Assembly: GCA_947174495.1 (NCBI GenBank)
Contig: CAMWJC010000021.1
Span: forward strand, 1-43,348
Source of the DNA: an uncultured Lachnospiraceae bacterium
GTDB taxonomy: Bacteria; Bacillota; Clostridia; Lachnospirales; Lachnospiraceae
DNA: 43,348 nucleotides
Reading direction: 5' to 3'
In this document: positions 1-43,348 of the stretch, piece after piece
How the letters are laid out: each line of letters opens with the position of its first letter
How positions within the stretch are numbered: position 1 is the stretch's first letter
Notes under the pieces: model-generated
Database searches by the model: none
What the model was told of the DNA's origin: nothing
The model's input: the letters and a program-made list of their open reading frames with translations, nothing else
Position numbers and translations under genes: made by a program

Positions 1-326
1 CCCATATTGTGTCAGATATTGAATACATTGCAAACCAGATTCTTTTGATGAAGGAGGGGGCACTTTTACATTCCGGTACACTTTCTCAGGTGATAAATGA
101 GGTGAAGGAAAAGGTGTGGAGCGCGGATGTTCCCTTGGAACAGGCACAGCATTATATGAAAAATTATAAAGTGGTCAATGTGAGGAACGGAGAAGGTATG
201 GCACATATGCGGATTCTTTCCGATGAGATACCTTGTCCCGGCGCAATACAAGAAGAACTGACACTGGAGGACGTATTTTTACACTATTTTGGAGAAATGG
301 CAGGTGAAGAAAATGCTGAGATATGA
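1..326 (+). CDS. ABC-2 type exporter ATPase, C-terminal part only
   Basis: The reading frame is open from the left edge (first full codon at base 3) to a TGA at 324-326. The visible residues start with HIVSDIEYIANQ, which matches the H-loop region of ABC ATPases (usually STHIVSDIE), so the Walker and signature motifs lie outside the window. The rest (LLMKEG, then a regulatory tail ending in LEDVFLHYFGE) is the usual end of a single-domain ATPase of the CcmA/NatA/bacitracin-export type. The next gene starts inside this one (ATG 313), so the two are translationally coupled and probably form one transporter. The substrate cannot be told. Confidence 0.85.
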   Translation, partial: HIVSDIEYIANQILLMKEGALLHSGTLSQVINEVKEKVWSADVPLEQAQHYMKNYKVVNVRNGEGMAHMRILSDEIPCPGAIQEELTLEDVFLHYFGEMAGEENAEI

Positions 327-1536
327 GCTGAAAAAGATATTTGTCAAACCTAGTGGAAAAATTGCTCTTTTGCTGCTGGCGGTGCTGCTTGGAGTGACTT
401 GCTGGTTTGCTACTGACATAACATTTATCAATGAACAGGGAAAGCTGGAAACCGGAATCGGGGCAATGCGGAAGCTGCGTTCTGTCGAGAAGGAATGGTC
501 AGGGGAATTGACCGAGGAAAGGCTTGCAGAGGTCATCGCAGAAAATGCAAGAATCAATGCCTTGCCGGGGTACTGGGGAGATGACGGCTGGGCAACGGAT
601 ACCGGGTATGGCTGGAAGCAGGGAATTGACGATATTAATGATATGCTGTGCCGGGCTTTTGGAAAATTCCGGGAATATGATTATCGTATTGTAAATTCCC
701 TGACGCCGGAGGAAGCAGGGCAATTTTATGAAAGGCGTATCCTGCAGCTAAAGGAATGGCTTTCCGGGGATGACGGGGACATTTTTTCGGATAAGGAGAA
801 AGAGTTTCTCATCCATCGTTTTGAAGAATTGGAGACACCTCTTTACTATGACTATATGACCGGCTGGGATCAGCTTTTTGAGTTTGCGCCTACGGTCATT
901 ATGATTACTGTGCTGATTTTGGGATTTCTGGCAGCAGGCATTTTTTCAGGTGAATTTCAGCTTAAGGCGGATGCGGTCTTTTTTTCTTCACGCCATGGAA
1001 GAGATAAAGGAAGCGCGGCAAAACTGGGAGCAGGTCTTGTGATGGTCACAGTGATCTACTGGGTAATGATCCTATTGTATTCGGTGATTGTGCTGGGATA
1101 TCTGGGTGCCGATGGCGAAGACTGTCCGATTCAGATCACCGGGCGGGGCTGGAAAAGCTTTAATAATATCACTATTTTTCAGGAATACCTTCTGATAATA
1201 TTTGGCGGATATCTTGGTGTACTTTTTATGCTGCTTTTGGTGATGCTGGTGTCTGCAAAAGCCAAATCAGCGGTTTTAGCAGTGACTGTGCCCTTTCTGC
1301 TTCTTTTCGTGCCTAACTTCCTGATGAACATTCCTGATCCAATGATTAATAAAATCTGCGGACTATTGCCGGATCAGCTTTTGCAGATGAATATGGTGGT
1401 GGTCTATTATAACCTGTATCAGATTGGTGGAATCGTGACTGACGCAGCTCCGATTTTGATCGTTGTTTATCTGGTTTTGACTGTGATTTTGTGTCCGGTG
1501 ATCTATCAGGTGTATCGGAAGGCGGAGGCAGGGTAA
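313..1536 (+). CDS. ABC-2 family transporter permease
   Basis: A membrane protein of about 407 residues. ATG 313 is preferred over the upstream TTG 289 because AGGTGA lies just upstream and because it overlaps the ATPase gene by 14 bases, as in coupled pairs. One transmembrane segment lies near residues 12-30 (IALLLLAVLLGVTCWF). A soluble region of about 170 residues rich in charged and Trp/Tyr residues follows, then five or so hydrophobic segments to the C-terminus. This layout, with a large outside loop between TM1 and TM2, is typical of ABC-2 permeases that export peptides, lipids or antibiotics. It is the partner of the ATPase before it. Substrate unknown. Confidence 0.8.
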   Translation: MLRYELKKIFVKPSGKIALLLLAVLLGVTCWFATDITFINEQGKLETGIGAMRKLRSVEKEWSGELTEERLAEVIAENARINALPGYWGDDGWATDTGYGWKQGIDDINDMLCRAFGKFREYDYRIVNSLTPEEAGQFYERRILQLKEWLSGDDGDIFSDKEKEFLIHRFEELETPLYYDYMTGWDQLFEFAPTVIMITVLILGFLAAGIFSGEFQLKADAVFFSSRHGRDKGSAAKLGAGLVMVTVIYWVMILLYSVIVLGYLGADGEDCPIQITGRGWKSFNNITIFQEYLLIIFGGYLGVLFMLLLVMLVSAKAKSAVLAVTVPFLLLFVPNFLMNIPDPMINKICGLLPDQLLQMNMVVVYYNLYQIGGIVTDAAPILIVVYLVLTVILCPVIYQVYRKAEAG

Positions 1537-1969
1537 ATTAACGTTTAGCTAGGTAACGGAGATTAATATAAAAACCCGGATAGAATCAAATTCTACGTCA
1601 CCACACTTCCGTTCTACAAAAAGCGTAATGGATGCTAAGCTCGTTAAGAACCTCGCTAAGCACCAACGCTTTTTGAAGGGTTCCTTAAGAATTTGACTTC
1701 TATCCGGGTTAAATTATTGGCTAACGTGAAACCAGCTAATGACTCCACTATAGCCACCTAACCCACTGTCTGGCTATTTTCTAAAGAGTGGAACATTCGA
1801 CTTTAGTGGAGTTCCCAGTTGGGATTTGCATTATTCAATAACCCAGCTCATATAAAAATAAATCCTAAAGGAACCAATTCGCGAACGCTTTATCGAGCGT
1901 GGTGACGTAGGATTTATTTTAATATGAGCGGCCGTCTTGCATACGCATACCCCAGCTAAACGTGATAAT
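1537..1969. repeat. Structured intergenic element A: outer stem enclosing three hairpins
   Basis: About 430 bases with no credible gene. An outer stem joins ACGTTTAGCT (1541-1550) to AGCTAAACGT (1954-1963), extended inward by GGTA..CG against CG..TACC. Inside are three further stems: 1573-1594 with 1687-1710 (22 pairs, one bulged base); 1741-1749 with 1804-1812, enclosing TAGCCA/TGGCTA; and 1846-1865 with 1910-1929 (about 19 pairs). The first and third hairpins carry the same internal-loop core in opposite orientation (ACGTCACC..GGTTCCTT and AAGGAACC..GGTGACGT). The pattern suits a folded RNA or a non-autonomous mobile palindrome. I do not recognise it as a named family. Confidence 0.75.
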
Positions 1970-2079
1970 ATTATCCAGCCCGGTAGCCTTCGCGTTCAAA
2001 CATTTAACTCTTTATTTTATTGCATGAAATGATAAAATTATTATTAAGCCAAGTCAAATTCGGAAGAGGAGGAAGAAGG

Positions 2080-4974
2080 GTGGAACTGGTCAAAAATGGG
2101 AAAGCAGCATTGTTTCTTGTTGAGGAAACCGCACATGAGGGAGTGCGCAGAATTGCGGAAAAAGTGGCAAAGGATGTTGAGAAAGTAAGTGGTTTTAAAC
2201 CGGATATACACACAGCAGCTTTAGATGATGAGTATATTGTACTGTGTGCCACTTTGGGAAAAAGTCCCCTGATAGACCAGCTGGTCAGTCAGAGAAAGCT
2301 GGAAGTGTCACCCATCGCAGGTAAATGGGAAACCTATATTACCAAAGTGATTGTAGACCCTTTTGAGGGAGTGAAAAAGGCACTTGTGATCTGCGGCAGT
2401 GATAAGCGGGGAACAATCTATGGGATGTTTTCGTTATCTGAATACATCGGAGTTTCACCGTTATGTTATTGGGGAGATGTGGAACCGCAAAAAAGACGGG
2501 AAATTTACATTGGAAAAGACTTTGAAAAAATATCCAGGGAACCAAGCGTGAAGTATCGCGGCTTTTTTATTAATGATGAGTGGCCCTGTTTTGGCAATTG
2601 GACCTTTTCGCATTTTGGCGGGTTCACGCAGGAGATGTATGAGCATGTTTTTGAACTGTTGCTTCGGCTAAAGGGAAATTACCTGTGGCCTGCAATGTGG
2701 ACATCCTGTTTTGCTCTGGATGGACCGGGTAGCCTGAATGAAGAGTTGGCGGATTTGTATGGTGTGGTGGTGGGAAATTCTCATCATGAACCATGTCTGC
2801 GTGCGGGCGAGGAATTCGATAAGGTAAAAGGAGAAAATTCCATATACGGAAATGAGTGGAATTTCTTTATCAACAGAGAAGGATTGATTCGATTCTGGGC
2901 AGACGGACTGAAAAGGAGCGGTAAGTTTGAACACTTGATTACTGTCGGTATTCGTGGTGAGCGGGATTCGGCAATGCTGGGAGGTCAGTCAACATTGCAG
3001 CAGAATATTGATCTTCTAAAGGATGTAATTACTGTACAGAAAGAGTTGATTGGTAAATATGTGGAAAAAGACGGAACGAAAGTTCCTAAGCTGTTGGCTT
3101 TATATAAGGAAGTAGAACCATTTTTTTATGGAGATGAAAATATTCCCGGATTAAAAGACTGGGATGGGTTAAATGATATCATTTGCATGCTGTGTGAGGA
3201 TAATTATGGCTTTATGAGGACTCTTCCCGCAGCCGGGCTTTTGGAACAGATGAAGAGGAAAAACTGCGGATTGGGAATGTATTATCATCTGGATTATCAT
3301 GGAGCTCCGGTGTCTTATGAGTGGATGCCTTCGACGCCGCTGTCCAAGGTGTGGGAACAAATGTGCATGGCATATGACTATGGAGTACGTGATGTATGGA
3401 TTGTAAATGTGGGGGATCTGAAAGGGAATGAGATCGCCTTAGAATATTTTTTGACGTTAGCTTATGATTATGATACATGGGGAAGCGGACATATCAATAG
3501 TTGGACGGATTACCTTGATCAGTGGTTTATGAGGACGTTCCCGTCAGCAGAGGAAAATCTGCAACAACAGATGAAGCAGGTATTGATACAGTTTATGGAT
3601 GTGAACGGGAAAAGAAGACCGGAGGCTCTGCACACCAAAGTATATCATCCCAGCCATTATCTGGAAACAGACAGAATGTTAGATTTTGCGAGTGAGATCG
3701 AACAGGTAAATGAATCGGTATATAAACAGCTTTCTGATAAGGGAGACCAAAAGATACTGGATGCTTACTACAGTATGATTTATTATCCTGCAAAAGCCAG
3801 CATTAATCTTCTTCGGCTGCATCTTTTCGCAGGAAAAAATGAACATTATGCACAGCAGGGAAGAACGATTGCTAATACTTATAGCGAAAAGGTAACAGAA
3901 TGTATCGAGCAGGATAGAGCGCTTGCCAGGGCGTTTGCTGCTTTTAAAAACGGAAAATGGAAGGGAATGGAGTTAGAACAGCACATTGGTTTTACTTCTT
4001 GGAATGAAGACAACTGCCGTTATCCTCTCCGAATCCAGGTAGAGCCTTATAGTGAGCCGAGGCTGTCTGTGTCCCGTAAGGACAGCGAGGAAGCTTATAC
4101 CAGAATATATCAGAGTGCGCCACGGATCATTGTGGATGATTTCCTTTTTGAAGGAAATAGAGAGGTGGTATTAGAATTGGCCAATGCAGGTGCCGGAGAG
4201 CTATCCTATGAAATATCCGGTGGTGCCCCCTGGCTGCAGATTGTGCCTGATAAGGGAAAATTGCAGCTTATGCAGGAAGTAAAGCTGATCTGCAACCGGG
4301 AATTGCTGACTGAGGAAACTCAGAAAGTATACCTGAAAATACAATCATCGAAATCCGGATTAACAACGGAAGAGAAAGCAGATGTGGAAATTGAAGTGTC
4401 AGCGAGGGCAGTACACCATGGTTATGAGCCGATGACATTCTTACCGGATAAGGGAATCATCACCATGGAAGCCCATCATTTTTGCAGGCAAAGAGATGCA
4501 GAAAAAGGACGTTTTCGAGAATTGGAGGGGTATGGCAGGAGTGGTCATGGCATGAAAGTATTTCCGTTTACGGCACATTTTGCAGAAACGGAACAGACGC
4601 CTTCTCTTACTTATCGTTTCCTTGCGCAGGAAACAGGAGAATATCAGGTTGAGGTGTGGATAAGCCCTACCAATCCCATGCAAAGTGGAGCGCCGTTACG
4701 TTTCATCTTAGAGTCGCCGGATGGGATCAGACAGACAGTGAATGCGGTTCCGGAAGATTTCAGAGCAGGGGATTGGAGCGATTCCGGCTGGAGCAAGGGA
4801 GTAGTAGATCAGATTCGTATTGTGAAGACGAAGATCCATTGTCAAAAAGGGATACAGGAAATTACCATTGGAGCACTGGAGGCAGGACTGGTCCTGGAAA
4901 GAATATTGATTTACTGTAAAGGAAATGAGCCAAAGGCTTCTTATCTTGGACCTGTGGAAAGTTATAGAGTGTGA
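2080..4974 (+). CDS. GH115 family alpha-glucuronidase (xylan side-chain), cytoplasmic
   Basis: About 964 residues, the normal size for glycoside hydrolase family 115, which removes (4-O-methyl-)glucuronic acid from the alpha-1,2 branches of glucuronoxylan. Family blocks are clear: YRGFFINDEWP, GNWTFSHFGGF, HVFELLLRLKGNYLWPAMW, SHHEPCLRAGEEF, and VGIRGERDSAM in the central barrel, with a C-terminal beta-rich domain after about residue 700. The frame is open from TTG 2020, but GTG 2080 has AGGAGG seven bases upstream and is the better start. There is no signal peptide, so it probably acts inside the cell on imported oligosaccharides. No xylanase, xylosidase or sugar transporter gene sits next to it; it stands alone between structured repeats A and B. 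Confidence 0.93.
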   Translation: MELVKNGKAALFLVEETAHEGVRRIAEKVAKDVEKVSGFKPDIHTAALDDEYIVLCATLGKSPLIDQLVSQRKLEVSPIAGKWETYITKVIVDPFEGVKKALVICGSDKRGTIYGMFSLSEYIGVSPLCYWGDVEPQKRREIYIGKDFEKISREPSVKYRGFFINDEWPCFGNWTFSHFGGFTQEMYEHVFELLLRLKGNYLWPAMWTSCFALDGPGSLNEELADLYGVVVGNSHHEPCLRAGEEFDKVKGENSIYGNEWNFFINREGLIRFWADGLKRSGKFEHLITVGIRGERDSAMLGGQSTLQQNIDLLKDVITVQKELIGKYVEKDGTKVPKLLALYKEVEPFFYGDENIPGLKDWDGLNDIICMLCEDNYGFMRTLPAAGLLEQMKRKNCGLGMYYHLDYHGAPVSYEWMPSTPLSKVWEQMCMAYDYGVRDVWIVNVGDLKGNEIALEYFLTLAYDYDTWGSGHINSWTDYLDQWFMRTFPSAEENLQQQMKQVLIQFMDVNGKRRPEALHTKVYHPSHYLETDRMLDFASEIEQVNESVYKQLSDKGDQKILDAYYSMIYYPAKASINLLRLHLFAGKNEHYAQQGRTIANTYSEKVTECIEQDRALARAFAAFKNGKWKGMELEQHIGFTSWNEDNCRYPLRIQVEPYSEPRLSVSRKDSEEAYTRIYQSAPRIIVDDFLFEGNREVVLELANAGAGELSYEISGGAPWLQIVPDKGKLQLMQEVKLICNRELLTEETQKVYLKIQSSKSGLTTEEKADVEIEVSARAVHHGYEPMTFLPDKGIITMEAHHFCRQRDAEKGRFRELEGYGRSGHGMKVFPFTAHFAETEQTPSLTYRFLAQETGEYQVEVWISPTNPMQSGAPLRFILESPDGIRQTVNAVPEDFRAGDWSDSGWSKGVVDQIRIVKTKIHCQKGIQEITIGALEAGLVLERILIYCKGNEPKASYLGPVESYRV

Positions 4975-5225
4975 TGCCTGGGATCATATCCGGGCAGATA
5001 AGCCGCTTCATTTGGTTGGCGGTAGTCATTTACTTGCGCATGAAGCTTCCCTCGCCCCCAATTGAGGAGGGGCTTCAAAAGCATGTTGCATAGCTGGAGC
5101 AGAGAAATAATAACGCATACCAAACTAAATGTAAAATTAATGTGGTGTGATTATTCAAGATTGATATTTGCGATTTATTTACATGTAATATCCGCATAAA
5201 AATTCAATTGATTGCAAAGAGGTGT
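4975..5225. repeat. Structured intergenic element B, downstream of the GH115 gene
   Basis: Gene-free. A short G-C rich hairpin (4975-4996) follows the stop codon but has no T-run. Then CATTTGGTTGG (5009-5019) can pair with CCAAACTAAATG (5120-5131), using one G-T pair and one bulge. This encloses a strong hairpin GAAGC..CCCTC / GAGG.GGG..GCTTC (5042-5076) and a coaxial TGC.CATG / CATG..GCA step. The right edge (ACGCATACC then AAACTAAATG) matches the right edge of element A (ACGCATACC then CCAGCTAAACGTG), which is why the two are grouped. The AAGGARCC/GGYGACGT core is absent here, so membership is less certain. Confidence 0.5.
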
Positions 5226-5765
5226 TTATGGCTTCATTGCGACTGATTCAAGGTCATGATTAAATAATTCGTGAAGTATTAATTGAATGACAGAATCAAA
5301 TTTCCTCACATCATCTTCATAGTCATGAGTGCAGTATATCGTTCCGCTATTGCCAATCCATACGCGAGCAGGATAATAATAGCCAATTTCGCCTACCATG
5401 ACAACATATTCTTTTGAGAATGCTTTTACACTTTTATACTCGTCAGATTCCAATATGTAAACTGAATCGTCATACATAAAGTTCACAATATCTACGTGAA
5501 AATTTCTTGGATAAGGGAATAACTGAAAGTCAAAATCTGCAGCCCATTCTAAATTTGTAACTTCAATATACCATTGGCTTGCAATTCCATAGTATTCCTT
5601 GAAAAATGAAATTGCCTGTGGGTTAAGTTCGATATTCCATTTTTTATAATATTCTAAAACAGGGGAAATATCGACCTTTCGTTCAGGAAACCAACCTGCT
5701 TTTCTTAAAGACTGATAGATTCGTTCTGTTTTATCACCTTTTAGCAAAAGTCTTTCTTCCAGCAT
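5226..5765 (-). CDS. SUKH-3-like immunity protein (orphan)
   Basis: 179 residues, small, acidic and rich in aromatics. The N-terminal part (LRKAGWFPERKVDIS, residues about 21-35), followed by a helix, FFKEYYG, and a later run of beta strands with WIGNSGTIYC, fits the SUKH superfamily, most like the SUKH-3 group (AGWxxxRxVDI). Such proteins neutralise toxin domains of polymorphic or contact-dependent toxins. The start has a good TAGGAGATG site upstream. No toxin gene is visible nearby, so this looks like an orphan immunity gene. It is AT-richer than its neighbours, consistent with transfer. The family call is by eye. Confidence 0.65.
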   Translation of the reverse strand: MLEERLLLKGDKTERIYQSLRKAGWFPERKVDISPVLEYYKKWNIELNPQAISFFKEYYGIASQWYIEVTNLEWAADFDFQLFPYPRNFHVDIVNFMYDDSVYILESDEYKSVKAFSKEYVVMVGEIGYYYPARVWIGNSGTIYCTHDYEDDVRKFDSVIQLILHELFNHDLESVAMKP

Positions 5766-5797
5766 ATGTTCATCTCCTAATTTTATTGATCAAGGTA

Positions 5798-5826
5798 ATT
5801 ATAAGTCATTTTTAATAAGAACACAA
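5798..5826 (-). promoter_or_regulatory. Putative promoter of the SUKH-like gene
   Basis: On the minus strand, TTGTGT (5821-5826) and TATAAT (5798-5803) are separated by 17 bases, about 30 bases before the start codon. The -10 box is perfect and the -35 is weak. Confidence 0.5.
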
Positions 5827-5941
5827 TGTGGAAGTAACAGTTCAGCCAATTCACTATAGGATTGGAAAAGTGTATATTCTGGTGACTTATGAATGGGTAT
5901 GGCTGAGCGGTTATGTTTGGAAAGGGAAAATAATCATAGCA

Positions 5942-5970
5942 TTGCGCAGAAACCTGAAATCCCCTATAAT
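5942..5970 (+). promoter_or_regulatory. Putative sigma-A promoter of the YbaK-MATE unit
   Basis: TTGCGC (5942-5947), a 17-base spacer and a perfect TATAAT (5965-5970), about 100 bases before the YbaK start. Good spacing and a good -10; no other promoter of this quality is seen upstream. Confidence 0.6.
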
Positions 5971-6071
5971 GGTAAAGGCGTTAAAGAAATGCCCAGCCAG
6001 CATCCATGGGAGATAAGTGAGAAAAGAGAATATAGTAGCTGGCAAGAGCGGCGAAGGAGGCATATGATAAG

Positions 6072-6545
6072 ATGGCAATTGATAAAGTAAGAGAGTATTT
6101 CAGACAATATAATATGGAAGATCGGATTCGGGAATTTGAAGTATCCAGCGCAACTGTGGAGTTGGCAGCACAGGCTCTTTCCTGCGCTCCGGCAAGGATA
6201 GCCAAGACCTTGTCCTTTATGGTGGGAGAACAGCCTGTTTTGATCGTAGCAGCCGGAGATGTAAAGATTGACAATAGTAAATATAAGAAGCAGTTTGGAA
6301 CGAAGGCAAAAATGCTGACACCGGATCAGGTGGAAGAACTGATAGGACATGCGGTTGGAGGTGTCTGTCCTTTTGGGGTGAAGGAGGGAGTAAAGGTATA
6401 TCTGGATGAATCCTTAAAAAGATTTGAGACGGTGTTTCCCGCCTGCGGCAGCAGCAACAGCGCTATTGAACTGACAATTCCGGAGATGGAGCAATATGCC
6501 GGGGAAGAGGGCTGGATTGATGTGTGTAAGGTGAAAGAGGAATAA
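6072..6545 (+). CDS. YbaK/EbsC-family aminoacyl-tRNA deacylase
   Basis: 157 residues, the full length of the free-standing YbaK / prolyl-tRNA synthetase-associated editing domain. These proteins hydrolyse mischarged tRNAs such as Cys-tRNA-Pro. Visible family blocks are RIAKTLSFMV (the lysine after RIA is typical), LIVAAGDVKIDNSKYK, and VGGVCPFGV (the GGVxPFG loop). The ATG follows GGAGG by 11 bases, slightly long; a short out-of-frame ATG at 6064 lies between. It is followed after 7 bases by a MATE transporter, so the two are probably co-transcribed. The substrate amino acid is not known. Confidence 0.88.
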   Translation: MAIDKVREYFRQYNMEDRIREFEVSSATVELAAQALSCAPARIAKTLSFMVGEQPVLIVAAGDVKIDNSKYKKQFGTKAKMLTPDQVEELIGHAVGGVCPFGVKEGVKVYLDESLKRFETVFPACGSSNSAIELTIPEMEQYAGEEGWIDVCKVKEE

Positions 6546-6552
6546 ATCAGTT

Positions 6553-7875
6553 ATGAATAAGGATTTAACGAAAGGACAGCCGGAACAGGTATTATGGAGT
6601 TTTTGCCTGCCGCTTTTCGGGAGTATTATTTTTCAACAGCTTTACAATATTGCGGACAGCCTGATTGCTGGAAAGCTGGTAGGGGAAAACGCGCTGGCAG
6701 CAGTGGGAAACAGCTATGAGATCACTTTGATCTTCATTGCTTTTGCCTTTGGCTGTAATATCGGCTGTTCCGTAATTGTCAGCAGATATTTTGGCGCGAA
6801 GGAAAATCATAACGTAAGGACAGCGGTACATACCACATTGGTAAGCGGAGGCATTTTGTGTCTGGTGTTGATGGCAGCGGGATTTTTGGGATGCAAGGGA
6901 CTTCTTCATCTGATACAGACACCGGAGGAGATCATGGCGGATTCCCGGCTGTATCTAAATATTTACATAGCGGGGCTACCCTTTCTCTTCTTTTATAATA
7001 TAGCCACCGGTATTTTTTCAGCAATGGGGGATTCCAAAACACCGTTTTTGTTTTTGGCATTTTCTTCGACAGCTAATATTGTGGTAGACTATCTGTTTGT
7101 GCGGTTTCTACATATGGGAGTGGCCGGAGTGGCATGGGCTACCTTTCTCTGTCAGGGCGTGAGCTGTATTCTGGCTGTGGTAGTGGTATTCAGAAGGCTG
7201 TCCGGTCTGGAATGCAGGATGGAGGCTAGGATATTTTCCGGGCATATTTTTGCCCAGATCTGTGCAGTTGCGATTCCGAGTATTTTGCAGCAGAGTTTTA
7301 TCTCGGTGGGAAATATTGTGATTCAAGGTCTGATCAACGGGTTTGGACCGTCGGTTATTGCGGGATATGCGGCGGCCATCAAGCTGAATAATCTTGTGAT
7401 TACCTCTTTTACCACATTGGGGAATGGAATATCCAATTTTACATCCCAGAATCTGGGTGCAGGGAAATATGAGCGTATTCACAGCGGTTTTAAAGCCGGT
7501 CTCAAGATGGTGCTTGCTTTATGCGTTCCTATTGTGGCGGTTTATTTTCTGCTTGGAAAATGGCTGGTATTCCTTTTTATGGAAAGCGCGCAGGGACTTG
7601 CCATAGAAACAGGGGTGCAGATCCTGCGTATTCTTGCTCCGTTTTATTTTGTCGTATCTGTGAAATTGGTTACGGACGGTGTGCTTCGGGGAGCTAGCAG
7701 GATGAAAGAGTTTATGACGGCTACTTTTACGGATCTGATTCTGCGGGTTGCGCTTGCTATGGCGCTGTCGGGAATGCTCGGCGCAGTGGGAATTTGGGCG
7801 GCCTGGCCGGTAGGATGGTCGTTTGGTGCAATGGTGTCGTTGTTTTTCTATAAGCGGCTAAAGAATGCTCTGTAA
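6553..7875 (+). CDS. MATE-family multidrug/metabolite efflux transporter
   Basis: 440 residues, about twelve hydrophobic segments, the standard MATE length. Each half starts with a typical block: the first with LPLFGSIIFQQLYNIADSL and VSRYFGAKE, the second with IPSILQQSFISVGN, and LGAGKYERI is the usual repeat of the RYFGAKE motif. MATE proteins export cationic drugs or metabolites using Na+ or H+ gradients. It follows the YbaK gene closely. A sigma-28-like promoter for the following GNAT gene overlaps its last codons. Confidence 0.93.
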   Translation: MNKDLTKGQPEQVLWSFCLPLFGSIIFQQLYNIADSLIAGKLVGENALAAVGNSYEITLIFIAFAFGCNIGCSVIVSRYFGAKENHNVRTAVHTTLVSGGILCLVLMAAGFLGCKGLLHLIQTPEEIMADSRLYLNIYIAGLPFLFFYNIATGIFSAMGDSKTPFLFLAFSSTANIVVDYLFVRFLHMGVAGVAWATFLCQGVSCILAVVVVFRRLSGLECRMEARIFSGHIFAQICAVAIPSILQQSFISVGNIVIQGLINGFGPSVIAGYAAAIKLNNLVITSFTTLGNGISNFTSQNLGAGKYERIHSGFKAGLKMVLALCVPIVAVYFLLGKWLVFLFMESAQGLAIETGVQILRILAPFYFVVSVKLVTDGVLRGASRMKEFMTATFTDLILRVALAMALSGMLGAVGIWAAWPVGWSFGAMVSLFFYKRLKNAL

Positions 7876-7886
7876 GGCACCGATAT
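7859..7886 (+). promoter_or_regulatory. Sigma-28/sigma-D-like (flagellar) promoter
   Basis: TAAA (7859-7862), 16 bases, then ACCGATAT (7879-7886), close to the flagellar sigma consensus TAAA-N15/16-GCCGATAW. It overlaps the end of the MATE gene and lies about 30 bases before the GNAT start. The second promoter of this kind (10820) has the same 16-base spacing. Confidence 0.55.
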
Positions 7887-7916
7887 ATTTTTTGCAGAGG
7901 GAAATGAGGAAGTAAT

Positions 7917-8702
7917 ATGGCGGAATGGACACAGCAGAAAATTTTAAACATGGCAATGGAGCAATCCGCCATTGACCTGTGCTGTCAGCCTGAAGACTTT
8001 TTAAAAAATGAAAATGTGATCGTGACATCTGCTGTCAGTGAAAACTGTCGGAAATACTTGAAACTTCCCTTTTTCTGCAATCTGGTGTCCTACGGGAATA
8101 ATCTGGTAGCGTCACTTGATCCGAAGGTACAGAAGATAGTATGTGATTATATGGAGCGCTATGGAAAGGTGCATGCTTTTGAAACGCCTAATATGCATGT
8201 GCTGGATGACGCGTTTCGGCAGTATGGATACAGGATTTGCTTTATGGCGGAATATTTTCTGCCGGAGTTATCTATATTGAAGCCCATTACATGCAACTAT
8301 GAGCTTCGGATATTGAACCCGGAGGATTTTGAAGAGCTTTACATAGAGCAGTGGAGTAATGCCCTTTGCAAAGACAGGAAACATCTGGATGTTCTGGGCG
8401 TGGGAGCTTATGATGACGGGAAACTGATCGGGCTTGCAGGATGTTCGGCGGACGGCAGAGAAATGTGGCAGATTGGTATTGATGTCCGGAAGGAGTATCG
8501 GCGTCAGGGACTTGCCGCATCACTTACCAGTCATTTGGCTTTGGAAATTTTAAAAAGAGATAAGGTACCCTTTTATTGTGCGGCATGGTCCAATATCCCT
8601 TCGGTGCGCAATGCCATAAAATCAGGATTCCGTCCGGCATGGGTGGAGATGACTGCAAAAGAGGAAACCTATGTAAATGAAATGAACGGAGTTGGGAGGT
8701 AA
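7917..8702 (+). CDS. GNAT-family N-acetyltransferase
   Basis: 261 residues. The GNAT fold is in the C-terminal half: DVRKEYRRQGLAASL (the acetyl-CoA pyrophosphate loop R/QxxGxA, about residues 190-204) and then AWSNIPSVRNAIKSGF, the usual last part. The N-terminal 110 residues are not recognised and may bind the substrate. GAGGAAG precedes the ATG. It ends two bases before the FliD-like gene and both sit behind a sigma-28-like promoter, which hints at acetylation of a flagellar or surface component. That role is inference. Confidence 0.8.
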   Translation: MAEWTQQKILNMAMEQSAIDLCCQPEDFLKNENVIVTSAVSENCRKYLKLPFFCNLVSYGNNLVASLDPKVQKIVCDYMERYGKVHAFETPNMHVLDDAFRQYGYRICFMAEYFLPELSILKPITCNYELRILNPEDFEELYIEQWSNALCKDRKHLDVLGVGAYDDGKLIGLAGCSADGREMWQIGIDVRKEYRRQGLAASLTSHLALEILKRDKVPFYCAAWSNIPSVRNAIKSGFRPAWVEMTAKEETYVNEMNGVGR

Positions 8703-8704
8703 CT

Positions 8705-9448
8705 ATGAATTCAAAAGGAATCAGTTCATTAATTATGCAAAACAGATTGCTTAGTCAGGCAAGGAGCAGAAGCAGGAACAGCAGCTCCGGTATGGCAGCA
8801 GCACTGACAAAGGGCAGCAGTTCAGGAAAAAGTAATGCACTGGCGGAAGCACTGAAAAAGAAAAATGCCGGGAAAAATTCCTTAAGTGAAGCAGATCAAA
8901 GTCAGAAAGAGGCTTATACAGTGGTGAAGAAAACCGCCGAGAATATCAAAAAGCGTGCGGAGAGGCTGTTGTCATGGCCGGAGAAATCTGTAGATGAGAT
9001 GACTGACGAAGAAAAGACCACTTATAAGAAAAACGTTACCGATGAGGTTTCTGCCCTGATCGTTGAGTATAATGATATGATGAAGGGTATGACTGACGCC
9101 GGTGGCAAGGTGAATGAGATTTATATAAGTCAGATGAAGGGATATTTCCAGAATGCCCAGAAGCAGCTTGCAGAACTGGGTATTACGGAAAACACAAACG
9201 GAAAGCTGACACTTGATAAAGAAAAGCTTGCGAGCGCTGATGTGGCAAAAATCAAAGAGGTTTTGGGAAAGAAGGGAACTTTCATTGATGATATCGGTAA
9301 GAGAGCGGAAAATGTTCTTTCTAATGCAGAAACCAACCTCGCCGTGCTGAATAAGAGTCAGTATGCCGGAAATTATACCTATAATCAGTATGGAAGTGAT
9401 ATTTTTGATGCGCTGACAAGCGGGAGTAAATACAATTATAAAAGCTGA
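8705..9448 (+). CDS. FliD-like (flagellar cap C-terminal domain-like) protein
   Basis: 247 residues, Ser/Lys-rich at the N-terminus (SRSRNSSSGMAAALTKGSSS), then mostly helical. The segment GITENTNGKLTLDKEKL followed by VAKIKEVLGKKGTFIDDI resembles the C-terminal part of FliD (flagellar hook-associated protein 2), where a GxLxLD block precedes a small helical cap. It is far shorter than full FliD and lacks its N-terminal part, so it may be a variant used by this group. GGGAGG is placed well before the ATG. Co-transcription with the GNAT behind a sigma-28-like promoter supports a flagellar link. Function not established. Confidence 0.45.
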   Translation: MNSKGISSLIMQNRLLSQARSRSRNSSSGMAAALTKGSSSGKSNALAEALKKKNAGKNSLSEADQSQKEAYTVVKKTAENIKKRAERLLSWPEKSVDEMTDEEKTTYKKNVTDEVSALIVEYNDMMKGMTDAGGKVNEIYISQMKGYFQNAQKQLAELGITENTNGKLTLDKEKLASADVAKIKEVLGKKGTFIDDIGKRAENVLSNAETNLAVLNKSQYAGNYTYNQYGSDIFDALTSGSKYNYKS

Positions 9449-9490
9449 AAACAGGGAAGTTATTTTGAAGAGTTAATAGCTAATGCAACA

Positions 9491-9534
9491 AAAAGCAGTT
9501 GTCAGAATCAAGAAGAGATCCGATAACTGCTTTT
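9491..9534. terminator. Bidirectional terminator between convergent genes
   Basis: AAAAGCAGTTGTC (9491-9503) pairs with GATAACTGCTTTT (9522-9534) around an 18-base loop. A runs and T runs flank the stem on both sides, so it can end transcription of the FliD-like gene (plus) and the DUF3048 gene (minus). Confidence 0.8.
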
Positions 9535-9567
9535 CAATTTGCTGATTATTTTTGAAATAAATAACAG

Positions 9568-10638
9568 CTACGAGTACAAAACTGTCCGTCCATCCTGTGC
9601 TACGCCAATATAGGTCTTCCCGGTATTGAGCTGGATTTCATTGCCATTGTCATCGTAATATCTGGTAGGAGAATAATCAGAGGTTTTCTTCCATGTAATA
9701 TGGATACCTCTTCCTTTGGTGAAATAATATCCGTCTCCGGTGGAATCAATGGTTTGGAATGCCAGATAGCCTTTGGCATCACGCTTGGACCATTTGGTAT
9801 TTTGAATGATCACGTTGGCAAAAGTAAGCTGCTCACCGGTAAGGCCGTCGGTCTGCGGGCCGCCGTGAATATTTTTGGCATAAAGACCGGTTTCGGGATT
9901 ATAGGTAAAATAACTTTTAGTATAAGTAAAGATCTTGGACAGGTCGATCACGTTGCCGGGAATTGCTCCCGGGTACTGCTCCAGAGAGTTTGTCCCTTCC
10001 GCAAATCGGAAATGTGAAGCATTGTAATAATCCGGTCTGGTAGACAGGGAATAGCCAAGGGCATTGCAGGCATTGGTAATGCCTTCGCCGCTGATATAAG
10101 CGTTGTGAGGCGCTTTGCGGTCCGTGGTGCGGAAAAAGTAACCGGACCCCGGTCTTTCTCCCCCTGTTCCGTATTCATTGGTTCCGGACAGATTATTGAT
10201 ATCCGGCGCAGTGATGCGGTCAGCCATATAGTAGACACCGCCAAAATGTACCAGGATGGGGTCCCATTCCGTGGCAATGGAGATGTAATAGTCACGACAA
10301 CTCCGGATATTTCCGATACGGGTAAGACCTTGCCAGTTGTCGATGATGGCCATCTGCCGGGAAATTTCGCCTTCCTCCATGATTTCGTAAAGAACTTTGG
10401 CATTTCCAATTCCGTAAGAGGGCTGTGCCTTTTTGTCGGTGGGCATCATAATGGCAATGGGACGTTGTGATGCCTGCGCAGCAGGAATCATTTCATTGGT
10501 ATATACGCTGCGGACCTGTTCATCTGCAAGGACCTGATCGTTTCCCGAAGCGGAAGGAGCAAGTAATGCGGCAGCAACAGCAAAACTGCCAGCCACAGTC
10601 ACAGCAAGTAGTCGTCTGGTAAGTTTTTTCAGTTTCAT
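9568..10638 (-). CDS. Secreted DUF3048 (YerB-like) protein
   Basis: About 356 residues. The start codon at 10638 (ATG, with AAGGAAAT upstream) is preferred over 10668. An N-terminal signal peptide is clear: basic MKLKKLTRR, then a hydrophobic AVTVAGSFAVAAALL and an ASG/ADE cleavage region. The mature part has the DUF3048 blocks: RPIAIMMPTDKKAQPSYG, LYEIMEEGEISRQMAI, RIGNIRSCRDYYI, HNAYI, and a C-terminal Tyr/Trp-rich beta domain. YerB-like proteins are exported to the cell surface and have no settled function. It is transcribed alone. Confidence 0.85.
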   Translation of the reverse strand: MKLKKLTRRLLAVTVAGSFAVAAALLAPSASGNDQVLADEQVRSVYTNEMIPAAQASQRPIAIMMPTDKKAQPSYGIGNAKVLYEIMEEGEISRQMAIIDNWQGLTRIGNIRSCRDYYISIATEWDPILVHFGGVYYMADRITAPDINNLSGTNEYGTGGERPGSGYFFRTTDRKAPHNAYISGEGITNACNALGYSLSTRPDYYNASHFRFAEGTNSLEQYPGAIPGNVIDLSKIFTYTKSYFTYNPETGLYAKNIHGGPQTDGLTGEQLTFANVIIQNTKWSKRDAKGYLAFQTIDSTGDGYYFTKGRGIHITWKKTSDYSPTRYYDDNGNEIQLNTGKTYIGVAQDGRTVLYS

Positions 10639-10689
10639 TAGATTATTTCCTTTCTCAAAAGTCACCACATTAAAGTGATGCGTAGGAAT

Positions 10690-10719
10690 ATCATACTCTA
10701 TTTACTGAGGAAGCGTCAA
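10690..10719 (-). promoter_or_regulatory. Putative promoter of the DUF3048 gene
   Basis: On the minus strand TTGACG (10714-10719), an 18-base spacer and TATGAT (10690-10695), about 50 bases before the start codon. Confidence 0.6.
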
Positions 10720-10819
10720 ATTAAATTTACTTTACATCAAAAAAAGGTCATTTGGTGACATTTCCCTTTCTAATCAAAAGGTCTTTTTCGATAAAAAAAA
10801 TAGATTAATTATTATTCTA

Positions 10820-10847
10820 TAAAGAAAATATTATTGAATGCCGATAC
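10820..10847 (+). promoter_or_regulatory. Sigma-28/sigma-D-like (flagellar) promoter
   Basis: TAAA (10820-10823), 16 bases, then GCCGATAC (10840-10847), seven of eight matches to the flagellar -10 consensus. It lies about 75 bases before the coiled-coil gene. The same spacing is found at 7859. Confidence 0.65.
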
Positions 10848-10923
10848 CAATTATAGATATGGGTTAGTATTGGCCATTCGACGGATCGATATGGTAAACG
10901 AAAAAAACAAGGAGGTTACATTC

Positions 10924-11880
10924 ATGAAAGTAAACCAGACAATTTTTATGGGAGATGATACACTTCGTGCCAGACATGGGCAGGAAAGTACGCAGAATGA
11001 CTCGAACAAAAAGAGTATTTTTGCCGGTGGACTTAACAAGGCAGTTGATCCCATTTTGCAGAAGAAGCAGCAGGCACAGAAGCAAGCAATGAAGATCGTG
11101 GGCGATACCTTTGCGAATGACCGGAAGATTGATGATGATCTTGACGAAAGAAGAGCCAGAATTAAAGAAAATTGGGAGATTATCGGAAAAGCTAAGGCGG
11201 AGTTGAATGAAATCAGTAAGCAGCGTGATGAGCTCAGAAGCAGATATGGGGTTGAGGAGGATTCTCAGGAGCAGCAGGACTTAAAGCTTTTGGAAAAGGA
11301 AATTGATGCAAGGAAGCCGGGCAGTGAGATCCGTTTGACGAAGGAAGAACGGGAACAGATTGAAGAGATCAAGAAAAACGGACTTACCGAATATCAGACT
11401 CGCTCCTTGGAGATGAAAAAGAGCGGTGAATCATACGAAACAGAGATTGATGAGGCTGAGAAGGTAATTAAGACAGAAAACGCAGTGATTGCTTCCGTCA
11501 AGTTGGAACGTCTCAAAAAAGATCCTATGGTGGAGGCTCAAAAGAATGCAAAGGAGATCATCGATGCTGCAAGAGACGAGATCATAGGTATGCTGATCGA
11601 CGAAAGCAAGGATCATATCGACGAGGAGATGGAAGAAAAGAAGGAAGCAGCAGAGAAGGCAGAAGAGAAGAAGGAAGAACAAGAAGAAAAGGTCGAGAAG
11701 AAAAACGAGAAAGAGGCGCAGGAAGAGCAGTTCAGGGAACAGATACAGGCTTCTACTGAACTGATGACCAAGTCCGATGAGCTTATGGATGATGTCCAGA
11801 GGAAGGTAAAAAAGATCCTGGACGAGATGAAGCTTCTGGAAGAGGATTTAAAGGGCGCTGCTGTGGATACAGTAGGATAA
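10924..11880 (+). CDS. Charged coiled-coil protein, function unknown
   Basis: 318 residues. ATG 10924 has AAGGAGG eight bases upstream. The first 20 residues (MKVNQTIFMGDDTLRARHGQ) have no signal peptide. From about residue 55 the protein is almost wholly helical and charged, with heptad-like stretches; residues about 235-275 are nearly all Glu, Lys and Ala (EEMEEKKEAAEKAEEKKEE). No enzyme motif is visible. A sigma-28-like promoter points to the motility or cell-surface regulon. It could be a cytoplasmic scaffold or chaperone for a flagellar process, but this is a guess. It ends convergently with the DUF5721 gene, with only about 40 bases and no clear terminator between them. Confidence 0.75.
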   Translation: MKVNQTIFMGDDTLRARHGQESTQNDSNKKSIFAGGLNKAVDPILQKKQQAQKQAMKIVGDTFANDRKIDDDLDERRARIKENWEIIGKAKAELNEISKQRDELRSRYGVEEDSQEQQDLKLLEKEIDARKPGSEIRLTKEEREQIEEIKKNGLTEYQTRSLEMKKSGESYETEIDEAEKVIKTENAVIASVKLERLKKDPMVEAQKNAKEIIDAARDEIIGMLIDESKDHIDEEMEEKKEAAEKAEEKKEEQEEKVEKKNEKEAQEEQFREQIQASTELMTKSDELMDDVQRKVKKILDEMKLLEEDLKGAAVDTVG

Positions 11881-11922
11881 GACAGCCTTCAGGATAATAT
11901 GCTGCCATTTGGCGGATACCTC

Positions 11923-12426
11923 TTAGTTTAGTTCGTAGTTAATCGAATTTTGAACGAAAAAATTCTCTATATATTTATCCCAGATCTGATCCGGTGTCTT
12001 ATCCGGGATAAAAGTATGAAATGCGGTGGCAGTGATGCAGGTCAGCTCACTTCCATCGTATTTTATATTCAGGACAAAAGCTTTCAGGTCGGAGAGAGAG
12101 ACTGCTGATTCATTCTCTTTCAGAAGAGAGTCCGCATGCTCAGGTTTTAAGTGCAGAACAAATTTAAAGCTTACCGGTGTCCGTTTTCCTTTGATCAGAT
12201 CAAAGCACAGACTGCGCATATCCTGCCACAAGGAAAATTCATAAGGTGGAAGGACACCCTCATCATTTAAGTCTCCGGTGAAAAATTCCTTATTTATGCG
12301 TCCGTCAATGAAAAAGGTATTGTAGGTGGATATGGAGGCTTCCGCCAAGAGAAAGCCGTCGAATACACTACTTCCAAGCAGACGGCTCATAAAATTTTTC
12401 AGTTCTTTTATCTTGTATGCTTTCAT
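11923..12426 (-). CDS. DUF5721 family protein
   Basis: 167 residues, soluble. The N-terminus (MKAYKIKELKNFMSRLLGS, then FDGFLLAEASISTYNTFFIDGR) matches the DUF5721 proteins common in Lachnospiraceae, which have no known function. AAGGGAAAT lies before the ATG, and a very good promoter lies upstream. Codons 88-94 or so (KFVLHLK) contain a 21-base stretch that recurs exactly at 18739-18759 in the intergenic space of the AgrC-like operon. Confidence 0.75.
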   Translation of the reverse strand: MKAYKIKELKNFMSRLLGSSVFDGFLLAEASISTYNTFFIDGRINKEFFTGDLNDEGVLPPYEFSLWQDMRSLCFDLIKGKRTPVSFKFVLHLKPEHADSLLKENESAVSLSDLKAFVLNIKYDGSELTCITATAFHTFIPDKTPDQIWDKYIENFFVQNSINYELN

Positions 12427-12460
12427 AGATTTCCCTTCTTATGAAACAGTACTTTCTCCT

Positions 12461-12489
12461 ATTATAATGTAAAGGAAAGAAAAAAGCAA
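12461..12489 (-). promoter_or_regulatory. Promoter of the DUF5721 gene
   Basis: On the minus strand TTGCTT (12484-12489), 17 bases, TATAAT (12461-12466). Its -35 and following T-rich spacer are almost the same as in the promoter of the AgrC-like kinase (20205-20233). Confidence 0.7.
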
Positions 12490-12493
12490 AATT

Positions 12494-12522
12494 TTGACAC
12501 CGCTCCACTTATATGATAGAAT
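12494..12522 (+). promoter_or_regulatory. Strong sigma-A promoter of the binding-lipoprotein gene
   Basis: A perfect TTGACA (12494-12499), a 17-base spacer, and TAGAAT (12517-12522). It drives the lipoprotein gene, leaving a leader of about 75 bases that is mostly the palindromic element at 12525-12590. Confidence 0.8.
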
Positions 12523-12524
12523 CA

Positions 12525-12590
12525 GCTTTATCAACAGCCCTGTCGCGAGCATATCTGGTAGGTTTATTGCTTGCGGGACTTGAAACAGGA
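12525..12590 (+). promoter_or_regulatory. Shared ~60-bp palindromic element, copy 1 (leader of binding lipoprotein)
   Basis: CGCGAGCA (12544-12551) and TGCTTGCG (12568-12575) form an 8-bp stem around a 16-base loop. An outer step joins CCTGT (12539-12543) and ACAGG (12585-12589). Copy 2 lies before the EAL gene (16324-16385): the same stem with compensating changes and a 16-base loop identical at 12 positions, with similar flanks. It could be an operator placed just after the promoter or an RNA hairpin in the leader. No riboswitch class was recognised. Confidence 0.6.
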
Positions 12591-12605
12591 ATGGAGAGAA
12601 TATTG

Positions 12606-13961
12606 TTGAATAATCTGACTAAATCTAAACTTTTAAAAGTACTATGTATTCCTTTATGTATTACCCTGTTAAATGGATGTGGCTCCGGATTTTCGGAAAA
12701 TGATCTTACATTTAAAGACTTAGCCCGTGAATCCAAACTGAGTGGTTCCACGATTACCCTGATGGCATCGTCAGATTGGGTGACAGATGCGGAAATGCAG
12801 TTGGGGACAAATTTTGAAGCCGCGACAGGTATTCAGGTGGTCTACGATTTGTATCCGGATGATGTCTATTTGGATACTCTTTTTGCCAAATTGGACAGCG
12901 ATGATCCGCCGGATATCTTTATGACCCAGTCCGGATTGGCTATCAAAAACACTTATCAGCTTGACAAATACGCTGTTGATCTTTCAGACGAGTCTTGGAT
13001 GGCGGTATATGATGCTTTCTCGGCTGAAGAAACATCGATTGACGGCCGCAATTACGGTATGTCTTACTTTGACAATACGACTGATTACTACATGATCTAC
13101 AACAAAGAGTTGCTAAGCAACGCGGGAGTTACAGAAGTCCCGACCACGTATGATACCTTTGTCACCATGTGTCAAAACATTGCAGGCACTGGTGTGATAC
13201 CTATTTACGAGCCAATGGCTGACGGATGGCATCAAACAATGCTATTTGCTGAGACAGGCCAGTTTCTTGATAAAAACGAGCCGGGAACCATTGAAAAACT
13301 GAATGACAATACAATCACATTTGCGGAACTTGAATCAATGAAGCTTGCTCTGGTGCAGATACAAAATCTGGCGCTTAGAGGATACATGGGTAAAAATTTT
13401 GCAACAGATACCTATGACAACGCGGTGGGATATCTGGCAAATGGCGAATATGCGATGTGTATGTTGAGACCTGGAATGATCGATTCCATCATATCCAGCG
13501 AAATGAACATAGGTTTCGATAAAGGGGATTTTGGTATCATGCTGCTGCCCGTTTGTGACAACCAGATACTCAATGTACACCCTACCGGACCGTCAAAATA
13601 CATAAGCAACGCATCCCAGAATATCGATGCCGCCAAATTGTATTTGCAATATATCGCAACAAAGGACAACATACAATATGTGATTGACAATTCCCACAGC
13701 GTGGACAATCTTCCTTTTGACTTGGGACAAGTCACCGGCCATGATGAAGTAACAATGGAATTCCTTGATCAGTTTAACAATGAGGAATCCGGTCTGGTTC
13801 TCCAGGATCAGATTACTTATTTCAATGAGCAATGGGGTGAAATCTCCAGTGATATCCTCAAAATGTGTGAGGGAACAATGTCTCCCGAGGATGTTCTAAA
13901 CCAGATTGACGCAAGACGGGCATCTCTTGCGCAAGCGGCAAACGACCCTGCATGGGAGTAA
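12606..13961 (+). CDS. ABC-transporter-type extracellular solute-binding lipoprotein
   Basis: About 451 residues. TTG 12606 is preferred because GGAGAG lies seven bases upstream; ATG 12591 and the frame from 12513 lack a spaced site and would run through the palindromic leader. The N-terminus is a lipoprotein signal: NNLTKSKLLK, a hydrophobic stretch, then LLNGC with the lipid-modified Cys near residue 25. The mature part (ITLMASSDWV, FEAATGIQVVYDLYPDDVY, PPDIFMTQSG, YMIYNKELLSNAGV) is a family 1 (sugar-type) binding protein of normal length. There are no permease or ATPase genes nearby, so it is an orphan that may serve a distant transporter or act as a sensor partner for the facing EAL protein. 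Confidence 0.88.
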   Translation: MNNLTKSKLLKVLCIPLCITLLNGCGSGFSENDLTFKDLARESKLSGSTITLMASSDWVTDAEMQLGTNFEAATGIQVVYDLYPDDVYLDTLFAKLDSDDPPDIFMTQSGLAIKNTYQLDKYAVDLSDESWMAVYDAFSAEETSIDGRNYGMSYFDNTTDYYMIYNKELLSNAGVTEVPTTYDTFVTMCQNIAGTGVIPIYEPMADGWHQTMLFAETGQFLDKNEPGTIEKLNDNTITFAELESMKLALVQIQNLALRGYMGKNFATDTYDNAVGYLANGEYAMCMLRPGMIDSIISSEMNIGFDKGDFGIMLLPVCDNQILNVHPTGPSKYISNASQNIDAAKLYLQYIATKDNIQYVIDNSHSVDNLPFDLGQVTGHDEVTMEFLDQFNNEESGLVLQDQITYFNEQWGEISSDILKMCEGTMSPEDVLNQIDARRASLAQAANDPAWE

Positions 13962-13990
13962 GTTCTGAATTTTTAGCACTATACTAATTT

Positions 13991-14015
13991 CAGGCAGATA
14001 ACAACTATCTGCCTG
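13991..14015. terminator. Bidirectional terminator
   Basis: A perfect 10-bp stem CAGGCAGATA / TATCTGCCTG around ACAAC, between the convergent lipoprotein and EAL genes. Flanks are A/T-rich but without a long T-run. Confidence 0.7.
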
Positions 14016-14020
14016 AATTA

Positions 14021-16297
14021 TTACAAATACTTCGCCTCAAAGTCTGCTACGGGCATAGGCTTTGACAAATAGTATCCTTGATAGATATCACAGCCCACTC
14101 TCTTAAGGAATTCCAATTGCTCCTCTGTCTCCACGCCCTCCGCGATGGTTTTCATGTGAAGCTCCCCTGACAAATCCATAATACTTTTAAGGATGGCATG
14201 GCTTCGTGCCTCGTTCTCCGTATCCCCTAAGAACTTCATGTCAATCTTAAGCACATCCACACAGATATCTTTCAGCATGTTAAAGGAGGAATACGCGCTC
14301 CCAAAATCATCCATCTCAACCTCGAATCCTGCCTCCTGCAGTTTCTCCACAAGGTGCACATGCTGCTTCAAATCATTGATAATCGCCGATTCCGTGATTT
14401 CCAGCTTTAAGTTCTTGGCATCAATACCGTACTCTTTCACAAGCGATACATAATGCTCATAAATATCGAGTGCATAAAGATCTTTTGCTGAGATATTGAC
14501 AGATATATAAAGGTCATCCCTGCCCTTTTCCTTCCATTCCTTCAGCTTCTCACAAGCCTGTCTCCAAATACAGATATCCAACTCCGTGATTCTGCCGTTC
14601 ATTTCAAAGAAGGGTATGAAATGTGCCGGGGGAATCAAGCCGTCTTCCCTGTGTATCCATCTTGCTAAAGCCTCCGCACCAATTATCTTCCCCTCATTGT
14701 CTACTTGCGGCTGTAGGTAAATCTGCAATTCCCCATGTTCAATAGCCTTACTCAGCTCGGCGTTATAGCGTTCTTTTCGCCTCGCTTCCTTCTGGATGCG
14801 CTCGTCAAACCGCAAAATCCGCTTTCCATAATCACCCTTAATAGTGTCACAGGCCATGGAAGCCTTGTTGCAAATCGCCAACATATCCTGCGACGGCTCT
14901 GTTATCTCGTACACACCGGCCTTTACGGTCAAATTAAAGTTATTGGTGTTATACGTTTTCGCCACCTCGTCTATCGCATCCAAGAACTGTTGCGGGTCAA
15001 AGGCCTCCTTCGGCATTATTATGTAAAAATCCGCTTCCCCAATTCTGCCATATTTGCAATTCGGAATATGAACAAGCCCTGTCCTTAAAGCCTTCGCCGT
15101 CCGAATCAGATAGTCATCATATTTTTCCTGACCAAACAGTTCTTTGAAAACCCTGAACTTTTCAATACTCGAACAGATCATGACAAAATCAGTGTCCGGA
15201 TGTTCCTCAAGCAGTTTCCTTGCCTTTTCATGAAAATGCGCCTCATTATAAATCCCGGTGAGCTCGTCAAAATTGGCACGGTGAACCATTTCCCAATAAT
15301 GCTTTATGGATTCGGTGACATTTCTAATCCAATAAACGGTTCCGATTAACTTGCCGTTCTCCTCAAGTGCCATATACTGAATATCGTAATAGTATGTACG
15401 GTCATCGCGGATAACCGACATTACCCGCCCGTCCCACGCATTCTCCACATTAGCCCCGGAGATTACTTTGGTCCAATACATCTCTTCATTATCTATTCCC
15501 TGCATTCCTTTAGGCCCGACTGCGTCGCGGTATCCCGCAGTTACAAATTGAAGCTCATGTTCATCATCATATAACACGATACCATCATTCAATTTGTCAG
15601 CCACGAACTGCATCGCCCTCTGATTAAGCTTTCTGGGTGCATAATGTACCGCCATATATACAATCACCATTTCGCAAAACGCGAAAAAAATCACATTCAC
15701 AAGAATGGGCCGCTGCCCGATCTGTGAATCAACACAAGAAGCCGCTATCACCGATATAATGATCGCAACACCCGAATACTTAAGCCGATATATTCTGGTG
15801 CTTTGAGTTGCTGCAATGATAAGCACGACCACAGCCCCAATTAAGGCAATACCACTTACTATGGCATGTACATAGAGGATGGAAAATCCTCTGGAAATCC
15901 AGTATATGTGATCATACCATCTAGCATGGGTGATTGTAAAAAATCTTTCCGAAAACATGCCCCAGATTAAGGCGGCCGACTCTATCACCACAATCCAAAA
16001 CAAAGGTGATTTATAAATTTTAAATAATTTATACCCTGAGTAGTTAACAGAAAACCTGAAAATCATCATTGCATACCACGCAAAGGCAATGTAGTAAAAT
16101 GTAAATGCATAATACGCAATCTGCCTGTCCTTTGTAAGCAATATAATCATCTCTGGAACAATAATCCCAGCCACTCCCAAAGCCATATTATTAAGATGCC
16201 TTATGATGTTCGTCCTCTTCGTATCGCGGAGCCGAAAAATCATAATACTGTTAATTACCAACAAAAGAAACAGAAAACCTGCCATGGTGATCTGCAT
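14021..16297 (-). CDS. Membrane c-di-GMP phosphodiesterase (7TM-PAS-degenerate GGDEF-EAL)
   Basis: 758 residues. Residues 1 to about 215 hold seven hydrophobic segments like the 7TM sensor region of some histidine kinases. A PAS-like domain follows (GIVLYDDEHELQFV, about 240-330), then a GGDEF domain whose signature reads RIGEADF in place of R-I-G-G-D-E-F (near residue 416), so it is unlikely to make c-di-GMP. The EAL domain appears intact: GAEALARW (about 541), VNISAKDL, LEITES, DDFGSAYSS, VLKID, EGVET and QGYYLSKP. The likely activity is hydrolysis of c-di-GMP to pGpG. GGAAGTGAG precedes the ATG. It faces the binding lipoprotein and shares a palindromic promoter-proximal element with it. 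Confidence 0.92.
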   Translation of the reverse strand: MQITMAGFLFLLLVINSIMIFRLRDTKRTNIIRHLNNMALGVAGIIVPEMIILLTKDRQIAYYAFTFYYIAFAWYAMMIFRFSVNYSGYKLFKIYKSPLFWIVVIESAALIWGMFSERFFTITHARWYDHIYWISRGFSILYVHAIVSGIALIGAVVVLIIAATQSTRIYRLKYSGVAIIISVIAASCVDSQIGQRPILVNVIFFAFCEMVIVYMAVHYAPRKLNQRAMQFVADKLNDGIVLYDDEHELQFVTAGYRDAVGPKGMQGIDNEEMYWTKVISGANVENAWDGRVMSVIRDDRTYYYDIQYMALEENGKLIGTVYWIRNVTESIKHYWEMVHRANFDELTGIYNEAHFHEKARKLLEEHPDTDFVMICSSIEKFRVFKELFGQEKYDDYLIRTAKALRTGLVHIPNCKYGRIGEADFYIIMPKEAFDPQQFLDAIDEVAKTYNTNNFNLTVKAGVYEITEPSQDMLAICNKASMACDTIKGDYGKRILRFDERIQKEARRKERYNAELSKAIEHGELQIYLQPQVDNEGKIIGAEALARWIHREDGLIPPAHFIPFFEMNGRITELDICIWRQACEKLKEWKEKGRDDLYISVNISAKDLYALDIYEHYVSLVKEYGIDAKNLKLEITESAIINDLKQHVHLVEKLQEAGFEVEMDDFGSAYSSFNMLKDICVDVLKIDMKFLGDTENEARSHAILKSIMDLSGELHMKTIAEGVETEEQLEFLKRVGCDIYQGYYLSKPMPVADFEAKYL

Positions 16298-16323
16298 TTA
16301 CTCACTTCCTTCCATAAGCTAAT

Positions 16324-16385
16324 CGCCCATCTGCAAGCATATCCGATCGGTTCATTGCTTGCAGGGATAGAATATGTCCATAAAA
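16324..16385 (+). promoter_or_regulatory. Shared ~60-bp palindromic element, copy 2 (upstream of the EAL gene)
   Basis: CTGCAAGCA (16331-16339) and TGCTTGCAG (16356-16364) form a 9-bp stem around a 16-base loop. Compared with copy 1, the stem changes C-G to T-A and G-T to A-T, so pairing is kept. The copy reads in the same plus-strand direction as copy 1, although the EAL gene it precedes is on the minus strand. This favours a palindromic protein-binding site over a strand-specific RNA switch. Confidence 0.55.
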
Positions 16386-16388
16386 GGT

Positions 16389-16418
16389 ATTATACCATAA
16401 TTTCTAAGGAAATGTTGA
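16389..16418 (-). promoter_or_regulatory. Putative promoter of the EAL gene (extended -10)
   Basis: On the minus strand TGGTATAAT (16389-16397) is a perfect -10 with a TGn extension. TCAACA (16413-16418) serves as a weak -35 at 18 bases. The remaining sequence up to 16595 (the rest of the gap between the EAL and LytTR genes) shows nothing I can support. Confidence 0.6.
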
Positions 16419-16595
16419 TTAATTATCTTGATTCTCGGTATTGTCTTATTTTATCAAGTTTTTAAGAAAACCAGCAGTCATTTCATTTGTAGAAGCTCTG
16501 GGAGCGGGAATGACAGGTAGGATAAGTATTTGGCGGAAATGAAGCATAGGGAGCTGTCACGAGATTCGAGACAGATCTTTTCCGTTATTGATTCT

Positions 16596-17327
16596 TTAAG
16601 CTTCCGATAAAGCTTTCATTCTCCGGAACGAAACAGGACACTCCATACCATTTGACAGAATTACCATCCGTCGCTTTTTGTCAATTTGTTTGATATAGGT
16701 TGCATTAATGATGCAGGATTTGTGGCAATGCAGAAAGTTTTCATCAAGCTGCTCTGTCATTTCTCGAAGGGATCCTGCCTGTTCATAAATTCCTTCATGG
16801 GTAAAAATCCTGATCTTATGGGCATTTGAAGAAGCTTGTATACATACAATATCTTCCTGCCGGAGAAACAAAACTTTCTCACCAACGTTCAAGCGGATTG
16901 TCTTGTGGACTTCATTGTTTTTGGAGGAGAAAAGCTCTCTTGCATGAAGAAGACATTGCTTAATGCGGTCGGGAACATTTTCCGGGTCATCCTTTACGAT
17001 ATAATCCATGGCTTCTACCCGATACTGAAAAGTCATGTGAGAAAGCTCGTTGTGGACAGTGATGAACACAATAAAGCCTCTCGGGTCATGTTTTCGGATT
17101 TGACTGGCAAGATCAATTCCGGAACAGGAATTGTCCTTTAAATCCACATCCAAAAAGTACAAAAACGGAACACGATTTTCAGAAATAAAGTGCAATACAT
17201 CGTCCGGTTTGCCAGTGGATAATACGATCTCCATATCCAGTTCTTCAATACAAATATGTTTCTTGATCAGATTTTCTAAATAGGCTCTGTATTCTTCCTG
17301 ATCATCACAAATGATAATAGGGAGCAT
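16596..17327 (-). CDS. LytTR-type (AgrA-like) response regulator
   Basis: About 243 residues. ATG 17327 is chosen because AGGAGG lies just upstream and the product then starts with MLPIIICDDQ, the usual receiver start; the frame runs on to 17363. In the receiver domain the acidic pair is D8/D9, the phosphorylated Asp is D60 (YFLDVDL) and the conserved Lys is in YIVKDD. The C-terminal LytTR DNA-binding domain has VLFLRQEDIVCIQA, NFLHCHKSCIINATYI and the final MKALSEA. Its natural partner is the AgrC-like kinase at 18792-20123, but an ATPase gene lies between them. No AgrB or AgrD gene is visible. Confidence 0.9.
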   Translation of the reverse strand: MLPIIICDDQEEYRAYLENLIKKHICIEELDMEIVLSTGKPDDVLHFISENRVPFLYFLDVDLKDNSCSGIDLASQIRKHDPRGFIVFITVHNELSHMTFQYRVEAMDYIVKDDPENVPDRIKQCLLHARELFSSKNNEVHKTIRLNVGEKVLFLRQEDIVCIQASSNAHKIRIFTHEGIYEQAGSLREMTEQLDENFLHCHKSCIINATYIKQIDKKRRMVILSNGMECPVSFRRMKALSEA

Positions 17328-17389
17328 GTTGGTCCTCCTGTTGATTAGTTCTGCGAGCGACAAGCCAAGTGGAAATGCTTGCTATGCAC

Positions 17390-18622
17390 TTAGCAAAAGA
17401 GGGAACCCTCTTTCATAAAAGAGCCAATATTCACATGCTTAATACCATTTCGCTGCTGAATCATGTCATTTCGGGTAACAAGATATTTCGGATAATTGTC
17501 CATAATTTTTTCTAAGGGTGTATATTCCCGGTTTTCAGTTTCAATACTGTTCATAATAGTCATAGCCACCTGCACATAGGAATAAGAAGCTGACATATCC
17601 CGCAAAATAAAATCGCATTCCAGCTTGCCAATTCGCCCAACACTTACAATATATCCTTTTGACTTTGCATAGATATAAACAATGTTTTCGAGTACAGGTC
17701 CGTAATTAATGCGATTATCTGTATTGGTAGAAAAATAAAAGCTTAAATCAGCCAGATAGTATTTATGTTCTCCCACTAATGATTTTCTTGATTTTAAGTC
17801 AAAACGTTCACATTTGCACAAAATTTTGGCATCTATTAGAATCTGGATATACCTGTTTAATGTTTCGCGTTTTATATTACAGCCATTTTTGCGCAGGTCA
17901 GAAAGAATATTGGAGAGGCTTGTAGTTGCCCCAAAATTATTGATGATGTAGGTTTGTATCTGATGAAAAACGGTCACATTTTTAATTTTTACCCGCCTTC
18001 GTATATCCTTTTCAAATATTTCTGAGATAATTCCTTGTACATAGGTACGTTTGTCTTCAGAAGTCTGATACTGCATCGTTTTAGGAAATCCGCCCTCTTT
18101 GATAAAAAGTTCGAACTCTTGTGTGATATCTGTATTTATAGAATAGCCCAAAAACTCTTTCATACCAAGATATTCTTCAAAAGTCAAAGGATACATTTCA
18201 AATTCAAGATATCGTCCGGTAAGTTTTGTCACAAGTTCTCCGCTCAGAAGATATGAATTTGAACCGGTAATGAAAATAGAGTATTCACCCTCTCCACGGT
18301 ATCCATTGAGCACTTCCTCAAAATCCGGGACATTTTGAATTTCATCAATAAATAGATATTTCATTCCTGATACATCAGATAATTTATCAATTAATTCTTC
18401 TAAATGCTCGGCCTGTTTGATTGACCGAAAGCCTCGTTTATCTAAATCTATATAGAGAATATTTTGAGCGGCAATGCCGGCTGATACTAATTCTTCTGCT
18501 ATGGTCTGCATAAGGCAGGACTTACCACAGCGTCTTACACCGGTTATGACTTTTATTATTTCTGAATCATGATAAAATCCACGTATTTTTTTTAAATAAT
18601 TTTCTCTGGGATACCATTTCAT
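17390..18622 (-). CDS. AAA ATPase with DUF4143 C-terminal domain
   Basis: 410 residues from ATG 18622, which has GAGGTG upstream; a GTG at 18631 overlaps that site. Walker A is GVRRCGKS (residues 28-35), Walker B is YLFIDEIQN, and a sensor block reads FITGSNSYLLSGE. The C-terminal half (RRRVKIKNVTVF, then YLADLSFYFSTN and VENIVYIYAKSKGY-like spacing, ECDFIL) is DUF4143, which resembles restriction-type nuclease folds. Such ATPases are widespread in Clostridia and Bacteroides, often in variable copy number, and have no established function. It has its own promoter, and its last codons form a terminator-like palindrome, so it looks like a self-contained unit set inside a kinase-regulator operon. 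Confidence 0.87.
   Translation of the reverse strand: MKWYPRENYLKKIRGFYHDSEIIKVITGVRRCGKSCLMQTIAEELVSAGIAAQNILYIDLDKRGFRSIKQAEHLEELIDKLSDVSGMKYLFIDEIQNVPDFEEVLNGYRGEGEYSIFITGSNSYLLSGELVTKLTGRYLEFEMYPLTFEEYLGMKEFLGYSINTDITQEFELFIKEGGFPKTMQYQTSEDKRTYVQGIISEIFEKDIRRRVKIKNVTVFHQIQTYIINNFGATTSLSNILSDLRKNGCNIKRETLNRYIQILIDAKILCKCERFDLKSRKSLVGEHKYYLADLSFYFSTNTDNRINYGPVLENIVYIYAKSKGYIVSVGRIGKLECDFILRDMSASYSYVQVAMTIMNSIETENREYTPLEKIMDNYPKYLVTRNDMIQQRNGIKHVNIGSFMKEGSLFC
17396..17413 (-). terminator. Terminator-like palindrome in the last codons of the ATPase gene
   Basis: AAAGAGGG and CCCTCTTT form a perfect 8-bp stem with a 2-base loop, followed on the minus strand by TTGC. It lies inside the coding sequence, just before the stop codon. 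The short T-run makes it a weak candidate. Confidence 0.4.
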
Positions 18623-18640
18623 TCTTATCACCTCAGAAGA

Positions 18641-18670
18641 AGTATATCATTTTCTTGACCTAAAAAGCAA
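18641..18670 (-). promoter_or_regulatory. Putative promoter of the DUF4143 ATPase gene
   Basis: On the minus strand TTGCTT (18665-18670), 18 bases, TATACT (18641-18646), close to the start codon. It gives the ATPase a promoter of its own inside the AgrC-like operon. Confidence 0.6.
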
Positions 18671-18738
18671 GTTATGGGGGTATATTTTGAAAAAAATGAA
18701 ATTTTATCCCCGATAATTGATATTTATCCGTAAGATTG

Positions 18739-18759
18739 GGTTTTAAGTGCAGAACAAAT
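18739..18759. repeat. 21-bp exact copy of a segment of the DUF5721 gene
   Basis: These 21 bases are identical to 12143-12163 inside the DUF5721 gene and in the same orientation; the match stops exactly at both ends. This copy lies in the gap between the kinase stop and the ATPase start. Such a match is not expected by chance in 43 kb. Confidence 0.7.
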
Positions 18760-18791
18760 CAGGCGGAAATGCTTACATTTCCATTTGGTAA

Positions 18792-20123
18792 CTACTGCGT
18801 GGGTATTCGACATAGTTGGAGCAGTTGGATAAAACAGCCATCTTTGTATTCCGTATTTAACAGAGCATCCGGATGCTTGTCCAAAAGAGTTTCCACTTCG
18901 TGTAAACCTACTCCAAGGTGGTTATCTTTCTCAGAGTAACCTTCTTTAAAAATCTCTGTTATATTTTTAACGGGCAGGGAAGAATTGGCTATGCGTATAT
19001 AGTCATATTTCTCACTGCACAGTATGCCAATAGAAAGCTCTTTCTCAGATGTCTGAAGGGCGGCTTCAATTGCATTGTCCAGAAAGATGCCAAGGATTCT
19101 GACAAGAGTGGGAGTATCCATATTCATTTCTGTGACGGCTTTAGGAATATCTATGGTAATGTGAAGTTGCAAGTCAACAGCTTTTAATACCTTGGTGTAA
19201 AGAAGCCCTTTTAACTCCATAACCTTCATATTGCTTAATTTGCCGATAAAGTTATCTCCCGCAGCAAGTTTTCTGCCGTCAGGAAGGAGCCTTTCTTCAT
19301 AATACTGCTTCAATTCATCAAAGCGTTCCTCTTCCAAATAGGAGTACATGGAAGAAAGAATATTCATATAGTCGTGCTTAAATCCCCGTATTTCCTGATA
19401 TAAATTTTCCAACCGGTTAGCGTATTCGCTTAAACTTTCGGCCTGTGTGACTCGGGCCCTAAGCTCGTAATCTTCCTGCATGGATTTATATAACTGCCAG
19501 ATAATGATTCCGGTTGAAAGAAAAAACAATAAGAATAATATTCCATTAAAAAACAAAACCGGAGAGGTGTATCCAACGTAATTTCCGAACACCACATTGA
19601 AGACAAATATCAGACCGCACGAAATGATTTCCAAGGATATCAGATATATAATTTTCTTTTTCTGCCTGTTTTCGCGGAGAGGGATGAGTTTTTCACGAAT
19701 TAGTTTCCGGTAAAACTGACCTGCGGGATAGGTGACGCAGTGCATGATACATGCCTGTATCACACAAAAAATGAAATAATTGAGGAAGCTTTCATTCAGA
19801 AAGTCCATGCCGGCTCCTAAAAGGTGCAGAATACCAATAATGATATAGTTGACAGATACGCCAAGTATATAACACAGTGCCATTCCCAGAGCATTGAAAA
19901 GAGGGTTCTTTTGCAGGTATAGGATAAAAAGATATACAAGAGAAAAGGAAATGATATTTGTCCAAATCCCAACCGACTGTGGCATAAAAAATGAAATAGC
20001 AGTGCAGCACAAATAAACAATGAGCCGATGCAGGGGCTTTAATCGTTCATAACATATATTTGTTAAAAGTGCATTGATATATAAAAGTGAAATTGCACAG
20101 TATATTAACCATGATAAGTTCAT
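18792..20123 (-). CDS. AgrC-like sensor histidine kinase (GHKL type)
   Basis: 443 residues. The N-terminal half has six or so hydrophobic segments (to about residue 205), as in AgrC-type peptide sensors. A coiled segment follows, then the His site FKHDYMN (His near residue 249) and a GHKL ATPase domain with N-box FLDNAIEAA and G-box GVGLHEVETLL. It phosphorylates a LytTR regulator, most likely that at 16596-17327. A TTGCTT-17-TATAAT promoter is present about 80 bases upstream. The peptide genes usual for Agr systems are absent, so the signal is unknown. Confidence 0.9.
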   Translation of the reverse strand: MNLSWLIYCAISLLYINALLTNICYERLKPLHRLIVYLCCTAISFFMPQSVGIWTNIISFSLVYLFILYLQKNPLFNALGMALCYILGVSVNYIIIGILHLLGAGMDFLNESFLNYFIFCVIQACIMHCVTYPAGQFYRKLIREKLIPLRENRQKKKIIYLISLEIISCGLIFVFNVVFGNYVGYTSPVLFFNGILFLLFFLSTGIIIWQLYKSMQEDYELRARVTQAESLSEYANRLENLYQEIRGFKHDYMNILSSMYSYLEEERFDELKQYYEERLLPDGRKLAAGDNFIGKLSNMKVMELKGLLYTKVLKAVDLQLHITIDIPKAVTEMNMDTPTLVRILGIFLDNAIEAALQTSEKELSIGILCSEKYDYIRIANSSLPVKNITEIFKEGYSEKDNHLGVGLHEVETLLDKHPDALLNTEYKDGCFIQLLQLCRIPTQ

Positions 20124-20204
20124 ATATTTAACTCCGGTTTACGTTCAGGACAGCTTTTCTTGCGTTTGGGAATACTTTGCTAAAAAGCAGCATTTTTATG
20201 CTAT

Positions 20205-20233
20205 ATTATAATTCAACGAAAGGAAAAAAGCAA
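20205..20233 (-). promoter_or_regulatory. Promoter of the AgrC-like kinase
   Basis: On the minus strand TTGCTT (20228-20233), 17 bases, TATAAT (20205-20210). The leader up to 20124 contains a small AGCAT/ATGCT hairpin. Confidence 0.7.
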
Positions 20234-20235
20234 AA

Positions 20236-20533
20236 ATGTGTCATAAATTGGCTGAATACATTAATGGAATTGACAACTAATTTTGAAATAAATACATAGA
20301 TAGTAGATTTGGGTATTGATTCATTAATGTTGCTAGAGTTAATTGTTGAAGTCTATTACCAATCCTTTAAAAATTTACAAGAATTCTGTTTCATCAAAAA
20401 TTATAATACACGAAACCTTATTCATGCAAGAGAGCTTGATGATTTTGCACAGGTATATAGTAACTATCAGTTTGCAAAATGTATAAGGGATGCTTGCAGT
20501 ATGTTTATTGACAAATGCGTAAGTGGTTTTTAA
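20236..20533 (+). pseudogene. Acyl/peptidyl carrier protein remnant
   Basis: A low-GC stretch with a broken carrier-protein-like frame. One frame starts at ATG 20236 after AAAGGA and gives MCHKLAEYINGIDN, then stops. Another gives TNFEINT, a stop at 20297-20299, then IVDLGIDSLMLLELIVEVY. The last piece is the phosphopantetheine-attachment region of an ACP or PCP, with the Ser in GIDSL. After that the 74-codon frame (to 20533) loses resemblance to a carrier protein. With frameshift and stop inside a domain of about 80 residues, this is best read as a decayed gene. No other fatty-acid, polyketide or peptide synthetase genes are nearby. Confidence 0.5.
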
Positions 20534-20593
20534 AATGAAAGACAACCTTATGTGAAAGGGATACGTGAGCTATTGATATGATTGTGAGGGATT

Positions 20594-21526
20594 ATGGAAC
20601 ATTATAAAACTGTAAAAAGAATTGAAGAGATGATAAATAACGTTTTTGTCGGAAAGCAGGAAGTAGTACGGAATATACTGATTTGTTTGTTGACAGGCGG
20701 TCATGTACTGTTAGAGGATGTGCCGGGGGTGGGAAAAACCACCCTGGCAAAATGCTTTGCCCGCACCTTGGAATGCAGTTTTGGCAGAATACAGTTTACG
20801 CCGGATACTTTGCCCGGAGATGTAGTCGGAACTTCTATTTACAACATGAAGACAGGTGAATTTGAATACAAAAAAGGCGTTGTGATGAACCAGATTCTGC
20901 TGGCGGATGAGATCAACAGAACATCCCCCAAAACCCAGGCCAGCTTACTGGAAGCGATGTCGGAAAATCAGGTGACGGTAGATGGGGTAATCTATCAGTT
21001 AGAACAGCCGTTTATGGTGATCGCAACGCAAAACCCGGTGGAATATATCGGTACATATCCTTTGCCGGAGGCGCAGATGGATCGTTTTATGATGAAATTA
21101 TCCATTGGCTATCCGGACAGGAGGCAGGAGATCCGAATGGTAAGCCAGCTTCTGGAAGGGGAAACGGCTGAAAAAATCCAGCCCGTATGCGATGGCAAGT
21201 GTATTGAAGAGATGAAAGATGTAGTAAGCAAAATCCATGTGGAAGAGTCTGTTATTGAGTATATAGAAGATATGATCGAACAGACAAGGCAGGAAAGCCG
21301 TTTTGAAGTTGGCGCAAGCCCGCGGGCAATGATTGCTCTGGTCAAGGCGTCACAGGCAAAGGCCTTTCTGGAGGGCAGGGATTATGTGAAACCGGATGAT
21401 GTAAAAGCAGTGGCTATGCAGGTTCTTTTGCACAGGCTTACCCTTTCTTCGGAGGCAAGGATAAGGAAGGAGAAGGGGGAAGAGGTTTTGAAAAGCCTGA
21501 TACTGAAAGCAAGGATACCCGTATGA
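20594..21526 (+). CDS. MoxR-family AAA+ ATPase
   Basis: 310 residues, the usual MoxR size. Walker A is GVPGVGKTT (near residue 45), Walker B is ILLADEINR, followed by TSPKTQASLLEAM and the sensor 1 stretch FMVIATQNPVEYIGTYPLPEAQMDRF, all typical of MoxR. These ATPases act as chaperones, often with von Willebrand or DUF58 proteins. Its TGA overlaps the ATG of the DUF58 gene by four bases. A GAGGG site lies ahead of the ATG. Confidence 0.95.
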   Translation: MEHYKTVKRIEEMINNVFVGKQEVVRNILICLLTGGHVLLEDVPGVGKTTLAKCFARTLECSFGRIQFTPDTLPGDVVGTSIYNMKTGEFEYKKGVVMNQILLADEINRTSPKTQASLLEAMSENQVTVDGVIYQLEQPFMVIATQNPVEYIGTYPLPEAQMDRFMMKLSIGYPDRRQEIRMVSQLLEGETAEKIQPVCDGKCIEEMKDVVSKIHVEESVIEYIEDMIEQTRQESRFEVGASPRAMIALVKASQAKAFLEGRDYVKPDDVKAVAMQVLLHRLTLSSEARIRKEKGEEVLKSLILKARIPV

Positions 21527-22719
21527 CCTATTTGAAAAAGGAACAGGCTGATATGAAAATACGCAGGATTATTTTGGGGATCTGCTGGATTTTATCGCTT
21601 ATTATGATCAGCTTTTATGGAGGGGCGGTAAGCTATGGGATCTTTTTTGGAATAACATTGATTCCGGTCATCTCTTTTCTTTATATTATCTGTGTGTTTT
21701 TCAGATACAAGATTTACCAGGAGATCGGAAGCAGGAATATTGTATGCGGACAGTCAGTACCCTATTATTTTGTGCTGCAAAACGAGGATTGGTTTGCCTT
21801 TTCCGGGATAAAGATTTTCTTTTTTTCAGATTTTTCTTACATTGAAAAATTACCGGAGAAGATTACCTATGAACTGCTTCCGGGAGAAAAGCATCGATAT
21901 GAGACTTCGTTTGTCTGCAAGTACAGGGGAGAATATGAGGTAGGGATCAGGGCAGTGGAGATCTATGATTTTTGGGGGATTTTCAGCCTGAAATGTGCCA
22001 TCAGGGAGACAAAAAAGATCATTGCGGCCCCAAAGCTGGTCCGGTTAGACGAACTGAAGAATATCGGAGATATCAGCACGAAAATGACAAGAGAAGCACA
22101 AAGGCTGATGTCGGAACCGGATGTGATCACCAGAGAATACATACCGGGAGATGCCCTGAAACAAATTCATTGGAAGGTCACAGCGCGGGAGCAGAAATTG
22201 ATGAGCCGAAAGCTGACGGGGCAGGAGCGGCAGGGAGCAGCCCTCTTTTTTGATACCCGGAGGACAAGCCGTAAAGAACAAATATATCTTCCGATTGAGA
22301 ACCGCGTATTGGAAACGGTGCTTGCACTGACATACTTTCTTGTTGGCAGGAATATCCCTGTGTCAGCCTTTTACTATCAGGAGGAATTCAGACAAAGTGA
22401 GGTGTATGACGTAGGGAATGTCGAGGCTTTTTATACAGAAATATCAGATACACATTTTCAGGATAATAATGTTTTGCACCATCAGATCAGTGAGGCTGCC
22501 GGCAGCGGACGGTTAGCGGATAAATGGATCTTGTTTTTGATTTTGCAGGAAATCAACAGTGATATTATGAAGGAAATTTTTCACTTGAGTGAAAATGGCA
22601 TGGTGGTAGTTGCTTATGTCATTACAACTGAAAATATCGAGGAATTTGAGATGATGAACAGTCCGAACAGAAGAGTGATTGCTGTTGCGCCGGGGGGAGA
22701 ACTTGGGGAGGTATTGTGA
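21523..22719 (+). CDS. DUF58 membrane-anchored protein (MoxR partner)
   Basis: 398 residues. Two hydrophobic segments near the N-terminus (about residues 10-60), then a soluble domain. The DUF58 signature TREYIPGDALKQIHWKVTAR (about residues 203-222) is clear. A von Willebrand-like fold follows: LFFDTRR, YLPIENRVLETVLAL. It overlaps the MoxR gene (ATGA) and its own TGA overlaps the ATG of the transglutaminase gene. The three-gene set is a common bacterial unit of uncertain role, thought to act at the envelope. Confidence 0.9.
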   Translation: MTYLKKEQADMKIRRIILGICWILSLIMISFYGGAVSYGIFFGITLIPVISFLYIICVFFRYKIYQEIGSRNIVCGQSVPYYFVLQNEDWFAFSGIKIFFFSDFSYIEKLPEKITYELLPGEKHRYETSFVCKYRGEYEVGIRAVEIYDFWGIFSLKCAIRETKKIIAAPKLVRLDELKNIGDISTKMTREAQRLMSEPDVITREYIPGDALKQIHWKVTAREQKLMSRKLTGQERQGAALFFDTRRTSRKEQIYLPIENRVLETVLALTYFLVGRNIPVSAFYYQEEFRQSEVYDVGNVEAFYTEISDTHFQDNNVLHHQISEAAGSGRLADKWILFLILQEINSDIMKEIFHLSENGMVVVAYVITTENIEEFEMMNSPNRRVIAVAPGGELGEVL

Positions 22720-25064
22720 TGAAAAATATCGAAAATACGATTCTCCTTTTTCTGTTTCGATTATTATATGCAGGTATATTTTTGTGTGCGGTATTCCTGA
22801 ATTTTTCTGTTTTTTTGGGAATTCCTGCTGTGACGTGGAGACATTTGGCTGTTTTGTTTGCTGCGCTGATTGCTTTATTACTTTTCCAGACCGTAAATGG
22901 AAGGATACGGCTGCAGTTGGCGGGGCTTTTTGGGATCATTTTTATTCTGTGCATGTTCTTTGGATCAACTTCAAAATGGCTGTCCTTTTTAAAAAAGGTA
23001 TGGTATCTTCCCTTGGAAGCAGAGACGGCAGGTACAGGGGAAAGTATTTATGCGGAATACGCATGGGTGGTTTTAGCGGCTTTGGCAGGCTGTCTTTTGT
23101 ATCTGCTTATGGAAAAATATTTCGCATTAAAGCTGGCGGCAGTGTTGTCTCTGGCCTGCCGGCTGGCAGGTGTGCTGCTTTGGGGCTGGCAAGGAGGTAA
23201 GGCGGGAACTGCGTTTATCATGCTTTTTACCGTGATTGTTCTGGAGGATTGGGTACAGCTCAAATGGGAAAAGGTGAAGGGGGAAAATTCGTATAAATTT
23301 TTGCTTGGCATTATGCCGTTTCTGGCTGTATATTTGTGCATACTATTGATTCTTCCGGTCATAGAAAAACCTTATGATTGGCAGTGGGCGAAAGTTTTGT
23401 ACCAAAAGACCAGTGAAAAATTGTCAGGATACACGGAAAACCTGTTTCATACCGGACAGGAGGATATGGATTCGGCAATGAGCGGGTTTTCCGAAAAGGG
23501 AAGTCTTTTTGCCGGAATCCAAAGTGAAAACAGGGAGCTGATGAAGATAAATACCGGATATGACGGGGAGACAGCCCTTTACCTTACCGGAAAAATTTTC
23601 GATTCATTTGACGGGCATGACTGGCAGAGCCTGAGCGGGGAAGATCAGGATAACAGACTGATGGATGTGATGGAAATGTCCTATGCGTTAAGCCTGTATG
23701 CCCAAAATTACAAATGGAAATATTTTAAAGTAAATAAACTTGAAATGACATATCAGTATTTTCATACAGACTATCTTCTGGCACCTTCCAAGGCGTGGGA
23801 GATTGAGGCGGAAAATTCCGGTTACCATGTAAAAGGAGAAAATTTATTATTTGACCGGAATGCAGGATTTGGAACGAATTACTCCCTCAAATTCAGCCAG
23901 CTTTCTATGAGCAGGAAAGAACTTACAGACTTCCTTCGATGGAATGGCGAAGAGGCGGAAGATGAATGGGAAAAGGTGTCGCGGCAATATACGCGGGACA
24001 ATATCAGCATGGAAGAGCTATATGTGTATAGTGAGGAGATAAAAGAAAAGTATGCACAGAAAACGGAGATAAGTCCTGAGGTGCAGGACTGGCTTTTGCA
24101 GCATACCGCAGGGGCAGCTACCGTTGAGGAAAAGCTGCAGAGAATAGAAGCTTCCCTGGCAGTGATGGAATACGATAAAAATCCGGGAGCATTGCCGGAT
24201 CAGGTGGTAGATGAAAGAAGCTTTTTGGACTTTTTCCTGCTGGAAAGTCAGAAAGGGTTTTGTACTCATTATGCAACGGCATTTGTATTGCTGGCCCGGG
24301 CGGAAGGTTTCCCTGCCAGATATGTGCAGGGATTTTGTGTCCCGCTGACAAATAAGAAGGAAACGGTTGTCTATTCCGACATGGCTCATGCATGGCCGGA
24401 AATATATATAGAAGGAAAGGGCTGGATATCCTTTGAACCGACACCCGGATATGGTACATATCGTTATTGTGTGCGGGAGGAGGAAACGGACGAAGGGTTA
24501 AGCGCTCAGAGCATAACAGAGGTGCATAAGGAACCGGAAGAAGAGGTGGAAGAAGAGGCAGAAGCAGAGGATGGGGCCTTGGAAGAATTGGAAAACATTC
24601 AGGAGGAGGATTCCACATCATGGCATGGCATAGGAAAACGGTTAATTACGTTAGGTTATATTCTTTTGTTTATGCTTTTAGGGTTCTTGCTGCTCTTAAT
24701 CATTAATTATTTATGGGAAAAGAAGCGTGAAAAAGGCTGGAATTTAAGACAAAGTTATCAGGCAGCAGTATTGCGTAATCTTCGGATTTTGGAAATGCTG
24801 GGCATCAAGAGGGAAGAAACAGAAACCTGGCAGGAATTTATGGAGCGCATATGTGAAGGCAATGAAGAACCAGGAAAAATGCCGGTTGAATTTATAAGAA
24901 CCTATGAGGATGTGCGATATGGGACGCTGACAGTAGATGAGGATATTATTTCAAAAGCATTAGAAGAGAGAGGAAAACTGCTGGCAGCCTTGAAACGGGA
25001 AAAAGGGAGGTTATACTGGCTGTACAGGATAAGGCTTTCTATGATAAGTTTTTTAAATCTGTAA
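22719..25064 (+). CDS. Transglutaminase-like membrane protein (DUF3488/TgpA type)
   Basis: 781 residues; ATG 22719 has GGGGAGGT upstream and overlaps the DUF58 stop (TGATG). About six transmembrane segments in the first 215 residues, then an outside transglutaminase-like domain with the catalytic Cys in QKGFCTHYATAFVLLARAEG (about residues 507-526), His in HAWPEIYI, and the acidic position in WISFEPTPG. An acidic linker (about residues 605-630) is followed by one more transmembrane segment and a cytoplasmic tail. This is the third member of the MoxR-DUF58-transglutaminase set. It probably cuts or crosslinks envelope proteins or peptides. Confidence 0.9.
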   Translation: MKNIENTILLFLFRLLYAGIFLCAVFLNFSVFLGIPAVTWRHLAVLFAALIALLLFQTVNGRIRLQLAGLFGIIFILCMFFGSTSKWLSFLKKVWYLPLEAETAGTGESIYAEYAWVVLAALAGCLLYLLMEKYFALKLAAVLSLACRLAGVLLWGWQGGKAGTAFIMLFTVIVLEDWVQLKWEKVKGENSYKFLLGIMPFLAVYLCILLILPVIEKPYDWQWAKVLYQKTSEKLSGYTENLFHTGQEDMDSAMSGFSEKGSLFAGIQSENRELMKINTGYDGETALYLTGKIFDSFDGHDWQSLSGEDQDNRLMDVMEMSYALSLYAQNYKWKYFKVNKLEMTYQYFHTDYLLAPSKAWEIEAENSGYHVKGENLLFDRNAGFGTNYSLKFSQLSMSRKELTDFLRWNGEEAEDEWEKVSRQYTRDNISMEELYVYSEEIKEKYAQKTEISPEVQDWLLQHTAGAATVEEKLQRIEASLAVMEYDKNPGALPDQVVDERSFLDFFLLESQKGFCTHYATAFVLLARAEGFPARYVQGFCVPLTNKKETVVYSDMAHAWPEIYIEGKGWISFEPTPGYGTYRYCVREEETDEGLSAQSITEVHKEPEEEVEEEAEAEDGALEELENIQEEDSTSWHGIGKRLITLGYILLFMLLGFLLLLIINYLWEKKREKGWNLRQSYQAAVLRNLRILEMLGIKREETETWQEFMERICEGNEEPGKMPVEFIRTYEDVRYGTLTVDEDIISKALEERGKLLAALKREKGRLYWLYRIRLSMISFLNL

Positions 25065-25106
25065 CCTTCATATAAAATATAAGTAGATAATTTGGAACTA
25101 AAAGTA

Positions 25107-25115
25107 TGTTATAAT
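25107..25115 (+). promoter_or_regulatory. Extended -10 promoter of the first exporter pair
   Basis: TGTTATAAT at 25107-25115 is a perfect -10 with a TGn extension, about 35 bases before ATG 25149. No good -35 at normal distance is visible. Confidence 0.5.
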
Positions 25116-25148
25116 AGATTTATTATGTAATATTTTAAGGGGAGAAAA

Positions 25149-26855
25149 ATGGGATTTAAGCGTGTTCTGAAAAGATTTATGTCCATCAACAGGGACTATA
25201 TACCATCGCTCCTGGCTGCTCTTTTCTTCCTGGTGGGCAATCAGGGGCTGGTGGCGTACATTAATTATACGGCAGGGAATTTGACGGATGCCATTACATC
25301 TGTGAATTTCCGATTGTTTGGTCAATATATTCTGATCCTGATTTTGATGCAGGTCTTTCATCTCTATGCGGAGTACCAGGTTAATTACCGCGTCAATTAT
25401 CTCAGCGAGAGCTTTGTAAAGCGTTTAAGGATCCATACTTACGGTAAGATTACGGCGGCAAGCATGCGATGGCTTGACGAAAACAAGCTGGGGGATATCG
25501 TCTCAAGGATCAATGGGGATCTGAATGCTCTGGTAGGGCAGGTCAATACCTTTATGACATGGCAGTTGTCGGGAGCCGTGACATTTTTAGTCTATATGAC
25601 AGCCTGCTTCCTGATCAGCTGGAAGCTGACACTGATCGGCTTTGCAATCGTGCCCGTGCTGGCGTTTTTCCAGTTTTTGACAGGGAAACCCATTGCAAGG
25701 CTTGGGCAGAAGCGGTCCGTGGCGGAAGGGGAAGCGAACGGCATGTTCATGGATCTTGTGGGCGGTCTTTCCCTGATCAAAATTTTCCGGGCGGAGAAGG
25801 AGCTTTCTGGTAAGTATGGCAGACAGGTTGAAAAGACGGTATCGGCAAATGTGAAGTCTTTTGCCCTGGAATTTATTATGAATCCCTTGCAGATCCTTAT
25901 GGGATATCTGCCGAATATCATAATCCTTATTGTGGGGAGCCGTATCGTGCTGCAGGGAGAGATGACAGTCGGGATGCTGTTTTCTTATATCCTGCTGTCC
26001 AGTGGGGCGTTGGATACGGTCTCCGGGCTGTCCTGGCAGGTAAGAAATATTTATGACACCATAGGGATTTCAAAGCGTATTTTTGAGATCTGGGATATTG
26101 AGGAAGAAAAAAATACGGGTACGGTCTATGAGAAAAAGAATGATATCCCGGTACAGTTTGAAAAGGTGTGTTTTGGGTATTATGAGGGGCAGCAGATTCT
26201 GCATGAGGTTTCCTTTACCATTTCAGAAGGAGAGAATGTTGCTGTGGTAGGGGCTTCCGGTTCCGGAAAATCCACAGTTATGAAGCTTCTTTCGGGATTT
26301 TATGAAAAAGACAGCGGAAGTATTAAAATATATGGCAGTGAACTGGAAGACTGGAACAAGGGGAAACTGCGGGAACATATGAGCTATGTGGGGCAGGACA
26401 CCTACCTTTTCCCGGGAAGTATCTATGATAATGTGGAGGTGGCGGATGAAAACGCCGACAGGCAGCAGGTTCTGGATGTGATCTGTGCAGTTGGGCTGGA
26501 TAAGCTGGATTTGTATTCTCCGGTAGGGGAGCGGGGCGTGATGCTTTCCGGCGGACAGAGACAGCGTGTGGCGGTGGCAAGGGCGCTGCTGAAAAAGTCG
26601 GATATTCTTTTGATGGATGAGCCTACGGCAGCGTTGGATACGGAATCTGAGTATTATGTGAAAGAAGCGGTAGAGAGATTTGCGGGAGGGAAAACCTGTA
26701 TCACCATTGCGCACAGACTCTCAACCATATACAATGCGGACAAGATTCTGTGCATGAAGGACGGGCGGATCGTGGAAAGCGGCACTCATGAAGAGCTGAT
26801 GGAATTAAACGGCGTATACAGGGCGCTGTACTTAAAGCAGGAGACAGTTAAATGA
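25149..26855 (+). CDS. ABC exporter half-transporter (TMD-NBD), pair 1 first member
   Basis: 568 residues: a six-helix type I exporter membrane domain (to about residue 310) and an ATPase domain. Walker A GASGSGKST (about 367), signature LSGGQRQRV (about 464), Walker B ILLMDEPT with the catalytic Glu (about 489), and H-loop IAHRLST are all intact. AGGGGAG precedes the ATG. It overlaps the next gene by four bases, so the two very probably form a heterodimer. There is no peptidase domain and no precursor peptide nearby. Drugs, lipids or peptides are possible substrates. Confidence 0.92.
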   Translation: MGFKRVLKRFMSINRDYIPSLLAALFFLVGNQGLVAYINYTAGNLTDAITSVNFRLFGQYILILILMQVFHLYAEYQVNYRVNYLSESFVKRLRIHTYGKITAASMRWLDENKLGDIVSRINGDLNALVGQVNTFMTWQLSGAVTFLVYMTACFLISWKLTLIGFAIVPVLAFFQFLTGKPIARLGQKRSVAEGEANGMFMDLVGGLSLIKIFRAEKELSGKYGRQVEKTVSANVKSFALEFIMNPLQILMGYLPNIIILIVGSRIVLQGEMTVGMLFSYILLSSGALDTVSGLSWQVRNIYDTIGISKRIFEIWDIEEEKNTGTVYEKKNDIPVQFEKVCFGYYEGQQILHEVSFTISEGENVAVVGASGSGKSTVMKLLSGFYEKDSGSIKIYGSELEDWNKGKLREHMSYVGQDTYLFPGSIYDNVEVADENADRQQVLDVICAVGLDKLDLYSPVGERGVMLSGGQRQRVAVARALLKKSDILLMDEPTAALDTESEYYVKEAVERFAGGKTCITIAHRLSTIYNADKILCMKDGRIVESGTHEELMELNGVYRALYLKQETVK

Positions 26856-28606
26856 AGAAAGAAGCATTTTCCATAGTGATACGAATGTGGCATTTGGTCA
26901 AAAAATACCGCATTCGGTTTTATATCGGATTTCTTATAGGCTCCACATCAAGATTTTTTTACCGGTTCCTTGACAGCTTTCTGGTGGAGGAATTTACGGA
27001 AGTCTGCGTCAGCGGAGACCGCGGGGCGCTTATAAGCAGCGTGATGACTGTCCTTGTCATGCTGCTTTTCGGAATTATTGTATATCCCTTAAGCTTTGGC
27101 ATGGTCTACACCACCTATTCCCTGATGTCCGGTGAGATCAAAAAAATTGTTTTTGACAAGATGCTGAAGGTTAAGCCTTCTTATATAGAGTCCCGGTATT
27201 CGGGGGAGCTTGTAACTAAGATCACGGCGGATTATAACGATGCGATTCAGCTGATTGCCTATCCGGTGGTGGGACAGGGAAATCCTTTCTCACTTATGTT
27301 TGCCATTGCAATGATTGCAATAGTCATCTTATACAAAAATTTGTTGTTGGGCGGGATTTCCCTTATTCTGACCATGGCAAACTTTTTTGTTATGCGGTAT
27401 ATGGTGGAACCTATGCGGGAAAAGGAAAAAAAGACCAAGGAGTTTACCCAGAATTCTTCCCAGAGCATTGTGGATTCTCTGTCTGGCATGATGGTCTCCA
27501 GAATGTTTGGGCTGACCTCTATGCTGATAAAAAGATACGAAAAGGATACGGAGGATATTTACCAGAATAATCTTTCTCTGATCAGAAATAAATCCATACT
27601 TGCTCTTGTGATCGATACCCAGAGCTTTGTTTCCTTTACAGCGGTCTGCGCAATCGGACTGTTTTTGTGTACCAAAGGATTGATCAGCATCCCGACAGTG
27701 CTGTTTATTTCCCTCTTGCAGATGTCCCTTGGGAATTTTATCAGGGAGCTGTCAAAGAAACTGTCAGAAATGCAAAAGTATATAGAAGGCGGCAGAAGGC
27801 TGTTTGAATTCTTAGATGCGCCGGAGGAGGAACAAAGGAAGGTGCAGGCAGAACCTGATTTTGGATCAGAAAATGCCATTGAACTCAAAGATATCTGTTT
27901 TCAATACGCAGAAGCTGACAGCCCGTTGTTTGAGCATCTTTCCTTGGAAATTCAAAATGGGCAAAAGGTGGGGATCGCTGGGGGAAGCGGCGGAGGAAAA
28001 ACATCCTTGATGAAGCTGCTTCTGGAATTTCTTGAGCTAAATCAGGGACAGATCAGATTGTTTGGAAGCAATACGAAAGAATACAGCCAGGTGCAGGTAC
28101 GCAGCCTGTTCTCATATGTTCCTCAGGACTGCTATTTGTTTGACGGCACAATCCGGGAAAATATTTTGATCGGAAATCCTGATGCGTCCGAGGAGGAACT
28201 GGAAAGGGCAATTGATAATGCCTATCTTACGGATTTTGTGCAGAGTATTCCGGAGGGGCTGGAAAAAAGAGTAGGAGAAAGAGGAAACCTTCTTTCCGGC
28301 GGGCAAAGGCAGCGGGTTGCGATTGCCAGAGCCTTTTTAAAAGATGCGCCGATTCTCCTTTTGGATGAAGCTACCTCCGCACTGGATTCCCAGTCGGAGG
28401 AAATTGTCCAAAAGGCTATAGAAAGGCTGATGACAGGAAGGACAAGTATTGTGATCGCGCACCGACTTTCTACGATCAGGGATATGGATCGGATTCTGGT
28501 TTTGGAGAAAGGGCTTGTGGAAGAAGACGGAACCCACGAGGAACTTTTTACGAAAAGGGGCAGATACTATCAGCTGTGTCAGCAAAACAGTCCTGTTAGT
28601 TTGTAA
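26852..28606 (+). CDS. ABC exporter half-transporter (TMD-NBD), pair 1 second member
   Basis: 584 residues with the same layout. Walker A is GGSGGGKTS (about 376), with Ser where Thr or Ser is usual. The signature LSGGQRQRVAIARAF (about 479), Walker B ILLLDEATSALD and H-loop IAHRLST are intact, so both ATP sites of the pair may be active. It starts inside the stop of the previous gene (ATGA). About 40 bases separate it from the second pair, without a terminator. Confidence 0.92.
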   Translation: MKKEAFSIVIRMWHLVKKYRIRFYIGFLIGSTSRFFYRFLDSFLVEEFTEVCVSGDRGALISSVMTVLVMLLFGIIVYPLSFGMVYTTYSLMSGEIKKIVFDKMLKVKPSYIESRYSGELVTKITADYNDAIQLIAYPVVGQGNPFSLMFAIAMIAIVILYKNLLLGGISLILTMANFFVMRYMVEPMREKEKKTKEFTQNSSQSIVDSLSGMMVSRMFGLTSMLIKRYEKDTEDIYQNNLSLIRNKSILALVIDTQSFVSFTAVCAIGLFLCTKGLISIPTVLFISLLQMSLGNFIRELSKKLSEMQKYIEGGRRLFEFLDAPEEEQRKVQAEPDFGSENAIELKDICFQYAEADSPLFEHLSLEIQNGQKVGIAGGSGGGKTSLMKLLLEFLELNQGQIRLFGSNTKEYSQVQVRSLFSYVPQDCYLFDGTIRENILIGNPDASEEELERAIDNAYLTDFVQSIPEGLEKRVGERGNLLSGGQRQRVAIARAFLKDAPILLLDEATSALDSQSEEIVQKAIERLMTGRTSIVIAHRLSTIRDMDRILVLEKGLVEEDGTHEELFTKRGRYYQLCQQNSPVSL

Positions 28607-28647
28607 ATGCCGATAAACTTTATCTTAATTCATTTTTGGGAGAAATT

Positions 28648-30483
28648 ATGAAAGAAAAAGCAAAAGGAAAGATGAACCTGTTACAGGCTCTTGGCAATAA
28701 CATCTATGTCATGAAGCTGGGGAATGAAATTTCCCGGTCCCGTGTCATACATGCCTTTATCACAAAGGTATTTTTTTACTTTGAATGGATTTTTTTCAGT
28801 GCGTATTTTAAGAAATATATTGTGAATGCTCTGGACACCGGCAAAGAGGCAAGAGGGATTTTCCTTTTTATTCTGTCCTGTGGCGTTTTGTTTTTTGGAA
28901 TCAATCTGTACCGTGACTATATGGAAAATGTGATTGTTCCTTTGACAGATACACGGATCTTCCATGGCGTGTACCTGCGGCTTTATCAAAAAGCGAGAAA
29001 TGTGGAACTGCGTTGCTATGAAAATGCTGATTTTTATAACAAGTATACCATGGCTATTGATGATGCAGGGACAAAGGTATCTACGATCATAGACAGCTTC
29101 TGGGGGATATTTACCGGTATTGTGGCGGTGGTTGTTGTATTTTATACGATGTTTGAAATCGCACCGCTTTCCGTGTTATTTATTATTTCTCCAATGATCG
29201 GGAACTTCCTGTTTGGGGCGGCTTGGAACAGGTTCGTTGTGGAGCGTTACCAGGAGAATGCCTCCAATGACAAGGTTATCAACTATGTGAACCGGATCAT
29301 GTATCTGGCGGATTATGCCAAAGAAATCCGGCTTTCTAATGTGTTCCGGCTTCTTACCAGACAATACAAAGATGCCACAAAGGGCAGCATGGATCTGGCT
29401 GATAAATACGCGTTCAAAACAGCGGTCATGGAATTTTTTAAAAATGAGTTTACCTTCACCGTTATTTTTGAGGGGGTACTTTTTTATGCTGTCTATGAAA
29501 ATATCGTAACAAAGAGGATATCTTTAGCGGAACTGACTGTTATGACAGGTCTGATGGTATCCGCCACATGGATCCTGATCGGTCTGTTTGAAAATATCAT
29601 GAATATGGTAAAGAACGGGATGTTTATCAGTAACCTTCGTACCTTTTTGGAATACAAGGAAGAAATTCCGGAGGATCAGGATGGGATCATGGCGGAGACT
29701 GAATTTGAGACACTGGAGTTTGACCATGTGAGCTTTTCTTACCAGCAGGAGGAAACCATCCGTGATCTGTGCTTTACGATCAAAAAGGGAGAAATGATAG
29801 CCTTAGTTGGTCATAATGGTGCCGGAAAGAGCACAATAATCAAACTTATGCTGAGGCTCTACGACCCGACAGAAGGAACCATCCGTTTAAACGGGATAGA
29901 TATCCGCAAGTATAATCTGCGTTCCTACAGAAAGCTTTTTGCCACAGCCTTTCAGGATGTGTGTCTGTTTGGGATGACAGTCAGGGAAAATATCCTGATG
30001 GGTGAGGAAGCGGTGCCGGGGCATGAGGAAAAGGTGATAGAGGCACTTAAGAAAGCGGGAGTTTATGAGAAGATACAGCAGCTGCCGCATGGGATAGATA
30101 CCATGATGACTAAGGAGTTTGATGAGGAAGGAGCGGTGCTTTCCGGAGGGGAAAGCCAGAAGGTGGCAGTGGCAAGAGCCTTTTACAGGAAATGTCCGGT
30201 CAAGATATTTGATGAGCCATCCAGCGCGCTTGATCCCATTGCGGAGTATGAGCTTTTTAAAAGCATTATGGAGGATGGAAAACAGAATACCATGATCTTC
30301 ATATCTCATCGTCTGTCCTCTGTAAAAAACGCGGATTGCGTGCTCATGCTGGAACAGGGCAGGATCATAGAGCGGGGGTCCCACAGGGAGCTGATGGCGC
30401 TTCAGGGCAGTTATGCAGAGATGTATCGAAAGCAGGCAATGAATTATCTGGCAGTCGATTCCGTGGAGGGTATGGAATTATGA
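28648..30483 (+). CDS. ABC exporter half-transporter, pair 2 first member (LSGGE signature)
   Basis: 611 residues; ATG 28648 is chosen for the GGGAGAAAT upstream, over TTG 28636. It has a type I exporter membrane domain, then Walker A GHNGAGKST (about 387), signature LSGGESQKVAVARAF (about 497), Walker B VKIFDEPSSALD, and H-loop ISHRLSS. The signature has Glu where Gln is usual (LSGGQ); its partner carries the same change. This kind of NBD is seen in exporters of peptide-antibiotic type in Clostridia. It overlaps the next gene by four bases. Confidence 0.9.
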   Translation: MKEKAKGKMNLLQALGNNIYVMKLGNEISRSRVIHAFITKVFFYFEWIFFSAYFKKYIVNALDTGKEARGIFLFILSCGVLFFGINLYRDYMENVIVPLTDTRIFHGVYLRLYQKARNVELRCYENADFYNKYTMAIDDAGTKVSTIIDSFWGIFTGIVAVVVVFYTMFEIAPLSVLFIISPMIGNFLFGAAWNRFVVERYQENASNDKVINYVNRIMYLADYAKEIRLSNVFRLLTRQYKDATKGSMDLADKYAFKTAVMEFFKNEFTFTVIFEGVLFYAVYENIVTKRISLAELTVMTGLMVSATWILIGLFENIMNMVKNGMFISNLRTFLEYKEEIPEDQDGIMAETEFETLEFDHVSFSYQQEETIRDLCFTIKKGEMIALVGHNGAGKSTIIKLMLRLYDPTEGTIRLNGIDIRKYNLRSYRKLFATAFQDVCLFGMTVRENILMGEEAVPGHEEKVIEALKKAGVYEKIQQLPHGIDTMMTKEFDEEGAVLSGGESQKVAVARAFYRKCPVKIFDEPSSALDPIAEYELFKSIMEDGKQNTMIFISHRLSSVKNADCVLMLEQGRIIERGSHRELMALQGSYAEMYRKQAMNYLAVDSVEGMEL

Positions 30484-32318
30484 GAGAAAAAAATAAAACA
30501 AATGTTCAAAAGCACAGTGCGAAGCAGGTATGGTCAAATAATCTGTTTTTGATCAGGCTATGTTTTCAGGCATCACCGGCTTATGTGGTCTTTATGACTT
30601 TGGATTCAGTCAGGAATTCGCTTTCTGTTTTCCTGGAGCATACCTATGGAATCGGTTATGCCCTTGAGGCAGCGGAATTCCATTATCCTTTTAGGAGAGT
30701 CGCGATGTTTGTATTAGGTCTGGCTCTTTTTGTGACGGTGGAGATGGTTTTTTCTGCATGGGTAATGAACCATATTGGTGCAAAAAACCTGCCGAAAGTG
30801 CGTCAAAAGGTAAAGCTTGCTCTTTACGAAAAGGCATCAGGGATGGATTTGAAATGTTATGATGATCCGGAGTACTATAATCAGTTGGTGCTGGTCTTGT
30901 CAGAAGCAGATAAACAGATTGACCGTTGTATTACCTTCCTTCAGAATACTTTTTCCGGAATTGCGGTATTTATATCCACCGGAATTTACTTTTTCTATAA
31001 GGACCGGTTTTCCATTATATTTGCTGTGGCAGCGTTTGTAATGGCGTTTTGCTTCAACCAAATCTACAACCGCCTGACCTTCCAATTACGCATTACACGG
31101 AATCCATTAGAGCGGAAAAGAGATTATGTGAAGAGAGTCTTTTATATGCAGGATTATGCGAAAGAGCTGCGGTTAAATCCCAAAGTAGCGGAAGCCATCT
31201 ATCAGGAGTTTGAACAATGCAATGAGGAAATTTACAAGGTGGAAAAAAGCTATACAGGGAAGCGGTTTTGGGTCAGTTTTCTGCGCAGATATGTCAGCAA
31301 CGACTTTATGAGTGATGTGGTTTATATCAGCTATCTGGTTTTCCGCGCAGCGGTTATGGGAGGGTTGTCCTATAGCAGCGTGGCAATTTTATATAATTCC
31401 TTCGGAAGGCTGAAACGGGGCATGAGTATTTTTACGGATGTATACCCGTATGCCTGTGAGACCAGCTTATATGTCCAAAGGATTCGGGACTTTCTTGCTG
31501 TGGAACCTGAGCTGGTAAGTGAGAAGAAGCTTCCGGTACCGGGCGGTGCCAGGGAAATCGAGATTCGAAATGTCTGCTTTGGATATGGGAAGGCAGAAGA
31601 AGGAAAAGCGCAGATATTGAATGATATCTCCTTTGCAATACGGCCGGGAGAAAAAATTGCTATCGTAGGCTACAATGGAGCAGGAAAAACTACGCTGATG
31701 AAACTAATAATGAGACTTTATGATCCTGTATCCGGACATATCATGGCAGACGGCAGAGATATCAGGGATTATGATCTGCAGGACTATAGAAAATCAATTG
31801 GAACGGTATTTCAGGACTTCAAAATTTTTGCAGGTTCTGTGAAGGAAAATGTTCTGATGGATGCAATAGATCCGGAGATACCGGAAGAGCCTGTCAGGCA
31901 GGCATTGGTACACAGTGGACTGGGGGAGCGCCTTGCAGCCTTACCGAATGGTATGGAAACCATGATGACTACGGAATTTGATAAAGAGGGAGTAAATCTT
32001 TCCGGCGGGGAGAGCCAGAAGCTTGCTATCAGCAGAGTATTTTATAAAGATGCAGGGTTGATCATTTTGGATGAACCTTCCAGTGCACTTGACCCTATAG
32101 CGGAGTATCAGCTGAATCACGCAATGTTGGAGATGGCGGAACACAGGACAGTGATCTTTATTTCACACCGCTTGTCTACCACCCGTTTGGCAGACCGGAT
32201 CATCCTAATGGAAAATGGGCAGATTGTGGAACAGGGAACGCATGATAGTTTACTGAAGGCACAGGGTAAATATGCCGGGATGTGGAATGTGCAGGCAGGG
32301 CAATATTTGGCAGGATAG
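30480..32318 (+). CDS. ABC exporter half-transporter, pair 2 second member (LSGGE signature)
   Basis: 612 residues from ATG 30480, which overlaps the previous stop (ATGA); the frame is open further upstream but only through the previous gene. Walker A GYNGAGKTT (about 396), signature LSGGESQKLAISRVF (about 506), Walker B LIILDEPSSALD and H-loop ISHRLST. It is similar in layout to the gene before it, and the two presumably form the second heterodimer. It is followed after about 47 bases by the Nmad2-like gene, again without a terminator, so those genes may be in the same transcript. Confidence 0.9.
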   Translation: MREKNKTNVQKHSAKQVWSNNLFLIRLCFQASPAYVVFMTLDSVRNSLSVFLEHTYGIGYALEAAEFHYPFRRVAMFVLGLALFVTVEMVFSAWVMNHIGAKNLPKVRQKVKLALYEKASGMDLKCYDDPEYYNQLVLVLSEADKQIDRCITFLQNTFSGIAVFISTGIYFFYKDRFSIIFAVAAFVMAFCFNQIYNRLTFQLRITRNPLERKRDYVKRVFYMQDYAKELRLNPKVAEAIYQEFEQCNEEIYKVEKSYTGKRFWVSFLRRYVSNDFMSDVVYISYLVFRAAVMGGLSYSSVAILYNSFGRLKRGMSIFTDVYPYACETSLYVQRIRDFLAVEPELVSEKKLPVPGGAREIEIRNVCFGYGKAEEGKAQILNDISFAIRPGEKIAIVGYNGAGKTTLMKLIMRLYDPVSGHIMADGRDIRDYDLQDYRKSIGTVFQDFKIFAGSVKENVLMDAIDPEIPEEPVRQALVHSGLGERLAALPNGMETMMTTEFDKEGVNLSGGESQKLAISRVFYKDAGLIILDEPSSALDPIAEYQLNHAMLEMAEHRTVIFISHRLSTTRLADRIILMENGQIVEQGTHDSLLKAQGKYAGMWNVQAGQYLAG

Positions 32319-32365
32319 TAAAATAAAGGAATATGTTGACGAGTATTGAAGAGAAGGACAATAGG

Positions 32366-32980
32366 ATGAACAAAGTGATTTTCGCATACAGGCTTGTAGA
32401 TGATACCGGGTTTGCACCATGTGTAGACAACAATCTGCTCAGTCTTGTATGCTGTAAGGGCGGACAAGTCCGGAATGGTAAAAACATTTATACCGGACTC
32501 AGATATCATGTGGGCAAGCACAGGCAGGAGAATCCGGAGGATGAGATCTATATTCTGGGAATCTATCGTAATCGGCTTTTGTATTATGCAAAGGTGACCG
32601 ATGTTATGGATATGACAGAATACTTTTCGGAAGAGAGAAAAAGGGAGTTTGGAAAAAGGAAAGATCATATCTATGATGTGAGAGACGGGGCATTGGAACG
32701 AAATGATTTTGTGCCGTTCATACATGCAAAGGGAGATATCCGTAACATACAGGATGCCAACGGAGTGTTTGCTGTTTTGTCAGGGGAGTTCACTTATTTC
32801 GGAAGAAGTGCTCCGGATATCCCGAAGGATCTTCTGGCAGTTTTGCCAAGGAACAGGGAAACAAAAAAATATGTGGGTGCATCCGTCCGGGAGATGCATC
32901 TACATGAAAGAATCATGGAGACCGTGAAGTCCTTTCGGGGAGCAGTTGATATACCACACGAGGAGATTGATTTTGTATGA
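32366..32980 (+). CDS. Nmad2-like (nucleotide modification associated domain 2) protein
   Basis: 204 residues from ATG 32366, which has AAGGA seven bases upstream; an earlier ATG at 32333 has poor spacing. The N-terminus (VIFAYRLVDDTGFAPCVDN, then LLSLVCCKGGQVR) carries the DTGFAP and L-CCK-x-x-x-R patterns I associate with Nmad2, and a later block reads FVPFIHAKGD and GEFTYFGRSAPDIP. This family was named by Aravind and co-workers from neighbourhoods of DNA or nucleotide modification genes; its reaction is not known. Its TGA overlaps the ATG of the Nmad3-like gene, so they are translated together. Confidence 0.7.
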   Translation: MNKVIFAYRLVDDTGFAPCVDNNLLSLVCCKGGQVRNGKNIYTGLRYHVGKHRQENPEDEIYILGIYRNRLLYYAKVTDVMDMTEYFSEERKREFGKRKDHIYDVRDGALERNDFVPFIHAKGDIRNIQDANGVFAVLSGEFTYFGRSAPDIPKDLLAVLPRNRETKKYVGASVREMHLHERIMETVKSFRGAVDIPHEEIDFV

Positions 32981-33813
32981 AGATCATATTAAGCAGAAAA
33001 GGATGCGATTCCGGTTTTGGCGGTATGCCCGGAATTATATTGCCAGATGGAAGGATAATTTTTGTCCCTATACCCGGCGGGGATACAGAAACGATACGGT
33101 ATGGGGATATTGTGATCGATCAGGAAAAAGGGAAGCTTGTCGGCCTTTTGGAACAGGTTTCACCTTGTATGCGCTTAAATGAGAAGAAATTCAATATCGA
33201 CAGAGAAATAAAATGTCATTTGGATCCGGATTTATGCAGGGAAATGTATCCAAGGAAAGAAGGATGGCGGGGATGCTTTGGTCAGATTGGAGCGGCGCAG
33301 ACAGTCCTTCAAAAATCAAATGTAGGTGTAGGTGATTTATTTCTGTTTTTTGGCTGGTTTAATCATACGGAAGAAAGAGATGGGAAACTGCGATTTTGTA
33401 AAGGACAGGGTTTTCATATGATTTTCGGGTGGATGCAGATTGGCCAAAAGATCCGCGCCGGGCAGGAAGCAATCCCGGATTGGATGAGTTATCATCCTCA
33501 TGCGGGAAAGAGCTATATGGGTAGTTCGAATAATTGCATTTATGTGGGAAAAGAGCACTTGTCATGGGAGGACAGTATTTGCGGTTATGGAGTTTTCCCG
33601 AAGTTTCGGAAGGAACTGGTTTTGTCGAAGGAGGGGATGTCTCGAAGCAGGTGGGCATTGCCGGAGAAGTTTCGCGGGCTGTCTATTACCTATCACAGCG
33701 ATGCTTCGTGGAAGGATGGATATTTCCAGTCTGCATGCAGGGGGCAGGAATTTGTATTTGAGGAAAATGAAGCTGTTTTGGATTGGGCAAAGGAGATTAT
33801 AGACTGTTTTTAG
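32977..33813 (+). CDS. Nmad3-like (nucleotide modification associated domain 3) protein
   Basis: 278 residues. The family pattern is strong: MKIILSRKGCDSGFGGMP at the start, ILPDGRIIFVPIPGGD, HLDPDL, GWRGCFGQIGAAQ, VGVGDLFLFFGWF and FHMIFGWMQIG. It is soluble and has no known enzyme motif. It is coupled to the Nmad2-like gene by a four-base overlap and followed by a terminator-like hairpin, so the pair ends the transcript that begins with the exporters or starts from an unseen promoter. Reaction and substrate unknown. Confidence 0.72.
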   Translation: MKIILSRKGCDSGFGGMPGIILPDGRIIFVPIPGGDTETIRYGDIVIDQEKGKLVGLLEQVSPCMRLNEKKFNIDREIKCHLDPDLCREMYPRKEGWRGCFGQIGAAQTVLQKSNVGVGDLFLFFGWFNHTEERDGKLRFCKGQGFHMIFGWMQIGQKIRAGQEAIPDWMSYHPHAGKSYMGSSNNCIYVGKEHLSWEDSICGYGVFPKFRKELVLSKEGMSRSRWALPEKFRGLSITYHSDASWKDGYFQSACRGQEFVFEENEAVLDWAKEIIDCF

Positions 33814-33906
33814 GCGTGAAGCTATGTCGTTATGTCGAAAGCACAGGCAGGGTGTACCTATAAAATAAGGATTTTCGGATAGAAACAATATTTTATGAAA
33901 CAATAA

Positions 33907-33929
33907 GGGAAGCCGTCTTGCGGCTTCCC
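33907..33929 (+). terminator. Terminator-like hairpin after the Nmad3-like gene
   Basis: GGGAAGCCG (33907-33915) and CGGCTTCCC (33921-33929), a perfect 9-bp stem with a TCTTG loop. The following bases (TTGCTGCT) are only partly T-rich. Confidence 0.65.
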
Positions 33930-34036
33930 TTGCTGCTATATGAATACCTACATTTCTGCATAACATTTAGGTGACAAAAACGAACCTTTTACAGACAGGC
34001 TCGGACAAACAAATTCTTCTGTGGTATACTTGGAAC

Positions 34037-34759
34037 ATGAGAGAGATTAGGATAGCGCTTATTGATGATAATCGGGAATTTATACAGGATTTTGGGCGAA
34101 TGCTGGCACAGGGCTTTCAGACGGCAGGCATGCAGTGTGAAATTCAGATCTATCATGATGCCTTAAGCTTTGAATGTGCGGCAGCAGAGGTGCCTGCCTA
34201 TGATATATGCTTTTTGGACATTGAGATGCCTGGGATGAACGGCATGGAGCTGGCAAAGAGAATGAGAAAGGGGAAAGGGCAGGAGATCATTGTTTTTCTT
34301 ACGGCATATTCGGAATTTATTCGTGCCGGGTATGAGGTAAAGGCATTTGATTATCTGGTTAAGGACAAGGCGGCGGAGGAAATCGGCAGTCTGGTGAAAC
34401 GGCTGGTCAATGAACTGGATGTGGTGGCCAAAAAGGTTTATATCATAGAGACTCATTCCCGATTGGAAAAAATAAACCACAATGAAATTGTTTATATTTA
34501 TAAAAGAGGACCGTATTCCATATTTGTCCTTACGGATGGAGAGGCGCAGGACAGAATAGCGTTGAAGGATGTTCTGGATAAGCTGGGGGCAAAGGAATTT
34601 ATTATGGTGGAAAGAGGATATGTGATCAATTTAAACCATATCAAAAGGGTCTGCTCCAGAAATGTGGAACTGTCGGACGGTACGAATATCCCGGTGAGCA
34701 GGGCGCACATTAATGAATTAAAGAAAAGAATACAGGAATACTGGATGGAGAATTTTTAA
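34037..34759 (+). CDS. LytTR-type response regulator
   Basis: About 240 residues. ATG 34037 gives MREIRIALIDDN, the normal receiver start; the frame is open back to 33971. The ribosome site is weak, and TATACT lies only about 14 bases before this ATG, so the leader may be very short. Phosphorylated Asp is D61 (CFLDIEMPG), conserved Lys is in YLVKDK. The C-terminal LytTR domain shows FIMVERGYVINLNHIK and NIPVSRAHINELKK. It ends one base before the kinase gene. It probably controls the MATE transporter downstream or the exporters upstream. Confidence 0.88.
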   Translation: MREIRIALIDDNREFIQDFGRMLAQGFQTAGMQCEIQIYHDALSFECAAAEVPAYDICFLDIEMPGMNGMELAKRMRKGKGQEIIVFLTAYSEFIRAGYEVKAFDYLVKDKAAEEIGSLVKRLVNELDVVAKKVYIIETHSRLEKINHNEIVYIYKRGPYSIFVLTDGEAQDRIALKDVLDKLGAKEFIMVERGYVINLNHIKRVCSRNVELSDGTNIPVSRAHINELKKRIQEYWMENF

Positions 34760-35437
34760 ATGAAAGGGTTGTTTGATTTGGTGGGGAGAAAAAGCAAAGA
34801 TGAAAATGCCCTTGAGAAAGAAAGATGGCGGCTGCTTGAGCAGGATTACAAACGCATCGTGGCGCTCAGCAGGGAAAAGAGCAGGCTGCTCCACGATATT
34901 AAGAATCACCTTCTGATCATCGAAGGCCTTTTGAAATACGGATTGTCGGAAAAGGCGCTGGTGTATATACAGGAACTTCGGAACTCAGAGCTAGAATCCA
35001 AACCATGGATGCAGTCGGACAATGTGATCGTCAATGCGCTTATGAATGAAAAGATCAATCTGGCAAAGAGCCGGGGAATCAAGGTGCAGGTGAATACAAG
35101 TGATTTGAAGGATTCCTTTATTGATGACCGGGACTGGTGCGTGATTCTGGCCAATCTGCTTGATAATGCTATTGAAGCCTGCGAAAAGGTGGAAGGGAAA
35201 AAGGATATTATTGTCAAGATTGAGGACGTGGCGTATGGCACGATCATCAACATTAAAAACAGTTATTGTGGGGAGATCCCTGACATGGAGGGAGAGGTAC
35301 CTACGGCAAAAGCAGATAAAGAAGAGCATGGAATCGGGAATCAGAACGTAAAGCTTGCGGCAAAGAAGTACGGAGCAATCATTTTATATAAAAAAGAAAA
35401 AGAGATGTTCGGCATTACATTAGTGCTGTACAGATAG
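34760..35437 (+). CDS. Sensor-less, soluble GHKL histidine kinase
   Basis: 225 residues, less than half the length of a normal AgrC-type kinase. There is no transmembrane segment: the protein starts with a short charged helix and reaches the His site SRLLHDIKNHL (H45) at once. The ATPase domain has N-box LANLLDNAIEAC and a G-box-like HGIGNQNVKLAA. It lies directly after the regulator and nine bases before a MATE gene. It must sense something in the cytoplasm or rely on another protein. The frame is intact, and the upstream gene ends just before it, so it is not simply a 5'-truncated copy in this locus. Confidence 0.85.
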   Translation: MKGLFDLVGRKSKDENALEKERWRLLEQDYKRIVALSREKSRLLHDIKNHLLIIEGLLKYGLSEKALVYIQELRNSELESKPWMQSDNVIVNALMNEKINLAKSRGIKVQVNTSDLKDSFIDDRDWCVILANLLDNAIEACEKVEGKKDIIVKIEDVAYGTIINIKNSYCGEIPDMEGEVPTAKADKEEHGIGNQNVKLAAKKYGAIILYKKEKEMFGITLVLYR

Positions 35438-35446
35438 GGGGATACT

Positions 35447-36778
35447 ATGAAAAATTTAACAATAGGCAAACCGCTGCGGGTTATTTTACTATTTGCGCTT
35501 CCGCTTTACATCGGGCAGATGTTTCAGCTGTGCTACAGCCTGATCGACACCCGGATTATAGGAAGCACTCTGGGAGAGGTATCCCTTGGGGCAGTCGGCA
35601 CGACAACATCGCTGAGTGACATGCTGATAGAGTTCTTAAACGGAATTATTGCCGGATTTGGTATCATTATTTCTACTTTTTACGGGGCAAAGGACGAGAA
35701 GAAGCTGAAAAAGTCGATTGGCGGCACGGTAATTCTTGGAGTGGCTGCCGCTGCTGTCATCAGCATAGTGTCTCTTTTGTTCTTACCACAGATTTTAAAA
35801 ATCCTGAATGTCTCTGATCCGCTTTGGCCGGAGGCATCGGCCTATATCCGAATTATTCTTGCCGGACTGATAGCGACTGCGCTGTATAATATCTGTGCGG
35901 CGGTTTTGCGGGCTATTGGGGATTCTTTTACACCGCTGATTTTTTTGGTGATTTCCAACGTGCTTAATATTGTGCTTGATTACATATGTATCCTGCATCT
36001 TAACATGGGTGTTTCCGGAGCGGCTGCCGCTACCGTGTTTTCACAGGCATTGTCGGCGCTTCTTTGTTTCCTTTATATGAGAAAGAAATATCGGGATCTT
36101 ATGCCTGATGGGGAAGGGATGAAGCCGGATAAGGAAATCTACGGGCAGCTTCTTCCAACAGGGCTTTCCATGGGCTTTATGATATCCTTTGTGACCCTTG
36201 GATCGCTGGCCTTACAGACCAGCATCAACACCTTTGGGACAAATGTGATCGTAGCGCATACCGCAGCCCGGAAAGCAACCTCTTTGTTCCTCACGCCTTT
36301 CTTTGTGCTTGGGACAGCTCTTGCCACCTACTGCGGGCAGAATCTGGGCGCAAAGGAATATGGCAGGATCAAAAAGGGAATCAGAGACACAGTATTTTTG
36401 GCATTCGGCTGGTGCATTGTGGTATTGGCAGTAATATTCCTGCTTTCACCGCAGATTATTCGATTGATTACAGCTAGCAGTGAAGGGGAGATTATTGATA
36501 CGGCTTCACTTTATCTGAAGATTAATGGAATATTTTATTTCCTTCCGGCGCTGATCTGTATTTTCCGAAACAGTATGCAGGGATTTGGAGATAAAAAGAC
36601 ACCACTGTTTTCCAGCTTGATTGAGCTTGGCGGAAAAGTGATTATTGCCTTTATGCTCGCACCGGTGATTGGATATATGGGAGTCATTATTTCGGAGCCT
36701 GTTGTGTGGGCTGTGATGGTTCTTCCGCTTCTGGTAAACATGAAGCGAAATCCCATTTTTAAGGAAATTCATTCCTGA
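35447..36778 (+). CDS. MATE-family efflux transporter
   Basis: 443 residues, about twelve hydrophobic segments. MATE blocks: LPLYIGQMFQLCYSLIDT, FYGAKDEKKLKKSI, RAIGDSFTPLIFLVISNVLNIVLDY, and in the second half LGTALATYCGQNLGAKEYGRIKKG. GGGGGAT precedes the ATG nine bases after the kinase, so regulator, kinase and MATE form an operon. This arrangement suggests a pump induced by an internal signal. It differs from the MATE at 6553 in sequence. Confidence 0.93.
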   Translation: MKNLTIGKPLRVILLFALPLYIGQMFQLCYSLIDTRIIGSTLGEVSLGAVGTTTSLSDMLIEFLNGIIAGFGIIISTFYGAKDEKKLKKSIGGTVILGVAAAAVISIVSLLFLPQILKILNVSDPLWPEASAYIRIILAGLIATALYNICAAVLRAIGDSFTPLIFLVISNVLNIVLDYICILHLNMGVSGAAAATVFSQALSALLCFLYMRKKYRDLMPDGEGMKPDKEIYGQLLPTGLSMGFMISFVTLGSLALQTSINTFGTNVIVAHTAARKATSLFLTPFFVLGTALATYCGQNLGAKEYGRIKKGIRDTVFLAFGWCIVVLAVIFLLSPQIIRLITASSEGEIIDTASLYLKINGIFYFLPALICIFRNSMQGFGDKKTPLFSSLIELGGKVIIAFMLAPVIGYMGVIISEPVVWAVMVLPLLVNMKRNPIFKEIHS

Positions 36779-36803
36779 AATATTGGAAAGGGAGGCGGCC
36801 AAG

Positions 36804-37821
36804 GTGCTTAAGGCATATAAATACAGGATCTATCCTAATAAAAAGCAACAAGCCCAAATCGAGAAAACCTTTGACTGCTGCCGTTTTGTCTATAACCGGA
36901 CATTGATGTACCGCAGGGAGATGTACGAAAACTGTGGAGTATTTGTCAGCCGTATGGACTGTAATAATTACCTGAACAGGGAACTGAAGGCAAAGTACAG
37001 CTGGCTGAAAGAGGTGGATAAGTTTGCTCTTACCAATGCGGTCTATCATATGGACAGTGCATATCAGAATTTTTTCAAAAACAGGTCAGGGTATCCACGT
37101 TTTAAAAGCCGATACAGCGAACATAAATCTTATACAACTAATTTTACAAATGGAAATATAGCCATAGATTTTGAAGAGGGAAGGGTGAAGCTGCCAAAGC
37201 TGAAAATGGTCAAAGCAGTCCTTCATAGATTCTTTGAGGGCCAGATCAAGACCGCAACTATTTCCAAAACATCTGATGGAAAATATTACGTATCCATTCT
37301 TGCAGAGACAGCCCATGAAGCAATTCCCCTAAATTTACTCCAGACGGGAGTGGTTTCGCTTAATGGGGATACCAGTGTCCTGTGGGACGAAAAAGAATAT
37401 AAAAGCCTGGAGAGCCTGAGGCGGAAGGAAAGGAGACTGGAAAAATTACAAAGACAGCTTGCCAATAAGGAAAAGGGGAGTAATAATTATTATAAGCAAA
37501 AGAGGAAGATTGCCTTGTGCAGGGAAAGGATAAACAATATCAGCAGAGATTATTGTCATCAGGTTTCCCATGAGATCATCAGCCAAAATCAGGTGATTGT
37601 TTTAGAAAAAAGAAATTCAGCAAAAAATAGCGACCAGACAACGGCAGCAGCGGGCATAGTTTGGTATGAATTGGCAAGGCAGTTGGAATATAAGGCGAAG
37701 TGGAACGGTAGGATTTTACTATAGGGCAGGGACTGCCCGAATTGACGCCTGTGGAGACGGTACGCATGGAAGGTTTTTGACAGTACATAAGGTCGATGAA
37801 GCAGGAAGTCCATCTTTTTGA
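36804..37821 (+). pseudogene. tnpB: Decayed IS200/IS605-type TnpB (RNA-guided nuclease)
   Basis: GTG 36804 has GGGAGG upstream; the open frame runs to 37724 (307 residues). The N-terminal part is normal TnpB (YKYRIYPNKKQQAQIEKTF, CCRFVYNRTL, FFKNRSGYPRFKS). At the RuvC-I position, where VVGLD would carry the first catalytic Asp, it reads VVSLN and the loop is short. RuvC-II keeps its Glu (VIVLEKRNS). After YKAKWNGRILL the frame stops; the zinc finger and RuvC-III Asp are missing. About 10 bases on, in another frame, the normal TnpB tail resumes (GTARIDACGDGTHG..DEAGSPSF, to 37821). It has thus lost an internal block and two of three catalytic Asp. No TnpA gene is present. Confidence 0.85.
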
Positions 37822-37833
37822 TGGGCGGTCCAC
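37735..37833 (+). ncRNA. Possible remnant of the TnpB omega-RNA / right-end region
   Basis: In IS605-type elements the guide scaffold overlaps the tnpB 3' end. Here the tail-coding stretch is kept, followed by a CCATC-TTTTT-GATGG hairpin (37811-37825) and then CGGTCCAC, like the usual scaffold end. The adjacent bases from 37834 on would be the guide; they are the ribosome site region of the next gene. This is inferred from family layout only. Confidence 0.35.
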
Positions 37834-37853
37834 TTTTATAATGGAGGTAAAGG

Positions 37854-38720
37854 TTGAAGAGATTATTGGTGACAGGGGCTTCGGGTTTCCTTGGGAGCAG
37901 AATCGTAGAATTTTATAGTGGGAAGTATGAGATTCATGCTCCGTCACATGCTGAAATGGACATTACTGATGGAGGAAGTGTATGTGCAGCATTTGACCGT
38001 TTTCATCCGGATTTTGTGATACACAGCGCTGCTATTTCGGATGTGACAGCGTGTGAAAAAGAACCGGAGAAATCATGGAGGATCAACGTTGATGGGAGCA
38101 GAAATATAGCGGCAGCATCTGCCAGACTTCATGCAAAGTGTTTGCTGTGCAGTTCTGATCAGGTCTATTTTGGGAGCAAGATAAATGATTCACATAGTGA
38201 AGATGAAAGTGTAGAACCAATCAATCTTTATGGGCGGGAGAAAAAGAGGGCAGAGGAAGAATGTCTGAATCAAAATCCGGAATGTGTCCTGCTACGCCTA
38301 TCGTGGATGTATGGTATCAGGACAGTTAACAGGCAGGAACATAATGACTTTTTCCGTACTTTGATTTCCAAATTGGAAGCTTCCGAGACTTTAAGCTATC
38401 CGATATATGATGTACGGGGAATAACGGATGTAAATGAAGTTGTCAGGAACTTCGAAAAAGCATTGGAATTGCCAGGAGGAATCTATAATTTTGGTTCACC
38501 CAATGATAAGAATACCTATGAAACAGCCCTTTCTATGTTTCAGGAGCTTAAGTGGGATGTGAGCCGGCTTAGAAGAAATGAGGAAGCTTTTGCCTCCAAG
38601 CCCAGAAATATTAGTATGAATCTCCAAAAGTTAAATGACAATGGGATTTTCTTTTCGTCAACATTGGAAGCGTTGGTGAGGAATGGGCGCAGATTTCAAA
38701 AGGAAACCTGTTTTAGCTAA
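37854..38720 (+). CDS. RmlD-like NAD(P)-dependent sugar-nucleotide reductase/epimerase
   Basis: 288 residues. TTG 37854 is the start, with GGAGG six bases upstream. The Rossmann glycine motif is TGASGFLGSR near the N-terminus, then HSAAISDVTACEKEP, NVDGSRNIA, CSSDQVY and YGREKKRAEEE (the Y-x-x-x-K pair), as in dTDP-4-dehydrorhamnose reductases. These reduce or epimerise nucleotide sugars for surface polysaccharides. There are no other rhamnose genes nearby, so the substrate is open. Element C follows it directly. Confidence 0.88.
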   Translation: MKRLLVTGASGFLGSRIVEFYSGKYEIHAPSHAEMDITDGGSVCAAFDRFHPDFVIHSAAISDVTACEKEPEKSWRINVDGSRNIAAASARLHAKCLLCSSDQVYFGSKINDSHSEDESVEPINLYGREKKRAEEECLNQNPECVLLRLSWMYGIRTVNRQEHNDFFRTLISKLEASETLSYPIYDVRGITDVNEVVRNFEKALELPGGIYNFGSPNDKNTYETALSMFQELKWDVSRLRRNEEAFASKPRNISMNLQKLNDNGIFFSSTLEALVRNGRRFQKETCFS

Positions 38721-39029
38721 TGCAATACGTTCAAAGTGTAGACAATAGTGGAATGTCTAGTTGTTTAGTTTAAATTGCCAAAACCTAAACTCGTATAAAG
38801 TTTATATTCTTAAGGAGCCATTTCGCGCACGCTTTATCAAGCGTGGCGACGTAGAATATAAACTTTATACGAGTTATTTTTTTCAACCAAACTAAACACA
38901 TTTTATATTAATCTGTCATTTGGGAAGGGAAAATGTATATTTGAATGAGTTTCTATTTCTATCCGAAAGATTTCATATATAATAAAATCACATACAAAAC
39001 ACAGAGCAAAGAAGAAAGAAGGGATGCCG
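38721..39029. repeat. Structured intergenic element C
   Basis: Gene-free. An outer stem joins TGTTTAGTTT (38762-38771) and AAACTAAACA (38889-38898), ten perfect pairs, like the outer stem of element A. It encloses a hairpin whose 23-base arms (38788-38810 and 38853-38875) are perfectly complementary. Between the arms lies the same core as in element A: AAGGAGCC (38812-38819), then ATTTCGCG, a CACGCTT/AAGCGTG stem with a TATC loop, then GGCGACGT (38845-38852). A small TAGACA/TGTCTA hairpin lies at its left. A TATAAT (38978-38983) before the kinase gene is a possible -10 with a weak -35. Confidence 0.75.
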
Positions 39030-39761
39030 ATGGATATCAGCCTGATTTTCTGCCTTTTAGTGGTAGTGGTGCTGATGCTGTGCCTGATCTGGATATTGAT
39101 CATGCATGAAAAACTGAAAAGGCAGTATGAGGCTTTGGTAGAAAGCTTTTACCAGGTGCAGGAATTAAACGGAGAACTTCGAGGGCAAAGGCATGATTAT
39201 CTGAATCACCTCCAGATTGTTTATGGGATGATGGAGCTTCAGGAATATGAAGAGCTTCACGATTATCTGGAGCCTGTTTACAAGGATATGATGAAGGTGG
39301 GAAAGGCGATCAGAACCTCCATACCGGCGGTGAATGCCCTGCTTATGGCGAAGATGGGTACGGCGGAAGCGAATGGGACAGATTTTTATGTGGAAGTGAA
39401 ATCTGACCTTAAAAATTTGAAGGTAGAGCCCTGGGAGTTGTGTAAAGTGCTCTCTAATCTCATTGACAACGCGATCACTGCAGTGCAGGAAAAAGAAGGG
39501 GAGAGAAAAATGACGCTGGATATCAGCGAGGACAGGAATTTTTACCTGTTTTCCCTGTCGAATAACGGACCTGCAATCCCGGAAGAACAGAGAGAGACTA
39601 TATTCAGGCAGGGATTTACCACAAAAAGAGAGGAAGGTCATGGGATGGGACTGTATATTGTGGCTGGTATATTAAAAATGAACGGCGGTACGGTTTTAGT
39701 GGATTCTGACGAGAAAGAAACAGTATTCACTGTCAGATTTGCAAAGGAGGTGAAGATATAA
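39030..39761 (+). CDS. GHKL sensor histidine kinase with one membrane anchor
   Basis: About 243 residues. ATG 39030 is preferred over ATG 39024 on spacing from AAGGG. One N-terminal transmembrane segment (ISLIFCLLVVVVLMLCLIWI), a short coiled helix, His site GQRHDYLNHLQ (H55), N-box SNLIDNAITAV, and G-box GHGMGLYIV. The layout is like Spo0B/CitA-type kinases without an outside sensor. The NfeD gene starts immediately after its stop and the LytTR regulator comes last in the same operon, so NfeD and flotillin may be its sensing partners. Confidence 0.88.
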   Translation: MDISLIFCLLVVVVLMLCLIWILIMHEKLKRQYEALVESFYQVQELNGELRGQRHDYLNHLQIVYGMMELQEYEELHDYLEPVYKDMMKVGKAIRTSIPAVNALLMAKMGTAEANGTDFYVEVKSDLKNLKVEPWELCKVLSNLIDNAITAVQEKEGERKMTLDISEDRNFYLFSLSNNGPAIPEEQRETIFRQGFTTKREEGHGMGLYIVAGILKMNGGTVLVDSDEKETVFTVRFAKEVKI

Positions 39762-40238
39762 TTGAATACGGTAATGGTTATTGGCATCATACTTTTGATA
39801 GCCGGATTTATACTGGTAGGAGTTGAAATGGTGATTCCGGGATTTGGAGTACCCGGGATAGCAGGAATTGTCTGCCTGATAGCAGGAGTCTTCCTGACGG
39901 CAGACAGCATTGAGACCGGAATTTTTATTACAGTGGTAGTCATTGTAATATTAGGGATTTTGATGACGATCATCATGGGATTTTTGTCTCAGAAAAAATT
40001 TAAATCACCCATTGTCCTGGATGAAGATTTAAAAGCCGGAGCGCCAATCAATTCCTCGGATCTTGATTATCTGCTGCATAAGGAAGGGACGGCATCAACT
40101 GACTTAAAGCCGGCAGGCAAGGGAGACTTTGAGGGGATAGAGTTGGATATTTTTTCGGAAGGGCCATATATTAAGAAGGGTAGTCCTATTGTGATCAGCA
40201 GGGTCAACCAGAACAGACTTATGGTCAGGGAAAGATAA
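39762..40238 (+). CDS. NfeD-like membrane protein
   Basis: 158 residues. TTG 39762 directly follows the kinase stop and has AAGGAGGTGA eight bases upstream. Three or four transmembrane segments (IGIILLIAGFILVGVEMVIPGFG, GIAGIVCLIAGVFL, TVVVIVILGILMTIIMG), then a soluble OB-fold-like domain of about 80 residues (KGDFEGIELDIFSEGPYIKKGSPIVIS). NfeD proteins pair with flotillins; here the flotillin gene follows after about 20 bases. It is the short NfeD form without the serine-protease domain. Confidence 0.88.
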   Translation: MNTVMVIGIILLIAGFILVGVEMVIPGFGVPGIAGIVCLIAGVFLTADSIETGIFITVVVIVILGILMTIIMGFLSQKKFKSPIVLDEDLKAGAPINSSDLDYLLHKEGTASTDLKPAGKGDFEGIELDIFSEGPYIKKGSPIVISRVNQNRLMVRER

Positions 40239-40257
40239 GGAATAAAGGAGAGAACAT

Positions 40258-41217
40258 ATGGTAGGGAAAATTGTTTTATTGTGTGTGATAGGCCTTTTGG
40301 TGGTACTGTTTTTTGCATTTGTACCGGTGGGGCTGTGGATTTCAGCAGTAGCAGCTAACGTGAAGGTAGGGGTTTTTGATTTGGTGGGAATGCGGCTTAG
40401 GAGAGTTGCGCCGGGTAAGATTATATTTCCCTTGATCAAGGCTACCAAAGCAGGGTTGATGGTAAAGGTAAACCAGTTGGAGGCTCATTATCTGGCGGGC
40501 GGCAATGTGGACAGAGTTGTCAATGCATTGATTGCAGCCCAGAGGGCAGGCATGGACCTTTCTTTTGAAAAGGCATCAGCCATTGACCTTGCAGGCCGTG
40601 ATGTTTTTGAGGCTGTGAAAATGAGTGTAACCCCTAAGGTGGTTGAGACACCGTTGATTTCTGCGGTGGCCAAGGACGGTATTGAGCTTTTGGTAAAGGC
40701 AAGGGTTACGGTAAGAACCAATATTGAAAGGCTGATCGGAGGCGCAGGCGAGGCGACGGTGTTAGCAAGAATCGGGGAAGGCATTGTCACCACGGTAGGT
40801 TCATCCCAAACCCATGATGAAGTTTTGGAAAATCCTGATGAGATTTCCAAGCTGATTTTGGAGAAGGGGCTGGACTCCGGGACAGCTTATGAGATCATTT
40901 CCATTGATATTGCAGATATCGATATTGGAAGAAATGTGGGCGCCAATTTGCAGAGCCTGCAGGCGGAGGCAGATAATAAGATCGCTCAGGCCAGGGCGGA
41001 GGAACGCCGTGCAATGGCAGTAGCGTTAGAGCAGGAAATGCGTGCAGCAGTGGTTCAGGCGGAAGCAGAAATACCGAAAGCTATGGCACAGGCACTTAGA
41101 GAAGGACATATCGGAGTGGTTGATTATTATAAGCTTCAGAATGTGCTGGCAGATACAGACATGAAAAAGAGCATCGGCACAGGTGCCGACGCTTATGCGG
41201 AGAGTAAAAAGGTATGA
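40258..41217 (+). CDS. floA: Flotillin-like protein FloA
   Basis: 319 residues, near the length of Bacillus FloA. An N-terminal membrane hairpin ([24 protein letters not shown]), an SPFH domain ([37 protein letters not shown]), then a helical region rich in Ala/Glu ([20 protein letters not shown], and [14 protein letters not shown]). FloA scaffolds membrane microdomains that organise signalling and envelope proteins. GGAGAG precedes the ATG. Its TGA overlaps the ATG of the LytTR regulator, which ties the scaffold to the two-component system. Confidence 0.94.
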
Positions 41218-41960
41218 TAAAAGTAATGCTGATTGATGATGAACCGGAGATTAGAAAGCTGCTCCACAAAATGGTGGAAAAACAGGCGGACTATCAGGTG
41301 GTGTCAGAGAGCGGTGACTTTGCCGGAGCAATGGTGGATTTTGCCAGATATAAACCGGATGTAGTATTTATGGACATCGACCTGAATGGGGAAAGCGGGC
41401 TGGAGTGTGCCAGAGTGCTTACGGAGCTTGATCCAAAGCTGAAGATCATTTTTGCTACAGCACACAGTGAGTACATGGCAAATGCTTTTGAGATTTATGC
41501 GTTCGACTATCTGGTGAAGCCTTTTAATATGGAGCGGGTGGTAAAAACTCTGGACCGCATCAGAAACAGCATGGCGGAAAGTGCTCCGGTGAAAGATGCC
41601 TTGCCTGATAAGGTGGTGAAGCCGGAGCATTACAAAAATAAGCTTTTGATCAAAGGCAAAGAGCAGGTGTACCTGCTGAATATGGAGGAGATTATTTTGG
41701 TTGAAAGGCTGGATGGCTATACCAGCGTTGTCACAGCCAGGGAGCGTCACCGAACCTCCATTTCCCTTTCCGACATTGAGGAAAAGCTAAGTACCGGGGA
41801 GTTCATGCGATGCCATAAATCCTATATTATTAACATTTCGCAAATTGTACGGATTGAGCCTTACGGCAGATGGACTTATGTGGTGAAGTTTAAAGATACG
41901 GACGAAACCGCGTTGATGACGGCCCAGAATTATGATAAAATCAAAAAAATGTTTGCATAA
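41214..41960 (+). CDS. LytTR-type response regulator, coupled to floA
   Basis: 248 residues. Receiver start [12 protein letters not shown], phosphorylated Asp D54 (VFMDIDLNG), conserved Lys in YLVKPF. After a linker of about 20 residues comes a LytTR DNA-binding domain ([43 protein letters not shown]). The ATG overlaps the floA stop. Its cognate kinase is probably the one at the head of the operon (39030). It may control this operon or the exporters, but no LytTR-type direct repeats were located. Confidence 0.9.
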
Positions 41961-41972
41961 GGAAGGTAAATC

Positions 41973-42818
41973 ATGCTGACGAGGCTTAAGGAATCTGATT
42001 TTGAAAAATATGCGGAATTCGCATACTCCCTTGCGCTGGACTTAACAAGCTCAGGCTATCCGACATATACGGACGGCATCAAGACGAAAGAGGAGTTTAT
42101 TAACCGCTCCCGCATCGCATTTACCAGGGAAAACGAGGATATCCTGCTCTATGAGCGGGATGGACAAGTCCGCGGCTGGATTCATTATTATTATCTTCCC
42201 GCAGATCAATATCTGGATACCTGTTCGTTCTGCATTTCTGAGGGAATGGGAGAGGCCATATCAGAATTTATTGCTTTTGCGCAGGAGCACTTCCCGGGAA
42301 GCGAACTCTATCTGGGCTTTCCTAAGGAGAATACCGAAGCAGTGTCGGCCTTGGAGACCAGCGGCTATCCGTGCATCGAGGAGAGCTATAACGATGTGAT
42401 GTATCTGGCGGAGTATGAACTCACACCGGACTGCCAGGACATCGTTCCCGTTACGCGGGAGAATTACGAGCCGTTTGGCAAACTCCACTCCCAGCAGGTG
42501 GATATGTATTGGAACTCGGAGCGGCTGCTGGCAGATATTGATAATTGGACAATTTATATGTATCAACGGGATGGAGTCGCTGTGGGAGCAATCTATTTTA
42601 CAGGAGATCCTATCCTCTCTGAGATATTCGGTGTTGATTTTCCCGGCGGCTATGACGCCGGGCTATATAGGTTACTGGTGACAAAGGCCCTGAACGAGGC
42701 AAAGCGCAATAATGTCAGATATTTGGTTTTCTTTAATGAAGATGAGGAGCAGGCAGACGCGTTGGGACTCGGATTTCATTGTGTCAGCGGGTATGTATGC
42801 TATCGTATAGAGTTGTAA
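41973..42818 (+). CDS. GNAT-like acetyltransferase, two-domain
   Basis: 281 residues. The first half (LTRLKESDFEKYAEF, LLYERDGQVRGWIHYYYL) and the second half (IVPVTRENYEPFGKLHSQQ, YMYQRDGVAVGAIYFTG, LYRLLVTKALNEAKRNNVRYLVFFN) each look like a GNAT domain, the second more complete. The acetyl-CoA loop is not classical in either half. It starts 12 bases after the regulator stop and may belong to the same operon. Substrate unknown. Confidence 0.7.
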   Translation: MLTRLKESDFEKYAEFAYSLALDLTSSGYPTYTDGIKTKEEFINRSRIAFTRENEDILLYERDGQVRGWIHYYYLPADQYLDTCSFCISEGMGEAISEFIAFAQEHFPGSELYLGFPKENTEAVSALETSGYPCIEESYNDVMYLAEYELTPDCQDIVPVTRENYEPFGKLHSQQVDMYWNSERLLADIDNWTIYMYQRDGVAVGAIYFTGDPILSEIFGVDFPGGYDAGLYRLLVTKALNEAKRNNVRYLVFFNEDEEQADALGLGFHCVSGYVCYRIEL

Positions 42819-42898
42819 GCAGATTATGCAGTTATTTTTGATTTTGTTCATGCGGAATTTGGTTTGCGGGTTATTTATATTATATAAAGGAGAACGAC

Positions 42899-43348
42899 AT
42901 GGATGAACTGTGTTGGCTGACAGCCATCGAGCTTAGAAGGGAAATTCAAAAAAGAAATATTGGCATTGAAGAATTAACACGTTCATATCTTAATCGTATC
43001 GAAAAGTATGACCAAATGTTGAATACGATATCTGAGATTAACGAATCAGCTTTAAAACAGGCAAGAAAACTAGATTCTCAAAAATCAGAACGTGATTCCA
43101 TATTATTTGGGCTTCCTTTGCTGATAAAAGATAATATTGATGTTGCTGGGCTTCATACAACAGCGGGAAGTATGGCATTATCTGATAATCTGGCAGAGAC
43201 CAATGCGGCAGTTGTGGAAAATATTATACATAACGGCGGCATTATTTTAGGTAAAACCAATATGACAGAGTTCGCCAATTTCACAACGCAAGGTATGCCA
43301 AATGGCTATAGCTCTAAAGGTGGTATTGTTAAAAATGCTTATGATTAC
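42899..43348 (+). CDS. Amidase signature family enzyme, N-terminal part only
   Basis: The first 150 codons, cut by the window edge. AAAGGAGA precedes the ATG. The visible part fits the amidase signature family (GatA-like, mandelamide-hydrolase-like): IEELTRSYLNRIEKYD, GLPLLIKDNIDVAGL with the catalytic Lys, and GGIILGKTNMTEFANF. The Ser-cisSer-Lys motif proper (GGSSGGSA) lies beyond the edge. Lack of the GatB/GatC context suggests a general amidase and not tRNA amidation, but this cannot be decided here. Confidence 0.9.
   Translation, partial: MDELCWLTAIELRREIQKRNIGIEELTRSYLNRIEKYDQMLNTISEINESALKQARKLDSQKSERDSILFGLPLLIKDNIDVAGLHTTAGSMALSDNLAETNAAVVENIIHNGGIILGKTNMTEFANFTTQGMPNGYSSKGGIVKNAYDY

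Follow-up and report, generated by a model that had tools for sequence, protein, structure and literature searches.

The window examined here, the whole 43,348-nucleotide stretch of DNA that was analysed from an uncultured Lachnospiraceae bacterium (genome G000; 2.89 Mb, 78.3% complete), contains three hairpins in which a nearly constant core is held by outer stems of differing but self-complementary sequence, and it raises the question of whether they are copies of a structured RNA or of a mobile palindrome. Each of these two outcomes, which the earlier note had set apart, was found in part: outside the genus of the window the conserved fold carries a strand preference, and the hairpins also belong to a mobile palindrome.

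The positions, strands and sequences of the three hairpins were confirmed as first described. Their outer stems have 22 pairs in hairpin 1, 21 in hairpin 2 and 23 (unbroken) in hairpin 3, so that the first and last of the earlier counts stand and the second, given as about 19, is corrected. Alignment of 37 loci of the same genome, with ends AAATTAACGTTTAGC, identifies hairpins 1 and 2 as the two arms of a single inverted-repeat element of ~430 bp (window ~1535-1969), with a further hairpin between them; the left end of this element overlaps the stop codon of the ORF at 289-1536. Hairpin 3 forms a separate, single-hairpin element, which is bounded by end repeats of its own. The central hairpin of the two-hairpin element (1741-1812) is kept in the aligned own-genome copies. 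In the features given below, R1 is a covariance model built from 28 other copies with the hairpins of the window excluded, P1 is the outer stem, of 20-25 pairs and variable sequence, and P2 is a helix in which CUUAG faces CUUAG.

1535-1969, no strand: whole two-hairpin inverted-repeat element (37 own-genome loci aligned, and end repeats)
1535-1553, plus strand: left end repeat of the two-hairpin element, AAATTAACGTTTAGCTAGG (sequence)
1950-1969, minus strand: right end repeat of the two-hairpin element, CCCCAGCTAAACGTGATAAT as plus-strand reading (sequence)
1571-1710, minus strand: hairpin 1 with the full core, i.e., P1, three-way junction, P2 and GNRA hairpin (R1 146.3 bits, E 1.2e-33; fold)
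1593-1602, minus strand: core strand of hairpin 1, GGTGACGTAG (sequence)
1607-1610, minus strand: GGAA tetraloop (GNRA) of hairpin 1 (sequence set against the alignment)
1741-1812, no strand: central hairpin between the two arms (sequence and fold)
1846-1929, plus strand: hairpin 2 with a reduced 43-nt core (R1 43.8 bits at 1844-1933; pattern match)
1901-1910, plus strand: core strand of hairpin 2, GGTGACGTAG (sequence)
38788-38875, plus strand: hairpin 3 with a reduced 43-nt core, single-hairpin element (R1 55.4 bits at 38788-38877)
38845-38854, plus strand: core strand of hairpin 3, GGCGACGTAG (sequence)
38761-38777, plus strand: left end repeat of the single-hairpin element, TTGTTTAGTTTAAATTG (sequence, pairing with the right end)
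38884-38900, minus strand: right end repeat of the single-hairpin element (sequence, pairing with the left end)

Run on the window with filters off, R1 placed hairpin 1 (146.3 bits) before hairpin 3 (55.4) and hairpin 2 (43.8), and the next-best matches were the opposite strands of the same three hairpins, at no more than 25.8 bits. RNA folding z-scores were -7.9, -7.8 and -9.5 on the core-bearing strand of hairpins 1, 2 and 3, and -8.8, -6.8 and -9.7 on the opposite strand, with 0/200 shuffles equally stable for each hairpin and strand; since the two strands are about equally stable in the window, stability alone cannot name the strand. The motif GGYGACGTAG alone, with one mismatch allowed, matched the window four times, a number reached by 7/100 shuffles and not clearly above chance. 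The pattern AAGGARCC followed 15-30 nt later by GGYGACGTAG was found 24 times in the own genome against 0 in a reversed-pattern control, and these 24 exact cores are of the reduced type. Two other stretches of the window were recorded: a short inverted-repeat stretch without the core at 5834-5917 (ends GTAACAGTTCAGCC and GGCTGAGCGGTTAT), whose left end is identical with the one seen on core-bearing elements of other genomes, and an ORF at 36783-37724 matching OrfB_IS605 and HTH_OrfB_IS605 (TnpB-like), which lies ~1 kb before hairpin 3 with no link seen.

The full core, present in hairpin 1 and its relatives, comprises P1, a short inner helix, a three-way junction, P2 and a small GNRA-capped hairpin; the core alone spans ~90 nt, junction included. 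A GNRA loop was found in 172/179 aligned rows (97/101 of the own genus, 75/78 of other genera), the seven exceptions having a longer hairpin at that place (four) or another tetraloop (three), and CTTR...YTAG-type motifs flank both sides in 98/101 own-genus and 74/78 other-genera rows. As the earlier note had proposed, the fold is conserved with covarying stems. An alignment made by MAFFT without structure (A1), whose structure was predicted from the alignment itself, had 96.1% of cells paired versus 75.1% in shuffles and at most 46.0% in slid versions, with changes on both sides in 38/50 pairs and few one-sided changes; its count of further pair types was not above shuffles (149/500 as high). 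In the other genera, fitted to the model (A4), 95.9% of cells were paired versus 59.4% in shuffles and at most 43.9% in slid versions, and 49/50 pairs had changes on both sides. Covariation is strong, and compensatory changes go beyond both the shuffled and the slid controls. To judge from the alignments, the family-wide constants are the inner junction, the CUUAG/CUUAG helix and the GNRA loop. By contrast, the loop AAGGARCC/GGYGACGTAG, previously taken as the general constant, did not hold in this role, as GGARYC/GRYGAC occurred in 84/101 own-genus rows versus 0/78 rows of other genera; the tandem GA was rejected as a family-wide constant and is a genus-level feature. A scan for GA/GA 2x2 loops found it to be the commonest such loop near that place in other genera (10/78), and gave 0/101 in the own genus because one pair only separates the loop from the next loop there.

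The covariance model search proposed earlier for Lachnospiraceae genomes returned many homologues. The own genome had 55 matches to the full-type model (E up to 0.001) and at least 83 matches to a 439-bp element query, and 27/37 same-genus genomes, the own one included, matched with up to 62 copies each. In a sample of the order, run with stricter filters and eight candidates scored per genome, 53/392 genomes in 28/174 genera matched, all listed in Lachnospiraceae, the family of the window; in a sample of the class, the 8/391 matching genomes were again all of this family. Among the matches listed, at least 116 stretches carried record titles of Lachnospiraceae, [Clostridium] symbiosum and Robinsoniella bins, two of them being titled only bacterium; named records of carriers include Bacterium 1XD8-76, Lachnospiraceae strain 526-35 and IMSAGC_002. 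No match was found for hairpin 3 or for a long perfect copy against plasmids and phages, nor for an exact pattern against viral contigs. Judged from these sequence comparisons, the element is real, family-wide and strongly conserved in structure, and is carried by miniature transposons.

The carriers differ in their end repeats and in the length of the target duplication (8 or 9 bp). Inverted-repeat ends are present on elements in the own genome and genus, and in most of the other genera examined pairing ends at the foot of P1, with G380 as the exception. Elements with CACGGAAATC ends had 9-bp duplications, exact in 6/8 (identity 0.94 versus 0.26 between elements), and those with GTAACAGTTC ends had 8-bp duplications, exact in 8/30 pairings (0.65 versus 0.28 between elements). 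Duplications of 8 bp were also found with GTTACTTTTC ends (2/15; identity 0.51 versus 0.33) and, at an offset of 3, with AGGTAATTGCG ends (2/7; 0.66 versus 0.31), and the window's own end class (29 elements) had no clean target duplication outside the end repeat. Outside the genus, by our count, the copies face outward in 15/16 of the loci that contain at least two. Wide spacing of copies was discarded as a sign of a carried transposase, as the copies at L188 and L198 are separated by other genes.

Shared sites add to this picture. In the near relative G032, the site of the window element at 1535-1969 has the same left end and a folded interior of a second type (L411), which suggests an exchange of interiors between elements. 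This second element type was also observed in the own genome (L080:995-1330, L095 and L111), with the end repeat AAATTAACGTTTAGC and another long, complex folded interior, and L069:1015-1150 of the own genome has the same ends without the core, its two stem arms almost meeting. The place of window 38707-38913, with hairpin 3, is taken in G032 (L410) by ~1.47 kb with another ORF of 327 aa, which by eye we take to be an Rpn-type PD-(D/E)XK nuclease; no empty site was found, G032 being occupied at the places of both elements. Two genomes of different species, G061 and G098, share four places, three of which are nearly identical (140/141, 136/139 and 131/137). At the fourth (L348/L355; 109/133 identical), the core is kept and both P1 arms have changed yet still pair, as if P1 had been replaced as a unit. 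Among 18 lone-end loci read by eye, no autonomous relative with the same ends was recognised, and neither these loci nor a search for recurrence among 484 neighbouring proteins revealed a mobilising gene. The Y1 (HUH) transposase family PF01797 was present in 10/14 carriers and absent from G000, G336, G346 and G178; the last three are 99-100% complete and have at least eight copies each, and the Y1 transposase was rejected as the mobiliser on this ground.

The strand that folds was approached through isolated mismatches in P1, counted after taking the borders from model matches and re-aligning the arms with a neutral score. The 73 arms of other genera had 51 G.T, 20 A.C and 24 other mismatches, and 33 arms favoured G.T against eight that favoured A.C (sign test p 0.0001, with arms that are not all independent, four shared-site pairs being included). 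This excess of G.T over A.C outside the genus suggests that one strand folds alone, namely the GGYGAC strand. The 94 arms of the own genus were near even (20 G.T, 14 A.C and 22 other), and the model-fitted G.T:A.C counts were 76:23 in A4 and 26:26 in A2, the model-fitted own-genus alignment. The even ratio of the own genus is read as youth of the copies, with DNA-level correction of palindromes as the alternative. P2 had no G.T excess, with 8 G.T versus 16 A.C in A4 and 6 versus 32 in A2, 28 of the latter 32 in one column. We consider it reasonably likely that the element is a structured domain of ~140 nt, active in folded, single-stranded form on the GGYGAC strand and most probably as RNA, and that it travels as cargo of inverted-repeat elements. 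Promoter-like sites numbered three in window positions 1480-2060, versus 1.3 expected, which does not amount to evidence of a promoter.

The same folded strand could instead be single-stranded DNA, a hairpin read by a transposase or recombinase in the way that RAYT reads REP/REPIN and the integron integrase reads attC; it would then be a recombination substrate that has no need of transcription. The multi-copy nature of the element, the outward-facing pairs and the lack of strand bias relative to genes agree with such a substrate, and single-strand folding of DNA would likewise favour G.T over A.C. However, the absence of PF01797 from four carriers, three of them near complete, does not suit it, and the target duplications, like the end repeats, speak for ordinary transposases. 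The loops also speak for RNA: in all 172 GNRA-type loops the third base is a purine, and the second can be A, G, C or T, which fits an RNA GNRA loop better than the stable DNA tetraloops. We regard the DNA hairpin as unlikely, and an RNA nature as favoured rather than proven.

A second alternative does away with a functional fold altogether, making the element a plain palindromic transposon whose arms are kept complementary by DNA-level arm copying (quasi-palindrome correction). The near-even G.T and A.C counts of the own genus, the few one-sided changes in A1 and the joint change of both P1 arms at L348/L355 are all expected from arm copying; the G.T excess in P1 of other genera is not, and arm copying leaves unexplained an asymmetric core with short helices and a GNRA loop kept across 28 genera. 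A plain palindrome is accordingly held to be improbable.

With respect to flanking genes, the four orientations were evenly represented in other genera (19/18/17/14 of 68, from crude ORF calls), showing no bias. In the own genus, few copies are in convergent gaps and there is no strand bias, as the 62 cases comprise 25 copies antisense and 19 sense to both flanking genes, with a further 16 and 2 copies in divergent and convergent gaps, respectively. No recurrent partner gene was found, the largest cluster among the 484 neighbouring proteins (200 matches) having 16 members, which we take to be ABC ATPases. Some copies (L309, L349, L350 and L353) directly precede an ATG or separate two genes that run in the same direction. 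Two same-strand copies at L309 (367-506 and 1501-1640) were observed between co-directional genes that look to us like a fatty-acid synthesis operon. These placements, and the precedent of MITE transcripts reported to act on neighbouring genes, e.g., NEMIS in passages of PMC2229807, would suit an RNA acting in cis as regulator, RNase III site or terminator, but cis-regulation was rejected on the missing orientation bias in the 68 other-genera and 62 genus cases, it lacks a strongly recurring neighbour family and any intrinsic terminator (stem then T run; 0 sites in 1480-2060), and it is the least probable of the three alternatives.

Comparison with known systems agrees with the earlier note, which recognised no named RNA family. 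In a cmscan of the window and 41 loci against Rfam 15, nothing on the element reached the gathering cut-off; the best sub-threshold matches on it were plant microRNA hairpins (30.6 of 200 bits at L129 and 23.6 of 150 at L117), and no sub-threshold match that overlaps it is to a bacterial RNA. T-box, TwoAYGGAY, fluoride and L10 leader also matched in these loci, in each case outside the element, and were dismissed. Structured RNAs of Rfam 15 likewise have covarying helices, a GNRA loop and a junction. No description of this element was found in the literature searched. Integron attC sites combine free sequence with fixed structure, as seen here. Correia/NEMIS, RU-1/ERIC and CIR, in the account given in parts of PMC2229807, are bacterial MITEs with folding transcripts and resemble the element in size (100-200 bp or somewhat more), multi-copy nature, inverted-repeat ends, target duplications and a long stem-loop. 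Unlike them, the element keeps an asymmetric multi-helix core across 28/174 sampled genera, and this core sits in elements with differing end repeats and duplication lengths. To our knowledge, none of these MITEs has an asymmetric multi-helix core. REP/REPIN sequences with RAYT, as passages of PMC3733652 describe them, are also small multi-copy hairpins, often in inverted pairs. The element differs from them in its ~140 nt with a three-way junction, in its target duplications and in three near-complete carriers without the Y1 gene. It also has a core of ~90 nt with a junction instead of the simple 20-40-bp hairpin with a GTAG or CGTC tag; GTAG comes after GAC in the window copies, but not in many genus copies.

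These observations are best read as a new structured RNA domain that miniature transposons spread as their cargo; the element probably acts as RNA and is absent from Rfam 15. The hairpins would be copies of one ~140-nt domain acting as the folded single strand that carries GGYGAC, in which P1, 20-25 bp of free sequence, would hold a fixed core of three-way junction, CUUAG/CUUAG helix and GNRA-capped hairpin. The domain may spread as the central cargo of inverted-repeat elements that are non-autonomous, either as a single copy or as an outward-facing pair, and the carriers would be moved by differing transposases supplied from elsewhere. We infer that the domain consists of RNA rather than of single-stranded DNA, that P1 serves as scaffold only and that a protein or RNA partner is bound in trans by the fixed core, the partner and its effect being part of this proposal. 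Docking in trans would make the element a selfish RNA, or one adopted by the host, instead of a switch acting on neighbouring genes. More tentatively, the core might be a transferable selfish RNA module that has several times come to occupy the centre of unrelated miniature transposons and owes its spread to docking on a conserved host protein, as a bacterial counterpart of SINE-like RNAs; the recipients would then be the end classes GTAACAGTTC (8-bp duplications), CACGGAAATC (9-bp duplications), AATTAACGTTTAG and AGGTAATTGCG.

The fixed core in freely varying stems means that the partner could be found with one bait and one mutant. If the element is RNA, it would be a family-wide structured RNA of gut bacteria that is missing from Rfam 15, can reach dozens of copies in a genome and is carried by more than one kind of transposon.
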